Positions 1 to 64,000 of a DNA stretch of 64,000 nucleotides are shown piece after piece (within the stretch, counting starts at the first letter, position 1; each line of letters begins with the position of its first letter). The DNA is from Nicoletella semolina. GTDB taxonomy: Bacteria; Pseudomonadota; Gammaproteobacteria; Enterobacterales; Pasteurellaceae. Below the pieces are notes generated by a model that made no database searches, was not told the DNA's origin, and was given only the letters and a program-made list of their open reading frames with translations. The translations under genes were made by a program, and so were the position numbers. The stretch is taken from assembly GCF_004345745.1 (NCBI RefSeq), contig NZ_SLXJ01000005.1, positions 1-64,000 of the forward strand, in the 5' to 3' direction.

Positions 1-118
1 CGCACTATTCATCATTACCATGCCGACGGTTTAATTTTTCTCAAACGCCCTCTATACGCCCTTTCTAAACCGACACTTAGTATCTCTCCTTGTGCGTTGA
101 TGACACTTGGAGGTCGGT

Positions 119-3100
119 ATGAATAAAATCTTCAAAGTCATCTTCAACAAATCCACCCAAACTTGGACAGTGGTCTCTGAGCTTGCCAAATCTGCCACCA
201 AAGTCAAATCACAAAGCCTGGCTGCCCCAGTAGTATCTCAAACGACTGACACCCCAAGCCATCATCTAAGCAACTACGGCGAACTAACCATTATCAGCAT
301 CTTAGTACTCTCTAGCTTATATACTGGTATGGCGTGGGGAGGGCATAATACCCCAGGTAATGGTGGTACAGGGCACACTGTTGCATGGGGAGAGAGTAGC
401 TCCGCAAATGTAGGTGGTGCAGTCGCTTTGGGACACGCAGCTAAAGTAAAGGCTCTAGAGGGAATATCCATTGGCTATAACACAAATCTTACAAGTAAAT
501 ATTCTATTGCGATTGGTTCTGGAGCTAGTGCCACTGGTGGTGATAATTATGTAAGTTCTACTGCGATTGGCTATAAAGCACATGGAGGTGCAAAAGAGGG
601 CGTGGCTTTAGGAGCATATTCAAAAACAGATAGATTTTCACTAACTAGCGACAATGTGAGTACTAATAAGATTAATGTGCAGCCTAATACTCGAGTAAAT
701 AGTGTTTGGGGACCTCAAGGAGTTAATCACAATGATATTAAAGAGACTGTTCGGGAGACAAAGGGGGCAGTCTCAGTGGGGGATTCAACGGGTACTGCTC
801 CCAAATCTGCCACATTCACCCGCCAAATAATTAACGTGGCAGCAGGTTCTGCGGATTCTGATGCGGTAAACGTTGCTCAGCTACGGGCAGTGGCCGAATA
901 TGCCAAGAATCTTGCCAAGAATGTACAAGGTGGCTATGACATTACTGTGAAAGGGGATAATGGTCAAGGAGTACAAATTACCTCCCGTAATAAAACACTT
1001 AATTTGAACGGTAAAAAGGATAGCAATCACCAAAACATCATCGTTTCCAAAGCGAATAGTAGCAGTACACTTGAATTTGCACTAAATAAGGAGCTTAAAG
1101 GGGTAACCAATATCATCACTCAAAATCTGACTTCAACTGCCATGGCTACTTTTAATCAAGGGATAACCCTTGGTAACCAAGGGCCAAAGATTATAAAAGG
1201 CGATAACCAAGATACTATCAAAATAATGGGTACAGACGATCAAAGTGAAGTAAAAATCACCAACCTTAAGGCGGGTGAATCTGATAGCGATGCAGTGAAC
1301 TTTAAGCAACTAAAAGACAACAAAGTCAAGGTTGAAGCAAATGGTTTGGCAAAAGTGAGTTCAACAGATAATCAGATAGAGGGGGGCAAAACTTACACTA
1401 TAACTGTAGAAAAAGCCACTGTGCCAAATGATGACGATAACGACGGTAAGCTAAACGACAATGCTAATGACGATAATAAAGTCTTAAGTGCCAAAGGTGT
1501 GATTGATGCTATCAATAAAGCTGGTTTTAAGCTGCAAAACAATGGCACTGGCAATGGTGTAATCAATGCAGGCGATACGCTTAACTTTGAGAATGGTACT
1601 GGCACAACGGTGACAGTAACTACAGACAATGGTGGGGCGAAAGTTAAGGTGAATATCAATACAGCTGATATTACTATCACTGACGGCAAAGCTCAAGATC
1701 CACAAGCTCAAAACAATAGTGATAAATTGACCACTGTTAAAGCCGTTGCTAAAGCAATCAACGACATAGGCTTTAAAGTCAAATCGGAGGGCAATAAAAT
1801 CAATGGTGCTGATACGGTGGCTAGCCAATTGATAAAAAATGGCGAAGAGTTGGTATTTAAAGCGGGCGATAACCTAGAAATTGGTCGCCAAGATAAAACC
1901 TTTACGATTCAAACTAAGCGTAATGTAAGCTTTGACAGCATACAGCTGGGTAATGATGCCCCAAAAATCACTAAGGGTGATGACGGTAGCACTATTAAGC
2001 TCACAAGTGGTAACGGCAATCAAGATATAACGCTAACTGGTATCAAAGATGGCGTGAAGGATAGCGACGCAGTGAACTTTGGTCAATTGAAGAAAACCCT
2101 TACTGTGGGTGCAAACCTGAAGTTTGGTGGTGATATAGGTAATGACATTACTCGTATTCATAGCCAAAAGCTGACTGTCTCTGGTGGTGAGAAAATTGCA
2201 GGTAACTTAACCGAGAATAATATCGGTGTGGTGAGTGATGGTACTGACAAACTAGTGGTCAAGTTAGCCAAAAATATTGTCATGGGTACAGGTTCAATCA
2301 AATTTACCCCTGATAAGGCAGAGCAAGGGCAAGATGTTATTTTAAAGAGTACGGGCTTGCAGATCATTCCTGCTGATGCAATTGTGAAAAAAATGACTGG
2401 TAATGAGATAGATCTCAATAAAGCTATCGAAATCAACCAAGACGGTATTAATGCTGGCTCCAAGGTCATCAAAAATATTGCATCTGGTACAGATGACAAC
2501 CACGCAGCGACGGTTGGACAGTTGAGAGCAAGCCGTACAGTGATTGAAAAAGGTACGAACATCGTTAGCGTAGATGTGCAAGATAATGGTGATAAGAAAA
2601 CCTACACTATTAATGCGAAGGGTGCGAAAGTCTTTGCTAGAAACGGCTTGGAAGTACAAAGCACTGATGGCGCTGATAATGTAACCAATTATACCGTTGG
2701 TTTAACAAAAGACATACAAGATAAAATCCAAAAAGGCGTAGATTTCAAAAATAAAGTAGATACTCAAGGTATTACTTTTAAAGGCAATGACAATGGTGCT
2801 GGCGTAACCAAAAAATTAGGCGAAATGCTTAATATTGTTGGTGCGGCTGACAATAATAACGGCAACCACCAAAACATCACTACAGCTGCTGTGAGTAACG
2901 ATTTCACACTTACCCTCAATTCGGTATTAAAAGGCATTACTAGCATTACAGGTTTGATGCCAAATCTGACCGCTCATGGTGCAACTGGCAACACCAAGCC
3001 ACAGCAACTTGACGAAACGAAAGCGGCTAGCGTGGGAGATGTGCTAAATGCAGGCTGGAATTTGGCTCATAAAGATGGCAATAACGAAAGTGCTAAAGAT

Positions 3101-6100
3101 TTTGTAAAGCCTTATGATACTGTTGTGTTTGAAAATGGTAATGCAACGACAGTTAGCATTGTTAGTTCTGATAACAGCCAGAAAAATACCATCAAAGTTG
3201 ATGTTAATACTGATAACACGACGATTACCATTGATGCAAATAGCGGCAATAGGTTAAAAGCAGTTACAGGGACAATCAATGAAGGTGCTGCGAACACTAA
3301 TGATGAAGGCAAAGCGGTTGTCAATAATGGTGATGCTAACAAACTGACTACTGTTCAAACTGTAGTAGAGGCCATTAATAAAGTAGGCTTTAAAGTCAAA
3401 TCTGCAGGTAACAAAATTCAAGGCAGAGATATGGCTACAAGCGAGCTTGTTAAAAGAGGAGATGAGCTGATCTTTGAAGCTGGCGACAATTTAGAAATTG
3501 GTCGCCAAGATAAGACGTTTAAAGTTCAAACTAAGCGTGATGTAAACTTTAATAGCGTAGAAGCAAGCCAGTCTATCAGCGTTAGTAGCAATGCTGGCTC
3601 AAAAGTAAATATTACAGGTACTAGCGTTGTTGGTCTAAAATTCATCTTTGCTGACGCAGCAGGTCAAAATATTACCAATGCTCCGTTTATAGACGGATTG
3701 AATGGCAGCTTACGTGTCGGGTCTGGTAATGCCAATACCCCAGTGAAAATCACTAACCTTGCTCAAGGTATAGAGAACACTGATGCCGTCAATGTTGGAC
3801 AGCTCAAAAACTCAAGCTGGGAATTGAAGCACGAGGCAAGACAGCAAGATCATGATACAGCCTACGATGCAGCACATAAAAAAGATGATGTCAAAAAAGA
3901 CGACAGCATTACCTTTAAAGATGGTAAGGGTACTCGCTTTAAGATTAATGATGGTCAAAATACTACAGAGCTAACAGAAAACACTGTTCAGTTAGATATT
4001 GACGTGGACGATCAAACTGTTTGGGTAAACCAAGAAGGTAAGCTACAAGCAGCTTCTCCACAAACTCGTTATCAAGCCGATGGCGTTTGGGGAGCGACAG
4101 TCACTCGTGAAAATGGTCAGATCTTAAAAATTCAAGGTGGTGATACCATTATTGACCGTACTGCACCAGCACTAGGTACATATAAAAATATCACAACACA
4201 AGTTAAACAAACTGCTCCAAATGTAGATCAAGACACGATTGAAATCGTTTTAAACAAAGACGTGAAAATAGACAGTGTTGAGACCAAAACAGTCAATGCC
4301 AAAGAAAAGGTGAGTGTGGGAGAAAATAATAGCACGACAATTACTGGCAGTAGCGTTGTTTCTCCAAAAATTACTTTTGTGACAGGTAATAACCAAGCTG
4401 ATACACCTTCCATCACGGCAAATGGAGGTGATCTAAAAGTGAGCAAGGGCAACAATGGCGAAGCGGCTAAGATCACCAATGTGGCTGATGGTACAGCAGA
4501 CGACCACGCTGCGAATATAGCTCAGCTAAACAAAGCCAAAACTAAAGTGGTAGGTGCAGAGTTAGCCAAAGTTACTAAAGCTAATATCAATGGTGATCCG
4601 ACTAAAGGCACAACTTATACCGTAACTGTAGAAAAAGCCACTGTGCCAAATGCAACAGCTGATGGCAAGTTGGGAAATCCAGCCGATGGCGAAAAAGTGC
4701 TGACCGTTAGTGGCGTGGTAGAAGCTATCAATAAAGCTGGTTTTAAGCTGCAAAACAATGGCACTGGCAATGATGTAATCAATGCAGGCGATACGCTTAA
4801 CTTTGAGAATGGTACTGGCACAACGGTGACAGTAACTACAGACAATGGTGGTGCAAAAGTTAAGGTGGATATCAATAAAGCTGGCGTTACAACCATTAAT
4901 GGCATAGCACAGGTCGATCCTGCAAATCAAACTAATGGCGATCGTTTTGTTACTGTGGATACCGTTGTTAAAGCGTTAAATGACGCAGGATTTAAGATCA
5001 CTGCTGATAAAGAGGACTCGGGTATGCAGACTGGTACGAAAGAAGATAAGCTGATCAAAGCTGGCGAGAAAATTACTCTTAAAGCAGGCAAAAACCTCAC
5101 AGTTAAGCAATCTGGGGCAGATTTTACTTTCTCAATGCAAGATCAAGTTGAGGTTGATAAAGTGACAGTAGGTTCGGTTAGCATTGAAAAAACTGACGGC
5201 ATTAACGCGGGTCAAAAAGCTATTAGCAATGTTAAAGATGGTGTGAAAGACAGCGATGTGGTAAATGTGAAGCAGCTAAATGCAGCTAAGACGGAAGTCA
5301 AAGGTATGGGGCTTGCCACGGTGAGCAAATCACAAGGTGATAAAGGTCAGGATGTTTATATTGTCAATGTCAATGCCCAAGGTGTGGTAGGCACAGCTCA
5401 AACGTCTATGATGTATACTGATGGCTACGGTAATAAAGTGTATAAGCACACTGATGGCAAGTTCTACACCCAGCCAAATGGCGGTGGCGATGAAGTCGAT
5501 CCAGATCAAATCACTGCTACATTAAATAGTCCGAGTAAGGGTGGCACCAATACGCCAACCACGCTAAACAATGCGGCAGGTTCACTCGCACAAGCGGTCA
5601 ATATTGGCGATAAAATTGTAGGTTTAAATCAGCGTTTGGGCAACCGACTAGCCACTGATTTCACTCGCAACCAAGCTTTACCGCAACAGGTACAGAATAT
5701 CTACAACAATGTGGCAACTGTGGGTGATGTGCTAAACGCTGGCTGGAATCTACAAGGTAATGGTATTGCGGTAGACTTTGTTAAGTCATATGACACGGTA
5801 AACTTTATCAACGGCATGGGTACATCGGCTGTGGTGATAAATAGGGACGGTAAAACTTCAACGGTGAAAGTTGATGTTAATATGGACGACACTACGCTAA
5901 CTACCGAGAAATTTGTAGAAGATGGCATAGAGAAAACTCGATTAAAAGCCAACACGGGTGAGATAGAGAAAGTGACCGATAATACCAAGCCAGATCAATC
6001 TCTATCAAGGGGTAAAGTAGCAGCTAAAGTGGGCGATGAGAACAAGTTAGCAGCGGTTGGCACCGTCGTGCAAGCGGTCAATAGTGTTGGATTTATTGTA

Positions 6101-8551
6101 AAAGCCAATGATCAGCAAGATGGTCAGCTGATTAAATCTGGCGATATGCTAGGGCTTAAAGCGGGCAAAAATGTGAAAATTGAGCGTAATGGCGGCGATT
6201 TCACCATTAGCATTGATGATATGGCGTTTAATAATGTTCAGCTAGACAATGATCACACTGTACCCAAATTATCTAGCGATGGTAAGGGCAATGTCAAAGT
6301 GGGTGATAAAGATGGTAACCTTGTGAAAATCACCAATGTTAAAGATGGTGAGAACGACAGCGATGCGGCGACAGTGAAGCAGCTTAAAGCGGTTCAAGTC
6401 GCCTCAACCACTAAAGTAGCTGGCGACCAAGGCGTAACGGTTACCAAGAGGCAAAATGCAGATAGCAGCACCAGCTATGAAGTCGCAGCGAAGACCGATA
6501 ATGTTACTGTTGGCATTAACGAGAAAGGCGAGATTGCAGCCAAAACGGGTAACATGGTGGTAACTGGCGGCAAAGCAACGGGTAACCAAACCGATGGCGA
6601 TAAGCTGGCAACGGTAAACACTGTGGCAGAGGCACTTAACAACGCAGGCTTTATTGTCAAAGCTAATGGCAAAGATGGCACGCTGATCGAATTAGGCGAT
6701 GCGATTGAGTTTTTTGGTGGCGACAATATTATCATCAGCGAAAATGGCGGCAAAGTAACGGTTGAGATCAAAAAAGAGGTGGCGTTTGACAATGTCAAAG
6801 TCGGTGATGCAATGGTTAGCAAAGATGGTATCAATGCGGGCAATAAGCAAATTACCAATGTGGCTGATGGCGTAGCTGATACTGATGCGGTGAATATGAA
6901 GCAGCTTAAAGGTGCGAAGACCGAAGTTACAGCCTCAGGCTTGGCTATGGTAACCAATATAACGAGTTTAAGTGGTCAAAATGCCTACAATGTTGATGTG
7001 GCAAAAGCGGATAAACCAATCATTTCTGCTACTGGTAATGTGAGCCTCACAAGCCCTGACGATGCAGGCAAGGTCTTGACTGCAGGCGATGTGGTCGAGA
7101 CGGTGAGTAACAGTCATTTTAATATCAATGGCAAAGAGGCAAATGGGACGAATGTTACTAGCAAAGTAAAAGCAGGTAATACAGTTGAGTTTACAAATGG
7201 TCAAGGCACGACGGCAATTGTAGAGGTCGATCAAGTGGGTAAAATTGCTCTAAAGATTGACAGCCCATTAGCTTATATCAATACCAATAAAGCAGATAGT
7301 TCAACGCCAAGTGATAAGGTGAAACTAGTCGGTGAAAAAGGCTCTGATAACGCTGTGCAATTGCAAAATATCGCAAGTGCTGTTCATAGCGAGGTATCTA
7401 TTTTAGATGTGAGGCACCCAACCGATGCTGAACGTAATGCGATTGCAAAAGCCATTATACAAGCAGAAGAAGATGCTCTGTTGAATGCAGTAAATGTGGG
7501 TGATTTACAAGCTATCACTAATAATGTTATTGGTACTGATATTATCAAAACTTATGATGTGAAAGGCGGCGAAAAACGTGGTATGACGTTAACAGAAGCA
7601 ATCAACAATATGAATAAAGAGGGGATTCGTTTCTTCCACGTTAATGATGGTACTAATCCTGCGACTGGTTCAGACAAAAGTAATGAGGACTCAAGTGCAG
7701 CAGGGAAATATGCTACTGCTGTAGGTTTCCAATCAGAAGCAAATGGTAAAAATGCAGTTGCTGTCGGTAAGACTAATGTTGCCGAAGGTAATAATAGTGT
7801 CAGTATCGGTAGCGATAACCAAGTCTTGACTAAAAATTCAGGTGCATTAGGTAGCTTAAACCGTGTTGAAGTGCTAGATCAAGGTGATGAGCTAACAGGT
7901 AGCTATGCTGTTGGTAATAATAATGTGATTAATTCAAGTAATACATTTGTATTGGGTAGTGGCGTTAAAAATACCATTGAAAACTCTGTGTATTTGGGTA
8001 ACCAAACACAGGTTACAGCAGGTAACCAAGAAGGAACTCGCCATCTTAGCTTAGCGGGTAAACAAGGTGATACAACAACGGCTGGCGATAAAGGCGTTAT
8101 TTTAAGAACGACGATTGGTGGTATTACCTATGGAGATTTTGCTGGTGCAAAAGCGAATGGTGCGGTATCAGTCGGTTCTACTGGTAATGAACGCCGTATT
8201 CAAAACGTAGCTGCAGGTGAGATTTCTCCAACATCAACTGATGCTGTCAATGGTAGCCAATTACATAGCCTAGGTAGAGCAATTGCTGGATTAAATACTC
8301 GTATTAATGAAGTGGATAACGATGCAAATGCAGGTATCGCTTCAGCAATGGCGACTGGTGGATTAGCACAGGCTTATTTACCAAGTAAAAGTATGATTGC
8401 GATTGGCGGAAGTACCTACAGAGGCAGACAAGCTTATGCAATCGGTATCTCAGCAATCAGTGATGGCGGCGATTGGATCTTAAAAGGTTCTATAAATAGC
8501 AATAGCCGTGGACACGTCGGTGCAACAATGAGTGCTGGGTTCCAATGGTAG
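119..8551 (+). CDS. Giant trimeric autotransporter adhesin (YadA/Hia class)
   Basis: A type Vc adhesin of about 2810 residues that should form a trimeric surface fibre binding host or bacterial partners. I start at ATG 119 because GGAGG lies 5 bases upstream; a TTG at 107 is less likely. Residues 1-25 look like an extended signal-peptide region (MNKIFKVIFNKS), with a hydrophobic segment near 55-72. A first YadA-type head (repeats such as AVALG, AIGSG) follows at about 100-180. The stalk then has about ten neck motifs of the form DAVNxxQL, and two GDVLNAGWNL Trp-ring-like motifs. A second head-like repeat block lies at about 2525-2660. The last 75 residues are the beta-barrel anchor ending in FQW. 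Near-identical stalk segments recur within the gene. Its ligand cannot be predicted from the sequence. Confidence 0.95.
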   Translation: MNKIFKVIFNKSTQTWTVVSELAKSATKVKSQSLAAPVVSQTTDTPSHHLSNYGELTIISILVLSSLYTGMAWGGHNTPGNGGTGHTVAWGESSSANVGGAVALGHAAKVKALEGISIGYNTNLTSKYSIAIGSGASATGGDNYVSSTAIGYKAHGGAKEGVALGAYSKTDRFSLTSDNVSTNKINVQPNTRVNSVWGPQGVNHNDIKETVRETKGAVSVGDSTGTAPKSATFTRQIINVAAGSADSDAVNVAQLRAVAEYAKNLAKNVQGGYDITVKGDNGQGVQITSRNKTLNLNGKKDSNHQNIIVSKANSSSTLEFALNKELKGVTNIITQNLTSTAMATFNQGITLGNQGPKIIKGDNQDTIKIMGTDDQSEVKITNLKAGESDSDAVNFKQLKDNKVKVEANGLAKVSSTDNQIEGGKTYTITVEKATVPNDDDNDGKLNDNANDDNKVLSAKGVIDAINKAGFKLQNNGTGNGVINAGDTLNFENGTGTTVTVTTDNGGAKVKVNINTADITITDGKAQDPQAQNNSDKLTTVKAVAKAINDIGFKVKSEGNKINGADTVASQLIKNGEELVFKAGDNLEIGRQDKTFTIQTKRNVSFDSIQLGNDAPKITKGDDGSTIKLTSGNGNQDITLTGIKDGVKDSDAVNFGQLKKTLTVGANLKFGGDIGNDITRIHSQKLTVSGGEKIAGNLTENNIGVVSDGTDKLVVKLAKNIVMGTGSIKFTPDKAEQGQDVILKSTGLQIIPADAIVKKMTGNEIDLNKAIEINQDGINAGSKVIKNIASGTDDNHAATVGQLRASRTVIEKGTNIVSVDVQDNGDKKTYTINAKGAKVFARNGLEVQSTDGADNVTNYTVGLTKDIQDKIQKGVDFKNKVDTQGITFKGNDNGAGVTKKLGEMLNIVGAADNNNGNHQNITTAAVSNDFTLTLNSVLKGITSITGLMPNLTAHGATGNTKPQQLDETKAASVGDVLNAGWNLAHKDGNNESAKDFVKPYDTVVFENGNATTVSIVSSDNSQKNTIKVDVNTDNTTITIDANSGNRLKAVTGTINEGAANTNDEGKAVVNNGDANKLTTVQTVVEAINKVGFKVKSAGNKIQGRDMATSELVKRGDELIFEAGDNLEIGRQDKTFKVQTKRDVNFNSVEASQSISVSSNAGSKVNITGTSVVGLKFIFADAAGQNITNAPFIDGLNGSLRVGSGNANTPVKITNLAQGIENTDAVNVGQLKNSSWELKHEARQQDHDTAYDAAHKKDDVKKDDSITFKDGKGTRFKINDGQNTTELTENTVQLDIDVDDQTVWVNQEGKLQAASPQTRYQADGVWGATVTRENGQILKIQGGDTIIDRTAPALGTYKNITTQVKQTAPNVDQDTIEIVLNKDVKIDSVETKTVNAKEKVSVGENNSTTITGSSVVSPKITFVTGNNQADTPSITANGGDLKVSKGNNGEAAKITNVADGTADDHAANIAQLNKAKTKVVGAELAKVTKANINGDPTKGTTYTVTVEKATVPNATADGKLGNPADGEKVLTVSGVVEAINKAGFKLQNNGTGNDVINAGDTLNFENGTGTTVTVTTDNGGAKVKVDINKAGVTTINGIAQVDPANQTNGDRFVTVDTVVKALNDAGFKITADKEDSGMQTGTKEDKLIKAGEKITLKAGKNLTVKQSGADFTFSMQDQVEVDKVTVGSVSIEKTDGINAGQKAISNVKDGVKDSDVVNVKQLNAAKTEVKGMGLATVSKSQGDKGQDVYIVNVNAQGVVGTAQTSMMYTDGYGNKVYKHTDGKFYTQPNGGGDEVDPDQITATLNSPSKGGTNTPTTLNNAAGSLAQAVNIGDKIVGLNQRLGNRLATDFTRNQALPQQVQNIYNNVATVGDVLNAGWNLQGNGIAVDFVKSYDTVNFINGMGTSAVVINRDGKTSTVKVDVNMDDTTLTTEKFVEDGIEKTRLKANTGEIEKVTDNTKPDQSLSRGKVAAKVGDENKLAAVGTVVQAVNSVGFIVKANDQQDGQLIKSGDMLGLKAGKNVKIERNGGDFTISIDDMAFNNVQLDNDHTVPKLSSDGKGNVKVGDKDGNLVKITNVKDGENDSDAATVKQLKAVQVASTTKVAGDQGVTVTKRQNADSSTSYEVAAKTDNVTVGINEKGEIAAKTGNMVVTGGKATGNQTDGDKLATVNTVAEALNNAGFIVKANGKDGTLIELGDAIEFFGGDNIIISENGGKVTVEIKKEVAFDNVKVGDAMVSKDGINAGNKQITNVADGVADTDAVNMKQLKGAKTEVTASGLAMVTNITSLSGQNAYNVDVAKADKPIISATGNVSLTSPDDAGKVLTAGDVVETVSNSHFNINGKEANGTNVTSKVKAGNTVEFTNGQGTTAIVEVDQVGKIALKIDSPLAYINTNKADSSTPSDKVKLVGEKGSDNAVQLQNIASAVHSEVSILDVRHPTDAERNAIAKAIIQAEEDALLNAVNVGDLQAITNNVIGTDIIKTYDVKGGEKRGMTLTEAINNMNKEGIRFFHVNDGTNPATGSDKSNEDSSAAGKYATAVGFQSEANGKNAVAVGKTNVAEGNNSVSIGSDNQVLTKNSGALGSLNRVEVLDQGDELTGSYAVGNNNVINSSNTFVLGSGVKNTIENSVYLGNQTQVTAGNQEGTRHLSLAGKQGDTTTAGDKGVILRTTIGGITYGDFAGAKANGAVSVGSTGNERRIQNVAAGEISPTSTDAVNGSQLHSLGRAIAGLNTRINEVDNDANAGIASAMATGGLAQAYLPSKSMIAIGGSTYRGRQAYAIGISAISDGGDWILKGSINSNSRGHVGATMSAGFQW
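1508..1660 (+). repeat. Stalk repeat copy 1 within the adhesin gene
   Basis: This 153-base segment (starts GCTATCAATAAAGCTGG) recurs at 4724-4876 with only about four to five mismatches by eye. It encodes the stalk stretch beginning AINKAGFKLQNNG. Such near identity 3.2 kb apart implies recent duplication or gene conversion and is a possible recombination site for length variation. Confidence 0.85.
4724..4876 (+). repeat. Stalk repeat copy 2 within the adhesin gene
   Basis: This is the direct partner of the segment at 1508-1660, in the same orientation and reading frame. Differences include GGT to GAT in the middle and GGGGCG to GGTGCA near the end. Confidence 0.85.
5590..5598 (+). repeat. 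DNA uptake signal (ACAAGCGGT), inside adhesin gene
   Basis: This is a perfect copy of the A. pleuropneumoniae-type uptake signal core, followed by CA as in the longer consensus. A near match (GCAAGCGGT) lies at about 6070 in the same gene. These signals favour uptake of this DNA by competent relatives. Confidence 0.8.
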
Positions 8552-8570
8552 AAATGCTTTAGCGTGGTTT

Positions 8571-8608
8571 TCAGACAGGATTGTACGACAATGCTGTCTG
8601 CTATTTTT
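8571..8608 (+). terminator. Terminator or attenuator between adhesin and lipoprotein genes
   Basis: CAGACAG (8572-8578) pairs with CTGTCTG (8594-8600). Inside it ATTGT pairs with ACAAT around an ACG loop, with one G-G mismatch between the two helices. T5 follows at 8604-8608. It lies only 20 bases before the next start codon, so it probably ends most adhesin transcripts and lets a fraction read into the lipoprotein gene. Confidence 0.8.
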
Positions 8609-8628
8609 AATTTATGAGGTAAAATTAA

Positions 8629-9090
8629 ATGAAGTTAACAATGTTAGTCAGTGTTGTTGTTATTCTTGTGTTAGCAGGGTGTTCAGGTTCAACGATCAAA
8701 AGTGATGGCACGGTTACTGAACTTAGATGGCCAGATCTTTCTTCAGCTGCTTTTGATAAAAACAGAGGAACATTTCCTAACATAGAAAATTTATTAAATA
8801 TTCGCTCAGCAATGACAAAAGATCAGCTTTATAAGTTGATCGGCTATCCGCAATTTTATGAGGGATTCCATGTGCGAGAATGGAACTATTTATTCCATTT
8901 TAACACGCCAAGTCAAGGAACTGATGGAATTACTACTTGCCAATATAAGGTCGTATTTGATAATAAAGCTTATGCTCGCAGTTTCTTTTGGCGAGCTGTC
9001 GATCCTGTTGACGCTGTGTGTCCACCAAATAAAGATCCAGGGGCGATCATTCGTGAAATAAAACAAACTGAAGCACTTATTCGCCAGTAG
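8629..9090 (+). CDS. BamE/OmlA-like lipoprotein linked to the adhesin
   Basis: A 153-residue lipoprotein. The signal peptide ends in the lipobox LAGC with Cys18, and Ser at +2 predicts sorting to the outer membrane. The mature part resembles the SmpA/OmlA (BamE) fold: MTKDQLYKLIGYPQF followed by a REWNYLFHF strand matches the helix-GxP-WxY pattern of BamE. It is about the size of a single such domain and has no OmpA-type peptidoglycan-binding domain. GAGGT precedes the ATG. Position directly after a trimeric autotransporter recalls TpgA of Acinetobacter, a SmpA/OmlA-containing partner of the adhesin Ata. A role in folding, export or anchoring of the adhesin is inferred, not shown. It is probably not the housekeeping BamE. 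Confidence 0.75.
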   Translation: MKLTMLVSVVVILVLAGCSGSTIKSDGTVTELRWPDLSSAAFDKNRGTFPNIENLLNIRSAMTKDQLYKLIGYPQFYEGFHVREWNYLFHFNTPSQGTDGITTCQYKVVFDNKAYARSFFWRAVDPVDAVCPPNKDPGAIIREIKQTEALIRQ

Positions 9091-9130
9091 TTTAAATTGA
9101 TAGTTTATATTGTTATACTTAGGTTTAATA

Positions 9131-9559
9131 ATGAGAGTTTTTAAATTAGCCATCATATTTGTATTTGCCATATCGTCTGTAGAGGCGATTGCCTATGCAA
9201 AGATACAAAAGCACCATAAAAAGGTGATTGTAAACATTCGTACAGCAGAGCTTTGTTTTTCGGATACAGGCGATTGTCATAAAGTATTAATTGGAAAAAC
9301 TACGCCGAAAGGAACGTTTGATTTAACACTTTATGCAACTAAGCTCCCTGGTTATGGTGGTACAGTTTTAGGATTTAAACAGGAAGGAAATTTCCTATTT
9401 GCATTACATAGAGTTTGGACTCGTAAACCCTCAGAACGTCGTTTAGAACGAATCGTTTCTAATAAGGTCTCTGATCGGATAATGACGAATGGCTGTATTA
9501 ATGTTACTGATCCTATTTATGAGCGATTGCAAAACTACTTTGTGTTAGAAGTTATTTAA
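9131..9559 (+). CDS. Secreted YkuD-type L,D-transpeptidase-like protein
   Basis: A protein of 142 residues from ATG 9131; a TTG at 9110 would add seven residues ahead of the signal peptide. The N-terminus (RVFKLAIIFVFAISSVEA) looks like a signal peptide. The C-terminal part carries TNGCINV with Cys122, the position of the nucleophile in the YkuD L,D-transpeptidase family, and His93 upstream. The canonical signature is H-x14-17-[ST]-H-G-C; here 25 residues separate His93 from Thr119 and the His before GC is Asn. Family members cross-link peptidoglycan or attach proteins to it in the periplasm. It probably belongs to the adhesin module and could modify peptidoglycan around the adhesin; activity is uncertain given the divergent motif. 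Confidence 0.65.
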   Translation: MRVFKLAIIFVFAISSVEAIAYAKIQKHHKKVIVNIRTAELCFSDTGDCHKVLIGKTTPKGTFDLTLYATKLPGYGGTVLGFKQEGNFLFALHRVWTRKPSERRLERIVSNKVSDRIMTNGCINVTDPIYERLQNYFVLEVI

Positions 9560-9600
9560 GGTTTATTTATATTCATTTTTAAAAGTTGATGGTTTTGAAG

Positions 9601-9631
9601 CTGATTCCGATATTGTCGGAGTCAGTTTTTT
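9601..9631 (+). terminator. Rho-independent terminator after the YkuD-like gene
   Basis: CTGATTCCGA pairs with TCGGAGTCAG (one T-G wobble) around a TATTG loop, and six T follow at 9626-9631. It closes the adhesin, lipoprotein and YkuD-like unit and separates it from the acyltransferase gene. Confidence 0.9.
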
Positions 9632-9711
9632 ATATAAATAGATATTTTTTATTTTGAGTGTAATTGAGAGATAATAAAGATTTATTATTTGATTATAAAA
9701 AGGTTAATAGA

Positions 9712-10722
9712 ATGAAAAACAGAATATACTCCCTTGATTATTTAAGGGGTATTATGGCATTGACGATAATGGTTTATCATTTTTTGATATTTCAAGGGCT
9801 AAAGCCTGATGTAAGTGGCATTATTGAAAAATTTGCTATTTATGGCGTATCTATTTTTTATATTCTAAGTGGATTAACACTCTGTTTGATTTATAATCAG
9901 AAAGATTTTTCTTTATTTAGTTCTTGGTTAGTTTTTCTTAAGAAAAGAGCATTTAGAATTTTACCTTTATTTGCATTGGTAACGCTCATTGTTTTCTATA
10001 TGAATGGCGATTTTTCATACCAAGTTTGGATAACGTTAATATTAAATATAACAGGATTGTTTTCTATTTTAAACTATGATGGATATTTAGTAACAGGTGG
10101 CTGGTCTATTGGCAATGAGTTGTTTTTTTACATATTGTTTCCATTTTTTATTTTATTATCATCTAAATCTATTAGGCTATTTGGTGCTGTTTTAGCTATA
10201 TTGTTATTTATTTATAGCTATTTTGCTTACTTTATTATTTTTGATAATTTAAGTTTATCTCAAAATTGGTCTTATTATATTCACCCATTAAATCAGATTT
10301 TCCTCTTTGCAAGCGGTGTTTTTGCTGGATTTTTTTGCAAGAGTAGATCAGAAAATAGAAATCATATGTTTTTATATATAGGGATAATGATACTTTGGGT
10401 TTATTATCCTGTCTCAGGTGATTTCTCTGCGATTATTTCAGGTGAGCATCGATTATTATTGACAATATTATCTATTTTAACTGTCCTTGTCTTTTTTCAA
10501 TTCCCACTTCCATTGCCACGGTTTATACATCGTTTATTCCATACTTTAGGTGAAATAAGTTATGGTGTATATTTGTTACACCCTATTGTGTATCAGTTAT
10601 TGAATAGATTAAATGTATTTACATTAAATGAATTATTTTATATCTCAATTTTAGGGACGTTAGGCGTGAGTTATTTATCATATCACACACTTGAACGCTA
10701 TTTTATTAAATTAGCAAAATAA
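9712..10722 (+). CDS. Acyltransferase 3 family membrane protein
   Basis: A protein of 336 residues from ATG 9712, which has AAGG at good spacing; the TTG at 9664 lacks this and adds 16 charged residues. The start SLDYLRGIMALTIMVYHF is the hallmark N-terminus of acyltransferase-3 (OafA-like) proteins, with the histidine thought to be catalytic. About nine to ten hydrophobic segments follow, including HPLNQIFLFASG and GEISYGVYLLHP near the C-terminus. Such proteins transfer acetyl or other acyl groups to lipopolysaccharide, capsule or other envelope glycans. The gene is clearly more AT-rich than its neighbours, which suggests acquisition by transfer. The target glycan is unknown. It ends 5 bases before glnE and may be cotranscribed with it. 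Confidence 0.85.
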   Translation: MKNRIYSLDYLRGIMALTIMVYHFLIFQGLKPDVSGIIEKFAIYGVSIFYILSGLTLCLIYNQKDFSLFSSWLVFLKKRAFRILPLFALVTLIVFYMNGDFSYQVWITLILNITGLFSILNYDGYLVTGGWSIGNELFFYILFPFFILLSSKSIRLFGAVLAILLFIYSYFAYFIIFDNLSLSQNWSYYIHPLNQIFLFASGVFAGFFCKSRSENRNHMFLYIGIMILWVYYPVSGDFSAIISGEHRLLLTILSILTVLVFFQFPLPLPRFIHRLFHTLGEISYGVYLLHPIVYQLLNRLNVFTLNELFYISILGTLGVSYLSYHTLERYFIKLAK

Positions 10723-10727
10723 TAGTT

Positions 10728-13679
10728 ATGGTTATAGAAAATAAAAATACGCAAATTTTAGCTGAATTATTATTAGAACATAATTTTAGCGTACCAGAGA
10801 TGGCACAATACTCTTTAATTCAGACAGCGGTATTGATGTCTGATTTCGTGTTACGAACATTACAGAAACAGCCTGCATTATTGCAAGAATGGTTAGTCAG
10901 TCCGCCTATGCCAAATTCGGTTGGGAATTATGCAGAAAAATGGCAAAAAATTGCGATAAATATTAGCACTGAAGAACAATTACACCATTTTTTGCGTCTG
11001 TTTCGTCATCAAGAGATGGCAGCGTTGAGTTATTTGCAATCAAATGCTCTGGTGGATCCTCAATTTATTTTTGAACATTTATCGGATTTAGCGGAAACTT
11101 TGATTTTAAGTGCGAGGGATTGGTTGTTTATCCAGCTTTGTAAAGCATATGGTATGCCAAAAAATGCCCAAGGTGAGAGGCAGGAGCTGCTTATTTTAGG
11201 TATGGGGAAATTAGGCGGTCGAGAGCTAAATTTTTCGTCTGATGTGGATTTGATTTTTACTTATCCAGAGGGAGGGCAAACGGATATAGCCGACACTCTC
11301 GCACACAAACCTATTGAAAATAGTCAATTTTTCACTCGCTTAGGACAGCGTTTAATTCAAGCACTAGATCAGATTACGCCTGATGGTTTTGTATATCGAA
11401 CAGATATGCGTTTACGTCCATTTGGTGAAAGTGGGGCGTTGGTGCTAAGTTTTGCAGCGATGGAAGATTATTACCAAGAACAGGGGCGTGATTGGGAGAG
11501 GTATGCGATGATTAAGGCAAAAATTCTTGGTGAGAATTTGCAAAACAATCATCATCGTTACCTCAAATCGCTACTTCGCCCATTTGTTTATCGTCGTTAT
11601 TTAGATTTTAGTGCGATTCAATCGTTGCGAGAAATGAAGCAAAAAATTAGTCGAGAGGTTGTGCGGCGAAACTTGCATAATAATATTAAGCTAGGGGCAG
11701 GGGGAATTCGTGAAATAGAATTTATTGTGCAAGTGTTCCAAATGATTCGAGGCGGTAGAGATAAAATTTTACAGCAACGCAGTTTGCTGAAAGTGTTGCC
11801 TCAATTAGGTGAACTTAATTTGTTGAATGCAGATCAAGCAGAGAGTTTGGAAGCCGCTTATCTATTTTTGCGTTATGTGGAAAATGTTTTGCAAGCGATT
11901 GACGATAGACAAACTCAAACTTTACCAGAAGATCAAGCGGTTCAATCTCAGCTTATTTTTGCAATCAATCAGGCCAAAGGGGCAAATTTTGATTTTGCTT
12001 ATAAAGTGAAAAATATAAACAAAGAACGCCTAGAGGGAAAACTAAATGGCTGGGACGACTTTCTGCGTTTATTGGCCTTTCATCAAGCGAATGTGCAGGC
12101 AATTTTTGTGGCGTTAATTGGCGAGGAAGGCAGCTCAAATGGTGTCGAGTCAGAAAAAGAAAGACGAGAGTTGGCACAATGGCGGGATATCTTACATTAT
12201 CAAATTAGTTTTGATGACTTAGCAAGCGTCTTGTCTGATTATCCTGTGGCACAATCAGATTATACTGTGCTGTTTGACTTGTTAGAACATACTTTTCAAG
12301 AATGGGTAAAGCGTTCAATTGGTATTCGAGGTCGTGAGGCGTTACGCAAGCTGATGCCTCAAGTATTAGATGCGGTTTGTCAAGAGAGTGATTATTTATG
12401 CCTGTTACCTCGACTGCTGAAAATTATAGACAAAATCACCACTCGAACCACTTATTTGGAACTATTACTTGAAAATGAGCAAATTATTCCTCAGTTGATG
12501 TTGCTTTGTGGTAAATCGGTGATGGTGGCTGAACAAATTGCACGTTATCCAATGCTGCTTGATGAGATAATTGTATTAAAAAGTTTAACGCAAGTTATTG
12601 AATTAGAACAATATTCAAGGATTTTACACGATTATTTGCTGCGTATTTCTGAAGATGATGAAGAGGCAATCATTGACGGTTTGCGTCAGTTTAAACAAAG
12701 TCAGTTATTGCGGATTGCGTGTGCGGATATTTTGGAGGTATTACCTGTGATGAAAATCAGTGACCATCTGACTTATCTTGCACAAGCGATCATTAAAATG
12801 GTTGTGGAGATTGCGTGGAAGTCTTTGGTTCAGCGGTTTGGTTTGCCTGATCATTTGCAAATAGATTCAGAAATACAAGAAAAAGGTTTTGCCGTGATTG
12901 GTTATGGGAAATTAGGTGGAATTGAATTAGGCTATAACTCCGATCTTGATTTAGTTTTTCTACATAATGCTCCACAAGAAGGGGAAACGGTAGGCGGTAA
13001 AAGATCGATCCCAAGTCATCAGTTCTATTTGAAATTAACCCAAAAAATAAATTCGATCTTTAATCTTAATACCAGTGCGGGCATTTTGTATGACATTGAT
13101 ATGCGGTTGCGTCCTTCTGGCGAAGCTGGCTTACTGGTGAGTACTTTTAATGCTTATTCGCAATATCAAAAACAAGAAGCGTGGACGTGGGAAACACAAG
13201 CATTAGTGCGTAGTCGTTGTGTCTATGGTTCCGAAAAGCTAGAGCGACTTTTTGAGGGAATTCGACAATCCGTGTTAGTGATGCCAAGGGTGAATATAGA
13301 GTTACAGCAATCCGTGAAAACGATGAGGGAGAAGATGTACCAACATCTAGCACAGGTAAAGCAGGGACAGTTTCATCTGAAAACAGATCGTGGTGGTATT
13401 ATTGATATTGAATTTATAGCACAATATTTAGTATTAGCGAATGCGGATCGTTTTCCACAAATGGCGGTTTGGTCAGATAATGTCAGAATTTTCGAGACTG
13501 CTATTGAATATGGGATTTTAGACGTTGAGAAGGGAAAGCAATTAAAGCGTTGTTATACCACTTTGCGAAATAAAGTACATCATTTGAATTTATTGGGTAA
13601 AGAGAGTGTAGTGGAAGCAGACCAATTTATTTTGGAACGTCAATTTGTTGCCGCAATGTGGCAGGAAATCCTTTCTTAA
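10728..13679 (+). CDS. glnE: Glutamine synthetase adenylyltransferase/deadenylase GlnE
   Basis: A bifunctional enzyme of 983 residues that adds AMP to, and removes it from, glutamine synthetase in response to the PII protein. Two nucleotidyltransferase domains are visible. The first has GMGKLGGREL and SSDVDLIF at about residues 157-178. The second has GYGKLGGIEL and NSDLDLVF at about 724-745. The paired DxD residues coordinate metal, and each domain carries a MRLRPxGE motif downstream. The length is a little above that of the E. coli enzyme (about 946). By family knowledge the N-terminal half deadenylylates and the C-terminal half adenylylates. Confidence 0.97.
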   Translation: MVIENKNTQILAELLLEHNFSVPEMAQYSLIQTAVLMSDFVLRTLQKQPALLQEWLVSPPMPNSVGNYAEKWQKIAINISTEEQLHHFLRLFRHQEMAALSYLQSNALVDPQFIFEHLSDLAETLILSARDWLFIQLCKAYGMPKNAQGERQELLILGMGKLGGRELNFSSDVDLIFTYPEGGQTDIADTLAHKPIENSQFFTRLGQRLIQALDQITPDGFVYRTDMRLRPFGESGALVLSFAAMEDYYQEQGRDWERYAMIKAKILGENLQNNHHRYLKSLLRPFVYRRYLDFSAIQSLREMKQKISREVVRRNLHNNIKLGAGGIREIEFIVQVFQMIRGGRDKILQQRSLLKVLPQLGELNLLNADQAESLEAAYLFLRYVENVLQAIDDRQTQTLPEDQAVQSQLIFAINQAKGANFDFAYKVKNINKERLEGKLNGWDDFLRLLAFHQANVQAIFVALIGEEGSSNGVESEKERRELAQWRDILHYQISFDDLASVLSDYPVAQSDYTVLFDLLEHTFQEWVKRSIGIRGREALRKLMPQVLDAVCQESDYLCLLPRLLKIIDKITTRTTYLELLLENEQIIPQLMLLCGKSVMVAEQIARYPMLLDEIIVLKSLTQVIELEQYSRILHDYLLRISEDDEEAIIDGLRQFKQSQLLRIACADILEVLPVMKISDHLTYLAQAIIKMVVEIAWKSLVQRFGLPDHLQIDSEIQEKGFAVIGYGKLGGIELGYNSDLDLVFLHNAPQEGETVGGKRSIPSHQFYLKLTQKINSIFNLNTSAGILYDIDMRLRPSGEAGLLVSTFNAYSQYQKQEAWTWETQALVRSRCVYGSEKLERLFEGIRQSVLVMPRVNIELQQSVKTMREKMYQHLAQVKQGQFHLKTDRGGIIDIEFIAQYLVLANADRFPQMAVWSDNVRIFETAIEYGILDVEKGKQLKRCYTTLRNKVHHLNLLGKESVVEADQFILERQFVAAMWQEILS

Positions 13680-13747
13680 GTTTTGCTGCTATTGTATTTT
13701 ATTTTTGACATACTAAGGGCTAAAAATATAGGTGAAGCGGTTAATAC

Positions 13748-13776
13748 TTGGAAAATTTTTGCAAAACGGCTATACT
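13748..13776 (+). promoter_or_regulatory. Sigma-70 promoter of rnpB
   Basis: TTGGAA (13748-13753), a 17-base spacer and TATACT (13771-13776) place transcription start at about 13784-13786. That is exactly where the RNase P RNA 5' strand begins. Confidence 0.75.
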
Positions 13777-13785
13777 CCACCTCCA

Positions 13786-14178
13786 GAGTTGGTTAGACAA
13801 TCGCTGGTTTATTGAAGCCCTCAAGTTTGTAATGGCACAAATTTGCAATTGCATAATCTAGGGGACAAGTAAACGAGAGGAAAGTCCGAGCTACATAGGG
13901 CAGAGTGCCAGATAACGTCTGGGCAGCGTGAGCTGACGACAAGTGCAACAGAGAGCAGACCGCCTTTTTTATAAAGGTAAGGGTGAAAGGGTGTGGTAAG
14001 AGCACACCGTGTGACTGGTAACAGTTCACAGCAAGGTAAACTCCACTCGTAGCAAGACCAAATAGGAATTCAATGAGTGGCCCGCTCAGAATTCGGGTAG
14101 GTTGCTTGAGCGTAATAGTAATGTTACGCCTAGAGGAATGATTGTCCACGACAGAACTCGGCTTATCGACCAACTCGT
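13786..14178 (+). ncRNA. rnpB: RNase P RNA (bacterial type A)
   Basis: The catalytic RNA of RNase P, which matures tRNA 5' ends. Conserved blocks are present in order: GAGGAAAGTCCGAGC with CATAGGGCAGAGTGCCAG, then GTGCAACAGAGAGCAGACCG, GGTAAGGGTGAAAGGGTG, AACTCCAC, and GACAGAACTCGGCTTATCG at the 3' end. The terminal helix P1 forms between GAGTTGGT (13786-13793) and ACCAACTC (14169-14176). A T-run follows at about 14182. It fills most of the 612-base gap between glnE and zevA. Confidence 0.96.
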
Positions 14179-14291
14179 CCTATTTTTACAAATGGAATTC
14201 TGTTCGTTTTGTATCCGTCGTTTTACGAGATTGGGCGTATTAATGGTTGGATTGTGTAAATGATTTGATTATCTCAATAGTTGATAGTACG

Positions 14292-14942
14292 ATGAAAAAA
14301 TATCTGATGAAGCTAGGCTTTTCGGTCATCTTTGGGTGCTTGCCTTTCCAATTATTGGCTCACCCTCACTCGTTTTTAGATATGAAAAACCAAGTCCGTA
14401 TTGAGCAAGGAAAGTTAAAAGGTTTTGCAATGAGTTGGCGGCTAGACGAAATTACTTCGTCTGAGTTGATTTATGAAATAAATAGTAGTAAAGACAAATC
14501 GGCTGCTCGTGAAAAAATTTTAGAAGAGCTTAAACAGTCATTAGTGCAGGCTCATTACTTCAGTGAATTTTATGATAAGCAAAACCAGCCTGTTAAATTT
14601 AAATCCCTTCCAGAAACACCGACATTGCGTATTGAACATAACCGCATTATTTATGATTTTTTCTTGCCTGTTGCTAAACCACCACAAGTTGCAGGTCAGC
14701 GTTTTAAATTGTTCACATTTGAGCCTAGCTATTATCTTTATATGGGTTATGAAAGTAAAAATGATGTGAGCAGTAGTGATCCGACACAATGCCAAGTGGT
14801 ATTAGAGGAAGCGAAAGTAAATCAATCTTTAAGGCTTTATGCCTCAAAGCTAGATAGAACTGAAACGCCAGATATGCCACTGGAAAGTGGCGGATCATTG
14901 GGAGCACAGTTTGCACAAAAGGTAAATGTGATATGCCAGTAG
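14292..14942 (+). CDS. zevA: Periplasmic zinc-binding protein ZevA (DUF1007)
   Basis: A DUF1007 protein of 216 residues from ATG 14292, which begins MKKYLMKLG before a signal sequence; the upstream TTG at 14247 is unlikely. The mature protein should begin near HPHSFLDM, the histidine pair typical of this family. With the next gene it matches the ZevAB pair of Haemophilus influenzae, described as a zinc acquisition system important in lung infection. The periplasmic ZevA is thought to bind zinc for the inner-membrane ZevB. The two genes overlap by 10 bases, consistent with translational coupling. I saw no convincing Zur operator in the short upstream gap. Confidence 0.8.
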   Translation: MKKYLMKLGFSVIFGCLPFQLLAHPHSFLDMKNQVRIEQGKLKGFAMSWRLDEITSSELIYEINSSKDKSAAREKILEELKQSLVQAHYFSEFYDKQNQPVKFKSLPETPTLRIEHNRIIYDFFLPVAKPPQVAGQRFKLFTFEPSYYLYMGYESKNDVSSSDPTQCQVVLEEAKVNQSLRLYASKLDRTETPDMPLESGGSLGAQFAQKVNVICQ

Positions 14943-15979
14943 CAGGAAAATCAACAGTAACTTCCCTAAAGACTTGTCAGCCAAAAACAGTTCGCTCAAA
15001 AACAAAGCAAGGTAGTTGGATAGCGGTCAGTATTTTGATAATTTTTGCAGCAGTTTTTTTAATTTATCAGATTTATCCTTACTTACTTTTTCAGGTTGTC
15101 AATTGGCAAAAAAGTTTTAATCAACAAATCTCTCAAGCATTCAATTTTATAGAGCAACAACCACAGCAAGCAGGATTAACTTTATTCGTGGTGAGCTTTC
15201 TTTATGGCGTTTTTCACGCAGTCGGACCAGGGCACGGTAAATTTATTTTAAGTAGCTATCTTTCAATAGAGCAAGCAAAATTACCACAAGCGATGCGTAT
15301 TACTTTATTGTCTGCTTTGGCACAAGGTTTAGTGGCGATTGCTCTCGTCTCCGTTTTGGTTGTAGGACTGATGTTATCTCGAAGTTATTTTAATCTGACT
15401 GTAAAATGGGTGGAAAGAGGTAGCTTTATTTTAATGATCTTGTTTGGTTGCTATTGGCTTTATCAAGGGATTAAAGTATGGCGAAAATCAGCCCAGAAAG
15501 TGGTCAAGATTTATAAAATAGTGCCTTTACATAGCAATCACGCAGGTCATCAAGTTCAAATTCATTCAGAGCAATGTGGTTGCGGACATAAACATTTACC
15601 CTCTTCTGATGAGCTGGCAAAAATACAGGATTGGAAATCAATGTTATTGGTCATTTTCAGTATTGGTTTGCGTCCTTGTTCAGGAGCGATTTTGGTATTG
15701 TTTTTAGCTTATACATTGGATTTATACCTTTGGGGAATCTTTTCAGCTTTGGTGATGGCGGCTGGCACAGGATTAACTTTGAGTCTGTTTGCAATGATTG
15801 TGCTTGTCGCTCGTAAAAGAGCAGCCAAAATAAGCCGCTGGTATCTCTCCGAGACACAGAGTAAGCGGTCAGTTTTTGGTTTAAAATTACTATTAGGAAT
15901 TATATTAATTAGCTTTGGAATAATCTTATTTCACGGCAGCTTAATTGATGTCGCACCAGTGGGTTTATTTAAACGTTAG
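14933..15979 (+). CDS. zevB: NicO-family zinc transporter ZevB
   Basis: An inner-membrane protein of 348 residues of the NicO/RcnA family of divalent metal carriers. It has about six hydrophobic segments and the family motif FHAVGPGHGK (His95 to His101). A histidine- and cysteine-rich cytoplasmic or periplasmic loop lies near residues 197-220 (SNHAGHQVQIHSEQCGCGHKH), and RPCSGAI follows. Overlap with the DUF1007 gene identifies it as ZevB. Homologues elsewhere carry nickel or cobalt, so the metal is inferred from the partner and from the H. influenzae work. Confidence 0.8.
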   Translation: MPVAGKSTVTSLKTCQPKTVRSKTKQGSWIAVSILIIFAAVFLIYQIYPYLLFQVVNWQKSFNQQISQAFNFIEQQPQQAGLTLFVVSFLYGVFHAVGPGHGKFILSSYLSIEQAKLPQAMRITLLSALAQGLVAIALVSVLVVGLMLSRSYFNLTVKWVERGSFILMILFGCYWLYQGIKVWRKSAQKVVKIYKIVPLHSNHAGHQVQIHSEQCGCGHKHLPSSDELAKIQDWKSMLLVIFSIGLRPCSGAILVLFLAYTLDLYLWGIFSALVMAAGTGLTLSLFAMIVLVARKRAAKISRWYLSETQSKRSVFGLKLLLGIILISFGIILFHGSLIDVAPVGLFKR

Positions 15980-16103
15980 ATTGATAAATATTATTCAATT
16001 TATAAAAAGACTTCTTCTAACGAGATAAAAAGTTTAGAATAAAGACTCATTTTTTAATCTATTACGAATAATTTTATAACAAAATATTTACAAAGGTCTC
16101 ATT

Positions 16104-17552
16104 ATGGAAAGCATTGTTGCTCAATTTGAAAGTATGCTGAAGTGGATTGTCGATAATATTGATGGACCACTTTGGGATATAACGGTGATTACTCTTTTAG
16201 GCGTTGGGTTGTTTTTTACCATTACAACAGGGTTGGTTCAGCTCCGTCTATTGCCTCGTAGTATTCGTGAAATGTGGTCAGGGCGTGCAGCAGAAGGTGA
16301 ATCGCTTACACCTTTCCAAGCATTTGCAACAGGACTTGCTAGTCGTGTTGGTGTCGGGAATATTGGTGGTGTCGCTACAGCGATTGCATTGGGTGGACCA
16401 GGAGCCGTGTTTTGGATGTGGATTACTGCTCTGATTGGTATGAGCAGTGCTTTTGCTGAATCTTCACTAGCACAAGTTTATAAAATACGAGATCCGAATG
16501 GTATGTTTAGAGGCGGTCCTGCCTATTACATCACCAAAGGCTTAAAAGCACCTTGGTTAGCGGTTGCTTTCGCTATTACGTTAATTTTTACATTTGGTTT
16601 TGCTTTCAATGCCGTACAAGCAAATTCCATCGTCGAAGCAACACGTAATGCGTGGAATTGGAATGCTAGTTATGTGGGGATTTCTCTCGTCGTTTTGACA
16701 GCGATTATCATTTTTGGTGGAATAAAACGAGTAGCTCAAGTCTCAGCAAAAGTTGTACCAATGATGGCACTGTTCTACCTTATTATGGCAGTGATAATTT
16801 TAGGTATGAATATCGAAAAAGTGCCAGCAGTTTTATCAAATATTGTTCAAAGTGCTTTTGATTTTTCAGCAATGGCTGGCGGAATGTTTGGTGCAATTTT
16901 TTCTAAAGCAATGATAATGGGGATTAAAAGAGGGTTATTCTCCAACGAAGCAGGTATGGGATCAGCGCCTAACTCGGCGGCAACTTCTGATGCCAAACAC
17001 CCAGCTTCGCAAGGACTCATTCAAATGTTGGGGGTTTTTGTCGATACAATTATTGTTTGTACCTGTACTGCAATTATTATTTTGATGTCAGATAATTATG
17101 GCAGCGAGGCTCTACGAGGTGTATCACTTACACAGCAATCACTGGAATTCCACGTTGGCGAATTTGGATTGCATTTCTTAGCTTTTATCCTACTACTATT
17201 TTGCTACACATCAATTATTGGTAACTACGCCTACGCAGAAACTAATGTCCGTTATATCCGCAATACACCAAGTTTTGTGCTTGGCTTTCGTTTAGTGGTT
17301 CTATTTTTTGTTTATTTCGGTGCTGTGCGTGATGGTGGCATCGTATGGGCATTCGCTGATACTGTAATGGCATCAATGGCAATGATTAATTTGGTTTCAA
17401 TTATACTGCTCGCTCCAATTGTATGGCTCATTCTCAAAGACTACCAAAAACAAATTCAATCAGGTATTCAACAACCTAAATTCAAGATAGAAGACTATCC
17501 TAACCTGATTAAGCGAGGCGTTGATCCTGAAGTTTGGAAATCAACAGATTAA
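16104..17552 (+). CDS. Sodium:alanine/glycine symporter (AGCS family)
   Basis: A membrane carrier of 482 residues that imports alanine or glycine with sodium. It shows the AGCS features: GVGLFFTITTGLVQLR near the start, ATGLASRVGVGNIGGVATAI, GLFSNEAGMGSAPN and about ten to eleven hydrophobic segments. The length fits the family. The 124-base leader is too short for a glycine riboswitch and shows no such motif. It is a single-gene unit closed by a strong terminator. Confidence 0.93.
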   Translation: MESIVAQFESMLKWIVDNIDGPLWDITVITLLGVGLFFTITTGLVQLRLLPRSIREMWSGRAAEGESLTPFQAFATGLASRVGVGNIGGVATAIALGGPGAVFWMWITALIGMSSAFAESSLAQVYKIRDPNGMFRGGPAYYITKGLKAPWLAVAFAITLIFTFGFAFNAVQANSIVEATRNAWNWNASYVGISLVVLTAIIIFGGIKRVAQVSAKVVPMMALFYLIMAVIILGMNIEKVPAVLSNIVQSAFDFSAMAGGMFGAIFSKAMIMGIKRGLFSNEAGMGSAPNSAATSDAKHPASQGLIQMLGVFVDTIIVCTCTAIIILMSDNYGSEALRGVSLTQQSLEFHVGEFGLHFLAFILLLFCYTSIIGNYAYAETNVRYIRNTPSFVLGFRLVVLFFVYFGAVRDGGIVWAFADTVMASMAMINLVSIILLAPIVWLILKDYQKQIQSGIQQPKFKIEDYPNLIKRGVDPEVWKSTD

Positions 17553-17571
17553 TCGCATAAGTAAAGAAGAA

Positions 17572-17603
17572 AACAAGGCAAACTTAGTGTTTGCCTTGTT
17601 TTT
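17572..17603 (+). terminator. Terminator of the alanine symporter gene
   Basis: AACAAGGCAAAC (17572-17583) pairs perfectly with GTTTGCCTTGTT (17589-17600) around a TTAGT loop, and the T-run continues to 17603. Confidence 0.93.
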
Positions 17604-17629
17604 AAATGAAGTTATATGGAGAATAAGAA

Positions 17630-18040
17630 ATGAAAAATTGTTGGTTATTTTTATCTGCGGTGAGCGGCTTTTTTTGTGTGGCCTTTAGGGCGTTTGCTTC
17701 GCATAGATTACAAGCGGATTTGGATTTAAAATCGCTAGGGTGGATTGAGACAGGGTTGAAATATCAGATGTTTCATACAGTCTCTTTGCTGGCGTTGGGC
17801 TTATTTCAAATTGCAAATTTTCGGCAAAATCCGCCCGCTTGTCGGACTAAAGCGTTTCGTTTGATTGGCGGAAGTTGGAGTTTGGGGATTGCATTGTTCA
17901 GTGGCAGCTTATATGCCTTGGCATTGGGGGCTGATCGCGGGTTAGTCTGGGTTACACCTGTTGGTGGTCTACTTTTTTTAATTGGTTGGGCAGGTTTATG
18001 TTATATCTCAATTGTCAGACAGAAGAGCGAAAATGAATAA
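17630..18040 (+). CDS. ygdD: DUF423 inner-membrane protein (YgdD-like)
   Basis: A protein of 136 residues with four hydrophobic segments. It starts KNCWLFLSAVSGFFCVAF, then FASHRLQ, and has GLKYQMFHTVSLL, a pattern typical of DUF423/YgdD proteins. Its function is not established. As in E. coli it lies directly before rlmM, and its stop overlaps the rlmM start by 8 bases, so the two are probably translated together. Confidence 0.88.
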   Translation: MKNCWLFLSAVSGFFCVAFRAFASHRLQADLDLKSLGWIETGLKYQMFHTVSLLALGLFQIANFRQNPPACRTKAFRLIGGSWSLGIALFSGSLYALALGADRGLVWVTPVGGLLFLIGWAGLCYISIVRQKSENE

Positions 18041-19118
18041 GTTAGCACTGTATTGTCGAGCTGGCTTTGAGAAGGAAGTTGCTGCAGAAATCAGTGAGCG
18101 AGCTGCAGAGCAAGGCGTATTTGGTTTTGCCAATCTTCGGGAGAATAGCGGCTATGTGATTTTTGAGTGTTATCAAGCTGGAGAGGCAGATAAATTGGCT
18201 CGAGAATTAAGGTTGGATACTTTGATTTTTGTGCGTCAGATGTTGGTTGTGGGCGATTTGTTGCAAAATTTGCCTGAGAATGATCGAATTTCTCCAATTA
18301 TGGCAAAATATCAGCAATTAAGCCTGCAAAATAGTTGTGATGTCGTGGTGGATACACCTGATACCAATGAGGCAAAAGAGCTACTTACGTTTTGTCGAAA
18401 ATTTACTGTGCCATTGCGTAATGCGTCAAGAAAAATGGGGTGGCTGAAAGAGAAAATATCTTCCAAAAATAGTATTATTTTACATATTTTATTTGTGCGT
18501 GCTGGCTGCTGTTATGTGGGGTATGCTTATAATGAAAATAGCTCACCGTTTTTGATGGGTATTCCTCGTTTAAAATTTCCTGTTGATGCTCCAAGCCGTT
18601 CAACATTGAAATTGGAAGAGGCTATTTTGACTTTTTTACCAAAAGCCGAAGAAGCTAAACGTTTGAACGATCAAATGGTTGCGGTAGATCTTGGAGCTTG
18701 CCCTGGGGGTTGGACGTATCAGCTGGTAAAACGTGGCCTATTCGTTTATGCCGTTGATCACGGTAAGATGGCGGCGAGTTTACACGAGACTGGGAGGATT
18801 GAACATTGTGAGGAAGATGGATTTAAATTTCAGCCGCCTAAACGTAAGCAGATCGACTGGTTGGTGTGCGATATGGTAGAACAGCCGATGCGAATTACAA
18901 AATTGATGGCTAAGTGGTTGGTCAATGGCTGGTGTAGAGAGACAATTTTTAATCTGAAGCTGCCAATGAAGAAGCGTTATCAAGAAGTCAAATTATGCTT
19001 GGTATCTATTGGAGATGAACTCACTAAGCAAGGTTTTTGGTTTAAAGTACAGGCGAAACACCTCTACCATGATCGTGAAGAAATTACAGTGCATATTGTG
19101 ATATTAGGTCAAAAATAG
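18033..19118 (+). CDS. rlmM: 23S rRNA C2498 2'-O-methyltransferase RlmM
   Basis: A protein of 361 residues from ATG 18033 (MNKLALYCRAGFE), the start conserved in RlmM; the longer TTG frame is spurious. The N-terminal half is a THUMP-like region. The methyltransferase core carries the S-adenosylmethionine motif DLGACPGGWTYQL and then DHGKM, FQPP and DMVEQP. It methylates the ribose of C2498 in 23S rRNA. It overlaps ygdD as in E. coli. Confidence 0.95.
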   Translation: MNKLALYCRAGFEKEVAAEISERAAEQGVFGFANLRENSGYVIFECYQAGEADKLARELRLDTLIFVRQMLVVGDLLQNLPENDRISPIMAKYQQLSLQNSCDVVVDTPDTNEAKELLTFCRKFTVPLRNASRKMGWLKEKISSKNSIILHILFVRAGCCYVGYAYNENSSPFLMGIPRLKFPVDAPSRSTLKLEEAILTFLPKAEEAKRLNDQMVAVDLGACPGGWTYQLVKRGLFVYAVDHGKMAASLHETGRIEHCEEDGFKFQPPKRKQIDWLVCDMVEQPMRITKLMAKWLVNGWCRETIFNLKLPMKKRYQEVKLCLVSIGDELTKQGFWFKVQAKHLYHDREEITVHIVILGQK

Positions 19119-19233
19119 AAAGATTTTAAAGGTTATGTTTAAGACAATGTCTTAATACTATGTAGCAAGTAAACATTCGCTACTTTATAATAACGATATT
19201 TTCAATTCAGTTAATCATAAAAAGAGGTCAAGA

Positions 19234-19947
19234 ATGAGTAATCCAATTTATAAACGTATTTTGTTAAAGTTGAGTGGCGAAGCATTGCAGGGTGAGGATG
19301 GTTTTGGTATTGATCCATCAATTCTTGACCGAATGGCATTAGAGATTAAAGAGATACTTTCGTTAGGTGTGGAAGTCGGGGTTGTTCTAGGGGGCGGTAA
19401 TTTATTTCGTGGTGCGAAACTAGCAAAGGCGGGAATGAATCGTGTTGTGGGCGATCATATGGGTATGTTGGCGACAGTGATGAATGGTTTAGCGATGCGT
19501 GATGCCTTGCATCGTGCTGATGTCAATGCAAAATTGATGTCTGCTTTCCAGCTAAATGGAATTTGTGATACTTATAACTGGTCAGAGGCGATTAAGATGT
19601 TGCGTGAGCAGCGTGTTGTGATATTTTCTGCTGGCACAGGAAGCCCATTTTTTACAACGGACTCTGCAGCTTGCTTGCGTGGTATTGAAATTGAAGCTGA
19701 TGTTGTTTTAAAAGCGACAAAAGTTGATGGAGTATATGATAAAGATCCTGCTAAAAATCCAGATGCGATGCTTTATAAAACATTAACTTATGCAGAGGTT
19801 ATTGAGCGTGAATTGCAAGTGATGGATTTAGCGGCATTTACATTAGCTCGTGATCATGCTATGCCGATTCGTGTCTTTAATATGGGTAAAGCAGGGGCAT
19901 TACGTCAGGTTGTGATGGGAACAGATGAGGGGACTACGATCTCTTAA
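19234..19947 (+). CDS. pyrH: UMP kinase
   Basis: A protein of 237 residues phosphorylating UMP to UDP in pyrimidine nucleotide synthesis; a hexameric enzyme of the amino-acid-kinase fold. [10 protein letters not shown] near the N-terminus, [10 protein letters not shown] and the C-terminal [20 protein letters not shown] are family signatures. A -10-like TATAAT lies at 19186-19191 and AAGAGG precedes the ATG. Elsewhere pyrH usually lies near tsf and frr, but here it stands between rlmM and uvrB. Confidence 0.97.
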
Positions 19948-19969
19948 TTAATGGGATTTTGCAAAATTT

Positions 19970-19997
19970 TTGCCAAATCCCACCGCTTGCTTATGAT
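19970..19997 (+). promoter_or_regulatory. Candidate uvrB promoter
   Basis: TTGCCA (19970-19975), a 16-base spacer and TATGAT (19992-19997) put transcription start near 20004, inside the left arm of the hairpin described next. I found no LexA box (CTGT-N8-ACAG). Confidence 0.5.
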
Positions 19998-19999
19998 AG

Positions 20000-20030
20000 A
20001 ATCCTTAGCCTATTTGGTTAAGGATTTTTT
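20000..20030 (+). terminator. Terminator hairpin of pyrH containing the uvrB ribosome-binding site
   Basis: AATCCTTAGCC (20000-20010) pairs with GGTTAAGGATT (20016-20026) around TATTT, and four more T follow. The right arm holds AAGGA (20020-20024), the only plausible Shine-Dalgarno for uvrB at ATG 20034. Transcripts from pyrH would be ended or would hide the site. Transcripts starting near 20004 would lack part of the left arm. Confidence 0.75.
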
Positions 20031-20033
20031 ATT

Positions 20034-22049
20034 ATGAGCGAGAAACACGGTAAACCTTTTATTTTACATAGTCCTTTTAAGCCTTCTGGTGATCAGCCCT
20101 CGGCCATTGCAAAACTAATTGAGGGGTTAAATGATGGGCTAGCATATCAAACCTTATTAGGGGTAACAGGCTCAGGTAAAACATTTACTATTGCGAATGT
20201 GATAGCTTCTCTTAATCGCCCTGCAATGCTTCTTGCTCCAAATAAAACATTGGCTGCTCAACTTTATGCCGAGATGAAAGCCTTTTTTCCTGAAAATGCT
20301 GTCGAATATTTCGTTTCCTACTATGATTATTATCAGCCCGAAGCTTATGTGCCAAGTAGCGATACTTTTATTGAAAAAGATGCTTCAATTAATGAACAAA
20401 TTGAGCAAATGCGTCTATCAGCGACTAAATCTTTTCTAGAACGTCGAGATACCATTGTTGTTGCTTCTGTTTCGGCAATTTATGGTTTGGGTGATGTCGA
20501 TGCGTATATGCAGATGATGCTGCATTTGCAAGTGGGGGCAATCATTAATCAGCGTGATATTTTAACTCGACTTGCAGAACTACAATATACTCGTAATGAT
20601 CAGGTTTTTCAGCGTTCGACATTTCGAGTAAGAGGCGAGGTCATTGATATTTTCCCTGCTGAATCAGATGATATCGCTTTGCGTGTGGAGTTGTTTGATG
20701 ATGAAATTGAGAGTTTATCTCTTTTTGATCCGCTGACAGGGCATAGTTTAGGTAAAGTACCTCGTTATACGGTTTATCCTAAAACGCATTATGTTACGCC
20801 TCGTGAACGTATTTTACACGCTATTGAGCAGATAAAAATTGAACTGGCAGATAGGCGAAATAATTTACTTCAAGAAAATAAGTTACTGGAAGAGCAACGG
20901 CTTGCACAGCGTACTCAATTTGATATTGAGATGATGAATGAACTTGGTTATTGTTCGGGCATTGAAAACTATTCACGCTATTTATCGGGTAGACAAGCAG
21001 GAGAAGCTCCACCGACTCTCTTTGATTATATGCCCGCAGATGGCTTATTGATTATTGACGAAAGCCACGTTACCGTGCCACAAATTGGTGGAATGTATCG
21101 TGGCGATCGAGCGAGAAAAGAGACGTTGGTGCAGTATGGTTTTCGTTTACCTTCGGCGTTAGATAATCGTCCTTTAAAATTTGAGGAATTTGAACGCCTT
21201 GCACCACAAACTATTTATGTGTCGGCTACCCCTGGTCATTACGAGTTAGAAAAATCAAATGGTGATGTTATTGATCAAGTGGTGCGTCCGACAGGGTTGC
21301 TTGACCCCATTATTGAGGTACGTCCTGTTGCCACTCAAGTTGATGATGTGTTGTCTGAAATTCATAAACGTGTCGCTCTTAATGAGCGGGTGCTGATTAC
21401 TACGCTAACGAAGAAAATGGCAGAAGATTTAACCGACTACCTTGATGAACACGGCGTACGAGTGCGTTATTTGCATAGCGATATTGACACGGTTGAGCGA
21501 GTGGAAATTATTCACGATTTACGAATGGGAATGTTTGATGTATTAGTGGGGATCAATTTATTGCGAGAGGGATTGGATATGCCAGAAGTATCGCTAGTTG
21601 CTATTCTTGATGCCGATAAGGAGGGCTTCCTTCGCTCGGAAAGATCATTGATTCAGACTATCGGACGAGCCGCTCGAAATTTGAATGGTAAGGCAATTCT
21701 TTATGGTGATCGCATTACCAATTCGATGCAAAAAGCGATTACTGAGACAGAACGTCGCCGAGAGAAGCAGCAAAAATATAATGAGGAAAATGGTATTACA
21801 CCACAGGCACTCAATAAAAAAGTGGGGGAATTATTAGATATTGGACAAAGCGATAAACCAAAACGAAGTAAACAAGCGGTCAATCAGGTGTCAAAATCTA
21901 CAAATTACTCTGCTAAATCCCTTAAAGAGTTAGAAAAAGAGCTGGAACAACTTGAGCAGCAAATGCGGGATTTCGCTAAAGATCTTGAATTTGAAAAAGC
22001 AGCAGCAGTGAGAGATCAAATTGGAGAGTTGAAGAAGATTTTGTTTTAG
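20034..22049 (+). CDS. uvrB: Excinuclease ABC subunit UvrB
   Basis: The helicase-like damage-verification subunit of nucleotide excision repair, 671 residues. Walker A GVTGSGKT is at about residues 42-49. The beta-hairpin region with [12 protein letters not shown] follows. DESHVT is the DEAD-type motif, and QTIGRAARN is helicase motif VI. The C-terminal UVR domain ([13 protein letters not shown]) contacts UvrC. The gene carries a perfect uptake signal at 21872-21880. Its ribosome-binding site lies in the preceding terminator hairpin. Confidence 0.98.
21872..21880 (+). repeat. DNA uptake signal (ACAAGCGGT) in uvrB
   Basis: A perfect copy of the 9-mer core, followed by CAA, lies in the less conserved linker before the UVR domain, encoding KQAVNQ. 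Confidence 0.8.
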
Positions 22050-22050
22050 C

Positions 22051-22068
22051 GTACTATTTCGATAGTAC
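22051..22068 (+). terminator. Hairpin after uvrB
   Basis: GTACTAT and ATAGTAC pair around a stable TTCG tetraloop. The following sequence has only a weak T-run (ACTTAATTTT), so termination may be incomplete before the next gene. Confidence 0.5.
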
Positions 22069-22095
22069 ATTACTTAATTTTAACAAGGGGATTTT

Positions 22096-23064
22096 ATGAA
22101 ATTTTCGAAAACATTATTGGTGAGTTTATTCGGTGCTTTTTCTGTTGTGGCAGGAGCGGAGGTAAAAGAAAATCTGCAAAATGTGGCGATCACCGCCATT
22201 GTGGAACACCCAGCACTCGATACCATTAGACAGGGGATGATTGAAGAGTTAGCTCGAGAGGGATTTGTTGAGGGTAAAAATATTCATATTGACTTTCAAT
22301 CTGCACAAGGAAGTAGTGCGACAGCAGCTCAAATTGCACGCAAATTTGTTGGAGATAAAGCTGATGTGATTATTCCGATTACTACACCAAGTGCACAGCC
22401 TGTAGTGGCGGCTACTCGTTCTATTCCTATTGTGTTCTCAGGCGTTACTGATCCTGTTGCGGCAAAATTGGTGAAATCGTGGGAGCCAAGTGGGACAAAT
22501 GTAACAGGGATTTCAGATCACAAGCCTATTGAGCCACAACTAGAATTAATTCAAGCATTTGTGCCAAATTTAAAAAGCCTTGGTTATGTGTATAGTGCAG
22601 GGGAAGTGAATTCTACGATCGTATTGGAAGAACTCAAACAAGCGGCAAAAAATGTTAATATTACGGTTGTGCCTGTTGCGGTACAGCGTAGTGCAGATAT
22701 TGGATCAGCTGCTCGTAGTTTAAATGGGAAGGTACAAGCGATTTATATTACCGAAGATAATGGGGTGGTTTCTGCTTATGAGGCATTGCATAAAGCGGCA
22801 TTAGAAGGTGGAATTCCTGTGATAGCAGCAGATCGTGATACCGTTCAGCGTGGGGCATTGGCTGCTTATGCAGTTAATCAATATGAAATTGGTGTAGAAA
22901 CGGGAAAAGTTGCAGCACGAGTACTGCGAGGCGAAAAAGCAGGTTCAATTGCGACCCATTCAGTAAGTAAAATGGAGCTTTCGTTAAATAAGCAGACTGC
23001 AAATGCGTTAGGGATTCATTTGCCAGAGGCTTTGGTTAAAGAAGCAAAAGATGTATTTAAATAA
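22096..23064 (+). CDS. TrpX-like ABC substrate-binding protein (orphan)
   Basis: A periplasmic protein of 322 residues with a signal peptide ending SVVAGA. It belongs to the ABC_sub_bind (DUF534) family: FVPNLKSLGYVYSAGEVNS, QAIYITEDNGVVSAYEAL and VIAADRDTVQRGALAAYAVN match the TrpX-type binding proteins for aromatic amino acids. No permease or ATPase gene is adjacent, so it must use components encoded elsewhere or act alone. Tryptophan as ligand is a family-level guess. The downstream terminator is shared with the convergent metQ gene. Confidence 0.8.
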   Translation: MKFSKTLLVSLFGAFSVVAGAEVKENLQNVAITAIVEHPALDTIRQGMIEELAREGFVEGKNIHIDFQSAQGSSATAAQIARKFVGDKADVIIPITTPSAQPVVAATRSIPIVFSGVTDPVAAKLVKSWEPSGTNVTGISDHKPIEPQLELIQAFVPNLKSLGYVYSAGEVNSTIVLEELKQAAKNVNITVVPVAVQRSADIGSAARSLNGKVQAIYITEDNGVVSAYEALHKAALEGGIPVIAADRDTVQRGALAAYAVNQYEIGVETGKVAARVLRGEKAGSIATHSVSKMELSLNKQTANALGIHLPEALVKEAKDVFK

Positions 23065-23083
23065 ATTTAGATGATATCTATAT

Positions 23084-23120
23084 AAAATGAGTATTTTTTA
23101 ATCTAAAATACTCATTTTTT
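23084..23120. terminator. Bidirectional terminator between the TrpX-like gene and metQ
   Basis: AAAATGAGTATTTT (23084-23097) pairs with AAAATACTCATTTT (23105-23118). There are T on the right and A on the left, so it serves both convergent genes. Confidence 0.88.
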
Positions 23121-23139
23121 ACTTTAAATCGTCAAAAGA

Positions 23140-23934
23140 TTACCAGCCTTGTACCATCGCCCCTTTAAAGACTTCATTCGCTTTATTAAATACTTCTTCT
23201 GTTTGATAGGCTTTTACAAAGTCTTTTACTGCCTCACTATGTTGGTTATCTTCACGAGCTACAATAATATTCACATAAGGTGAATTTTTCGATTCTACAA
23301 AAATACCATCTTTAGTTGGCGTCAAACCGATTTGACCTGCATAAGAAGTATTAATAATCGAAAATGCCACATCATCTAATGTGCGAGGTAATAGTGGTGC
23401 ATCAACTTCAAGGATTTCTAAATTTTTAGGGTTTTCGATAATATCTACTCGAGTGGAGAGTAGTTTAGTGTTGTCTTTTAATTTAATTAATCCTTGTGCT
23501 TCCAACAGAATTAATGCACGACCGAGATTGGTTGGATCGTTGGGAATGGCAATTTTGTCGCCATTCTTTAATTCAGCAATCGATTTAATTTTTTTAGAGT
23601 AAGCCGCAATTGGATAAACAAAAGTATTGCCGACAGGCACGAGTTTATAGCCTTTATCTGCCATTTCCTTATCAAGATAAGGTTTATGCTGGAAGGCGTT
23701 TAAATCCATATCGCCTTTGTCTAATGAGGCATTTGGCGTGGTGTAATCGCTAAAGACAATTAACTCCACATCACGATGATATTTTTCTTTGGCAATTTTA
23801 GCAGCAACTTCCATCACTTCGTGTTCTGGACCTGAAATGACACCAACTTTTAGTTTTGATACTGCTTTATCTTCGCAAGCCGTTAATGCAATAGCGGCTA
23901 AAGAAATGATTCCCCAAAATTTATTAAATTGCAT
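23140..23934 (-). CDS. metQ: Methionine-binding lipoprotein MetQ, paralogue 3 of 3
   Basis: An NlpA/MetQ lipoprotein of 264 residues, the last of three tandem copies. The lipobox LTAC gives Cys20. Family motifs include LKVGVISGPEHEVMEVAAKIAK, DLNAFQHKPYLD, IAIPNDPTNLGRAL and INTSYAGQIGL, and the C-terminus is VQGW. It should deliver methionine or a related amino acid to MetNI. It is farthest from metI, separated from the second copy by 121 bases that include an uptake signal, so its expression may be lower or independent. Confidence 0.93.
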   Translation of the reverse strand: MQFNKFWGIISLAAIALTACEDKAVSKLKVGVISGPEHEVMEVAAKIAKEKYHRDVELIVFSDYTTPNASLDKGDMDLNAFQHKPYLDKEMADKGYKLVPVGNTFVYPIAAYSKKIKSIAELKNGDKIAIPNDPTNLGRALILLEAQGLIKLKDNTKLLSTRVDIIENPKNLEILEVDAPLLPRTLDDVAFSIINTSYAGQIGLTPTKDGIFVESKNSPYVNIIVAREDNQHSEAVKDFVKAYQTEEVFNKANEVFKGAMVQGW

Positions 23935-23960
23935 ATTGTTTCCCCTTTAGTTAAAAGAAA

Positions 23961-24000
23961 GTCAGATTTTGCAATTATTTCATTCAATCTGACCGCTTGT
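23961..24000. repeat. Extended DNA uptake signal forming a hairpin between metQ copies
   Basis: The complement of 23992-24000 is ACAAGCGGT, followed on that strand by TTGCAAAATC as in the extended consensus. GTCAGATT (23961-23968) and AATCTGAC (23986-23993) make an 8-bp inverted repeat that could act as a weak hairpin on the metQ message. Confidence 0.7.
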
Positions 24001-24055
24001 TATGGATATAAATATAATAAGTGATTAAAAATAGCGATTGATCTTTTTTATAAGA

Positions 24056-24868
24056 TTACCAGCCTTTCACCACACCACCATTGAATAATCTCACCGCTTC
24101 TTGGTAAACCTCTTCTGTTTGGAAGGATTTTAAGAAGGTTTGTAGACGCTCATCATTTTTATTATCTTCACGGCTAACGACTAAATTAACATAGGGTGAA
24201 TCTTTCGATTCGACAATAATGCCGTCTTGGTCTGGGCTTAATCCTGCTTGACCAGCGTAAGTATTATTAATAATGGAAAGATCGACATCATCTAAAGAAC
24301 GTGTTAAAAGTGAGGTATCAATTTGCGTGATCTTAATATTTTTAGGATTTTCAATAATATCATTTTCAGTAGCAAATAAATTATTCGGATCACTTAATTT
24401 AATTAAGCCGTGAGCTTGAAGTAAAAGCAATGCTCGAGCTGTATTACTTGGGTTGTTCGGAATAGAAATAACGGCATTATGGGGTAATTCATCAATGGAT
24501 TTAATCTTTTTAGAGTAGCCTGCAATGGGCCAAATAAAAGTATTACCAATAATGGCCATTTTATAGCCACGATCTTTACTCTCTTGTTCTAAATAAGGCA
24601 CGGTTTGGAAAGCATTTGCATCTAAATCACCACTGTGTAAGGCTGCATTAGGTTGGGTGTATTCTGTGAACTGCACTAATTCTACCTCTAAGCCATATTT
24701 TTCTTTTGCAATCTTTACAGCCACTTCCGTCATTTGGGCTTCAGGTCCTGTCATCACACCGATTTTCAGTGGTTTAACATCTGTTATTAAAGCTGTTTTT
24801 TCTTCTTTACAACCAGTAAGAGCAATAGCGGAAACAAAGGCAAAGATGAGTAATTTTTTTAAGTTCAT
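24056..24868 (-). CDS. metQ: Methionine-binding lipoprotein MetQ, paralogue 2 of 3
   Basis: A lipoprotein of 270 residues with the lipobox LTGC (Cys20). The MetQ features LKIGVMTGPEAQMTEVAVKIAK, GNTFIWPIAGYSKKI, ISIPNNPSNTARALLLL and INNTYAGQAGL are present. Where paralogues 1 and 3 have AFQHKPYLD or AMQHKPYLD, this copy reads AFQTVPYLE, and FVYPIA or FVYPLA is FIWPIA. These changes lie in regions expected to line the ligand pocket, which suggests a different or modified ligand preference. It probably shares the metNI transcript. Confidence 0.93.
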   Translation of the reverse strand: MNLKKLLIFAFVSAIALTGCKEEKTALITDVKPLKIGVMTGPEAQMTEVAVKIAKEKYGLEVELVQFTEYTQPNAALHSGDLDANAFQTVPYLEQESKDRGYKMAIIGNTFIWPIAGYSKKIKSIDELPHNAVISIPNNPSNTARALLLLQAHGLIKLSDPNNLFATENDIIENPKNIKITQIDTSLLTRSLDDVDLSIINNTYAGQAGLSPDQDGIIVESKDSPYVNLVVSREDNKNDERLQTFLKSFQTEEVYQEAVRLFNGGVVKGW

Positions 24869-24950
24869 AGTAATCCTTATGGAATAAGATAGATTAGGTT
24901 AAATAGATGAGTTAGCCAAACGATCCTTCAAATTTATTCAGTTGATTAAG

Positions 24951-24971
24951 GGCAGGAGGAAGCCCCCTGCC
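24951..24971 (-). promoter_or_regulatory. GC-rich intercistronic hairpin between metQ paralogues 1 and 2
   Basis: On the coding strand GGCAGGGGG pairs with CCTCCTGCC around a three-base loop, with one G-U wobble. No T-run follows, so it is more likely an mRNA-processing or stability element than a full terminator. It is conspicuous in otherwise AT-rich DNA. Confidence 0.6.
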
Positions 24972-25035
24972 TTCAATCGTTCAGATAATTAATAATATTG
25001 CAAAAAATCTAGAAAAAGCTACCGCTAGTAATGGG

Positions 25036-25863
25036 TTACCAACCTTTTACCACGCCATCTTTAAAGTGTTTTTGTGCTTCTTGAAATACTTCTTCGGTTT
25101 GGTAGGCTTTCACAAAATTTTGTACTGCCGCTGAATCTTTATTATCTTGGCGAGCAACAATTAAGTTTACATACGGAGAATCTTTCGACTCAACAAATAC
25201 GCCGTGTTCTGTAGTATTTAAACCAACCTGACCTGCATAAGTGTTGTTTACGACCGCTAGATCAACATCATCAAGTGCCTTAGCCGCCACAGAGGTGTCT
25301 ACCTCTTGGATTTTGATATTTTTTGGATTTTCAATAATGTCTAAAGAGGTTGAAAATAAATTGGTATTATCTTGCAGTTTTATTAAACCTTGTTTTTCCA
25401 ATAAAATTAACGCACGAGCAAGATTTGAAGGGTCGTTTGGTACAGCAATCACGGCACCATCTTGCAATTCAGAGACATTTTTAATTTTTTTAGAATAGCC
25501 TGCCAATGGGTAAACAAAAGTATTACCAACAACCACTAAATTATCTAAGCCTTTAGATTGGCTATCCTTATCTAGGTAAGGTTTGTGTTGCATTGCATTA
25601 ATGTCAAGATCGCCTTTGCTGACAGCGGTATTCGGTAATGCATAATCATTAAACAAGACGAATTCCACATCTAAGTTGTATTTGTCTTTTGCAACTTGAG
25701 CGGCACGTTCAGCCACAGTATGTTCTGGACCTGACATTACGCCCACTTTAATTTTTTGTGCCGTTGAAGTCGTTGTAGAAACCTCTGTTTTTTTGTCTTC
25801 TTTACAGGCGGTAAGAGCCAAAGTAGAAATTAACACAGTTGCAAGTATTTTTTTGAAATTCAT
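25036..25863 (-). CDS. metQ: Methionine-binding lipoprotein MetQ, paralogue 1 of 3
   Basis: A lipoprotein of 275 residues, first in the tandem set and only 50 bases after metI. The lipobox LTAC gives Cys20 and a short polar linker (TEVSTTTSTAQ) follows. MetQ motifs include IKVGVMSGPEHTVAERAAQVAK, DINAMQHKPYLD, IAVPNDPSNLARALILL and VNNTYAGQVGL, ending VVKGW. Its position makes it the best candidate for the primary methionine-binding protein of MetNI. Confidence 0.95.
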   Translation of the reverse strand: MNFKKILATVLISTLALTACKEDKKTEVSTTTSTAQKIKVGVMSGPEHTVAERAAQVAKDKYNLDVEFVLFNDYALPNTAVSKGDLDINAMQHKPYLDKDSQSKGLDNLVVVGNTFVYPLAGYSKKIKNVSELQDGAVIAVPNDPSNLARALILLEKQGLIKLQDNTNLFSTSLDIIENPKNIKIQEVDTSVAAKALDDVDLAVVNNTYAGQVGLNTTEHGVFVESKDSPYVNLIVARQDNKDSAAVQNFVKAYQTEEVFQEAQKHFKDGVVKGW

Positions 25864-25913
25864 AATAAAATCTCCGAAGTAGTAAATGAATAAAGCTGAA
25901 ATGACAGCGAGAA

Positions 25914-26591
25914 TTAACGATGATCAAATTTTTGTGCCAACCGATCGCCGATTTTCTGACTGATCATCACAATGGCAACGATGATAATGGTGGCAATCCA
26001 TTTTACATAGATCATATTTCTGTGTTCGCCATAGCTGATCGCTAGGTTGCCTAAGCCACCACCGCCAACCGCACCAGCCATAGCAGAGTAACCAATTAAT
26101 GCGACAAGTGTTAGCGTAATCCCATTAATCAAAATGGAGAGCGATTCAGGCAAGTAAAATTTTGTAACGACCTGCCAGTTGGTTGCCCCCATAGATTTTG
26201 CTGCTTCGGTTAAACCACTTGGAATTTCCAACAGTGCATTTGAGGTTAAACGAGCAAAAAATGGAATAGCAGAAACAGATAGAGGAACGATAGCAGCCGT
26301 TGTTCCGAGTGTAGTGCCGACTAGAAGACGTGTAAAAGGCAATAACACAACAAGTAAGATAATAAAAGGTACAGACCGTCCAATATTAATAATAATATCC
26401 AGTATCTGATGTAACCCTTTATGCTCTAAGATCTCGCCCTTACCTGTTAGGAATGCAACAAAGCCAATCGGTAGCCCAATAAGCACCGCAAGGGCAGTGG
26501 CGACAAATCCCATATAAAGTGTTTCAACAGTCGATTGAGCAACAAGTTCCCACATTTTAGGGGTAAGTTCATTAAGAAAATCATTCCACAT
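25914..26591 (-). CDS. metI: Methionine ABC transporter permease MetI
   Basis: An inner-membrane permease of 225 residues from the ATG at 26591 (MWNDFLNEL), which overlaps metN by 11 bases; an upstream alternative adds five residues. Five hydrophobic segments and the EAA-type loop [23 protein letters not shown] are visible. [13 protein letters not shown] is typical of MetI. It forms the channel of MetN2I2. Confidence 0.96.
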
Positions 26592-27615
26592 AACCAAGCA
26601 CCTCAACTTTTACATTATTATCCATTAAATAGAATTTCGCCTCAGCAATCGCATCTTGATGCCCTGTAACTTCTGCAATGACAAAGCCGAATTTTACGCC
26701 ACCTGCATAATCAATTTGAGACATTAAGATACTGAAATCAATGCTGAATTTTTTGGAAGCATAAGACAATAGAGGGGCATCAACAGAATGTCCTGTGAAT
26801 TCAAATTTAATGATTGGCTTGTTATTAGCTGTCGGAATTTGTGCCAGCTGCTTAGTGTATTGTGCAGGCAATTCAACGTGAAATGTAGATTGAATAAAAC
26901 GCTGTGCCAGCTCTGTTTTAGGATTTGAGAAGATTTCGCTAACCGAGCCTGATTCAATCAATTTACCTTTATCAATCACTGCAACACGATCGCAGATTCG
27001 TTTCACAACGTCCATTTCGTGAGTAATCAACAAAATAGTCAGCCCTAGGCGAGCGTTGATTTCTTTCAGCAATTGCAGAATGGATTGGGTGGTAGCTGGA
27101 TCTAATGCACTGGTTGCTTCATCGCATAACAGCACTTGCGGATCGTTTGCTAAGGCTCTTGCAATAGCAACACGCTGTTTTTGCCCACCAGATAAATTGC
27201 TTGGATAGACATCACGTTTATCGGCAAGCCCTACTAATGCCAGCAATTCATTAACTTTCTTCTCAATTTTTTCTTTTGGCGTGTGGCTGAGTTCAAGTGG
27301 CAAAGCGACATTGCCAAACACGGTACGAGAGGAAAGTAAATTAAAATGCTGAAAGATCATCGCAATTTGGCGACGGGCTAAAATAAGCTGGCTTTCTGAT
27401 AAGGCAGTGAGATCTTGACCCGCAACGATTATTTGTCCTATGGTTGGACGTTCTAACAGGTTTACACAGCGAATCAGCGTGCTTTTTCCTGCTCCAGAAG
27501 CACCAATGACACCGAAAATTGTCCCTTTAGGAACCTGAAGATTAACGTTATCAAGGGCTGTAATTTTCTGCCCTTTTACATCAAATTGCTTGCTGATCTG
27601 TTTCAGCTGAATCAT
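26581..27615 (-). CDS. metN: Methionine ABC transporter ATPase MetN
   Basis: An ATPase of 344 residues energising methionine uptake. Walker [10 protein letters not shown], the signature LSGGQKQRV, Walker [13 protein letters not shown] and the switch His in LLITHEMD are present. The C-terminal 80 or so residues form the NIL/ACT-like domain that senses cytoplasmic methionine and inhibits transport. It is the first gene of metN-metI-metQ-metQ-metQ, transcribed leftward under a promoter containing met boxes. Confidence 0.97.
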
Positions 27616-27657
27616 AAGTGATTATCCATAATTAATTTGAGATAAAACAAGTGGGAT

Positions 27658-27685
27658 ATTCTAGACGTCTAGATTGCTATGTCAA
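27658..27685 (-). promoter_or_regulatory. metN promoter with MetJ operator in the spacer
   Basis: On the minus strand TTGACA (complement of 27680-27685), a 16-base spacer and TAGAAT (complement of 27658-27663) form a strong promoter. The spacer region holds a perfect met box AGACGTCT (27663-27670) and an adjacent half-conserved box AGATTGCT (27671-27678). MetJ with S-adenosylmethionine binds such tandem 8-mers, and here it would block RNA polymerase directly. Confidence 0.88.
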
Positions 27686-27783
27686 TTGAGTAAATTGAAT
27701 TTTTTATGCGAAAAAAGCATAACAGGTCAAATTCACTTCCTTCTCTTTTGCAAAAGAAGAAGGAAATGAAATAAAAGTCATTT

Positions 27784-27792
27784 ACAAGCGGT
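27784..27792 (+). repeat. DNA uptake signal (ACAAGCGGT) between trpCF and metN
   Basis: A perfect core is followed 15 bases later by AAATTTTTGCAAAATG, as in the extended Actinobacillus-type consensus. An imperfect hairpin of TTCCTTCT type lies just to its left (about 27737-27768) and could help end trpCF transcripts. Confidence 0.8.
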
Positions 27793-27822
27793 GAGTGAGG
27801 CTCAAATTTTTGCAAAATGTAT

Positions 27823-29250
27823 TTAGTTGAAAACGTGTATTTGATTGAAAATAGTGGCAAGTTTTGCGTGGTCTTTAATGCCTTTTGCAGATTCGACACC
27901 TGAATTTAAATCAACACCTAAACACTGTTGAGCTAACGCTTGTTCTATGTTTTCAGCATTAATTCCGCCAGCCAGTAAGGCTTTTTGTTTCAGCTCTTGG
28001 GGAATTAATGACCAGTCAAAGGTTTTTCCTGTTCCCCCTTGCTGGGTTTGGGTTTTGCTGTCAAATACATAGCGGTCAATGACGGTGCTATCTTCAATAA
28101 TGGGTTTTTCTTGAGTAAATGAAATCGCTCGCCAAATTTGTATATGAGGGGGTAATTGATTGCGTAATTTGGCAAGGTAATCGTCATCTTCGTTACCGTG
28201 GAGTTGCACAGCGAATAAATCCAATTGGCGTGCAATTTTTTCGACAAAATCAACCGCTTGATCTTGAAAAACGCCAACAAAACGTAGCGGTGCTTGTACA
28301 ACAAGTTCTTGTGCTTGTCTAAGTGATAATGCCCTAGGGGAGTGTTCGGCAAAAATTAGTCCGCCGTATAATGCACCACAGCGATAGGCTGCCTCAATAT
28401 CTTCTTTTCGAGTTAAACCACAGACTTTATTTTCGCCAAAAATAACGCTACGCACGGCATTATTCAGATCCGCACTGCCCATTAAACTGCTTCCGATTAG
28501 AAAGCCGTGAGCAAAAGGCGAAATATTTTTTATTTGTTGGTGCGTATAAATTCCTGATTCGCTAATTAACCGCACATCATCGGAGAGCTTGTGCTGATAT
28601 TTTTGTGCTAAATGCACGATACGATTCATATCAATGGAGAGATCGTGCAGATTACGATTATTCACGCCGATAATTTTTGCTCCCAAGGCAATTGCTCGTT
28701 CAAATTCTTGTTCGTTACTGGTTTCAGTCAGCACTCCCATTCCAAGAGAATGAGCCAACGTACTTAATTCAAGATAGGTTTTATCATCAACAACTGACAG
28801 CATCAATAAAATGGCATCAGCGTGGTAATAACGAGCAAGATAAACCTGATAAGGGGAAATCATAAAATCTTTGCACAAAATTGGTTGTGGCACTTGATTG
28901 CGAACTTGGGCAATATAGCGAAAATCGCCTTGAAAATACTGCTCATCAGTCAATACAGAAATCGCAGTAGCGTAGTTTCTATAGACTTGTGCAATACAAT
29001 TAAGATCAAAATCTGCACGAATTAGTCCTTTTGATGGCGAGGCTTTTTTACATTCTAAAATATAAGCAGGATGATTGGTCATCGAATGTGTGGCAAAAGC
29101 AGCATAAAAATCTCTATCACTCGGTTGAATTTGAGCTTGGAAAGTGGAGAGCGGTTGTATCTGTTGCTGTTTTTTAACCCATTCGGCTTTATCTTGAACA
29201 ATTTTTTGCAGGATTGTTGGTTTTTGCAGGCTAGTCGGTTGCGTTTGCAT
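27823..29250 (-). CDS. trpC: Fused indole-glycerol-phosphate synthase / PRA isomerase TrpCF
   Basis: A bifunctional enzyme of 475 residues catalysing two successive steps of tryptophan synthesis. The N-terminal 255 or so residues are TrpC ([66 protein letters not shown]). The C-terminal part is TrpF ([58 protein letters not shown]). The fusion is the usual enterobacterial and Pasteurellaceae arrangement. It stands alone here, apart from other trp genes, and no trp leader is evident. Confidence 0.96.
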
Positions 29251-29331
29251 AAATTTCCCTTAATTTCCTTTTCTCATCGCATCATTGTAAAAATCAGCTA
29301 AAATAGTGCCTGATTTTTTTAAGGATAGCAA

Positions 29332-29667
29332 ATGAGAATCTCAAATACGGAAATAGTAGAAGTACAATTACGCCATAGATTAAATGATCTACAAATTGTA
29401 CTTCGCCTACATCATCACTGGGAGCAAGTTCCTCCTTCGGCACAAGCAATGGCAAGCACACAGCCTTTTTGTATTGATACGTTGTCTGCAACACAATGGC
29501 TACAGTGGATTTTTATTCCTCGTTTTTTGGCATTACTTGATGCGAAAGGCAAGCTACCAAGCAGTTTAAGTATCAGCCCCTATTTAGAAGAAGCACTAAA
29601 AAACACGCCCTCCCAAAATGCAATTTTAGAAGCAATGAAAAATATTGAGCGGTTATTTGTAAAATGA
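29332..29667 (+). CDS. yqcC: YqcC family protein (DUF446)
   Basis: A cytoplasmic protein of 111 residues with the DUF446 pattern: LNDLQIVLRLHHHWE, then FCIDTLSATQWLQWIFIPR and LPSSLSISPYLEEAL. The function is unknown. As in E. coli, it precedes truC with a 4-base ATGA overlap, so it may assist tRNA pseudouridylation, though this is not shown. Confidence 0.9.
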   Translation: MRISNTEIVEVQLRHRLNDLQIVLRLHHHWEQVPPSAQAMASTQPFCIDTLSATQWLQWIFIPRFLALLDAKGKLPSSLSISPYLEEALKNTPSQNAILEAMKNIERLFVK

Positions 29668-30416
29668 GTTTAGTCTTAGATGTGCTTTATCGTGATGATG
29701 AACTGATTGCGATGAATAAACCAGCAGGAATGCTTGTACATCGTAGTTGGTTAGATAAAAATGAAACCGTATTTGCAATGCAGACGTTGCGAGATCAAAT
29801 TGGACAACACGTTTTCCCCATTCATCGCCTTGATCGCCCTACATCGGGTGTATTGTTGTTTGCCTTAAATAGCGATATGGCGAGAATAATGAGTGAGCAG
29901 TTTGCATTACATCAAATACGCAAAGTTTATTTAGCCGTGGTGAGAGGTTATTTGAGTGGTGACGGGCGAATTGATTACCCCTTGAAGGTGAAGTTAGATA
30001 AAATTGCGGATAAATTTTCCGCACCGAAAGCTGCACAGGAGGCTATTACAGATTATAAGGGCGTAGCACAGGTAGAGATGCCTTATCCTGCAGGAAAATT
30101 TAACACAGCACGCTACAGCTTGTTACAACTGTTTCCGCAAACAGGCAGAAAGCATCAATTACGCCGCCATTTAAAACATCTACATCACCCAATTATGGGC
30201 GATACCAACTACGGAGACTTACACCAAAATCGTGCTTTGAGTCTTCATACACAATGTGATAGGCTTTTTTTGCACGCCCAGAGCTTGTATTTTACACACC
30301 CTAAAACATTGCAGAAAATAGAGATAAATGCACCGCTTGATCAGCAATGGCAATCACTCTTTCAACAATTTAACTGGTATTTCCCCCACCTTTTTGAAAA
30401 AGAAAATATTTTGTAG
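29664..30416 (+). CDS. truC: tRNA pseudouridine(65) synthase TruC
   Basis: A synthase of 250 residues of the RluA family that converts U65 of tRNA to pseudouridine. The catalytic motif HRLDRPTSGVLLFAL contains the essential Asp, and GRKHQLRRHLKHLHHPIMGD is the second signature. No S4 domain is visible, as expected for TruC. It is translationally coupled to yqcC. Confidence 0.95.
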   Translation: MSLVLDVLYRDDELIAMNKPAGMLVHRSWLDKNETVFAMQTLRDQIGQHVFPIHRLDRPTSGVLLFALNSDMARIMSEQFALHQIRKVYLAVVRGYLSGDGRIDYPLKVKLDKIADKFSAPKAAQEAITDYKGVAQVEMPYPAGKFNTARYSLLQLFPQTGRKHQLRRHLKHLHHPIMGDTNYGDLHQNRALSLHTQCDRLFLHAQSLYFTHPKTLQKIEINAPLDQQWQSLFQQFNWYFPHLFEKENIL

Positions 30417-30440
30417 ATTCACTATTGATGGGTAGGTATA

Positions 30441-30614
30441 ATGGACAACGCTTTATTAAATTTAACTCACGAGCAGCAACAGCAAGCTGTAGAACGTATT
30501 CAGCAGTTAATGCTGCAAGGAACGAGTAGTGGTGAGGCGATTGCGATAGTTGCTAAACAATTGCGTGAGCAATATTCCGCTATTATTTTAAATAATGCTA
30601 AAGGAGAAATGTAA
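30441..30614 (+). CDS. yoaH: UPF0181 (YoaH-like) small protein
   Basis: A protein of 57 residues starting [20 protein letters not shown] and continuing [23 protein letters not shown], closely matching E. coli YoaH ([20 protein letters not shown]). The function is unknown. It lies 24 bases after truC, and its TAA stop shares one base with the ATG of the next gene (TAATG), so the two should be translationally coupled. It is small enough to be missed by gene finders with a length cut-off. Confidence 0.88.
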
Positions 30615-31078
30615 TGAAAAAGTTTACAATCAGTTTATTTGCACTGATTTCAGCGAATGTAATGGCAGTGTCATCAATAGAGAGACCTCAAGAAAATATT
30701 CCTCCAAAATTACGTTTTGGCGTATTTGAGGTGAAAGAAAAAGGATCGAGACTGCTAGAAAGTAATCAATTCTCAGTCAGCAATAAGGAGCATAAATTGT
30801 GTTGGGCTGCATTTGATATGCCATTTGATGTATCAAATACAGTTATAGAAGTATTTTATTCGCCGAAAAAAGCAAAATTTATAGATACGATTCAACAAGT
30901 AAGTACATCAGAAGATGGAAAAACACATACTGTGACATCAAAATTACCGAGTCAACAGGGTAAGTTTATAGAGCGATGTTGGACATTTGATAAAAATGAT
31001 CCTTTAGGTAAATATAGTGTTGATATTCAAGTTAATGATATTATTTTTCCAACACAATATTTTGAAGTAACAAAATAG
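30614..31078 (+). CDS. Small secreted protein, possibly DUF3859
   Basis: A protein of 154 residues with a clear signal peptide (KKFTISLFALISANVMA). The mature part is beta-rich with two cysteines that could form a disulphide (LCWAAFDM and ERCWTFD). It resembles DUF3859-type proteins in size and in the KLRFGVFEV start, but I am not certain of the family and assign no function. GGAGAAATGTA before the ATG is the ribosome-binding site and lies inside the end of the yoaH-like gene. Confidence 0.65.
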   Translation: MKKFTISLFALISANVMAVSSIERPQENIPPKLRFGVFEVKEKGSRLLESNQFSVSNKEHKLCWAAFDMPFDVSNTVIEVFYSPKKAKFIDTIQQVSTSEDGKTHTVTSKLPSQQGKFIERCWTFDKNDPLGKYSVDIQVNDIIFPTQYFEVTK

Positions 31079-31123
31079 GTTATTTTTAGATTTAATTTCC
31101 TTTCGTTGTTATTTTATAAAAGA

Positions 31124-31147
31124 ACTTCCTCTGTAAAAAGAGGAAGT
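31124..31147 (-). terminator. Hairpin between the secreted-protein gene and the CYTH gene
   Basis: ACTTCCTCT (31124-31132) pairs with AGAGGAAGT (31139-31147). On the minus strand it is followed by TCTTTTATAAAAT, so it best serves the leftward CYTH gene; it may also slow rightward transcripts. Confidence 0.65.
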
Positions 31148-31190
31148 AAGATAATAAAAGTAAAGCAGAATGGATTTATAACTTTGCGGA

Positions 31191-32075
31191 TTAATGGAGT
31201 TGCTGTTTGATAAAATGAATATTCTTTAGAAAATACTCTTCGCTGAATAAATAATGAAACAACGCTTGAGGAGTGAATTTCAAAGAAGGATTAAGTTTAA
31301 AGAACATTTGGGCTAAATGATCATTATATTTAACCATTCTTAGCATATCGGCAATGTTTTGACTTAACTGGTATATTTCTAATATAGATAATGAAGTCGA
31401 ATTATCAGCACGAGCGGTGAGTTTCTCAATATTTTCTGCAATCGCTTGGCTATCCATTAATAAATAACCTCTTTTCGCTTTACTTAAGCTACTAAACCAC
31501 ATTCCTTGCCTAACTGGCATTTTCGATAATAAATCAATTAGATCTTGCACATCGCCTGATTTTAATTCAAATTCGATTTCGCAGATTTCTTCTTGATTTT
31601 CACTGCTTGTAACCTTTCCTTGATCAAGTGCAATCTCAATGTTGGAATCTTGAAAAGCAATTAGCCAACTTTGTCGAGTAAAGTCTGTTGTAAAGACAGG
31701 TTGTAACTTATTTTGTAGGTGAATAATATGATTAAACGTAGGGGTATTCGGAAAAGAATATGTTTTAACGAGTTTTTTTAAATCAGGGTGTTTAGAGGTT
31801 AATTCTACATTGTATTCAGGACGAATATGTAAGCCACCAATAATATCGCCTTCCGTTTTTAAGGTTAGTTCGTACTTATTTTCATTCATAATATAAAAAG
31901 AGCGAACCCGTAATCCCATTTTATGAGCAGCAAAAAAGCGTTCTGCTGAATCATAATAGGTATTTTTTAATGGTTTTGTTTCTTTCTCTAGAAAATCGAA
32001 CGAATGAATCCAATCTAAAAATATTGAAATATGTTCAGGAAATAACATTATTTTTAATTCAATTTCATTTTCCAT
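31191..32075 (-). CDS. CYTH domain protein (inorganic triphosphatase-like)
   Basis: A protein of 294 residues. The N-terminal EIELK (Glu4-Ile-Glu6-Leu-Lys8) is the ExExK signature of the CYTH (CyaB-ThTPase) fold. Further charged strands follow: LRVRSF, YELTLKTEG, RPEYNVEL, IALDQGKV and EIEFELKSG. Relatives hydrolyse inorganic triphosphate (E. coli YgiF) or thiamine triphosphate. YgiF is longer (about 430 residues) with a C-terminal CHAD domain; here only about 80 helical residues follow the CYTH domain, so the CHAD part is short or absent. It is divergent from ycjX with a 72-base shared gap. Confidence 0.85.
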   Translation of the reverse strand: MENEIELKIMLFPEHISIFLDWIHSFDFLEKETKPLKNTYYDSAERFFAAHKMGLRVRSFYIMNENKYELTLKTEGDIIGGLHIRPEYNVELTSKHPDLKKLVKTYSFPNTPTFNHIIHLQNKLQPVFTTDFTRQSWLIAFQDSNIEIALDQGKVTSSENQEEICEIEFELKSGDVQDLIDLLSKMPVRQGMWFSSLSKAKRGYLLMDSQAIAENIEKLTARADNSTSLSILEIYQLSQNIADMLRMVKYNDHLAQMFFKLNPSLKFTPQALFHYLFSEEYFLKNIHFIKQQLH

Positions 32076-32147
32076 TTTTATTCCTTACTAGGTTTTAGCC
32101 AGATATTCTGTTATATTTTACGCAAATTTTTAGCGGAATACAGTGTA

Positions 32148-33554
32148 ATGTTGCAACAGCTTCAAGATAAACTACATCATTTGGTGCAGCGTGGTTTGGA
32201 TAATCATCTACGCCTTGCGGTAACAGGTTTAAGTCGTAGTGGGAAAACCGCCTTTATCACGAGTATTGTCGATCAACTACTCTATATTAACCAGCAAAAT
32301 AATCGCCACCTAAGCCTTTTTTCACCAGCTCGTAATGGGCAAATTATCTCAGTGGAACGAGTTGAGCAGCATAACCTCGCAGTGCCTCGGTTTGAGTATG
32401 ACAAGAATAGACAAAGTTTTGAAGCTCAACCTCCCTATTGGCCACCTTCGACAACAGGCATTAGCGAAATACGTTTAGCCATTCGTTATCGACGCCGAGA
32501 TAGCCTATTGCGACATTTAAAACAGACAGCCATACTCTATCTTGATATTTTTGACTACCCAGGGGAATGGTTATTAGATTTGCCAATGATGAACCAATCT
32601 TTCCAAGAATGGTCGCAGGCACAGCAGGGGATTCATCAAGGATTGCGAGCAAATTTAGCAGAAAATTGGCTAAAGCAGGTTAAAGCATTGGATTTAAGTG
32701 CCAAAGCCGATGAGAATCAGCTTGCAAAATTAAGCGAAGAATACACCGCTTATCTCTTTGAATGTAAAGCAGCAGGAATGCAATATATTCAACCTGCACG
32801 TTTTATTTTACCGTATACGGAGCGAGGGGCACCTGTATATCAATTTTTTCCGTTGTTGAATTTGACTGATGATGATTGGGAACATCTTGAAAATAGTCCC
32901 AAAGAGAGTGTTTTTCATACACTTGAAAAACGTTATCGTCACTACCAACAAAAAATTGTCAAACCTTTTTATCAAGACTATTTTTCACAATTTGATCGCC
33001 AAGTCATTCTCGCTGACTGCCTTACGCCGTTAAATCATAGCCAACAAGCATTTATCGAAATGAAAATCGCCCTCCAGCAATTATTTAGCCATTTTCATTA
33101 TGGGAACCGTTCTTTATTTAGCCGATTATTTTCAGCAAATATCGATAAATTATTATTTGTCGCAACTAAGGCAGATCATATCACTAGCGATCAATTACCG
33201 AATTTAGAAAGCCTGATGCGTCAGTTGGTTCAAGAAGGTGGACGACATAATGCGTTCAATGGTATTGAAACCGCCTACCAAGCGATTGCCTCAGTAAGAG
33301 CAACTGATCCTGTTATCGCCAATCAAGATGGACAAAGTTTTAAAGCGATTCGAGGAATTCGTTCATCGGATAAAAAAAGCGTAACGCTTTACCCTGGGAG
33401 CGTTCCAAGTCGTCTACCTGACGCTCATTTTTGGCAACACAACCGCTTCGAATTTGACCAATTTGAGCCAAAGCGTATTGATTTCGAGCAACCAATACCG
33501 CATTTGAGGATAGATGCGGTACTGCAATTTTTGCTTGCTGATCATTTTGACTAG
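32148..33554 (+). CDS. ycjX: YcjX family P-loop GTPase-like protein
   Basis: A protein of 468 residues with Walker A GLSRSGKT at residues 27-34 and IRLAIRYRRRDSLLRHL and LDIFDYPGEWLLDLP motifs of the YcjX/DUF463 family. In E. coli it is stress-induced with the phage-shock genes; its biochemical role is not settled. It is usually followed by the membrane protein gene ycjF, but here a terminator and non-coding remnants follow instead. Confidence 0.93.
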   Translation: MLQQLQDKLHHLVQRGLDNHLRLAVTGLSRSGKTAFITSIVDQLLYINQQNNRHLSLFSPARNGQIISVERVEQHNLAVPRFEYDKNRQSFEAQPPYWPPSTTGISEIRLAIRYRRRDSLLRHLKQTAILYLDIFDYPGEWLLDLPMMNQSFQEWSQAQQGIHQGLRANLAENWLKQVKALDLSAKADENQLAKLSEEYTAYLFECKAAGMQYIQPARFILPYTERGAPVYQFFPLLNLTDDDWEHLENSPKESVFHTLEKRYRHYQQKIVKPFYQDYFSQFDRQVILADCLTPLNHSQQAFIEMKIALQQLFSHFHYGNRSLFSRLFSANIDKLLFVATKADHITSDQLPNLESLMRQLVQEGGRHNAFNGIETAYQAIASVRATDPVIANQDGQSFKAIRGIRSSDKKSVTLYPGSVPSRLPDAHFWQHNRFEFDQFEPKRIDFEQPIPHLRIDAVLQFLLADHFD

Positions 33555-33675
33555 CTAAGCGACACTATCACGCAAGTTTTAAATAATGTGATTGTGGGTA
33601 TATCACGCTGATTTCAATACGGACACCACGCTTGGCGTCCCTCTCAATCGCATTCAATTAATATCAAGCCAGTAG

Positions 33676-33699
33676 GGACACACTGCGTGTGTCCGTTTT
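33676..33699 (+). terminator. ycjX terminator
   Basis: GGACACAC (33676-33683) and GTGTGTCC (33687-33694) pair perfectly around TGC and are followed by GTTTT. Confidence 0.8.
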
Positions 33700-33704
33700 A
33701 AACT

Positions 33705-33741
33705 GTTTCAATCCCTTTAAGAGCAGGGCTTATCTTTCGAC
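33705..33741 (+). repeat. Solitary CRISPR-repeat-like 37-mer
   Basis: The unit begins GTTTCAATCC, contains CCCT and AGGG as a short internal palindrome, and ends TTTCGAC. This is the form of many type I or III CRISPR repeats. Only one copy exists in the window, with no spacer spacing and no cas gene, so it is not an array. Confidence 0.3.
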
Positions 33742-34009
33742 TGGCATATGAACTCCATTAAAAACAAGCGAAGATTATAGCCAAAATTCTAGGCTATATT
33801 AAAAAATGCAAATTTGTAATAAGACCGTTTTTAAAAGTTATTTCTAATTTACTGGCCTTTGATGATTAAGAATGGATTATGGGCGATATCCTTGCAAAAA
33901 TTTTGACAAAACTGGTCGCTGATTTTTTGCTTTCTTTCCAAATGGGTGGAATTCAAGTAGAATTGACAGATTAATTTTTTCTTTATTTTACAGGACAGTT
34001 TTTGCCCGT

Positions 34010-35809
34010 ATGAAAATGCAGAATATTCGTAACTTTTCTATTATTGCTCATATCGATCACGGTAAATCGACGCTTTCTGACCGCCTAATCCAAATATGTG
34101 GAGGCTTGTCTGATCGTGAAATGGAAGCACAAGTATTAGATTCAATGGATCTTGAACGTGAGCGTGGTATCACGATTAAAGCTCAAAGCGTAACGCTTCA
34201 TTATAAAGCACAAGATGGTGAAACGTATCAGCTTAATTTTATTGATACTCCTGGGCACGTTGATTTTTCTTATGAGGTTTCTCGATCTTTGGCGGCGTGT
34301 GAGGGAGCGTTATTGGTGGTTGATGCAGGTCAGGGAGTTGAAGCACAGACTTTAGCAAATTGCTACACTGCAATTGAGATGAATTTAGAAGTTGTGCCTA
34401 TCCTTAATAAAATTGATTTGCCAGCTGCAGAGCCTGAACGTGTGGCGGAAGAAATTGAAGATATTGTCGGCATTGAGGCGATGGAGGCTGTTCGCTGTTC
34501 TGCAAAAACAGGGCTAGGGGTTGATTTGGTGCTTGAGGAAATTGTGAAATCCATTCCTGCACCAGAAGGCGATCCTGCTGCACCGTTGCAAGCGTTAATC
34601 ATTGATTCTTGGTTTGATAATTATCTAGGCGTAGTGTCTCTTGTGAGAGTGAAAAATGGCACGCTGAAAAAAGGTGATAAGATTAAGGTGATGTCTACAG
34701 GGCAATCTTATAATGTGGATAGATTGGGTATTTTTACGCCGAAACAGGTGGATACGACAGAATTAAATTGTGGTGAAGTCGGTTGGGTGGTGTGTGCGAT
34801 TAAAGATATTTTAGGGGCACCAGTCGGCGATACGCTAACCCATCATCACAATAGTGCAACGGAAGTGCTGCCTGGGTTTAAGAAAGTTAAGCCGCAGGTT
34901 TATGCTGGACTTTTCCCAATTAGTTCAGATGATTATGAGGCATTTCGTGATGCGTTAGGCAAATTAAGCCTGAATGATGCTTCCCTTTTCTATGAACCTG
35001 AAAATTCTACGGCTCTTGGTTTTGGTTTCCGTTGTGGTTTCTTAGGGTTGCTGCATATGGAGATTATTCAGGAGCGATTAGAGCGTGAATATGATCTTGA
35101 TTTGATTACGACTGCACCAACGGTGGTTTATGAAGTTGAGATGACTAATGGCGAAGTGATTCATATTGATAGCCCATCAAAATTGCCGCCTATTAGCAAC
35201 ATTGCAGATATTCGTGAACCGATTTCAGAATGTAATATGCTCGTGCCACAGGAGTATTTGGGGAACGTTATTACTCTTTGCGTGGAGAAACGAGGTGTGC
35301 AGACGAATATGGTTTATCACGGCAATCAAGTGGCATTAACCTATGAAATTCCGATGGGCGAAGTGGTGTTGGATTTCTTCGATCGCCTAAAATCAACTTC
35401 ACGGGGCTATGCCTCTTTAGATTATGGTTTTAAACGTTTCCAATCTGCGGATATGGTGCGAGTTGATATTATGATTAATGGTGAGCGAGTTGATGCATTG
35501 GCGTTAATTGTTCATCGTGCGAATGCACCATATCGTGGGCGTGAGTTAGTGGAAAAAATGAAAGAATTAATTCCTCGTCAGCAATTTGACATCGCAATTC
35601 AGGCGGCGATTGGTAATCATATTATTGCTCGTTCAACGGTTAAACAATTGCGTAAGAACGTGTTGGCGAAATGTTATGGAGGCGATGTAAGCCGTAAGAA
35701 AAAACTTCTCCAAAAGCAAAAAGAAGGTAAAAAGCGTATGAAGCAGTTGGGGAATGTAGATGTTCCGCAAGAGGCGTTTTTAGCGATTTTACACGTTGGA
35801 AAAGATTAA
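34010..35809 (+). CDS. lepA: Elongation factor 4 (LepA)
   Basis: A translational GTPase of 599 residues that acts on the ribosome, back-translocating or aiding assembly. G1 [10 protein letters not shown]3 [21 protein letters not shown] and G4 NKID are present, with the LepA-specific C-terminal domain ending in [11 protein letters not shown] second in-frame ATG at 34016 (MQNIRNF) is closer to the usual LepA start; both are possible. It heads the lepA-lepB-rnc-era-recO cluster. Confidence 0.98.
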
Positions 35810-35956
35810 GGGATAAGGTTAGAAAAAATCTAATGTTTATCGAACATTTTGCAAAAAAACTAGTCAAATTGACCGTTTGTGTGCTGTTCATTAATTGATT
35901 TATTTACTGAACAGTACTATTTTGTGAATTTTCATTATCAATATTAAGGGGAAAAA

Positions 35957-36916
35957 ATGGCGAATATTCTGCCTATTCTGTTTATTGGAGCGTTGTATGG
36001 CATTTGGAAATGGTTGGATAGTATGCAGCTACCCAATGCGATTTCAATCATATTAGTGGCATTAGTCGTGATTTGTGGTGGCTTTTGGTTGTTTTATAAA
36101 TTTAATGAACCTCGTCGCCAAGCGGCAATTGTGCGAGAAGAACAGCGTTTAGGTAAAGTGTTAAGTGCCAAAGAAAAAGCGGTTATTCGACCTCGCTCTG
36201 TGATAGGTGATTTTTTAGCTTCGCTTTTTGGTGTACTCTTTTTTGTTACTTTATTTCGCTCATTTATATTTGAACCATTTCAAATTCCAAGTGGTTCGAT
36301 GGAGCCGACTTTGCGTGTTGGCGATTTTTTAGCGGTTAATAAGTTTAGTTATGGTATTAAAGACCCTATTTTCCAAAATACGTTAATTGAGACAGGCAAG
36401 CCTCAGCGTGGTGATGTGGCGGTATTTAAAGCTCCACCCCAACCACATCTTGATTATATTAAACGAGTTGTTGGTGTTGGTGGGGATCGTGTGAAATTTG
36501 ATATTCATAATCAACAATTAACCGTCATTCACGGCGATACAGGAAAAGAGGCGGTATTCCAATATGAAGGCAATACACCGAATCCGAATTTCTTTTATCG
36601 TGGTGAAATGCAACTTGAACGTAAGGAGATTGGCGATGTAACCCACCAAATTTTAAATCACCCTCAGCCATTTAATTATGAACCTTATTTATTTAAGCAA
36701 GAAGGATTACCAGTTGGAGAGTGGCTTGTACCAGATGGGCATTATTTTATGATGGGGGATAATCGTGATAATAGTGAAGATAGCCGTTTTTGGGGATTTG
36801 TGCCTGAAAAAAATATGGTTGGGAAAGCAAGTTTGGTTTGGTTAAGCCTAGATAAAGAGCCAAATGAATTTCCGAAAGGCTTACGGTTTGAGCGAATGTT
36901 TACTGAAATTCGATAA
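35957..36916 (+). CDS. lepB: Signal peptidase I
   Basis: An inner-membrane serine protease of 319 residues that removes signal peptides. Two N-terminal membrane segments and a third near residue 90 are followed by PSGSMEPTL with the nucleophile Ser114. YIKRVVGVGGDRV holds the general base Lys169, and GDNRDNSEDSRFWGFVP is box E. It lies 147 bases after lepA. Confidence 0.98.
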   Translation: MANILPILFIGALYGIWKWLDSMQLPNAISIILVALVVICGGFWLFYKFNEPRRQAAIVREEQRLGKVLSAKEKAVIRPRSVIGDFLASLFGVLFFVTLFRSFIFEPFQIPSGSMEPTLRVGDFLAVNKFSYGIKDPIFQNTLIETGKPQRGDVAVFKAPPQPHLDYIKRVVGVGGDRVKFDIHNQQLTVIHGDTGKEAVFQYEGNTPNPNFFYRGEMQLERKEIGDVTHQILNHPQPFNYEPYLFKQEGLPVGEWLVPDGHYFMMGDNRDNSEDSRFWGFVPEKNMVGKASLVWLSLDKEPNEFPKGLRFERMFTEIR

Positions 36917-36949
36917 TAAATAACGTATTTTTATTTTATTGCGAGTATT

Positions 36950-36968
36950 GGGATACGATGAGTATCCC
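36950..36968 (+). terminator. Hairpin between lepB and rnc
   Basis: GGGATAC pairs with GTATCCC around GATGA and is followed by ATTTTAG. It is a weak terminator or an RNA-processing site; the operon continues beyond it. Confidence 0.5.
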
Positions 36969-37044
36969 ATTTTAGAATTGTAATAAATTTGATGAGAAAG
37001 TTGCTAAAGTTAGCAAGGTTAGCGTCGTAGGTTTACAGGAAGTG

Positions 37045-37719
37045 ATGCAATTAGAACGATTAGAAAAAAAACTGGGTTATCAATTTGCCAATAGAGATTA
37101 TCTTGAGCAAGCCTTAACTCATCGAAGTGCCGCAGCGAGAAATAATGAACGTTTAGAGTTTTTAGGGGATTCAATTCTTAATTTTGCAATAGGCAAGTCA
37201 TTATATGATAAATTTCCTAAGGCAAATGAAGGCGAGCTAAGTCGTATGCGTGCAACTTTGGTGAGAGAGAAAACCTTAGCACTTGTCGCTCGTGAGTTTG
37301 AACTTGGGGACTATTTAAAACTAGGTGCTGGGGAGCTAAAAAGTGGCGGGTTTCGCAGGGAATCTATATTGGCAGACTGTGTTGAGGCAATTATTGCAGC
37401 GGTATATTTAGATAGTGGTATAGATAAAGCAATCAGTTGCGTATCTTGTTGGTATAAAAATTTGTTGAATGAAACCAATCCAAGTGAAGCTCAAAAAGAT
37501 CCAAAAACCCGTTTACAGGAATATTTACAGGCTCGTAAATTAGCTTTGCCAGAATATGAAGTGATCGATATTAAAGGCGAAGCTCATAATCAGATGTTTA
37601 AAGTACGCTGTAAAATTGAAAAGTTTGAGGACGTTGTGATTGGTGTTGGTACCAGTCGTCGTAAAGCTGAACAGAATGCTGCAGGACAAATTATCCAAAA
37701 ATTAGCATTAAAAGATTAA
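37045..37719 (+). CDS. rnc: Ribonuclease III
   Basis: A double-strand-specific endonuclease of 224 residues that processes rRNA and regulates mRNAs. The signature [16 protein letters not shown] and the acidic site residues near [14 protein letters not shown] mark the catalytic domain. The C-terminal dsRNA-binding domain is [11 protein letters not shown] to the end. I prefer ATG 37045 over GTG 37042 because AGGA at 37037-37040 is then at 4 bases. Hairpins flank the gene on both sides. Confidence 0.96.
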
Positions 37720-37739
37720 AATGTTTAATATGAAAGTAG

Positions 37740-37757
37740 GGGACGTGATTGCGTCCC
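37740..37757 (+). terminator. Hairpin between rnc and era
   Basis: GGGACG (37740-37745) pairs with CGTCCC (37752-37757) around TGATTG, followed by an AT-rich stretch without a solid T-run. It could attenuate or be processed. Confidence 0.45.
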
Positions 37758-37790
37758 ATTGATTTATTTGTTACTTATAAAGAGAAAAAA

Positions 37791-38714
37791 ATGACAATAC
37801 AAACAAGTGCGTCCTCATCGCAATTCACCTATTGCGGCTTTATTGCAATTGTTGGCAGACCGAATGTGGGCAAATCTACATTACTTAATAAAATTTTAGG
37901 GCAGAAAATTTCGATTACGTCCCGTAAAGCACAAACTACACGCCACCGCATTTTAGGGATTAAGACCGAGGGCGTATATCAGGAGATCTATGTGGATACC
38001 CCTGGGCTTCATATTGAAGAAAAACGAGCAATTAATCGTTTGATGAACCGTGCTGCCAGTAGTGCAATTGCTGATGTAGATATGGTTATTTTTGTGGTTG
38101 AAGGAACGAAGTGGACTGATGATGATGAAATGGTACTAAATAAATTGCGAGCCTCGAAAGCCCCTGTTGTGTTAGCAATCAATAAAGTCGATAACATTAA
38201 AGAAAAAGAAGAATTATTGCCTCATATTACATTTTTAAACGAGAAATTTCCTTTTAACGACATCATACCCATTTCCGCACAGCGTGGGCAAAATGTTGCT
38301 ATTTTAGAAACGTTGGTCAGAAAATCGCTTAAAGAAGGCAAACATCATTATCCTGAAGATTATGTAACAGATCGTTCTCAGCGTTTTATGGCATCAGAAA
38401 TTATTCGTGAAAAACTAATGCGGTTTATGGGTGAAGAATTGCCTTATTCTGTTACGGTAGAAATTGAGCAATTTAAATTAAATGAGCGTGGTACCTATGA
38501 AATTAATGGTTTGATTTTGGTTGAGCGAGATGGGCAGAAAAAAATGGTCATTGGCAACAAGGGACAAAAAATTAAAGTTATTGGGACAGAAGCCAGAGCG
38601 GATATGGAACGCTTATTTGATAACAAAGTACATCTAGAATTATGGGTGAAAGTAAAAGCTGGCTGGGCTGATGATGAACGAGCATTAAGAAGTTTAGGTT
38701 ACATTGACGAATAA
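37791..38714 (+). CDS. era: GTPase Era
   Basis: A protein of 307 residues from ATG 37791 ([12 protein letters not shown]), preceded by AAAGAG; the longer TTG frame runs through the rnc-era hairpin and is unlikely. Walker [11 protein letters not shown]3 DTPGL and NKVD are present, and the KH domain has [17 protein letters not shown]. Era binds the 3' end of 16S rRNA during 30S assembly. Confidence 0.97.
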
Positions 38715-38759
38715 ATCGCATTATTTTGGATCAAAATCAATGACGTTTTTGAGGTAAAA

Positions 38760-39491
38760 ATGAAACAGTACAGCGAACCACTACAACGTGGATTTGTTTT
38801 GCATCGTCGAAATTATAGCGAAAGTAGCTTGCTGGTTGAATTTTTTACTGAAAAAAATGGGCGTATTACCTTGCTGGCAAAAGGGGCTCGTCGTCCACAT
38901 TCGCCTTTAAAAGCAGTGTTACAGCCCTTTACGCCTTTATTGCTACGTTGGGCTGGTAAAGGAGAATTAAAAACACTGACTCGAGCTGAAGATGTTTCAC
39001 TGACATTACCAATGAGCACTACGGCACTTTATAGTGGTTTTTATGTGAATGAAATACTGTCGAGAGTATTGGAAAATCATACGGCTTACCCTGAATTATT
39101 TGGATATTATTTGGATTGCGTTACGCATCTTGCTGCCAATCCATCAGAGCTTGAGCCAATACTTAGAACGTTTGAATTTCGAACATTGCAAGCACTCGGT
39201 TATGCGATTAATTTTGCACATTGTGCAGCGACAGGTGAGGTTGTTGATCCCCAAATGCGTTATCAGTTTTATGAGAATGAGGGATTTGTTGCCTCGCTTA
39301 TGCAAAATAATCATAGTTTCTTGGGAAAAGATTTATTGGCTTTTTCACGTTTAGATTTTTCAGAAAAAGAAACACAACAAGCAGCAAAGCGTTTTATTCG
39401 CATTGCATTAAAACCCTATTTAGGTTCTGCACCATTAAAAAGCAGAGAGCTTTTCCAGCGGATTTTACCAAATCGTTTAAAAAGTGCTTAG
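38760..39491 (+). CDS. recO: DNA repair protein RecO
   Basis: A protein of 243 residues of the RecFOR pathway that loads RecA on SSB-coated DNA and anneals strands. It starts with the OB-fold region [22 protein letters not shown], then [24 protein letters not shown]. The C-terminal helical part ends in [16 protein letters not shown] precedes the ATG. It is the last gene of the cluster, next to an insertion sequence. Confidence 0.95.
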
Positions 39492-39590
39492 CGATTAGCA
39501 ATTAAGTTAAAAATAAGTCGTCAAGATAACCTACAAAGGTAAAAGTAAGCGGTCAGTATATTATTATTTTTTGCAATTTGTTTTAATTTA

Positions 39591-40303
39591 GGGGCTGTAT
39601 TAGATCAGCCCTAAATTTCACACCATTTTCTCAACGTTTTAAGCTGTTCTTTTGGCGTCCCAAAGTTAAACCGAAATTCACATTCCTTCAAGAATAAAGG
39701 GAAATTTTTTCGGTCGATTCCATTATATTTTCGAAGTATTCGCTTAGCCTGACTCCAAAAATTTTCAATCCCATTGATATGATTTTGTTTCACTGCAAAC
39801 AGTTCGGAATGATTGATTCTTTCGTGATGAAATTGGCTCACATCAAGTGCGTCATAACTCCGATAAGTATCCGTGTAAACCCAGCTGTCAAGCTTAATTT
39901 TCCTTGTAATAACAGGCATTAACGTCTCTGTTTTAGTGTTTTCCACTACAACAGTAAACACCTTTCCTTGCCGCTTTAACAAACCAAAAACCGCCACTTT
40001 TCCTGCAGCTCCTCGTCCTCGCTTTCCTTTGCGATGACCACCAAAATAACTTTCATCAAGCTCAATTTGACCATCAAATACTTCATCAGCTTCAAGAGCT
40101 AAATGGTAAGTAATGACTTCACGAAGTTTTCGGTAAAATAATGCATTGGAATTAGGGTTTATCCCCAAAATATCAGCTGCAGAACGAGCCGTTACTTCTA
40201 ACACAAAAAATTCAAGGAGCTTTTTCTGTATAGATTTCTTTAATTTACAATGAGTTATCTTCATTTTCATAGACTAGCATACTTGCTAATCTAATACAGC
40301 CCC
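39591..40303 (-). mobile_element. Complete IS1016-like insertion sequence (IS1595 family)
   Basis: A 713-base element bounded by inverted repeats. The left end is GGGGCTGTATTAGATCAGC and the complement of the right end is GGGGCTGTATTAGATTAGC, differing at one of 19 positions. One transposase gene fills it. The intact ends, intact gene and exact duplication indicate a recent and possibly active insertion. Confidence 0.95.
39611..40270 (-). CDS. IS1595-family (IS1016-type) transposase
   Basis: A transposase of 219 residues. The catalytic acidic residues fit Asp72 in QIELDESYFGGHRKGKRG, Asp134 in WVYTDTYRSY, and the HINGIENFWSQAKR motif (Asn166 and Glu169) typical of the family. The N-terminal zinc ribbon of longer IS1595 transposases is missing, as in IS1016. 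No frameshift or early stop is visible. Confidence 0.93.
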   Translation of the reverse strand: MKMKITHCKLKKSIQKKLLEFFVLEVTARSAADILGINPNSNALFYRKLREVITYHLALEADEVFDGQIELDESYFGGHRKGKRGRGAAGKVAVFGLLKRQGKVFTVVVENTKTETLMPVITRKIKLDSWVYTDTYRSYDALDVSQFHHERINHSELFAVKQNHINGIENFWSQAKRILRKYNGIDRKNFPLFLKECEFRFNFGTPKEQLKTLRKWCEI

Positions 40304-40400
40304 TTAATTTATTTTTTGTATCTTAACATTTATAGCCATTTCCTCCTTTGCTTTCTTTTGTCCTTTCTGCTTATGGGGGGCTGTGGAAGGGAATTTTTGA

Positions 40401-41477
40401 CTATTTTTCCTTTAGTCCTTTTCTAATCATTTCCTCAAAAAATGCATAATCTACTAAAAAAGCGTCGTGTCCAAAATCAGAATGAAATTCATAAAAGTTC
40501 ACGGATACACCTGCATTTTCTAATTTCTGTTTTGTTTTATGGACATCAATTTGCTTGAATAGTTGATCACTGGTAACACCAACCAATGTATAGCGAGCTT
40601 TAATGCGTTTTAGTGCTTCCTGTTCGTTCACATAGCCGAGAGCAGGATCATACAAATCCATAGCCCTGAGTAAACGTAGGTAGCTATTAGCATCAAAGCG
40701 GTCTAGAAATTTTTTACCTTGATAGCTTAAGTAAGATTCCACCTGAAATAGATCACCCCAAATATCGCCCTGCTGCTTAGTTTCCCGCCCAAAGGCTTTT
40801 GCAAGCTGTAGATCTGTGCGATAGGTGAGCATACCGAGCATTCTGGCAATTGTTAGCCCTTTGTTTGGTGGTGTGCTGTCATAATAATTGCCATTATTAA
40901 AATGCGGATCATTTATAATCGCTTGTCGCATAATGTGATTGAATCCAATAACTTCAGCACTAAGTGTTAATGAGGAACAAAGATTGATGATATTATCAAC
41001 GAAATCAGGGTAGCTAATTGCCCATTGAGTTGCCTGCATTCCACCAAAAGACCCACCAACCACAGCGTGCAATTTTGGGATACCAAGCTGAGCAATTAAG
41101 GCTTTTTGAACCTGAACAATATCTTGTATACTGATAATTGGAAATTCGCTGCCATAAGGTTTGTTAGTGTGAGGATTGATTGACATTGGACCTGTTGTCC
41201 CTTTACACCCACCGAGCACATTTGAGCAGATGAGAAAATATTTGTCTGTGTCAAATGCCAATCCACTACCAATAAAATCTTGCCACCAACCTTTGTTTGC
41301 TGAATTGGCAAAATAAGGTTCAGCATCGCCCGTTAAGGCATGGCAGAGTAGAATTGCATTACTTCTATTTTGGTTCAATTTACCATAAGTTTGATAGGCA
41401 ACATCAATAGCGGATAATGAACCACCGAATAACAGTTCAAGTGGTTGTTGTTCAAAAAGCCGAATTTGCTGTGCCAT
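40401..41477 (-). CDS. metX: Homoserine O-acetyltransferase MetX
   Basis: An alpha/beta-hydrolase of 358 residues that acetylates homoserine in the first committed step of methionine synthesis. The nucleophile Ser143 is in [12 protein letters not shown]. The Asp of VGVTSDQLF and the His of FGHDAFLVD complete the triad. [14 protein letters not shown] forms the substrate pocket. Some family members use succinyl-CoA, so acetyl specificity is the default assumption. Its upstream region has tandem met boxes. Confidence 0.94.
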
Positions 41478-41563
41478 TCTTACCTCAACTTTGCAAAAAT
41501 TTGCCCTAATATCACCGCTTTTACACGGTGTGGGAAGGATATTTGATTATAAAATTGCAGCGT

Positions 41564-41591
41564 AAATTAGCAGAGCAAGCGAATTTGTCAA
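41564..41591 (-). promoter_or_regulatory. metX promoter
   Basis: On the minus strand TTGACA (complement of 41586-41591), a 16-base spacer and TAATTT (complement of 41564-41569) place the start near 41557, about 80 bases before the metX ATG. Confidence 0.6.
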
Positions 41592-41599
41592 GAAGTTTT

Positions 41600-41623
41600 A
41601 GCCGTCTAAACGTCTAGATTTTT
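41600..41623. promoter_or_regulatory. Tandem met boxes (MetJ operator) between metX and the DMT permease gene
   Basis: Three adjacent 8-mers read AGCCGTCT, AAACGTCT and AGATTTTT against the consensus AGACGTCT, matching at 7, 7 and 4 positions. They lie just upstream of the metX -35 box and about 65-85 bases upstream of a candidate start for the divergent permease gene. Confidence 0.8.
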
Positions 41624-41651
41624 AAATGGCTAAATGCAGCCTTTTTTAAGC

Positions 41652-41679
41652 TTGCAATTTTCATTCACTTCGTTATTCT
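41652..41679 (+). promoter_or_regulatory. Candidate promoter of the DMT permease gene
   Basis: TTGCAA (41652-41657), a 16-base spacer and TATTCT (41674-41679) precede the gene by about 45 bases. Confidence 0.4.
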
Positions 41680-41723
41680 AGCACCTTTTATCCTATTGCT
41701 TTACTCATTTAGAAGGATTACCT

Positions 41724-42614
41724 ATGCAATCTCATCAGCCTATTAAAGGGGCGATTGCTATCGTCATTGCAGGTATTTTATTTGCCTGCATTAATACCTT
41801 AATCCCTAAACTGACCTCTGTATCCCCTATTGATGCTGGAGTTGTTGCGTTAATGCAATATTTATTTGCGTTTATTTTCTTGATGCCAAGTATGGGGACA
41901 ATGGGATTTTTCCAATCACTGAAAACCAAGCATTTGGGGTGGCATTGTTTTCGTGTTTTCTTGTCTGCTATTGGTATTCAATGTTGGACGGTTGCACTGG
42001 CACACCCAATTCCAATTTGGCAAGGGATTGCACTATTAATGACTTCGCCATTGTTTGTAACACTCGGATCAGGTTTATTATTGAAGGAAAAAGTTGATAT
42101 AACTCGCTGGCTTGCAACAGGTTTAGGTTTTGTGGGAGCGATGATTATTTTAGAGCCGTGGTCTGAAAACTTTGACTGGATTGTGTTATTACCTGTGGCG
42201 GCTGCATTTTTTTGGGCGTGCTATTCGTTAATGGTTAAAAAGTTATCAAGCGAGGATTCACCGACGACAATGGTCGCTTACTTGTTTATTCTGATTACTC
42301 CCTTCAATTTATTGATTGCTTTAACTAATTTAAGTCCTCAAGGGTTTAGCTTGCCTTCTTTTAGTGATGTAGGCTTTTTAATTTTGTTGGGATTTTTTAC
42401 TGCGTTAGCTCAATTGGCAGTCGCAAAAGCGTATAGCTATGCAGATGCATCTTATATTCAACCGTTTGATTTTATTAAATTACCATTAAATGTGTTAGCA
42501 GGTTGGCTGGTATTTAATTGGGTTCCACCAGGTAAATTATGGTTAGGTGCAGCCATTATTATTGCCGCAATACTTTACATTACACATTCAGAAACAAAGC
42601 AAGCTAAACAATGA
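41724..42614 (+). CDS. EamA/DMT family permease
   Basis: A membrane protein of 296 residues with about ten hydrophobic segments in two EamA repeats, opening IKGAIAIVIAGILFACINTLIPK. GWHCFRVFLSAIGIQCWTVALAH and YADASYIQPFDFIKLPLNVLAGW are typical of drug/metabolite transporters. The substrate is unknown. It shares its upstream region, including met boxes, with metX, so an amino acid or sulfur metabolite as substrate is possible but unproven. It overlaps the next gene by 4 bases. Confidence 0.85.
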   Translation: MQSHQPIKGAIAIVIAGILFACINTLIPKLTSVSPIDAGVVALMQYLFAFIFLMPSMGTMGFFQSLKTKHLGWHCFRVFLSAIGIQCWTVALAHPIPIWQGIALLMTSPLFVTLGSGLLLKEKVDITRWLATGLGFVGAMIILEPWSENFDWIVLLPVAAAFFWACYSLMVKKLSSEDSPTTMVAYLFILITPFNLLIALTNLSPQGFSLPSFSDVGFLILLGFFTALAQLAVAKAYSYADASYIQPFDFIKLPLNVLAGWLVFNWVPPGKLWLGAAIIIAAILYITHSETKQAKQ

Positions 42615-43261
42615 AATACCAAGCTGCCAAAAAAATTTTGAAAAAAAGCCTAAAATATAGTGTACTTTTCCTCATAGGTTTGTTTGGCTGTATGTGTGTT
42701 ATTGATCTTGGAACAAGCTATTTGGTTAGAGATAAGGTTTACACTGACATCAACACGCTTCCTAAACGTCAATATGTGATAGTCTTAGGTACTGCTAAAT
42801 ATTACCCTTCAGGATCAATGAATTTATATTATAAATATCGTCTTAATGCGGCACAGTTAGTTTTTACTCACAGTAAAGCAGATTATTTTCTAATGAGTGG
42901 CGATAATAAGACAGCTTATTATAATGAGCCTAGAGTAATGGGTCGAGATTTACGTGCAAAAGGCGTTCCTGAAAAATTTATCTTAAAAGATTATGCAGGA
43001 TATAGTACTTTAGATTCCATTATGCGAGCAGATAAAGTGTTTAATCTTCCTCCATTTACCATTATTTCTCAGCGTTTTCACTGTGAGAGAGCGTTGCTTA
43101 TTGCAAAATTTCACGACATTGACGCTATCTGTTTTGTGGCTACATATCCAGAAAAACATTACCAAGTGAGATTACGTGAATTCATAGCAAGGAGTATGAT
43201 GGTATTGAGATTAATTACAGGGACGGAGCCTAGTACATTGCTCAATGTAGAAAAGAAATAA
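42611..43261 (+). CDS. sanA: SanA-like DUF218 envelope protein
   Basis: A protein of 216 residues with one N-terminal membrane anchor and a periplasmic DUF218 domain: YVIVLGTAKYYPSGSMNLYYKYRLNAA, YFLMSGDN, GYSTLDSIMRA and IISQRFHCERALLIA match SanA. SanA limits vancomycin entry at high temperature in E. coli, a role in envelope barrier function. ATGA overlap couples it to the DMT permease gene. Confidence 0.9.
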   Translation: MKYQAAKKILKKSLKYSVLFLIGLFGCMCVIDLGTSYLVRDKVYTDINTLPKRQYVIVLGTAKYYPSGSMNLYYKYRLNAAQLVFTHSKADYFLMSGDNKTAYYNEPRVMGRDLRAKGVPEKFILKDYAGYSTLDSIMRADKVFNLPPFTIISQRFHCERALLIAKFHDIDAICFVATYPEKHYQVRLREFIARSMMVLRLITGTEPSTLLNVEKK

Positions 43262-43282
43262 GAGAATAGGATAAGCAAGATA

Positions 43283-43308
43283 TTAGCAGGACACCACTAC
43301 GTTGGTGC
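43283..43308. terminator. Hairpin between convergent sanA and the NhaC-family gene
   Basis: CAGGACACCA pairs with TGGTGCCCTG (one mismatch) around CTACGT. The T-run is weak in both directions. It resembles the GGACACC hairpins after ycjX. Confidence 0.5.
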
Positions 43309-43332
43309 CCTGATTGTTTAGATTGGGTGAAA

Positions 43333-44868
43333 TCAGTGATTTCTTTTTCTGAAAATAAAGATTAAAAGAGTTAATGTTATAGCTGTTGCTGAGAAACCAA
43401 ACAGTGCAGATTGTGTAAAGCCCAAGACAAGGTAGCCTATTGCTGAAGCTGCAGCAACGGTGATTGCATAGGGTAGCTGAGAAGTAACGTGATCCATATG
43501 ATTACACTGTGCTCCTGTCGAAGATAAAATGGTAGTATCTGAGATAGGAGAGCAATGATCGCCACAAACGGCACCTGCCATCACAGCGGATAGACAGGGT
43601 AATAGTAATGCAGGATCGGCATTGGCAGCCATTACTGCTGCGATGGGTAGCATAATACCAAATGTTCCCCAGCTTGTACCTGTTGAGAATGCCATTCCAG
43701 CCCCTAAAATAAAGAGAATAACAGGCAAGAAAGCAGGATTGATGCTGTCTGCAACTAATGTTGAGAGATATTTTCCCGTTTGCATATCACTGACAATTGC
43801 ATTGATTGTCCAAGCAAAGAATAAAATTGTGATTGCACCGAGCATTGATTTAGCCCCAATAGTATAGGATTGAAAGTAGCTTCTTACGTCAATTAATCGA
43901 CTGACTAGGATACAAATGGTGGCAACAACTAATGCACTGATACCACCTACAACAAGTGAAATACCAACAGTTGTATTTTCAAATGCCCCTAGTACGCTAA
44001 ATGGTTTTCCATCAGCATTTAATGCTTGATAGCCCGTATACATCATCATTGCAATGGTCGCAACAATCAAAGTAACGATTGGCAAAATAAGATTACGCAC
44101 ACTACCAGTAGAATGATCACTGTTTTGTTCGGTGGTTTCTTGAATTGATGACTTCGATGCTTGCTGTTCAAATGCTACCATTGAGCCTAAATCAAATGAA
44201 AAATAAGCGACGATGAACACCATCATTATTGAGAAGATTGCATAGAAGTTCATTGCACTCATCTCAATAAATGCACCAAGTGGTGAATAATGGGTAATCC
44301 CATAAGTGGCTAGTAATCCTGCGATAAGCGTGATAATGTAGGCCCCCCAGCTGGAGATTGGCATTAATACGCACATTGGTGCAGCAGTTGAGTCAAGAAT
44401 ATAAGCTAGTTTTGCTCGAGAGACTTTAAATCTATCGGTAACAGGACGAGCAATTGCACCTACTGCAAGGCTATGAAAATAGTCATCAATAAAGGTAAAG
44501 AAAACTAAACCTGCTGCCATTAATTTGGCTCCTCTCCTTCCTTTAATATGTTGTTGCGCCCAATTTGCAAATGCTTGATTGCTACCAGAAACACTTAGTA
44601 GGGCAGTAAGAATACCAAGTAAAACTAAGAATAGAATAATATTAACATTATTGGCATTTATACCTTCCTCATTATAAATTAATGAAAGTACATTATTTTT
44701 TAAATGGGTGAAACTATTAACAATCTCTCCATTATTAATCATTAATGCACCGACAATAATGCCAACACTTAATGAAAAGATAACACGACGTGTAGAAATT
44801 GCGAGTAGTAGAGCAAGTAATGCGGGTAATAGCGACCACGCTGAATTTGAATAGTCTATAAGACTCAT
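43333..44868 (-). CDS. lysW: NhaC-family transporter, probable lysine transporter LysW
   Basis: A membrane protein of 511 residues with about eleven to twelve hydrophobic segments. LPALLALLLAISTRRVIFSL, FFTFIDDYFHSLAVGAIARPVTDRF, GTSWGTFGIMLPIA and GAVCGDHCSPISDTTILSS are hallmarks of NhaC-type carriers. Such genes are often labelled Na+/H+ antiporter. A lysine riboswitch directly upstream identifies it instead with the LysW candidates, NhaC relatives predicted to import lysine. The substrate call rests on that RNA. AAGAGG before the ATG is the ribosome-binding site. Confidence 0.85.
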   Translation of the reverse strand: MSLIDYSNSAWSLLPALLALLLAISTRRVIFSLSVGIIVGALMINNGEIVNSFTHLKNNVLSLIYNEEGINANNVNIILFLVLLGILTALLSVSGSNQAFANWAQQHIKGRRGAKLMAAGLVFFTFIDDYFHSLAVGAIARPVTDRFKVSRAKLAYILDSTAAPMCVLMPISSWGAYIITLIAGLLATYGITHYSPLGAFIEMSAMNFYAIFSIMMVFIVAYFSFDLGSMVAFEQQASKSSIQETTEQNSDHSTGSVRNLILPIVTLIVATIAMMMYTGYQALNADGKPFSVLGAFENTTVGISLVVGGISALVVATICILVSRLIDVRSYFQSYTIGAKSMLGAITILFFAWTINAIVSDMQTGKYLSTLVADSINPAFLPVILFILGAGMAFSTGTSWGTFGIMLPIAAVMAANADPALLLPCLSAVMAGAVCGDHCSPISDTTILSSTGAQCNHMDHVTSQLPYAITVAAASAIGYLVLGFTQSALFGFSATAITLTLLIFIFRKRNH

Positions 44869-45002
44869 AAAACCTCTTAGATTGTTTTAGTTTAAAAAAA
44901 TGTCAAACAAAGAAAGAGTGATACTGAATTAATTTACATTATGAATTCATTTACATTAATGCAAATTAACGAAAGGTAATAAAAAAGAAATGGTTTAAAC
45001 CT

Positions 45003-45167
45003 AACAGTAGCACTCCATAGCATTTGCTATGACAGTGCCGCTCCTTTCGGAAGCGACCCCAACCAATTAAGATGACGCTTAACTGATTTCGGCAAATACA
45101 CCTTTCTTCTTACGTCCTCGTTTTCCACTCAGCAAGAGTACTTATTGTATCTGCACCTCTACAAGTT
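45003..45167 (-). promoter_or_regulatory. Lysine riboswitch (L box)
   Basis: Read on the minus strand from 45167 downward, the conserved elements appear in order: TAGAGGTGC, then AAGTACTCTTGC, TTTGCCGAAATCAG, TTGGGGTCGCTTCCGAAAGG, ACTGTCATAGC with its partner GCTATGGAGTGCTAC. GTAG (complement of 45159-45162) and CTAC (complement of 45007-45010) close P1. These are the core positions of the lysine aptamer. The expression platform lies in 44869-45002; a weak T-run and a possible AAACC-GGTTT pairing with the ribosome-binding site are seen, but no strong terminator. Confidence 0.9.
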
Positions 45168-45180
45168 GTAGGATTACGAT

Positions 45181-45209
45181 AGGTTACATTAAGAAATTGA
45201 TTTTGCCAA
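45181..45209 (-). promoter_or_regulatory. Candidate promoter of the lysine riboswitch transcript
   Basis: On the minus strand TTGGCA (complement of 45204-45209), a 17-base spacer and TAACCT (complement of 45181-45186) would start transcription near 45174, just before the aptamer. The -10 match is weak. Confidence 0.4.
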
Positions 45210-45390
45210 GAGTGAAGAACGAAAGTTTATTGATTAAGATGATAAGAATAAAAGGAGATTAATAAAAATAAAAACAATTTATTTCTGTCGCTTACTTAGA
45301 AATGGTTTACCTTGAAAAAATATTAAGGTAACATTCAGTCAATCTTTATTTATCTAAGGACACATATTTTTAATTATAGGAGAAATAATA

Positions 45391-45804
45391 ATGTCTGAAG
45401 TATTAAGAACCCTCTCTAATATTCGCAGCTTACGAGTGATTGCTCGTGAATCAACGCTTGAGCAAATGGAAGAGCTACTCAATAAAATTACTGCAGTGGT
45501 AGAGGAAAAGCGTGAGGCTGCTAAAATACAAGAAGCAGAGAATTTAAGACGTCTTGAAAGCTTAAAGAAATTTAAAGCATTACTTGATGAAGATGGTATT
45601 TCTTTAGAAGAGTTAGCAAGTTTGTTTAGTGGCTCTGCTAAAGGGGAAGGCAAAAAACGTGATAATCGCCAAGTGAATCCTGCAAGATATAAATATGTTA
45701 ATGATAAAGGACAATATAAAACGTGGACTGGTCAGGGAAGAATGCCACTTACGATTCAGCGTGCTTTAGATGAAGGGAAATCGTTGGCAGAATTTGAAAT
45801 TTAA
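45391..45804 (+). CDS. hns: Nucleoid protein H-NS
   Basis: A DNA-binding protein of 137 residues that silences AT-rich and foreign genes. The N-terminal two thirds is a coiled-coil oligomerisation region (LEQMEELLNKITAVVEEKREAAK). The C-terminal domain has KYVNDKGQYKTWTGQGRMP, the AT-hook-like core that enters the minor groove. GGAGAAATAATA precedes the ATG. The AT-rich region before it (45210-45390), with an inverted repeat TTACCTT/AAGGTAA at about 45308-45332, could serve autoregulation. Confidence 0.96.
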   Translation: MSEVLRTLSNIRSLRVIARESTLEQMEELLNKITAVVEEKREAAKIQEAENLRRLESLKKFKALLDEDGISLEELASLFSGSAKGEGKKRDNRQVNPARYKYVNDKGQYKTWTGQGRMPLTIQRALDEGKSLAEFEI

Positions 45805-45831
45805 TTTTTCTATTCTATTCTCCATATTGTG

Positions 45832-45863
45832 AAGAGAATCTGTTTTTGATAGATTCTCTTTTT
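45832..45863 (+). terminator. hns terminator
   Basis: AAGAGAATCT and AGATTCTCTT pair around a nine-base loop, with the T-run ending at 45863. It overlaps the spurious upstream extension of purU. Confidence 0.88.
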
Positions 45864-45888
45864 GTATTTTGAACGCAAGGATTACTCA

Positions 45889-46725
45889 ATGATTGAAAAT
45901 AAGATTTTATTAACAGAATGTCCAGATGATAAAGGACTTGTCGCAAAAATTACGAATATTTGTTATAAACACCAATTGAATATTATTCAAAATAATGAGT
46001 TTGTAGACAGTGATACACGTCGATTCTTTATGCGAACTGAGCTACAAGGTATATTTAATGATCAGACCTTACTTGCGGATTTGGCATTTACTTTGCCAAG
46101 TGGCTCAAACTATAGATTAGTGCCTCATAAACGTAAGCGTATTGTGATTTTGGTTACAAAGGAAGCCCATTGCTTAGGGGATATTTTAATGAAAACTTAT
46201 TATGGTGGTCTTGATGTTGAAATTGCAGCCGTCATTGGTAATCACGATAAATTAAGAAACTTAACTGAACGCTTTGATATTCCTTTTCATTTAGTCAGTC
46301 ACGAGGGATTAACTCGTGTAGAACACGATAAATTATTAAGTGAAAAAATTGATGAATATGCACCAGATTATATTGTATTAGCAAAATATATGCGAGTGTT
46401 AAATCCAGCCTTTGTTGAGCGTTATCCAAACCGTGTAATTAATATACATCATTCATTTTTACCTGCTTTCATTGGTGCAAAACCTTATCAACAGGCTTAT
46501 GAAAGAGGGGTGAAAATTATTGGGGCAACCGCGCATTTTATTAATAATGAGTTAGATCAGGGGCCAATTATTGTTCAGAATGTCATTAATGTTGATCATA
46601 CTTATACTGCTGATCTAATGATGAAAGCTGGGCGCGATGTTGAAAAAACAGTATTAAGCCGAGCATTAGAATGGGTATTTGCAGAACGTGTTTTTGTTTA
46701 TCAAAATAAAACTATTGTGATGTAA
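45889..46725 (+). CDS. purU: Formyltetrahydrofolate deformylase PurU
   Basis: An enzyme of 278 residues from ATG 45889 (MIENKILLTECPDDKG) with AAGGA 7 bases upstream; the TTG at 45862 lies in the hns terminator. It hydrolyses 10-formyl-tetrahydrofolate to formate and tetrahydrofolate. The N-terminal ACT domain (CPDDKGLVAKITN) is the regulatory part responding to methionine and glycine in E. coli. The C-terminal formyl-transferase fold has NIHHSFLPAFIGAKPYQQAY and the catalytic Asp in ELDQGPIIVQ. Confidence 0.97.
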   Translation: MIENKILLTECPDDKGLVAKITNICYKHQLNIIQNNEFVDSDTRRFFMRTELQGIFNDQTLLADLAFTLPSGSNYRLVPHKRKRIVILVTKEAHCLGDILMKTYYGGLDVEIAAVIGNHDKLRNLTERFDIPFHLVSHEGLTRVEHDKLLSEKIDEYAPDYIVLAKYMRVLNPAFVERYPNRVINIHHSFLPAFIGAKPYQQAYERGVKIIGATAHFINNELDQGPIIVQNVINVDHTYTADLMMKAGRDVEKTVLSRALEWVFAERVFVYQNKTIVM

Positions 46726-46797
46726 TAAGGTCAGTGGCAATGTGATATTGCAAAAATAGTCTTGAAATAGACCGCTTGCTTATTTTGAGGTATAGAA

Positions 46798-47262
46798 ATG
46801 AAACAGGTTGAAATTTTCACTGATGGATCTTGTCTTGGTAATCCAGGGAAGGGAGGGATTGGAATTTTGTTACGTTACAAAGGACAAGAAAAAACCTTAA
46901 GCCAAGGTTATCGTTTGACGACCAACAATCGAATGGAGCTACAAGCAGTCATTACCGCTCTCTCGCAATTGAAAGAGCCTTGTCAGGTAAAGCTTTACAG
47001 TGATAGCCAGTATATGAAAAAAGGGATTGGGCAGTGGATTTTTAACTGGAAAAAAAATAATTGGCAGACGAGTAATAAAAAGCCTGTTAAAAATAAAGAC
47101 TTATGGCTCGCACTGGATAAGGTCATTTCTTCACATCAACTTGAGTGGTGTTGGGTGAAGGGACATTCGGGACATCGTGAAAATGAGATTTGTGATGAAT
47201 TGGCTCGTTGTGCTGCTGAAAATCCATCATTGGAAGATATTGGCTATCAATTAGAGGGTTAA
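46798..47262 (+). CDS. rnhA: Ribonuclease HI
   Basis: An enzyme of 154 residues that cuts RNA in RNA-DNA hybrids. The catalytic residues sit in [15 protein letters not shown] (Asp), NRMELQAVI (Glu), [12 protein letters not shown] (Asp) and the C-terminal NEICDELAR (Asp). The stop codon falls in the loop of its own terminator. The gap before it carries a near uptake signal, ACCGCTTGC. Confidence 0.97.
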
Positions 47263-47277
47263 ACCCTCTATTTTTTT
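47253..47277 (+). terminator. rnhA terminator overlapping its stop codon
   Basis: AGAGGG (47253-47258) and CCCTCT (47264-47269) pair around TTAAA, which contains the TAA stop (47260-47262). Seven T follow one A. Confidence 0.88.
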
Positions 47278-47294
47278 ATCTAAAAAATCAATTT

Positions 47295-47310
47295 CGTGAT
47301 GTAGATCACA
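47295..47310. promoter_or_regulatory. CRP site upstream of the Tat-exported binding protein gene
   Basis: CGTGA-TGTAGA-TCACA matches TGTGA-N6-TCACA at nine of ten positions. Its centre is about 69 bases before the predicted transcription start, a typical class I activator position. Confidence 0.7.
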
Positions 47311-47337
47311 AATCTTAATTATCGTTTTATCAATTCA

Positions 47338-47365
47338 TTGACACATACTAAGTTAGTGATATGAT
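47338..47365 (+). promoter_or_regulatory. Promoter of the peptide/nickel-class ABC operon
   Basis: TTGACA (47338-47343), a 16-base spacer and TATGAT (47360-47365) give a start near 47372 and a leader of about 124 bases. Confidence 0.75.
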
Positions 47366-47495
47366 GTTTTTAATCCATTTTTGATTTTAATTTTGATAAA
47401 AACACTTCAAAATTAAGATTGAAAACAGAGATTGTTCAGAAATGCTTTTCTGAGCTTAAATCGTTTGAAACACAACACTGTTAAAGGAGTCTGTT

Positions 47496-49085
47496 ATGGC
47501 TAATCATTTTGAACTTAATGAATCACGCCGTGGTTTTATGAAATTAATGGCAGGTGTGAGTGCAGGTTTTGCATTCAGCGGTGCGTTAGGAACGTTTTCT
47601 TCCGAAGCATTAGCTGCACCAGTTGCTGGTAGCTCAATTGAAGCAGGGATTGCTTACCCAATTTCAACGGGATTTGATCCGCTTACTTCAAGTGGTGCTT
47701 CTTCACTTGCTTCGAATTTACATATTTTTGAAGGGCTAGTTGAGCTACACCCAGCAACTCGTGAAATGTATTTAGCATTGGCAGAAAAAGAGCCAGAGCA
47801 AATTGACGATGTTACTTGGCGTGTGGCATTGCGTGATGGAGCCGTTTTCCACCACGGTAAGCCTGTAACGACTGAAGATGTTGTTTACTCTTTTGAACGA
47901 GTGTTAGATCCAGAAAAAGCGTCTCTATTTGCTCAATTTATTCCATTTATTGATTCTGTGAAAGCAGTAGATGACAAAGTAGTTGAGTTCAAACTGAAAT
48001 ACCCATTTGCGTTATTCAAACAACGTTTAAGCATTGTAAAAATTGTACCGAAAGCGTTAATTGAAGAGAAAGGTCAGCAATCATTTGATGCAAACCCTGT
48101 GGGAACAGGTCCATATAAATTCGTTTCTGCGGTAAAAGATGACCGTATCGTTTTTGAAGCCAATAAAGCCTATAACGGTAAATATCCTGCTAAAGTTGAA
48201 AAAATGACGTGGTTCTTGCTTTCTGATGATGCTGCTCGTGTAACGGCTCAAGAATCAGGGCGTGTACAAGCAATTGAAAATGTACCTTATCTTGATGCAG
48301 AAAGATTAAAACGTCGCAATACTGTAGGTTCTGTACAATCTTTCGTACAATTATTCTTAATGTTTAACTGTGAAAAAGCACCGTTTAATAATCCAAAAGT
48401 ACGCCAAGCATTCCACTATGCGTTAGATAAGCAGAAATTAATTGATGTGGTGTTCTTTGGTAACGCAGAAGCAGCAACTTCTTATGTACAAAAAACGCAC
48501 GCAGACTATATGGAAGCAGGTACACAATATAATTTTGATAAAGCGAAAGCTGAAGCCCTGCTTAAAGAAGCTGGCGTGAAAGAGCTGAAATTTGAATTAC
48601 TTGCAACGGATCACCAATGGGTGAAAGAGTGTGCTCCACTTATTCTTGAGTCGTGGAATGCATTATCAGGTGTGAGTGTGAGTCTTAAACATTTACAATC
48701 TGGTGCATTATACGGCGGACACGTTGATAAGGGTGCGTTTGAGGTGGTTATCGCCCCAGGTGATCCATCAGTATTTGGTAACGATTTAGATCTCTTATTA
48801 AGCTGGTGGCATCGTGGTGATGTATGGCCGAAAAATCGCTATCGCTGGTCAAATACACCAGAGTATAAACGTGTTCAAGAGCTTTTAGATATTGCAATCA
48901 AAGCAAAAGTACACGATGAAGCGAGAAAAGCGTGGAAAGAAATTTTTGATATTATTTCTGAACACGTTCCACTTTATCCGATTTTGCACCGTAAATTACT
49001 TGCATCTTGGAATGAAAAAGAATTAACTGGTTTCCAACCATTACCAACAACAGGATTATCTTTCCTTGGCGTTGGACGCAAATAA
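47496..49085 (+). CDS. Tat-exported ABC substrate-binding protein (peptide/nickel class)
   Basis: A periplasmic SBP of family 5, 529 residues. The N-terminus carries the twin-arginine motif SRRGFMK (Arg11-Arg12) followed by a hydrophobic stretch and ALA, so it is exported folded. The body has [62 protein letters not shown] and [18 protein letters not shown], typical of DppA/NikA proteins. Most peptide-binding relatives use Sec, so a Tat signal may hint at a metal complex or other cofactor-bound ligand. The ligand is not decided by the sequence. It has an attenuator-like hairpin after it. Confidence 0.88.
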
Positions 49086-49100
49086 TTATTAAGTCTACTC

Positions 49101-49128
49101 AGGAGGCTGAAAAGCCTCTTGTTTTGTT
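49101..49128 (+). terminator. Attenuator between binding protein and permease genes
   Basis: GAGGCT (49103-49108) and AGCCTC (49113-49118) pair around GAAA, followed by TTGTTTTGTTTC. Partial termination here would make more binding protein than membrane subunits, as is usual for ABC importers. Confidence 0.75.
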
Positions 49129-49217
49129 TCTTGTTGAAATTTAAGCGAATTTTGTAAATATTTTACTTAAATTAACCGCTTCTAATTCTTATTCAAATTT
49201 TATAGTCGGAGAATAAA

Positions 49218-50171
49218 ATGGATATCATACTTCGTCTGCTTTTACGCCGTTTAATGGCATTGCCAATAATGCTACTAGGTGTAACTGCATTGGTTTTTAT
49301 TGTGATGCAATTTACACCAGGCGATCCTGCTACAGTTGCTTTGGGAGAAAGTGCAAGTGAAGCAGCAAAAGAGCTTTATCGCCAAGAACGAGGTTTAAAC
49401 GACCCTCTAGTTGTACAATATGTTCGCTTTATTGGTAATTTATTAGTGTTTGATTTTGGCGTAACGTCTCCGCCAGCCCAACCTATTTTAGATATGATTG
49501 CAAAAGCATTTCCATTGACATTACAATTGACCTTTATCGGAATCGTTTTTGCAGCGGTGGTTTCTTTTTCTTTGGGGGTTACTGCGGCACTTTACCGTGA
49601 TCGTTGGGTTGACCAGGTTATTCGCTTTATCTCGGTTGCAGCGGTTGCAACACCTTCTTTCTGGTTGGGTATCTTACTTATTCAATATTTTTCATTGGAA
49701 TTAGATTGGCTGCCATCGGGGGGCTTTATTCCGTTTAGTGAAGATCCTTCTGAATATTTTCGTTCAATGATTTTACCATCACTGGCATTGGCAGTACCCG
49801 TTTGTGCTTCTTTGATTCGTGTTGTGCGTACTACAATGGTAGAAGAAATGGATAAAGATTATGTGCGTACAGCGATTGGTAATGGGGTGCCTTATTCAAC
49901 GGTTATTCGCCATAACGTATTGCGTAATGCGTTAATCACGCCTGTTACGGTATTAGGATTGCGTGTCGGTTATTTGCTAGGCGGAGCGGTCGTTATTGAA
50001 CAAATTTTTGATTTACCTGGAATGGGTAAGCTTATCTTCAATGGGATTGTTAACCACGACTTAAATCTCGTACAAGGCGTAGTCATCACGATTGCATTCA
50101 CCTTTGTTTTAGTGAATATTATTGTTGATATTCTGTATGTTCTAATCAATCCAAAAATTCGGAGTCTGTAA
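49218..50171 (+). CDS. ABC permease DppB/NikB type
   Basis: An inner-membrane permease of 317 residues with about six hydrophobic segments. RRLMALPIMLLGVTALVFIVMQFTPGDPA is the typical DppB start. The EAA-type loop includes DYVRTAIGNGVPYSTVIRHNVLRNAL, and FDLPGMGKLIFNGI lies near the end. Its TAA stop overlaps the next ATG by one base (TAATG). Confidence 0.93.
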   Translation: MDIILRLLLRRLMALPIMLLGVTALVFIVMQFTPGDPATVALGESASEAAKELYRQERGLNDPLVVQYVRFIGNLLVFDFGVTSPPAQPILDMIAKAFPLTLQLTFIGIVFAAVVSFSLGVTAALYRDRWVDQVIRFISVAAVATPSFWLGILLIQYFSLELDWLPSGGFIPFSEDPSEYFRSMILPSLALAVPVCASLIRVVRTTMVEEMDKDYVRTAIGNGVPYSTVIRHNVLRNALITPVTVLGLRVGYLLGGAVVIEQIFDLPGMGKLIFNGIVNHDLNLVQGVVITIAFTFVLVNIIVDILYVLINPKIRSL

Positions 50172-52126
50172 TGTTTCGCCAAGGATTAGCTCAACGACTT
50201 GCTTCAGGCGGTGCAAGATTTAGAGCATTACCAATGAGTTCTAAAATCGCCTTAATTTTTCTACTGTTTATTGCAACAATTGCGATATTTGCACCTTGGA
50301 TAGCTACTTATGATCCTCTGCAAACTATCCGACCAGTACAAGCACCGAGTAATGAATTTTTATTTGGTACGGATCGTCTAGGGCGTGATATTTTTTCTCG
50401 TATTATATGGGGAGCAAGGACATCAATATTTATTGGGCTTGGTGCAGTAGGGCTTGCAATTGTGCTTGGTAGCATCATTGGAGCAACAGCAGCGACAGCA
50501 CAACGTCTCGGTAATGAAGTGATTATGCGTCTAATGGACATCTTAATGGCGTTCCCTGCAATTGCACTTGCTGCTGTGTTACTTGCAACCTTTGGTAATA
50601 CAGTCTTTGTTATCGTCTTGACTATTGCGATTGTTTATACCCCTCAATTAGCTCGTGTGGTGCGTGCAAATGTTGTTTCTCAGTGGGAAGAAGATTATGT
50701 TCGAGCAGAGCGAGTTATTGGTGGAAGTCGCACTTATATCTTATTAAAACACGTTGTGCGTAATACTGCAGCCCCTGTGCTTGTTTTTGCGACAGTTATG
50801 GTGGCTGATGCGATCGTATTTGAAGCCTCGCTTTCTTTCCTTGGTGCAGGCGTACCACCACCATTCCCATCTTGGGGGAATATTTTGTCCGAAGGACGAA
50901 ATCTAGTATTAGGTGGATTTTGGTGGGCAACAACTTTCGCAGGGATTTGTATTTTATTGACGGTATTGGCATTAAATATTTTGGCAGAAGGTTTAACTGA
51001 TGCATTAGTAAACCCAAAACTAAAACGCAATCCGACAGCAGCAAAAGAAGATGTCTCAAAACCACTTTCAACTGATGTTCAAGAAGCGATGGCAGAAAGT
51101 TTGGCCCTGAAACGTTACCTGTTAAAACTAAATGAAAAGGAGTCTAGCCGTACAGACCGTATGCAGCTTAACTCGGAAACAAAAGCTATTTTACAGGTAA
51201 AAAACCTCTCTATCCGTTTTCCAAATCGCTATGGAGAGACTCCATTGGTAGATAATATTAGTTTTACTGTACACGAAGGCGAGACAATGGGCTTGGTTGG
51301 GGAGTCTGGGTGTGGTAAATCTATTTCAGCATTCTCAATTATGGGATTATTGCCTAAAACAGCAAAAATCACAGGTGAAATTCTATTTACCGACAGAGCC
51401 GGTAACCAGTATGATTTATTAAAAACAGATAGATTAAATGAATTGCGTGGACACGAAATTTCAATGATTTATCAAGATGCGTTAAGTGCATTAAATCCAT
51501 CAATGCGAATTAAAGACCAAATGGCTCAATTAATTAGTCGAGGTGGAAAACAGAGTGCGGAGACATTACTTGAATGGGTAAAACTTGATCCATCAAAAAC
51601 ATTAAACCGTTACCCTCACGAATTATCTGGTGGACAGCGTCAGCGTGTATTAATCGCAATGGCTTTAGCAAGAGAGCCGAAGTTATTAATTGCTGATGAA
51701 CCAACGACAGCATTAGACGTAACAGTTCAAGCTGAAGTGATTAATCTACTGAATGAATTGCGTGAAAAACTTGGGTTCGCAATGGTCTTTGTTAGCCACG
51801 ATTTAGCATTGGTTGCTCAAATCGCTCACCATATTACCGTAATGTATGCAGGGCAAGTTGTGGAAGCAGCTCCAACAAGTCCGTTATTAATGAATCCAAC
51901 ACACGAATATACCCGTGGACTACTCGGCTCAGTGCTTTCGACAGAATGCCGAGCAAAACGCCTATATCAAATTCCAGGTAGCGTACCTTCACCATTTGAT
52001 TTTGCTAAAGGCGACCGTTTTGCAAGTCGTTCATTACGACCAGATGCTGATGCAAGTAAGCGTTTAAAACTAGTACCAGTAGGCGACCACCCTAACCATC
52101 TTTGGGCTTCACATTTGGAGAAATAA
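50171..52126 (+). CDS. Fused ABC permease and ATPase (DppC-DppD type)
   Basis: A single protein of 651 residues that joins two subunits usually made separately. Residues 1-285 or so are a DppC-type permease (TYDPLQTIRPVQAPSNEFLFGTDRLGRDIFSRIIWGAR; EAA loop DYVRAERVIGGSRTYILLKHVVRN). A charged linker of about 55 residues follows NPKLKRNPTA. The ATPase then has Walker A GESGCGKS at about 376, signature LSGGQRQRV at about 485, Walker B LLIADEPTTALD at about 505 and the C-terminal oligopeptide domain. In the linker an AAAGGAG (51136-51142) lies 18 bases before an in-frame ATG (51161). The frame is continuous, so it is a true fusion. Confidence 0.92.
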   Translation: MFRQGLAQRLASGGARFRALPMSSKIALIFLLFIATIAIFAPWIATYDPLQTIRPVQAPSNEFLFGTDRLGRDIFSRIIWGARTSIFIGLGAVGLAIVLGSIIGATAATAQRLGNEVIMRLMDILMAFPAIALAAVLLATFGNTVFVIVLTIAIVYTPQLARVVRANVVSQWEEDYVRAERVIGGSRTYILLKHVVRNTAAPVLVFATVMVADAIVFEASLSFLGAGVPPPFPSWGNILSEGRNLVLGGFWWATTFAGICILLTVLALNILAEGLTDALVNPKLKRNPTAAKEDVSKPLSTDVQEAMAESLALKRYLLKLNEKESSRTDRMQLNSETKAILQVKNLSIRFPNRYGETPLVDNISFTVHEGETMGLVGESGCGKSISAFSIMGLLPKTAKITGEILFTDRAGNQYDLLKTDRLNELRGHEISMIYQDALSALNPSMRIKDQMAQLISRGGKQSAETLLEWVKLDPSKTLNRYPHELSGGQRQRVLIAMALAREPKLLIADEPTTALDVTVQAEVINLLNELREKLGFAMVFVSHDLALVAQIAHHITVMYAGQVVEAAPTSPLLMNPTHEYTRGLLGSVLSTECRAKRLYQIPGSVPSPFDFAKGDRFASRSLRPDADASKRLKLVPVGDHPNHLWASHLEK

Positions 52127-52129
52127 ACA

Positions 52130-52936
52130 ATGAGTATGAAACCTTTAAAAGAACAGCCAATTATTGAATTGGAAGATATTGTTGTACAATTTCCCTCTCG
52201 TGATGGTTCAATTTTTAATCCGAAAAAATTTACTGCGGTGGGCGGAGTAAGTTTAACCGTGAGTGCAGGCGAAACGGTTGGCTTGGTTGGACAGTCAGGT
52301 TGCGGTAAATCAACCCTAGCAAATGTCATTATTGGGTTACAACAGCCGACATCAGGTTTAGTGAAATTCAATGGCTTACAGATGAAATATGGCAGTACAG
52401 AAGCTCGTAAGCAGTTTGGTCGCCAAGTTTCCGTGATTTTCCAAGATCCTTCTACGGCGTTAAACCCAAGAATGCGAGTGTTGGATATTTTAAAAGATCC
52501 AATGGATATCCATAATGTGCTTGAACCACACGAGAGAGAGAAACGAGTGTATGAATTACTGTCCCGAGTAGGATTACCTCGTTCCGCTGCACTGGTTGAA
52601 CCGAGTCGTTTATCTGGTGGTCAGAAACAGCGTGTGGCCATTGCACGAGCATTAGCATTGAGTCCAAAACTTATTGTGGCTGATGAACCAACCTCTGCAC
52701 TTGATGTGTCTGTGCGAGCACAAGTTCTTAATTTATTAGCCGATTTAAAGAAAGAACTCAACCTTGCAATGGTATTTATTTCCCACGACTTACAAACGGT
52801 ACGTCAAGTCTCTGACCGCATCGTAGTAATGAATGGTGGTTTAATTGTTGAGCAAGGCGATGCTGCTGAGGTATTCGATAATCCAACGAAGGAATACACC
52901 AAGACCCTACTCAGTGCCGCACCATCATTGCTTTAA
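52130..52936 (+). CDS. ABC ATPase DppF/NikE type
   Basis: An ATPase of 268 residues, second nucleotide-binding subunit of the importer. Walker A GQSGCGKST, signature LSGGQKQRV, Walker B LIVADEPTSALD and the switch FISHDLQTV are present. It starts 4 bases after the fusion gene and ends at a strong terminator. Pairing with the fused ATPase would give a heterodimeric motor. Confidence 0.94.
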   Translation: MSMKPLKEQPIIELEDIVVQFPSRDGSIFNPKKFTAVGGVSLTVSAGETVGLVGQSGCGKSTLANVIIGLQQPTSGLVKFNGLQMKYGSTEARKQFGRQVSVIFQDPSTALNPRMRVLDILKDPMDIHNVLEPHEREKRVYELLSRVGLPRSAALVEPSRLSGGQKQRVAIARALALSPKLIVADEPTSALDVSVRAQVLNLLADLKKELNLAMVFISHDLQTVRQVSDRIVVMNGGLIVEQGDAAEVFDNPTKEYTKTLLSAAPSLL

Positions 52937-52945
52937 TTGTTATCA

Positions 52946-52978
52946 ACAAAAAAGACCCGTTTTACGGGTCTTTTTTGT
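52946..52978. terminator. Terminator of the ABC operon
   Basis: ACAAAAAAGACCCG and CGGGTCTTTTTTGT pair perfectly around TTTTA. The flanking A and T runs make it usable from both sides. Confidence 0.95.
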
Positions 52979-53160
52979 TTGCAAAATATTGAGAAAAATT
53001 AACCGCTTATCTGAATAAAACATAAAAATGAGAAGTACTTAATATCTTAGACCATTTTCGCTAAAATGGTTAGTAACTATTTTAGTTTTCTAACTTAATT
53101 AAGTTGGCACATAGGGAAATTTTTAGACTAAAAAGAGATATGATTACTTATATTCAAAAA

Positions 53161-53184
53161 TTGAGGTATTGAGGTATTGAGGTA
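53161..53184 (+). repeat. Three tandem copies of TTGAGGTA
   Basis: Three exact 8-base units lie end to end, downstream of the porin gene. The copy number could vary by slippage, but no coding or promoter role is apparent. Confidence 0.8.
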
Positions 53185-53185
53185 T

Positions 53186-53225
53186 AAAAAATTGCACTTC
53201 AATTAATTAGAAATTGAAGTGCAAA
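53186..53225 (-). terminator. Porin gene terminator
   Basis: TTGCACTTCAATT (53192-53204) and AATTGAAGTGCAA (53212-53224) pair perfectly. On the minus strand a T-run follows (complement of 53186-53191). Confidence 0.93.
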
Positions 53226-53248
53226 TCAGGGTTATGTAATTAAATTAA

Positions 53249-54316
53249 TTACCAGCTTACACGCACACCAGCACCGATGTTTCTAGCAATTTTCTTATCT
53301 TGTTGACCTGTTTTTTCTCTTGATAGAGATCCCTCAACAAAGGTAAAGACATTTTTATGTAATTTGTAGCTTGATCCAACTGCCACACCGTGGGTTTTAG
53401 TTTTGTCTAAGCTACCTTTTTCTGTCTTACGAGAGTAATCATAATCAGCATATACACTAACTTTATCAGTTACTGCTAATTTCACGCTTGGAGTAAGGAA
53501 AACAAGAGTTTCTTTACTGTTACCATTTTTACCAACTACCACTTGTGTACCAGTATTAAATGCTAATGTTAACTTATCAATCTCTTTTGCTAAACCAACT
53601 TGGAAGCCTTCTTTGTAATATTTTTTACCTGTTACATATGCCTTTTCAACACCATCTTCCTTTTCTTTAAATTGACCAGTTTTGAAGTTGTCTCTGCTAT
53701 AACCTGCCGCAACGGTGAAACCGTCAAACTCATAACTTCCACCAAGTGCATAACCATTTTGAACTTTACCTACAGTAACTTCATTTTTAGTACGGTCAGC
53801 TGCAAAACTATAGCTTGCACCTAATTTTAAGCCTTCAACACCTTTATATTCATAGCGTAAAACTGATGCACCTGATGTGGTTAATGCACTTGAATCAACG
53901 CCAAAAGCATTAGCAAAACTTGCCTGTCCTACACCATCAGCGGCAGTAACTTGATTACCAAAAGTTACTTGACCTAACTCTTTCTTGCCCAATCCTACGT
54001 AGGCACGATGTGCTTTAACGCCACCAAAGCCGTGTGCATCATTTGCAGCGTTATTTAAACGTAATTCTGCACGAGCCAATGCGTAAAGACCATTATCTAA
54101 TTTTTGATTAACGCTAACACCAACACGCGAACCATCATTTTTTAAGGTTGAATGCTTGTCTGTTGTTTTTCTACCTTCAGTTTCAGAAGATTTTGATAAA
54201 AGTAAACGTACTGAACCGTCGAATTTAACCTCAGTACCATCTTTTTCATAAAGCGTTACTGCTGAAGCTGAAGCTGCGAATGCTGTTACTGCTAGTGCAA
54301 CAAGTGTTTTTTTCAT
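53249..54316 (-). CDS. OmpP2-like outer-membrane porin
   Basis: A porin of 355 residues from the ATG at 54316 (MKKTLVALAVTAFA); a GTG at 54325 would add three residues within the Shine-Dalgarno spacing. The signal peptide ends ASASA. VTLYEKDGTEVKFDGSVRLLL and NDGSRVGVSVNQKLDNGLYALARAE are typical of the Gram-negative porin family found as OmpP2/OmpH in Pasteurellaceae. The barrel ends in VRVSW with the C-terminal aromatic BAM signal. It should be a trimeric general diffusion pore and a major surface antigen. AAGGTGAG is the ribosome-binding site. Confidence 0.93.
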   Translation of the reverse strand: MKKTLVALAVTAFAASASAVTLYEKDGTEVKFDGSVRLLLSKSSETEGRKTTDKHSTLKNDGSRVGVSVNQKLDNGLYALARAELRLNNAANDAHGFGGVKAHRAYVGLGKKELGQVTFGNQVTAADGVGQASFANAFGVDSSALTTSGASVLRYEYKGVEGLKLGASYSFAADRTKNEVTVGKVQNGYALGGSYEFDGFTVAAGYSRDNFKTGQFKEKEDGVEKAYVTGKKYYKEGFQVGLAKEIDKLTLAFNTGTQVVVGKNGNSKETLVFLTPSVKLAVTDKVSVYADYDYSRKTEKGSLDKTKTHGVAVGSSYKLHKNVFTFVEGSLSREKTGQQDKKIARNIGAGVRVSW

Positions 54317-54408
54317 AATACTCACCTTAAGTTATTGTAGTTAAATTAAAAATCACCTTCGTTAAGGTATAAAGGCAATTCTCCAATTTCCAACACTATC
54401 TTTACATA

Positions 54409-54437
54409 AAGATACAATAATGCTGACTGCGTGCCAA
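54409..54437 (-). promoter_or_regulatory. Porin promoter
   Basis: On the minus strand TTGGCA (complement of 54432-54437), a 17-base spacer and TATCTT (complement of 54409-54414) give a start near 54402 and a leader of about 85 bases. Confidence 0.6.
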
Positions 54438-54654
54438 TACTGTCAGAATTGTTATTTTATGTCAAGTAAGAAGGTTAAATATTATTTTTGCTTAAAATCA
54501 ATCACTTATTACAGTGATATGATTTTTATTGATATTTAGCAATAAATAAAAGATGAGTAAAATATCAACATTTTATGTTTAGATTATTGAAAAATAAGCA
54601 TTTATTTGATTAATGCTAAATGGAGTTGATAGCAATGTAAATTTACATTGATTT

Positions 54655-54670
54655 TGTGATCTACTTCACA
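54655..54670. promoter_or_regulatory. Perfect CRP consensus site
   Basis: TGTGA-TCTACT-TCACA matches the consensus at all ten positions. It is centred about 94 bases upstream of the predicted priC start and about 260 bases from the porin start, so its target is uncertain. Confidence 0.75.
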
Positions 54671-54721
54671 AATTTACAAATTTATTCTATTTTTTATCTG
54701 TTTTTTGAACCTAAACAGATT

Positions 54722-54750
54722 TTGATAATCCCAGTTTAACTTACTATAAT
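54722..54750 (+). promoter_or_regulatory. priC promoter
   Basis: TTGATA (54722-54727), a 17-base spacer and a perfect TATAAT (54745-54750) place the start near 54757, 20 bases before the ATG. Confidence 0.8.
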
Positions 54751-54776
54751 AAAAACCCTGTTAAGTTAATCCAATT

Positions 54777-55274
54777 ATGTTATTTTTACAGCAGATTGAA
54801 CAACAACTAGCCACATTACTTAATAAAAAAAATGAAGTTATTGCATTGCAATCGCCCTATTTTAAACAAAGAAGTGCAACGGTAGAGCAATTTGTTGCAG
54901 AGATTCGCCAAACTGCAAAAAAACTATCTACTCAGCAGCATACCGAATATGCACAAATTTATGCAACCAAATTATTATGCCAATTTTCAACACTACAAAA
55001 TGCACTTAGTCATTTGGCAGTAGAAGCAAAGTTGCCAAATTCATTTCGAACCTCGTTTAGTTTCTCCAAAAATATTCACACATTACCACCTGCAAAGCGA
55101 CTATGGGAATACCGTAAAGCATTGCGAGCATTGAATGAAAAATTAAGCTGGTTAGTTGAACAGCATTATAGAGCAACAGAGCCAGTACAAAAAGCACGTT
55201 ACCTGCAAGAAATTACTGAAACTGAATACCGAAAACAGAAATGTTTGGTAGCAATTGAGGAATTGGGCGGCTGA
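54777..55274 (+). CDS. priC: Primosomal replication protein PriC
   Basis: A protein of 165 residues that helps reload DnaB at stalled forks. The family pattern is visible: repeated basic helices, FKQRSATVEQFVAEI, the LPPAKRLWEYRKALRALNEKL region and the C-terminal ETEYRKQKCLVAIEE. Its neighbour is dnaB, the helicase it reloads, 131 bases downstream. Confidence 0.88.
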   Translation: MLFLQQIEQQLATLLNKKNEVIALQSPYFKQRSATVEQFVAEIRQTAKKLSTQQHTEYAQIYATKLLCQFSTLQNALSHLAVEAKLPNSFRTSFSFSKNIHTLPPAKRLWEYRKALRALNEKLSWLVEQHYRATEPVQKARYLQEITETEYRKQKCLVAIEELGG

Positions 55275-55405
55275 TCTTTAAACTGGTGATAGCTATCAAT
55301 TTTTTGCTTTATAGAAATTTGAATGTAGCTTAATAGCAATAGCTTCTTAAGCTTTTGTTATTTTTACTTTAAACTGACACATATTTTATTGTTTTTGGGG
55401 CTTTT

Positions 55406-56848
55406 ATGGCGGAATCTAGTAAATTATCTAAAGATAAACAAGTTAAGCAAATTAATGTGTCTCCCCACTCCATTGAGGCTGAGCAAGCGGTATTGGGGGG
55501 CATTATGCTTAATAATGAACATTGGGATAATGTTGCAGAGCGTGTGCAGGCAGGGGATTTTTATAATTATGCACATCGCCTTATTTTTGAGCAAATGGTT
55601 GAGTTGGCTCGAGTTAATCAGCCGATTGATATTATTACGCTTGATCAGGTTCTAAAAAATAAGGGGGTTTTGGAGGACGTCGGGGGTTTTGCTTATTTGG
55701 CAGAGCTTTCGAAAAATACGCCAAGTGCAGCAAACATTTTAGCTTATGCAGATATTGTCAGTGAGCGTGCTATTCGGCGAGAGTTGATTTCTGCAGGGAA
55801 TAAAATTGCCGAAATTAGTTATCACCCAAAGGGTATGTCGGTTAAAGATGTACTTGATGAGGCGGAACGTTCGGTATTTCATATTGCTGAAAAACGCACA
55901 TCAAGCGATCAAGGACCGAAAAAAATTGATGATATTTTGATGGAAACCCTCAATCGTATTGAGATTTTATCTCGCTCTAAAAATAATGGCGGAGTTACAG
56001 GCGTTTCAACAGGTTTCTTAGATTTAGATCGAAAAACAGCAGGATTGCAACCTTCTGATTTGATTATTGTTGCTGCTCGTCCTTCAATGGGAAAAACAAC
56101 TTTTGCAATGAATTTGTGTGAAAATGCGTCTCTGCTGAATATTGAAGAGATTGATGAGCAGGGCAATGTAGTGAAAAAGCCCAATAAACCTGTTTTGATC
56201 TTTAGTTTAGAAATGCCAGCGGATCAAATTATGATGCGTATGTTGGCTTCTCTTTCTCGGGTTGAGCAGACTAAAATTCGTACAGGTCAGGTACACGATG
56301 ACGAGGACTGGTCAAAAATGTCGAGTACAATGGCGATTTTACAAGAGCGAAAGAATATTTATATTGATGATAGTTCAGGTTTAACGCCCACAGAATTACG
56401 TTCTCGAGCTCGTCGTGTTTATCGTGATAATGGTGGCTTAAGTTTGATTATGGTCGATTATTTGCAGTTAATGCGAGCCCCAGGGTTCTCAGAAAATCGT
56501 AATTTAGAGATTGCTGAAATTTCTCGTTCACTTAAAGCGTTAGCAAAAGAATTGCAAGTGCCTGTGGTTGCATTATCACAATTAAATCGTAGTTTAGAGC
56601 AGCGAGCGGATAAACGTCCAGTGAACTCGGATTTGCGTGAGTCAGGCTCTATTGAGCAAGATGCGGATTTGATTATGTTTATTTATCGTGATGAAGTTTA
56701 TAATGACAATTCGGATTTAAAAGGTATTGCTGAGATTATTATTGGTAAGCAGCGTAATGGTCCAATTGGGCGTGTACGGCTTACTTTCCAAGGGCAATAC
56801 TCTCGTTTTGATAATTATACTGGTGCAGCTTATGAGGACGAATATTAA
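55406..56848 (+). CDS. dnaB: Replicative DNA helicase DnaB
   Basis: A hexameric fork helicase of 480 residues. The N-terminal domain ([22 protein letters not shown]) binds primase. The RecA-like C-terminal domain has Walker [14 protein letters not shown] at about residues 222-234, Walker [13 protein letters not shown], and [15 protein letters not shown]. The length agrees with E. coli DnaB (471). It overlaps the ycgL start by one base. Confidence 0.98.
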
Positions 56849-57123
56849 TGTTGTGTGCAATTTATAAAAGCCCTAAAAAATCAGAAATGTATCTTTACAT
56901 TGAAAAGAGAGACGAATTTTCAGTCGTGCCAGAAGCTCTTTTACAGCAGTTTGGCAAACCTGAATTAGTGATGTTATTTAATTTAGTTGGTGAAAAGCAA
57001 TTGCAACGAGTGGGAAATCAAGAGGTTATCAGAGCAATTCAGGAGCAAGGGTTTTATTTGCAGATGCCTCCGCCGCCTGAAAATTTGTATCAGCAATTTA
57101 TTGAATCTCAAGAGTTTAGGTAA
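56848..57123 (+). CDS. ycgL: YcgL domain protein (UPF0745)
   Basis: A small protein of 91 residues: [38 protein letters not shown] and [17 protein letters not shown] match the YcgL family. The function is unknown. It begins within the dnaB stop region (TAATG), implying coupled translation. Confidence 0.92.
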
Positions 57124-57130
57124 GCTAGTT

Positions 57131-57174
57131 AAAATAAAATCTCCCTTGGTTTAGTGATGGGAGATTTTATTTTA
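57131..57174. terminator. Bidirectional terminator between ycgL and greA
   Basis: AAAATAAAATCTCCC and GGGAGATTTTATTTT pair around a loop of about 13 bases, with A and T tails suiting both directions. Confidence 0.88.
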
Positions 57175-57187
57175 TGGTGACGAGGAG

Positions 57188-57664
57188 TTAAAGGTATTCG
57201 ACTGAAATAATATCAAATTCTACTACACCGCCAGGTGTTGTGATTTGTGCGATGTCGTCAATTTCTTTACCAATTAAGCCTCGAGCAATTGGGGAATTGA
57301 CTGAAATTAATCCTTCTTTGATATTGGCTTCATCGTCTCCTACGATACGGTAGGTTGCTTCTTCGTCTGTCTCCGTGTTGATTAAGGTAACCGTTGCACC
57401 AAAAATTACCTTTCCATTATTCGTTATGGTAGTAACATCAATAATTTGAGCGTTACTTAACTTTGCTTCGATTTCTTGAATACGACCTTCACAAAAACCT
57501 TGTTGCTCTCTTGCTGCGTGATATTCGGCATTTTCTTTTAAATCACCGTGTTCACGAGCTTCGGCAATGGCTTTGATGATTTCTGGTCGGCGAGTATTTT
57601 TCAAGAATTCGAGTTCTTGACGTAATTGTTCTGCACCTCGCACAGTCATTGGTATTTGTTGCAT
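57188..57664 (-). CDS. greA: Transcription elongation factor GreA
   Basis: A protein of 158 residues that rescues backtracked RNA polymerase by stimulating transcript cleavage. The coiled-coil N-terminal domain has [37 protein letters not shown], whose acidic tip (DLKENAEY) is the GreA signature. The C-terminal FKBP-like domain ends [14 protein letters not shown]. Confidence 0.97.
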
Positions 57665-57751
57665 AATTTGTCCTCATAAACTGAAGTCTAAACCGCATCA
57701 ATATGATTGTTCAGACAAAAGAGAGATTGTTCTAATACTATTTAGGTAGCT

Positions 57752-57779
57752 ATTATCAACGAGTTTAAAAAAATTTCAA
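57752..57779 (-). promoter_or_regulatory. greA promoter
   Basis: On the minus strand TTGAAA (complement of 57774-57779), a 16-base spacer and GATAAT (complement of 57752-57757) put the start near 57745, leaving a leader of about 80 bases. Confidence 0.6.
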
Positions 57780-57898
57780 CCTTTGTCAAAGAGCAGTGTG
57801 GTAAAATTGGCAGGAATGGTAGTTTATTTTCATCGAAATAAAAGTAGGAAAGAGGCTTATTGATCAGGTAAACGCTTGCCAATTTTAAGAAAAACAGA

Positions 57899-57907
57899 CC
57901 GCTTGTA
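57899..57907 (-). repeat. DNA uptake signal between greA and potD
   Basis: The complement is a perfect ACAAGCGGT, followed by CTGTTTTTCTTAAAATTGGC. Confidence 0.8.
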
Positions 57908-57930
57908 GATTAATATTTAATTGATGATGA

Positions 57931-57961
57931 AAACACCTCACACAGTAGATGTGTGAGGTGG
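57931..57961 (-). terminator. potD terminator
   Basis: CACCTCACACA (57935-57945) and TGTGTGAGGTG (57951-57961) pair perfectly around five bases. The minus strand continues with TTTTC. Confidence 0.85.
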
Positions 57962-57971
57962 AACTAAATAG

Positions 57972-59009
57972 CTATTTTGCAGCTTTTAATTCTTGATAAT
58001 ATTTTTCATATAACTCAATCGCTTCATCAACATCATCTTGCCAATGGCTTTTTTGTAGAATTTCAGATGTTGGGTAAATAGCTGGATCTTCGGTAATTTC
58101 TTTAGGAAGTCGTTCCAATGCTTTAATGTTAGAGGTTGGATAACCAATTTCTAATGCTAGTTTTTCTGCGACTGGTGCACTTAATAAATAGTTAATCAAT
58201 TTATGTGCTCCATCAGGATTTTTTGCATTTGATGGAATAGCTAAATTATCTACCCATAATACTGGACCTTCTTTGGGAAAGACCATATCAATAGCAGCTT
58301 GTTCTTTTTTCGCAATACGCACAGAGCCGTTCCACAGTTGCCCCAATTCTACCTCTCCTGAAATAAATGAGCTTGCTGGGTTATCGGAGTTGAATGATAA
58401 GACATTTGGACGTAATTTCAACAGTTCCTCATACGCTGCTTTAATAATGCTAGGATCTTTCGTATTTGGATCTTGTCCAAGTTTAAGTAGTGCAATATTA
58501 AACACCTCACGAGCATCATCTAAAAGCTGTACTTTACCTTTGAATTCTGGCTTCCATAAGTCTGCCCAACTGGTGAATTGTTCACCTTTATAGGTATCTG
58601 TGTTATAAGCAATACCAGGTGCACCTAACAATTGTGGTAAAGAATATTTGTTACCTTTATCGTAGGCTTTGTTTAACCAATCTTTATTCAAATCTGCGAT
58701 CACAGGTAATTTGCTGTGATCGAGTTCCATTAACATTCCTTCACGAGCCATTTTTGCAACAAAATAGTTTGTTGGTGCAATGACATCATAACCACCGTCT
58801 TTACCTTGAATCTTGAGTTTTGCGTACATTGTTTCATTTGATTCAAGCGTTGAAACCACAACCTTGATACCAGTTTGCTTTGTAAAGTCTTCTAACAAAC
58901 CTTCAGGCACATATTCTGTCCAAGTATAAAGGTGAACAGTATCGTTTGCCATTGCGTTTGCACTTAACATTACCATACCTGATGTTAAAGCCACAGCCCA
59001 TTTTTTCAT
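57972..59009 (-). CDS. potD: Spermidine/putrescine-binding protein PotD (orphan)
   Basis: A periplasmic binding protein of 345 residues with a signal peptide ending ANAMA. TVHLYTWTEYVPEGLLEDFTKQTGIKV, YDVIAPTNYFVAKMAREGML, LWNGSVRIAKKEQ and LWVDNLAIPSNAKNPDGAHKLINYLL are PotD/PotF features; the Trp and acidic residues bind polyamines. No potABC genes adjoin it. H. influenzae also keeps a separate PotD away from its pot operon. It should serve a PotABC transporter encoded elsewhere. Confidence 0.93.
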   Translation of the reverse strand: MKKWAVALTSGMVMLSANAMANDTVHLYTWTEYVPEGLLEDFTKQTGIKVVVSTLESNETMYAKLKIQGKDGGYDVIAPTNYFVAKMAREGMLMELDHSKLPVIADLNKDWLNKAYDKGNKYSLPQLLGAPGIAYNTDTYKGEQFTSWADLWKPEFKGKVQLLDDAREVFNIALLKLGQDPNTKDPSIIKAAYEELLKLRPNVLSFNSDNPASSFISGEVELGQLWNGSVRIAKKEQAAIDMVFPKEGPVLWVDNLAIPSNAKNPDGAHKLINYLLSAPVAEKLALEIGYPTSNIKALERLPKEITEDPAIYPTSEILQKSHWQDDVDEAIELYEKYYQELKAAK

Positions 59010-59167
59010 TTAAGTTTTCTCCCAGAATGAGTAAAAAAGCGGTTGGATTGCTCCAAATTATTGTTATCTTTAAATTGATTTAAAGATAGGGGCATTCTAA
59101 GCCCCCCTTGATATTTTGCAACAAATTTATTGCTAAAATGTTTTTTTGGACGAATATCCAATGATGA

Positions 59168-60643
59168 TTACATCATTACTACGTCAAATTGATCTTGATG
59201 ATAGTAAGGTTCAATTTTGATTTCGACTTTTTTACCAATAAAGACCTCTAGTTCTGCGAGTAATGCGTGAGATTCTTCATTAATCAGATATTCGGCAACA
59301 TCTCTGGCGGCATAAACAACATATTTTTCAGCGTGATAGAGGTGATGAACACGCACAATTTCTCGTAAAATTTCATAGCATACGGTCTCAACAGACTTGA
59401 TTGTGCCACGCCCTTTACAGGACTGGCAATCATCACAAAGTACTCTTTCGAGACTTTCTCGTGTGCGTTTGCGTGTCATTTCAACCAAGCCTAGTTGTGT
59501 AAAGCCATTGACGTTGGTTCTTGCTCGATCAGATTTTAACGCCAGTGTCAGCGATTCTAATACCCTCTTACGATGTTCGTTTTCTTGCATATCAATGAAA
59601 TCAATGATGATAATTCCGCCTAAATTACGGAGTTGTAATTGATGAGCAATGGATTGAGTTGCTTCAATGTTGGTGTTAAAAATAGTGTGAGCTAAATTGC
59701 GATGACCAACAAATGCACCTGTATTAACATCTATTGTCGTCATTGCTTCTGTTTGTTCTATGATTAAATAGCCGCCAGATTTTAAATCTACTCGTTTGCC
59801 TAACGCTTTTTGAATACCATCTTCGACTCGATAAACATCAAATAATGGCAGTGTACCGCTGTAAAGAGAGACATTTTCGGTTAATTCGGGCATAAATTCG
59901 CTGAGAAACTCTTTCACTTGTTCGTAGGTAATATGTGAGTCGATCTGAATAGATTGAATCTGTGTGCCAACAAAATCTCGCAATACTCTTTGAGCTAAAG
60001 CTAATTCGCCATAAAGCATTGATTTAACAGGGTATTTTCCTTTTCTTTCCAATACTTTTCGCCATAAACGTTTTAGGAAAGTGGCATCTTGTATCAGGCT
60101 ATCTTCGCTGACATCTTCAGCTGCTGTGCGTACAATGAAGCCGCCTAACTCATCGCAAAGTGGTTCAACCAATGTTTTTAATCGTTCACGCTCAGTTTCG
60201 CTTTCTATACGTTGCGAAACACCAACGTGGCTATTTTCTGGCATAAACACTAAATAGCGAGATGGCAAAGTGATATCTGTAGTGAGGCGAGCACCTTTTG
60301 TCCCAAGCGGATCTTTAACCACTTGTACCACAATATCTTGCCCTTCTCGCACTAGTTCACTGATTTTTTTAACGATAAATTGTTTTTTTTCATTTTCATC
60401 AACACATTCTGTATGAGAAACAATATCTGATGCGTGTAAGAAAGCCGCTTTTTCTAGCCCAATATCGACAAAAGCAGATTGCATACCAGGTAATACACGA
60501 GTGACTTTTCCTTTATAAATATTTCCGACAATACCACGCTTAGCTTCTCGTTCAATGTGCATTTCTTTTAATACGCCACTTTCTATTAATGCAACACGGG
60601 TTTCACTTGGCGTAACATTGACCAATAGTTCTGCACAATTCAT
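59168..60643 (-). CDS. rng: Ribonuclease G
   Basis: An endoribonuclease of 491 residues of the RNase E/G family that matures the 5' end of 16S rRNA. I choose the ATG at 60643 (MNCAELLVNVTPSETRVAL) because the upstream ATG at 60664 would place the AAAGGAG ribosome-binding site inside the coding sequence. The S1 domain is GNIYKGKVTRVLPGMQSAFVDIG. The catalytic acidic residues lie in TTIDVNTG and IIIDFIDM, and the zinc link is CDDCQSC. Confidence 0.96.
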   Translation of the reverse strand: MNCAELLVNVTPSETRVALIESGVLKEMHIEREAKRGIVGNIYKGKVTRVLPGMQSAFVDIGLEKAAFLHASDIVSHTECVDENEKKQFIVKKISELVREGQDIVVQVVKDPLGTKGARLTTDITLPSRYLVFMPENSHVGVSQRIESETERERLKTLVEPLCDELGGFIVRTAAEDVSEDSLIQDATFLKRLWRKVLERKGKYPVKSMLYGELALAQRVLRDFVGTQIQSIQIDSHITYEQVKEFLSEFMPELTENVSLYSGTLPLFDVYRVEDGIQKALGKRVDLKSGGYLIIEQTEAMTTIDVNTGAFVGHRNLAHTIFNTNIEATQSIAHQLQLRNLGGIIIIDFIDMQENEHRKRVLESLTLALKSDRARTNVNGFTQLGLVEMTRKRTRESLERVLCDDCQSCKGRGTIKSVETVCYEILREIVRVHHLYHAEKYVVYAARDVAEYLINEESHALLAELEVFIGKKVEIKIEPYYHQDQFDVVMM

Positions 60644-60817
60644 TAATTTTTCTCCTTTATCCATCTATGGAAAGAATTTTAGCATTAGGCTATCAAAATG
60701 TAAGAAAAAGTTACAGGAGATGTAGAAAATGGTGGTAGATGGCAGTAAGACATTGAGATTTAAAGGCAATTTTGTTACTCTCTGCCCTTGAATTTTTATT
60801 TACAATGAGACAATTTA

Positions 60818-62569
60818 ATGAGTCAAACATTTATTCTCGGAAAAGACGCTGCACTTGAGGAAAGTATTGCAAATTTTCAGCAAAAATTGACCGCTTTAGG
60901 TTTTAATATTGAAGAAGCATCGTGGTTAAATCCTGTTCCAAACGTTTGGTCTGTACACATTCGTGATGCAGATTGTCCACAATGTTTTTCAAACGGTAAA
61001 GGAGCAACGAAAAAAGCCGCACTTGCTTCGGCATTGGGGGAATATTTTGAACGTCTCTCGACTAACTATTTTTGGGCAGATTTTTACCTCGGGAAGACAT
61101 TTGCAAACAGTGATTTTGTGCATTATCCAAATGAGAAATGGTTTGCGATTGAAGATGAAACAACTCCGCCAGCAGGAATGATGGACGATTTTTTATGGGA
61201 ATATTTTGATCCTAACAGAGAACTTACGCCTGAATTATTGGTGGATATGCAATCAGGTAACTATGAGCGTGGCATTGTCGCCTTGCCGTATGTGCGTCAA
61301 TCAGATAATCAAACGGTTTATATTCCGCAAAGCATTATCGGTAACTTATTTGTTTCAAATGGTATGTCCGCAGGTAATACAAAACATGAAGCTCGAGTTC
61401 AAGGATTATCCGAAATTTTTGAGCGTTTTGTGAAAAATCGTATTATCACTGAAGCGATCAGCCTACCTGAAATTCCTCAAAATGTGATTGAGAGTTATCC
61501 AACCATTAAGGCTTCTATTGAGACGCTAGAGCAAGAGGGTTTTCCAATCCTCTGTTATGATGCTTCACTTGGCGGCGAATTTCCTGTTATTTGTGTGATT
61601 TTATTGAATCCGAATAATGGCACTTGTTTTGCTTCCTTTGGTGCTCACCCTAACTTTCAAGTTGCGTTTGAACGAACCGTAACAGAGTTGTTACAAGGGC
61701 GTAGTTTGAAAGACTTAGATGTGTTTGCTCCACCGTCATTTAATAATGATGATGTGGCAGATAATGCGAATTTGGAAACCCATTTTATTGATTCAAGCGG
61801 TCTGATTTCGTGGGATCTTTTCAAACAGACAGCAGATTATCCTTTTGTTCATTGGGATTTTTCAGGCACAACAGAACAAGAGTTTGCCAATTTAATGCAA
61901 ATTTTTGATAAGCGTCAGCAACCTGTATATATTATGGATTATGAGCATTTAGGCGTGTATGCGTGCCGTATTTTAGCCCCCAAAATGTCAAATATTTACC
62001 CAGCAGATGACTTAATTTATGCAAATAACAATGCAGGTATGGATTGGCGAGAAATCTTGCTTGATTTACCCCATTTTCACTACGGCCGTGAGACTTATCA
62101 AGAACTGCTTGATGAACTCGATCAACAGGGAATTGATGATTTGACCCGTGTGCGTGAATTTTTAGGGATTGTGGCAGAAAAAGGATCGGCAATGCAAACT
62201 TTGCGTGTTGGCGAGCTAAAATCAATGTTGCATCTTGCGTTAGGTAATTTGGAAGAGGCGTTAGATTGGGCAAATTGGACAGCGAATATGAATGCGAGTG
62301 TTTTTAGTTCGGAACGTAATAATTATTACCGCTGTTTAATTCAATCAATAGAATTATTTTTAGATACAGATCGTTCTCCTACTGAGTATCGTGGGGTATT
62401 CAATAAAATGTACGGAAATAATACTGTAAATGTAGTTTGGGAGGCTTTACAAGGCGGAAATCCTTTTTATGGCTTGCAAGCAACTGATGAATTCCTCAAA
62501 GATTTAACCGCACATCAAAAATTGTTGAAAGCCTACGAGAAAGTACAACGAGCCAAAATGGCTGTCTAA
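60818..62569 (+). CDS. ycaO: YcaO protein (RimO accessory / peptide cyclodehydratase family)
   Basis: A protein of 583 residues, close to E. coli YcaO (586). The ATP-binding YcaO core has GKGATKKAALASALGEYFERLS and VQGLSEIFERFVKNRI, whose Glu residues bind magnesium and ATP, then FERTVTELLQGR. The C-terminal third is helical and TPR-like. In E. coli it promotes beta-methylthiolation of ribosomal protein S12 by RimO. No precursor peptide or partner of a natural-product pathway lies nearby, so the housekeeping role is likely. Confidence 0.95.
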   Translation: MSQTFILGKDAALEESIANFQQKLTALGFNIEEASWLNPVPNVWSVHIRDADCPQCFSNGKGATKKAALASALGEYFERLSTNYFWADFYLGKTFANSDFVHYPNEKWFAIEDETTPPAGMMDDFLWEYFDPNRELTPELLVDMQSGNYERGIVALPYVRQSDNQTVYIPQSIIGNLFVSNGMSAGNTKHEARVQGLSEIFERFVKNRIITEAISLPEIPQNVIESYPTIKASIETLEQEGFPILCYDASLGGEFPVICVILLNPNNGTCFASFGAHPNFQVAFERTVTELLQGRSLKDLDVFAPPSFNNDDVADNANLETHFIDSSGLISWDLFKQTADYPFVHWDFSGTTEQEFANLMQIFDKRQQPVYIMDYEHLGVYACRILAPKMSNIYPADDLIYANNNAGMDWREILLDLPHFHYGRETYQELLDELDQQGIDDLTRVREFLGIVAEKGSAMQTLRVGELKSMLHLALGNLEEALDWANWTANMNASVFSSERNNYYRCLIQSIELFLDTDRSPTEYRGVFNKMYGNNTVNVVWEALQGGNPFYGLQATDEFLKDLTAHQKLLKAYEKVQRAKMAV

Positions 62570-62661
62570 TTCTCTTCTTTTTCAGGGTTTCCTTAGTAAT
62601 TAGAGAGGGAGAAATTTAGTAAAGGGCGTGTACAATACGCCCATACTAACTTTTTGACTAT

Positions 62662-62693
62662 AAAAAAGCCGATACCTAAAAAGGGGTATCGGC
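62662..62693 (-). terminator. cmoB terminator
   Basis: GCCGATACC (62668-62676) and GGTATCGGC (62685-62693) pair perfectly. Six A on the left (62662-62667) give a T-run on the minus strand, so it serves cmoB; ycaO transcripts could also be stalled. Confidence 0.85.
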
Positions 62694-62783
62694 GAGGTCT
62701 TATGAAAAAACTGTTATCTAGCGTAACGTCTATTCAGACTAGCCACTAAATAAAAAGTTCAGAGAATTTAAAAAAATTTTGCA

Positions 62784-63749
62784 TTAAGGTTTATTGGCTA
62801 CAATCACTGCTCGTTTTGGTGCGGGGTAGCCTTCAATAGTTTGAGTTAAATCGTGAGGATTGAGAAAATCAGCCAGTGATTCATTCTCCAGCCATTCTGT
62901 TTTTCGTTGTTCTTCTGATGTGGTTATTGATTGATCAACACAACGAATATGGGTAAAGCCCACTTTTCTCAGCCAATTAATCAGGGCTAAAATGGAAGGG
63001 ATAAAATAGACATTTTTCATTTTAGCGTAGCGTTTTTCAGGTACTAATACATCATTCACATCACCGTCAATAATGAGCGTTTCAAGCACTAACTCGCCGC
63101 CTTTTCTAAGCTGGTTTTTTAATTGTGATAGGTGATCCAGTGGTGATTTTCTGTGATAAAGTACCCCCATAGAGAACACAGTATCAAACGCATTCAGCGG
63201 TTGCATTTGTTCAATGCCTAATGGAATGAGGTTTGCTCGTCGATCATTATTGAGTAGTTTACGAACTGCTTCAAACTGACATAAAAATAGCTCTGTGGGG
63301 TCTATGCCTACCACCATTTTTGCTCCTTCCCCTACCATTCGCCACATATGGTAGCCACTGCCACAGCCAACATCAAGAATTAAGCGGTCTTTCAGTGGGC
63401 TAAGATAAGGAAGAAGGCGATTCCATTTAAAATCTGAACGCCATTCGCAATCAATATGCACACCGTAAAGATGATAAGGACCTTTTCGCCAAGGCATTAG
63501 TTGCTTTAGATGATGTAGAAAACGTTGCATTTCGCCATCGCTCAGTGGCGTGTCAAGTTTTGCTTCGACTGCGTCAGCCAAATTAATTTGAGCAGGGTAT
63601 TGCGGTAGGAAATCAATGATTTTACACCATCTTTCATAATCGCTGTGGGTCGTGTTTTCCCATTGTTTCAGTTGTAAGGGAAGTGTTTCAAGCCAATTAG
63701 ATATCGGCGAGCTGGCGAGTTGTTGGTAAAAGGGACGTAAGTCAATCAT
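62784..63749 (-). CDS. cmoB: tRNA U34 carboxymethyltransferase CmoB
   Basis: A protein of 321 residues that transfers a carboxymethyl group from carboxy-S-adenosylmethionine to 5-hydroxyuridine at tRNA position 34. The SAM-fold motif [14 protein letters not shown], then [34 protein letters not shown] and [17 protein letters not shown] are CmoB features. The partner cmoA, often adjacent, is not in the window and may lie to the right. Confidence 0.96.
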
Positions 63750-64000
63750 AGTGTTAATTCATTGCGGATAATGTGGCAGATTGTAAAGCAATTTTGCCAG
63801 CGAGAAAATATAAGGACAAAAAATTAGAGGGCAAAAATCGTGGTTATTTCGTTAATAACAGATTAGAATAATCCGTTATTAGTTATATGTATGCTCATAC
63901 TTGGTTGAGATAGGTAAAACAAGCTAGAGTGAAAGGTGAAGATGAGATTAAGTCAAGAAATGGGGTAGCGGGTTTGAGAAGGAATAAGGATAAAAAGCAC
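63750..64000. other. Right-end non-coding stretch with an inverted repeat
   Basis: No gene is seen in these 251 bases. An inverted repeat lies at 63853-63881: TAATAAC and GTTATTA flank GATTA and TAATC around GAA, each pair of arms perfect with single-base internal mismatches. Its role is unknown. Confidence 0.6.

Follow-up and report, generated by a model that had tools for sequence, protein, structure and literature searches.

A trimeric autotransporter adhesin encoded with a tagged TpgA-like lipoprotein and a YkuD-fold protein: a probable two-part variant of peptidoglycan anchoring

A trimeric autotransporter adhesin (TAA) of Nicoletella semolina is encoded together with a short BamE-domain lipoprotein and a secreted YkuD-fold protein, and this triad is probably a variant of the TAA–TpgA anchoring system. 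A short C-terminal tag on the lipoprotein and the dedicated YkuD-fold protein are likely to act as a two-part attachment to the peptidoglycan, in place of the OmpA domain of TpgA. In this arrangement the adhesin barrel would be seated in the outer membrane, and the BamE domain of the lipoprotein would clamp its periplasmic face, as the N-terminal domain of TpgA (TpgA-N) does on AtaA. At the place where TpgA has its OmpA domain, the lipoprotein would continue into a flexible linker and the tag. The tag would be recognised by the YkuD-fold protein, which may connect the lipoprotein to the peptidoglycan and thereby serve the adhesin. The proposal follows from the interchange of tag and OmpA domain at one position, from the co-occurrence of tag and YkuD-like gene where the two are unlinked, and from the portability of the tag. 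A split TpgA, with a separate YkuD-fold protein replacing the OmpA domain, had been suggested in an earlier sequence-only reading of the locus, and the comparative evidence on co-occurrence and interchange argues for it.

The window, that is the whole 64-kb stretch of DNA analysed, carries the three genes in the same direction on the + strand, and open reading frames, domains and fold all agree with the order read previously (TAA, BamE-like lipoprotein, secreted YkuD-type protein). The adhesin gene (119..8551) encodes 2,810 residues with Pfam matches to ESPR at about 119-235 (4.8e-14), to YadA_stalk in nine stretches (4.4e-67), to YadA_head and, at the C-terminus, to YadA_anchor (8369-8548; 1e-14), the latter being also recovered by the genome profile search. 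The C-terminal YadA-type anchor and the coiled stalk assign the protein by Pfam to the type Vc TAA. Ten YadA-anchor matches were found in the source genome, several of which are cut at contig ends. The lipoprotein gene follows after 77 nt and the YkuD gene after a further 40 nt. No terminator between the three genes was listed by a simple terminator scan. An intrinsic terminator-like stem-loop followed by a T-run is visible on the + strand 3' of the third gene at about 9597-9629 (-19.9 kcal/mol), in line with the previous claim that the only terminator lies there. This stem-loop is absent from the list of the scan, probably because its stem can extend into the T-run. Beyond it, the region 9664-10722 encodes an acyltransferase-like multi-pass membrane protein and has a notably low G+C content (0.272 against 0.385 for the window).

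The second gene (8629..9090, + strand) encodes an outer-membrane lipoprotein of 153 residues with a lipobox ending in Cys18 and a BamE domain (Pfam, 6.8e-13). The nearest solved structure, both by sequence (4e-9) and by fold (E 1.3e-5), is 9vnj_B, which shows TpgA-N in complex with the barrel of AtaA. The protein thus resembles TpgA in its BamE/SmpA-like N-terminal domain, homologous to TpgA-N, and in the position of its gene directly downstream of a TAA. From the homology to 9vnj we infer that it binds the TAA barrel. Pfam gave no match to an OmpA domain in the 153 residues, the domain that a TpgA should have, while it detected one in a BamE+OmpA paralogue of the source genome (locus L002) and in the protein of locus L034. 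Nearly all relatives are 250-320 residues long. Against the NCBIfam TpgA model the lipoprotein scored 53 bits, far under the cut-off of 350 bits, because its OmpA half is missing. The paralogue is encoded on another contig, where its neighbours read as recJ and as a phosphatase of the Cof type and where no TAA adjoins it within the stretch examined; together with the lipoprotein of the window, it makes up the TpgA-type lipoproteins found in the source genome. A third architecture was observed in genome G019 (L033:4311-4742), where a TAA is followed by a BamE-only lipoprotein of 143 residues with neither tag nor OmpA domain nor YkuD neighbour, which suggests that some TAAs do without a link to the wall. 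According to published modelling, the anchor may gain strength from TpgA-N by itself (PMC13082670). Both points weigh against the proposed attachment.

The third gene (9131..9559, + strand) was predicted to encode a secreted protein of 142 residues. Its start is most plausibly the ATG at 9131, from which a clear signal peptide is read, rather than the TTG at 9110. When searched singly, the protein gave no significant match in Pfam or NCBIfam and nothing in the PDB. Pfam YkuD (PF03734) was matched by 28 of 31 aligned family members at E-values up to 1 (best 1.9e-6), the protein of the window itself remaining unmatched, and a PDB profile search with the family alignment A4 returned chance matches only. 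An AlphaFold2 model built on an alignment of loci from the window and from genomes (pLDDT 88) aligned to B. subtilis YkuD (1y7m) with a Z of 11.5 and an rmsd of 2.7 over 104 residues, and also to many L,D-transpeptidases. As the single-sequence searches had failed, the YkuD identity is visible only through family alignment and fold. His93 (9407-9409) and Cys122 are invariant in both family alignments (A3, A4), as are the Thr, Gly and Asn of the motif TNGCIN in which Cys122 is found (residues 119-124, 9485-9502). The motif fits the YkuD-family active-site motif (S/T)XGCh(R/N) (PMC10434034), and the His is located 25 residues before the motif Thr. The former guess of a 'YkuD-type' protein is right in fold, judged by the model against 1y7m and by the Pfam matches of the family. 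On this modelling, the third protein is of YkuD fold and L,D-transpeptidase-like, with a putative enzyme activity.

Whether the YkuD gene travels with the adhesin across Pasteurellaceae had been named as a check, and in the genomes searched it does not. A YkuD-like gene was absent from 198 other genomes of the same family and order, and within Pasteurellaceae it was found in one of 121 genomes, the source genome alone. A class-wide sample of 369 genomes yielded the source genome and three weak partial matches. The usual partner of a TAA in Pasteurellaceae is a full BamE+OmpA protein, and the canonical TpgA gene order occurs in several genera. The family survey ruled out the BamE-only lipoprotein with YkuD as a general arrangement of Pasteurellaceae.

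Protein searches located the YkuD-like protein in Neisseria gonorrhoeae (67% identity), and also in Stenotrophomonas and Xanthomonas phages. Scanning 84,980 species genomes gave 17 YkuD-like loci, 14 of them in Neisseria or Neisseriaceae. Each of the 14 has a BamE lipoprotein gene just upstream, which in N. iguanae is a remnant, and six of them also have a TAA anchor immediately upstream of the lipoprotein. In both records of N. gonorrhoeae examined (L051:5425-5940 and L062), the lipoprotein gene is frameshifted and the adjoining YkuD gene is intact; in other Neisseria species the lipoprotein gene is intact. For a closer comparison, 83 Neisseriaceae genomes were searched for YkuD-like genes, TAA anchors and TpgA-type lipoproteins, and the lipoprotein C-termini were typed. 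The YkuD-like gene was present in 37 genomes, and its neighbour was each time a BamE lipoprotein gene, in one case reduced to a remnant. The order TAA, BamE lipoprotein, YkuD was found in 16 of these, including N. elongata and N. dentiae, and in 20 of them no TAA gene adjoins the lipoprotein–YkuD pair. Physical linkage of the pair to a TAA is common and not obligatory. TAA anchors were detected in 75 of the 83 genomes, namely in 37/37 YkuD-positive and 38/46 YkuD-negative ones (Fisher p 0.008, uncorrected for kinship). A YkuD gene common in genomes lacking the adhesin, which had been named as evidence against a shared function, was therefore not encountered in Neisseriaceae, where every YkuD-positive genome carries a TAA.

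The origin of the triad in the window was considered as well, without pointing to one donor. For the YkuD protein the nearest sequences are those of Neisseria (64-67%), but for the BamE core they are OmpA-type lipoproteins from other Neisseriaceae (67%). The 64 kb contains no DNA uptake sequences, which would have hinted at a transfer from Neisseria.

The C-terminus of TpgA-type lipoproteins is formed either by an OmpA domain or by a short tag (IIRE[VI]...RIRQ). All intact neisserial lipoproteins adjoining YkuD display a usually Pro-rich linker and then a conserved tail, with [VI][VI]RE[VI] at a distance of about 14-16 residues from the C-terminus and mostly [RK][IV]R[QREK] at the terminus itself. 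The 37 distinct tails all have Arg at -2 and Ile or Val at -3, and 33 of them end in Gln. From tail alignments, the tag of the window was defined as AIIREIKQTEALIRQ (9043..9087, + strand). The tail of this lipoprotein reads IIREIKQTEALIRQ and is predicted to be disordered, with an AlphaFold pLDDT under 50 at residues 135-153. The tag ends in LIRQ with a Lys at -9, unlike the C-terminal Lys of an Lpp-type acceptor.

The distribution of the tag follows that of the YkuD-like gene. A tagged lipoprotein was found in 37/37 YkuD-positive genomes (36 called by regular expression and G574 by eye), against 0/26 YkuD-negative genomes having a TpgA-type lipoprotein, all 26 of which display the OmpA type only. 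Eight YkuD-positive genomes have both lipoprotein types. The concordance (Fisher p 3e-18) is inflated by kinship of the genomes and by linked genes, and part of it reflects the plain linkage of lipoprotein and YkuD genes. Twelve tagged lipoproteins are encoded at a distance from the YkuD gene; every one of them immediately follows a TAA and belongs to a YkuD-positive genome. A chance neighbourhood, with a YkuD gene functionally unrelated to adhesin or lipoprotein, would agree with its absence from other Pasteurellaceae and with the 20 neisserial pairs away from TAA genes. However, the same gene order in at least 16 Neisseriaceae and in the window, and the tag concordance with its twelve unlinked cases, make such a coincidence very improbable.

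In a tree of the BamE domain, tagged and OmpA forms are interleaved, with six changes of which at least four are forced by supported branches. A single clade of tagged forms was rejected (AU p 1.35e-7). In the independent pairs drawn on supported branches, YkuD accompanies the tag wherever the members of a pair differ; these contrasts number only four, so that a sign test cannot reach significance. The OmpA-type lipoprotein of the YkuD-negative genome G586 (L165) nests inside a tagged clade, which by sequence looks like a reversal, as if OmpA had been regained upon loss of YkuD.

Homologues outside Neisseriaceae were collected from two viral scans (about 60 loci), annotated phages and three other bacteria. 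At 43 loci from the phages and these bacteria, a partner gene ends just before the YkuD homologue. In large phages (L052, L053, L054, L057, L232-L298), the YkuD-like gene lies directly behind secreted tag-bearing proteins. The 43 partners form ten sequence families, and 40 have a hydrophobic N-terminus. Four of the partners were checked against Pfam without a match, and no likeness to BamE lipoproteins was recognised by eye. The partners end approximately in PxK[KR]Ix[EQ], with Lys at -5 in 34/43, Ile at -3 in 24/43 and Glu or Gln at -1 in 36/43. A loose expression, [KR].{0,2}[IK][RGSKH][QE]$, which was composed after the tails had been seen, matched 29/43 partners and 10/417 other ORFs. These ten comprise seven neisserial lipoproteins that had not been removed, one likely true partner (L270) and two chance matches, giving a corrected rate of 2 in about 409 true controls. 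The stricter [KR].?IR[QE]$, derived from the neisserial tail, matched 9/43 partners and no controls other than those neisserial lipoproteins. Counted by partner family, the strict expression was found in 2/10 and the loose one in 6/10. Phage tails such as VVIEVPAKRIRQ are strikingly close to the neisserial VIIREIVPAKPKRIRQ.

How the tag and the YkuD-fold protein might attach the lipoprotein can be considered from these features. A covalent pin as in Lpp, made by an active L,D-transpeptidase joining a Lys of the tag to peptidoglycan diaminopimelate, is a serious possibility short of a favoured one. TNGCIN matches the active-site motif, His and Cys are invariant, and Lys occurs at -5 in most phage tags and after the last Cys in 45/48 neisserial tails; L,D-transpeptidases use a C-terminal Lys to attach Lpp and OutB (PMC12274547). 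On the other hand, the position of the neisserial Lys is not conserved, the tails of three genomes lack a Lys after the last Cys, and gonococci and meningococci are reported to have no proteins covalently bound to the wall (PMC6365954). The best-conserved residues of the tag (Arg at -2, Ile or Val at -3 and RE[VI]) are other than lysine. This would suit a YkuD protein acting as an adaptor that binds tag and peptidoglycan without catalysis, as would the fact that the OmpA domains being replaced bind peptidoglycan non-covalently. Invariant catalytic His and Cys would be unexpected in such an adaptor, and we regard it as possible but less likely than not. An intact active-site motif and the Lys present in most tags put covalent attachment slightly ahead of non-covalent tethering.

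A role without any tether can be envisaged too. A hydrolase, carboxypeptidase or cross-linking enzyme of the YkuD family would then be brought by the tag to the insertion sites of the adhesin or of another client and would remodel the wall locally. YkuD-family proteins make 3-3 cross-links and release lipoproteins (PMC10434034), and Pgp2 is described as a carboxypeptidase (PMC3961634). Such remodelling leaves unexplained why the tag alternates at the same place with OmpA, a wall-binding domain, and is considered improbable.

Beyond the two-part attachment of the TAA lipoprotein, the occurrence of related tags in phage loci raises a wider proposal, put forward tentatively and judged slightly less likely than not. 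A YkuD-fold enzyme and its cognate tag (about PxK[KR]Ix[EQ] or IREV...RIRQ) might form a portable system fixing outer-envelope proteins to peptidoglycan, with a logic comparable to sortases or to the Lpp box. Its clients would come from no fewer than seven unrelated families of secreted proteins, in bacteria as well as in large phages, and the TAA lipoproteins would be one class of them, swapping the tag for OmpA. Following a simple hydrophobicity rule, a signal peptide is absent in 71/75 homologues from phages and the three other bacteria, while the neisserial proteins and that of the window have one. The phage homologues, being mostly without a signal peptide, fit poorly with a periplasmic attachment enzyme, a point against the two-part attachment.

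The L,D-transpeptidase LdtNme of N. meningitidis presumably belongs to the same family as the YkuD-like protein of the window. It is the single L,D-transpeptidase counted in that species (PMC10434034). The Neisseria pathogens are described as having neither Lpp, nor Lpp-linking L,D-transpeptidases, nor covalent wall proteins (PMC6365954). The present analysis suggests a likely role for the YkuD-like protein in this genus. It also suggests that a short tag and a separate protein can stand in for the wall-binding half of TpgA, and that the tag may be a C-terminal targeting signal, which is directly testable. Our literature search found nothing linking YkuD with TAAs or describing the tag; two works on TAA auxiliary proteins (Yoshimoto 2025 and the preprint Dorison 2026) may hold an earlier description. 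Pairs resembling TAA–TpgA are reported in Neisseria and other genera in work cited by PMC13082670.

Among known systems, AtaA–TpgA of Acinetobacter sp. Tol 5 is similar in the order of a TAA and its partner gene and in the BamE-like N-terminal domain akin to 9vnj_B. It differs in that the triad lacks an OmpA domain and has, in its stead, a short tag at the C-terminus of the lipoprotein and a YkuD-fold protein from a gene of its own. SadB of Salmonella is likewise a lipoprotein whose gene works with a TAA, SadA; compared by description, SadB is reported to be trimeric, MATH-like and located at the inner membrane (PMC3953254, PMC8151025), whereas the lipoprotein here has a BamE fold. Relative to the YkuD family (PF03734), the third protein shares the fold, the His and Cys and the TxGC[IV]N motif, but it represents a small divergent branch near the detection limit of Pfam that is tied to a tagged partner gene. 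The attachment of Lpp (YbiS, ErfK, YcfS) and of OutB (Ldt03, Ldt84) resembles the triad in its YkuD-fold protein, intact motif and basic C-terminal tag of the client. In contrast, the tag of the triad ends in IRQ or similar and not in Lys, the two genes form a dedicated pair, and the client of this putative attachment is the partner of an adhesin.
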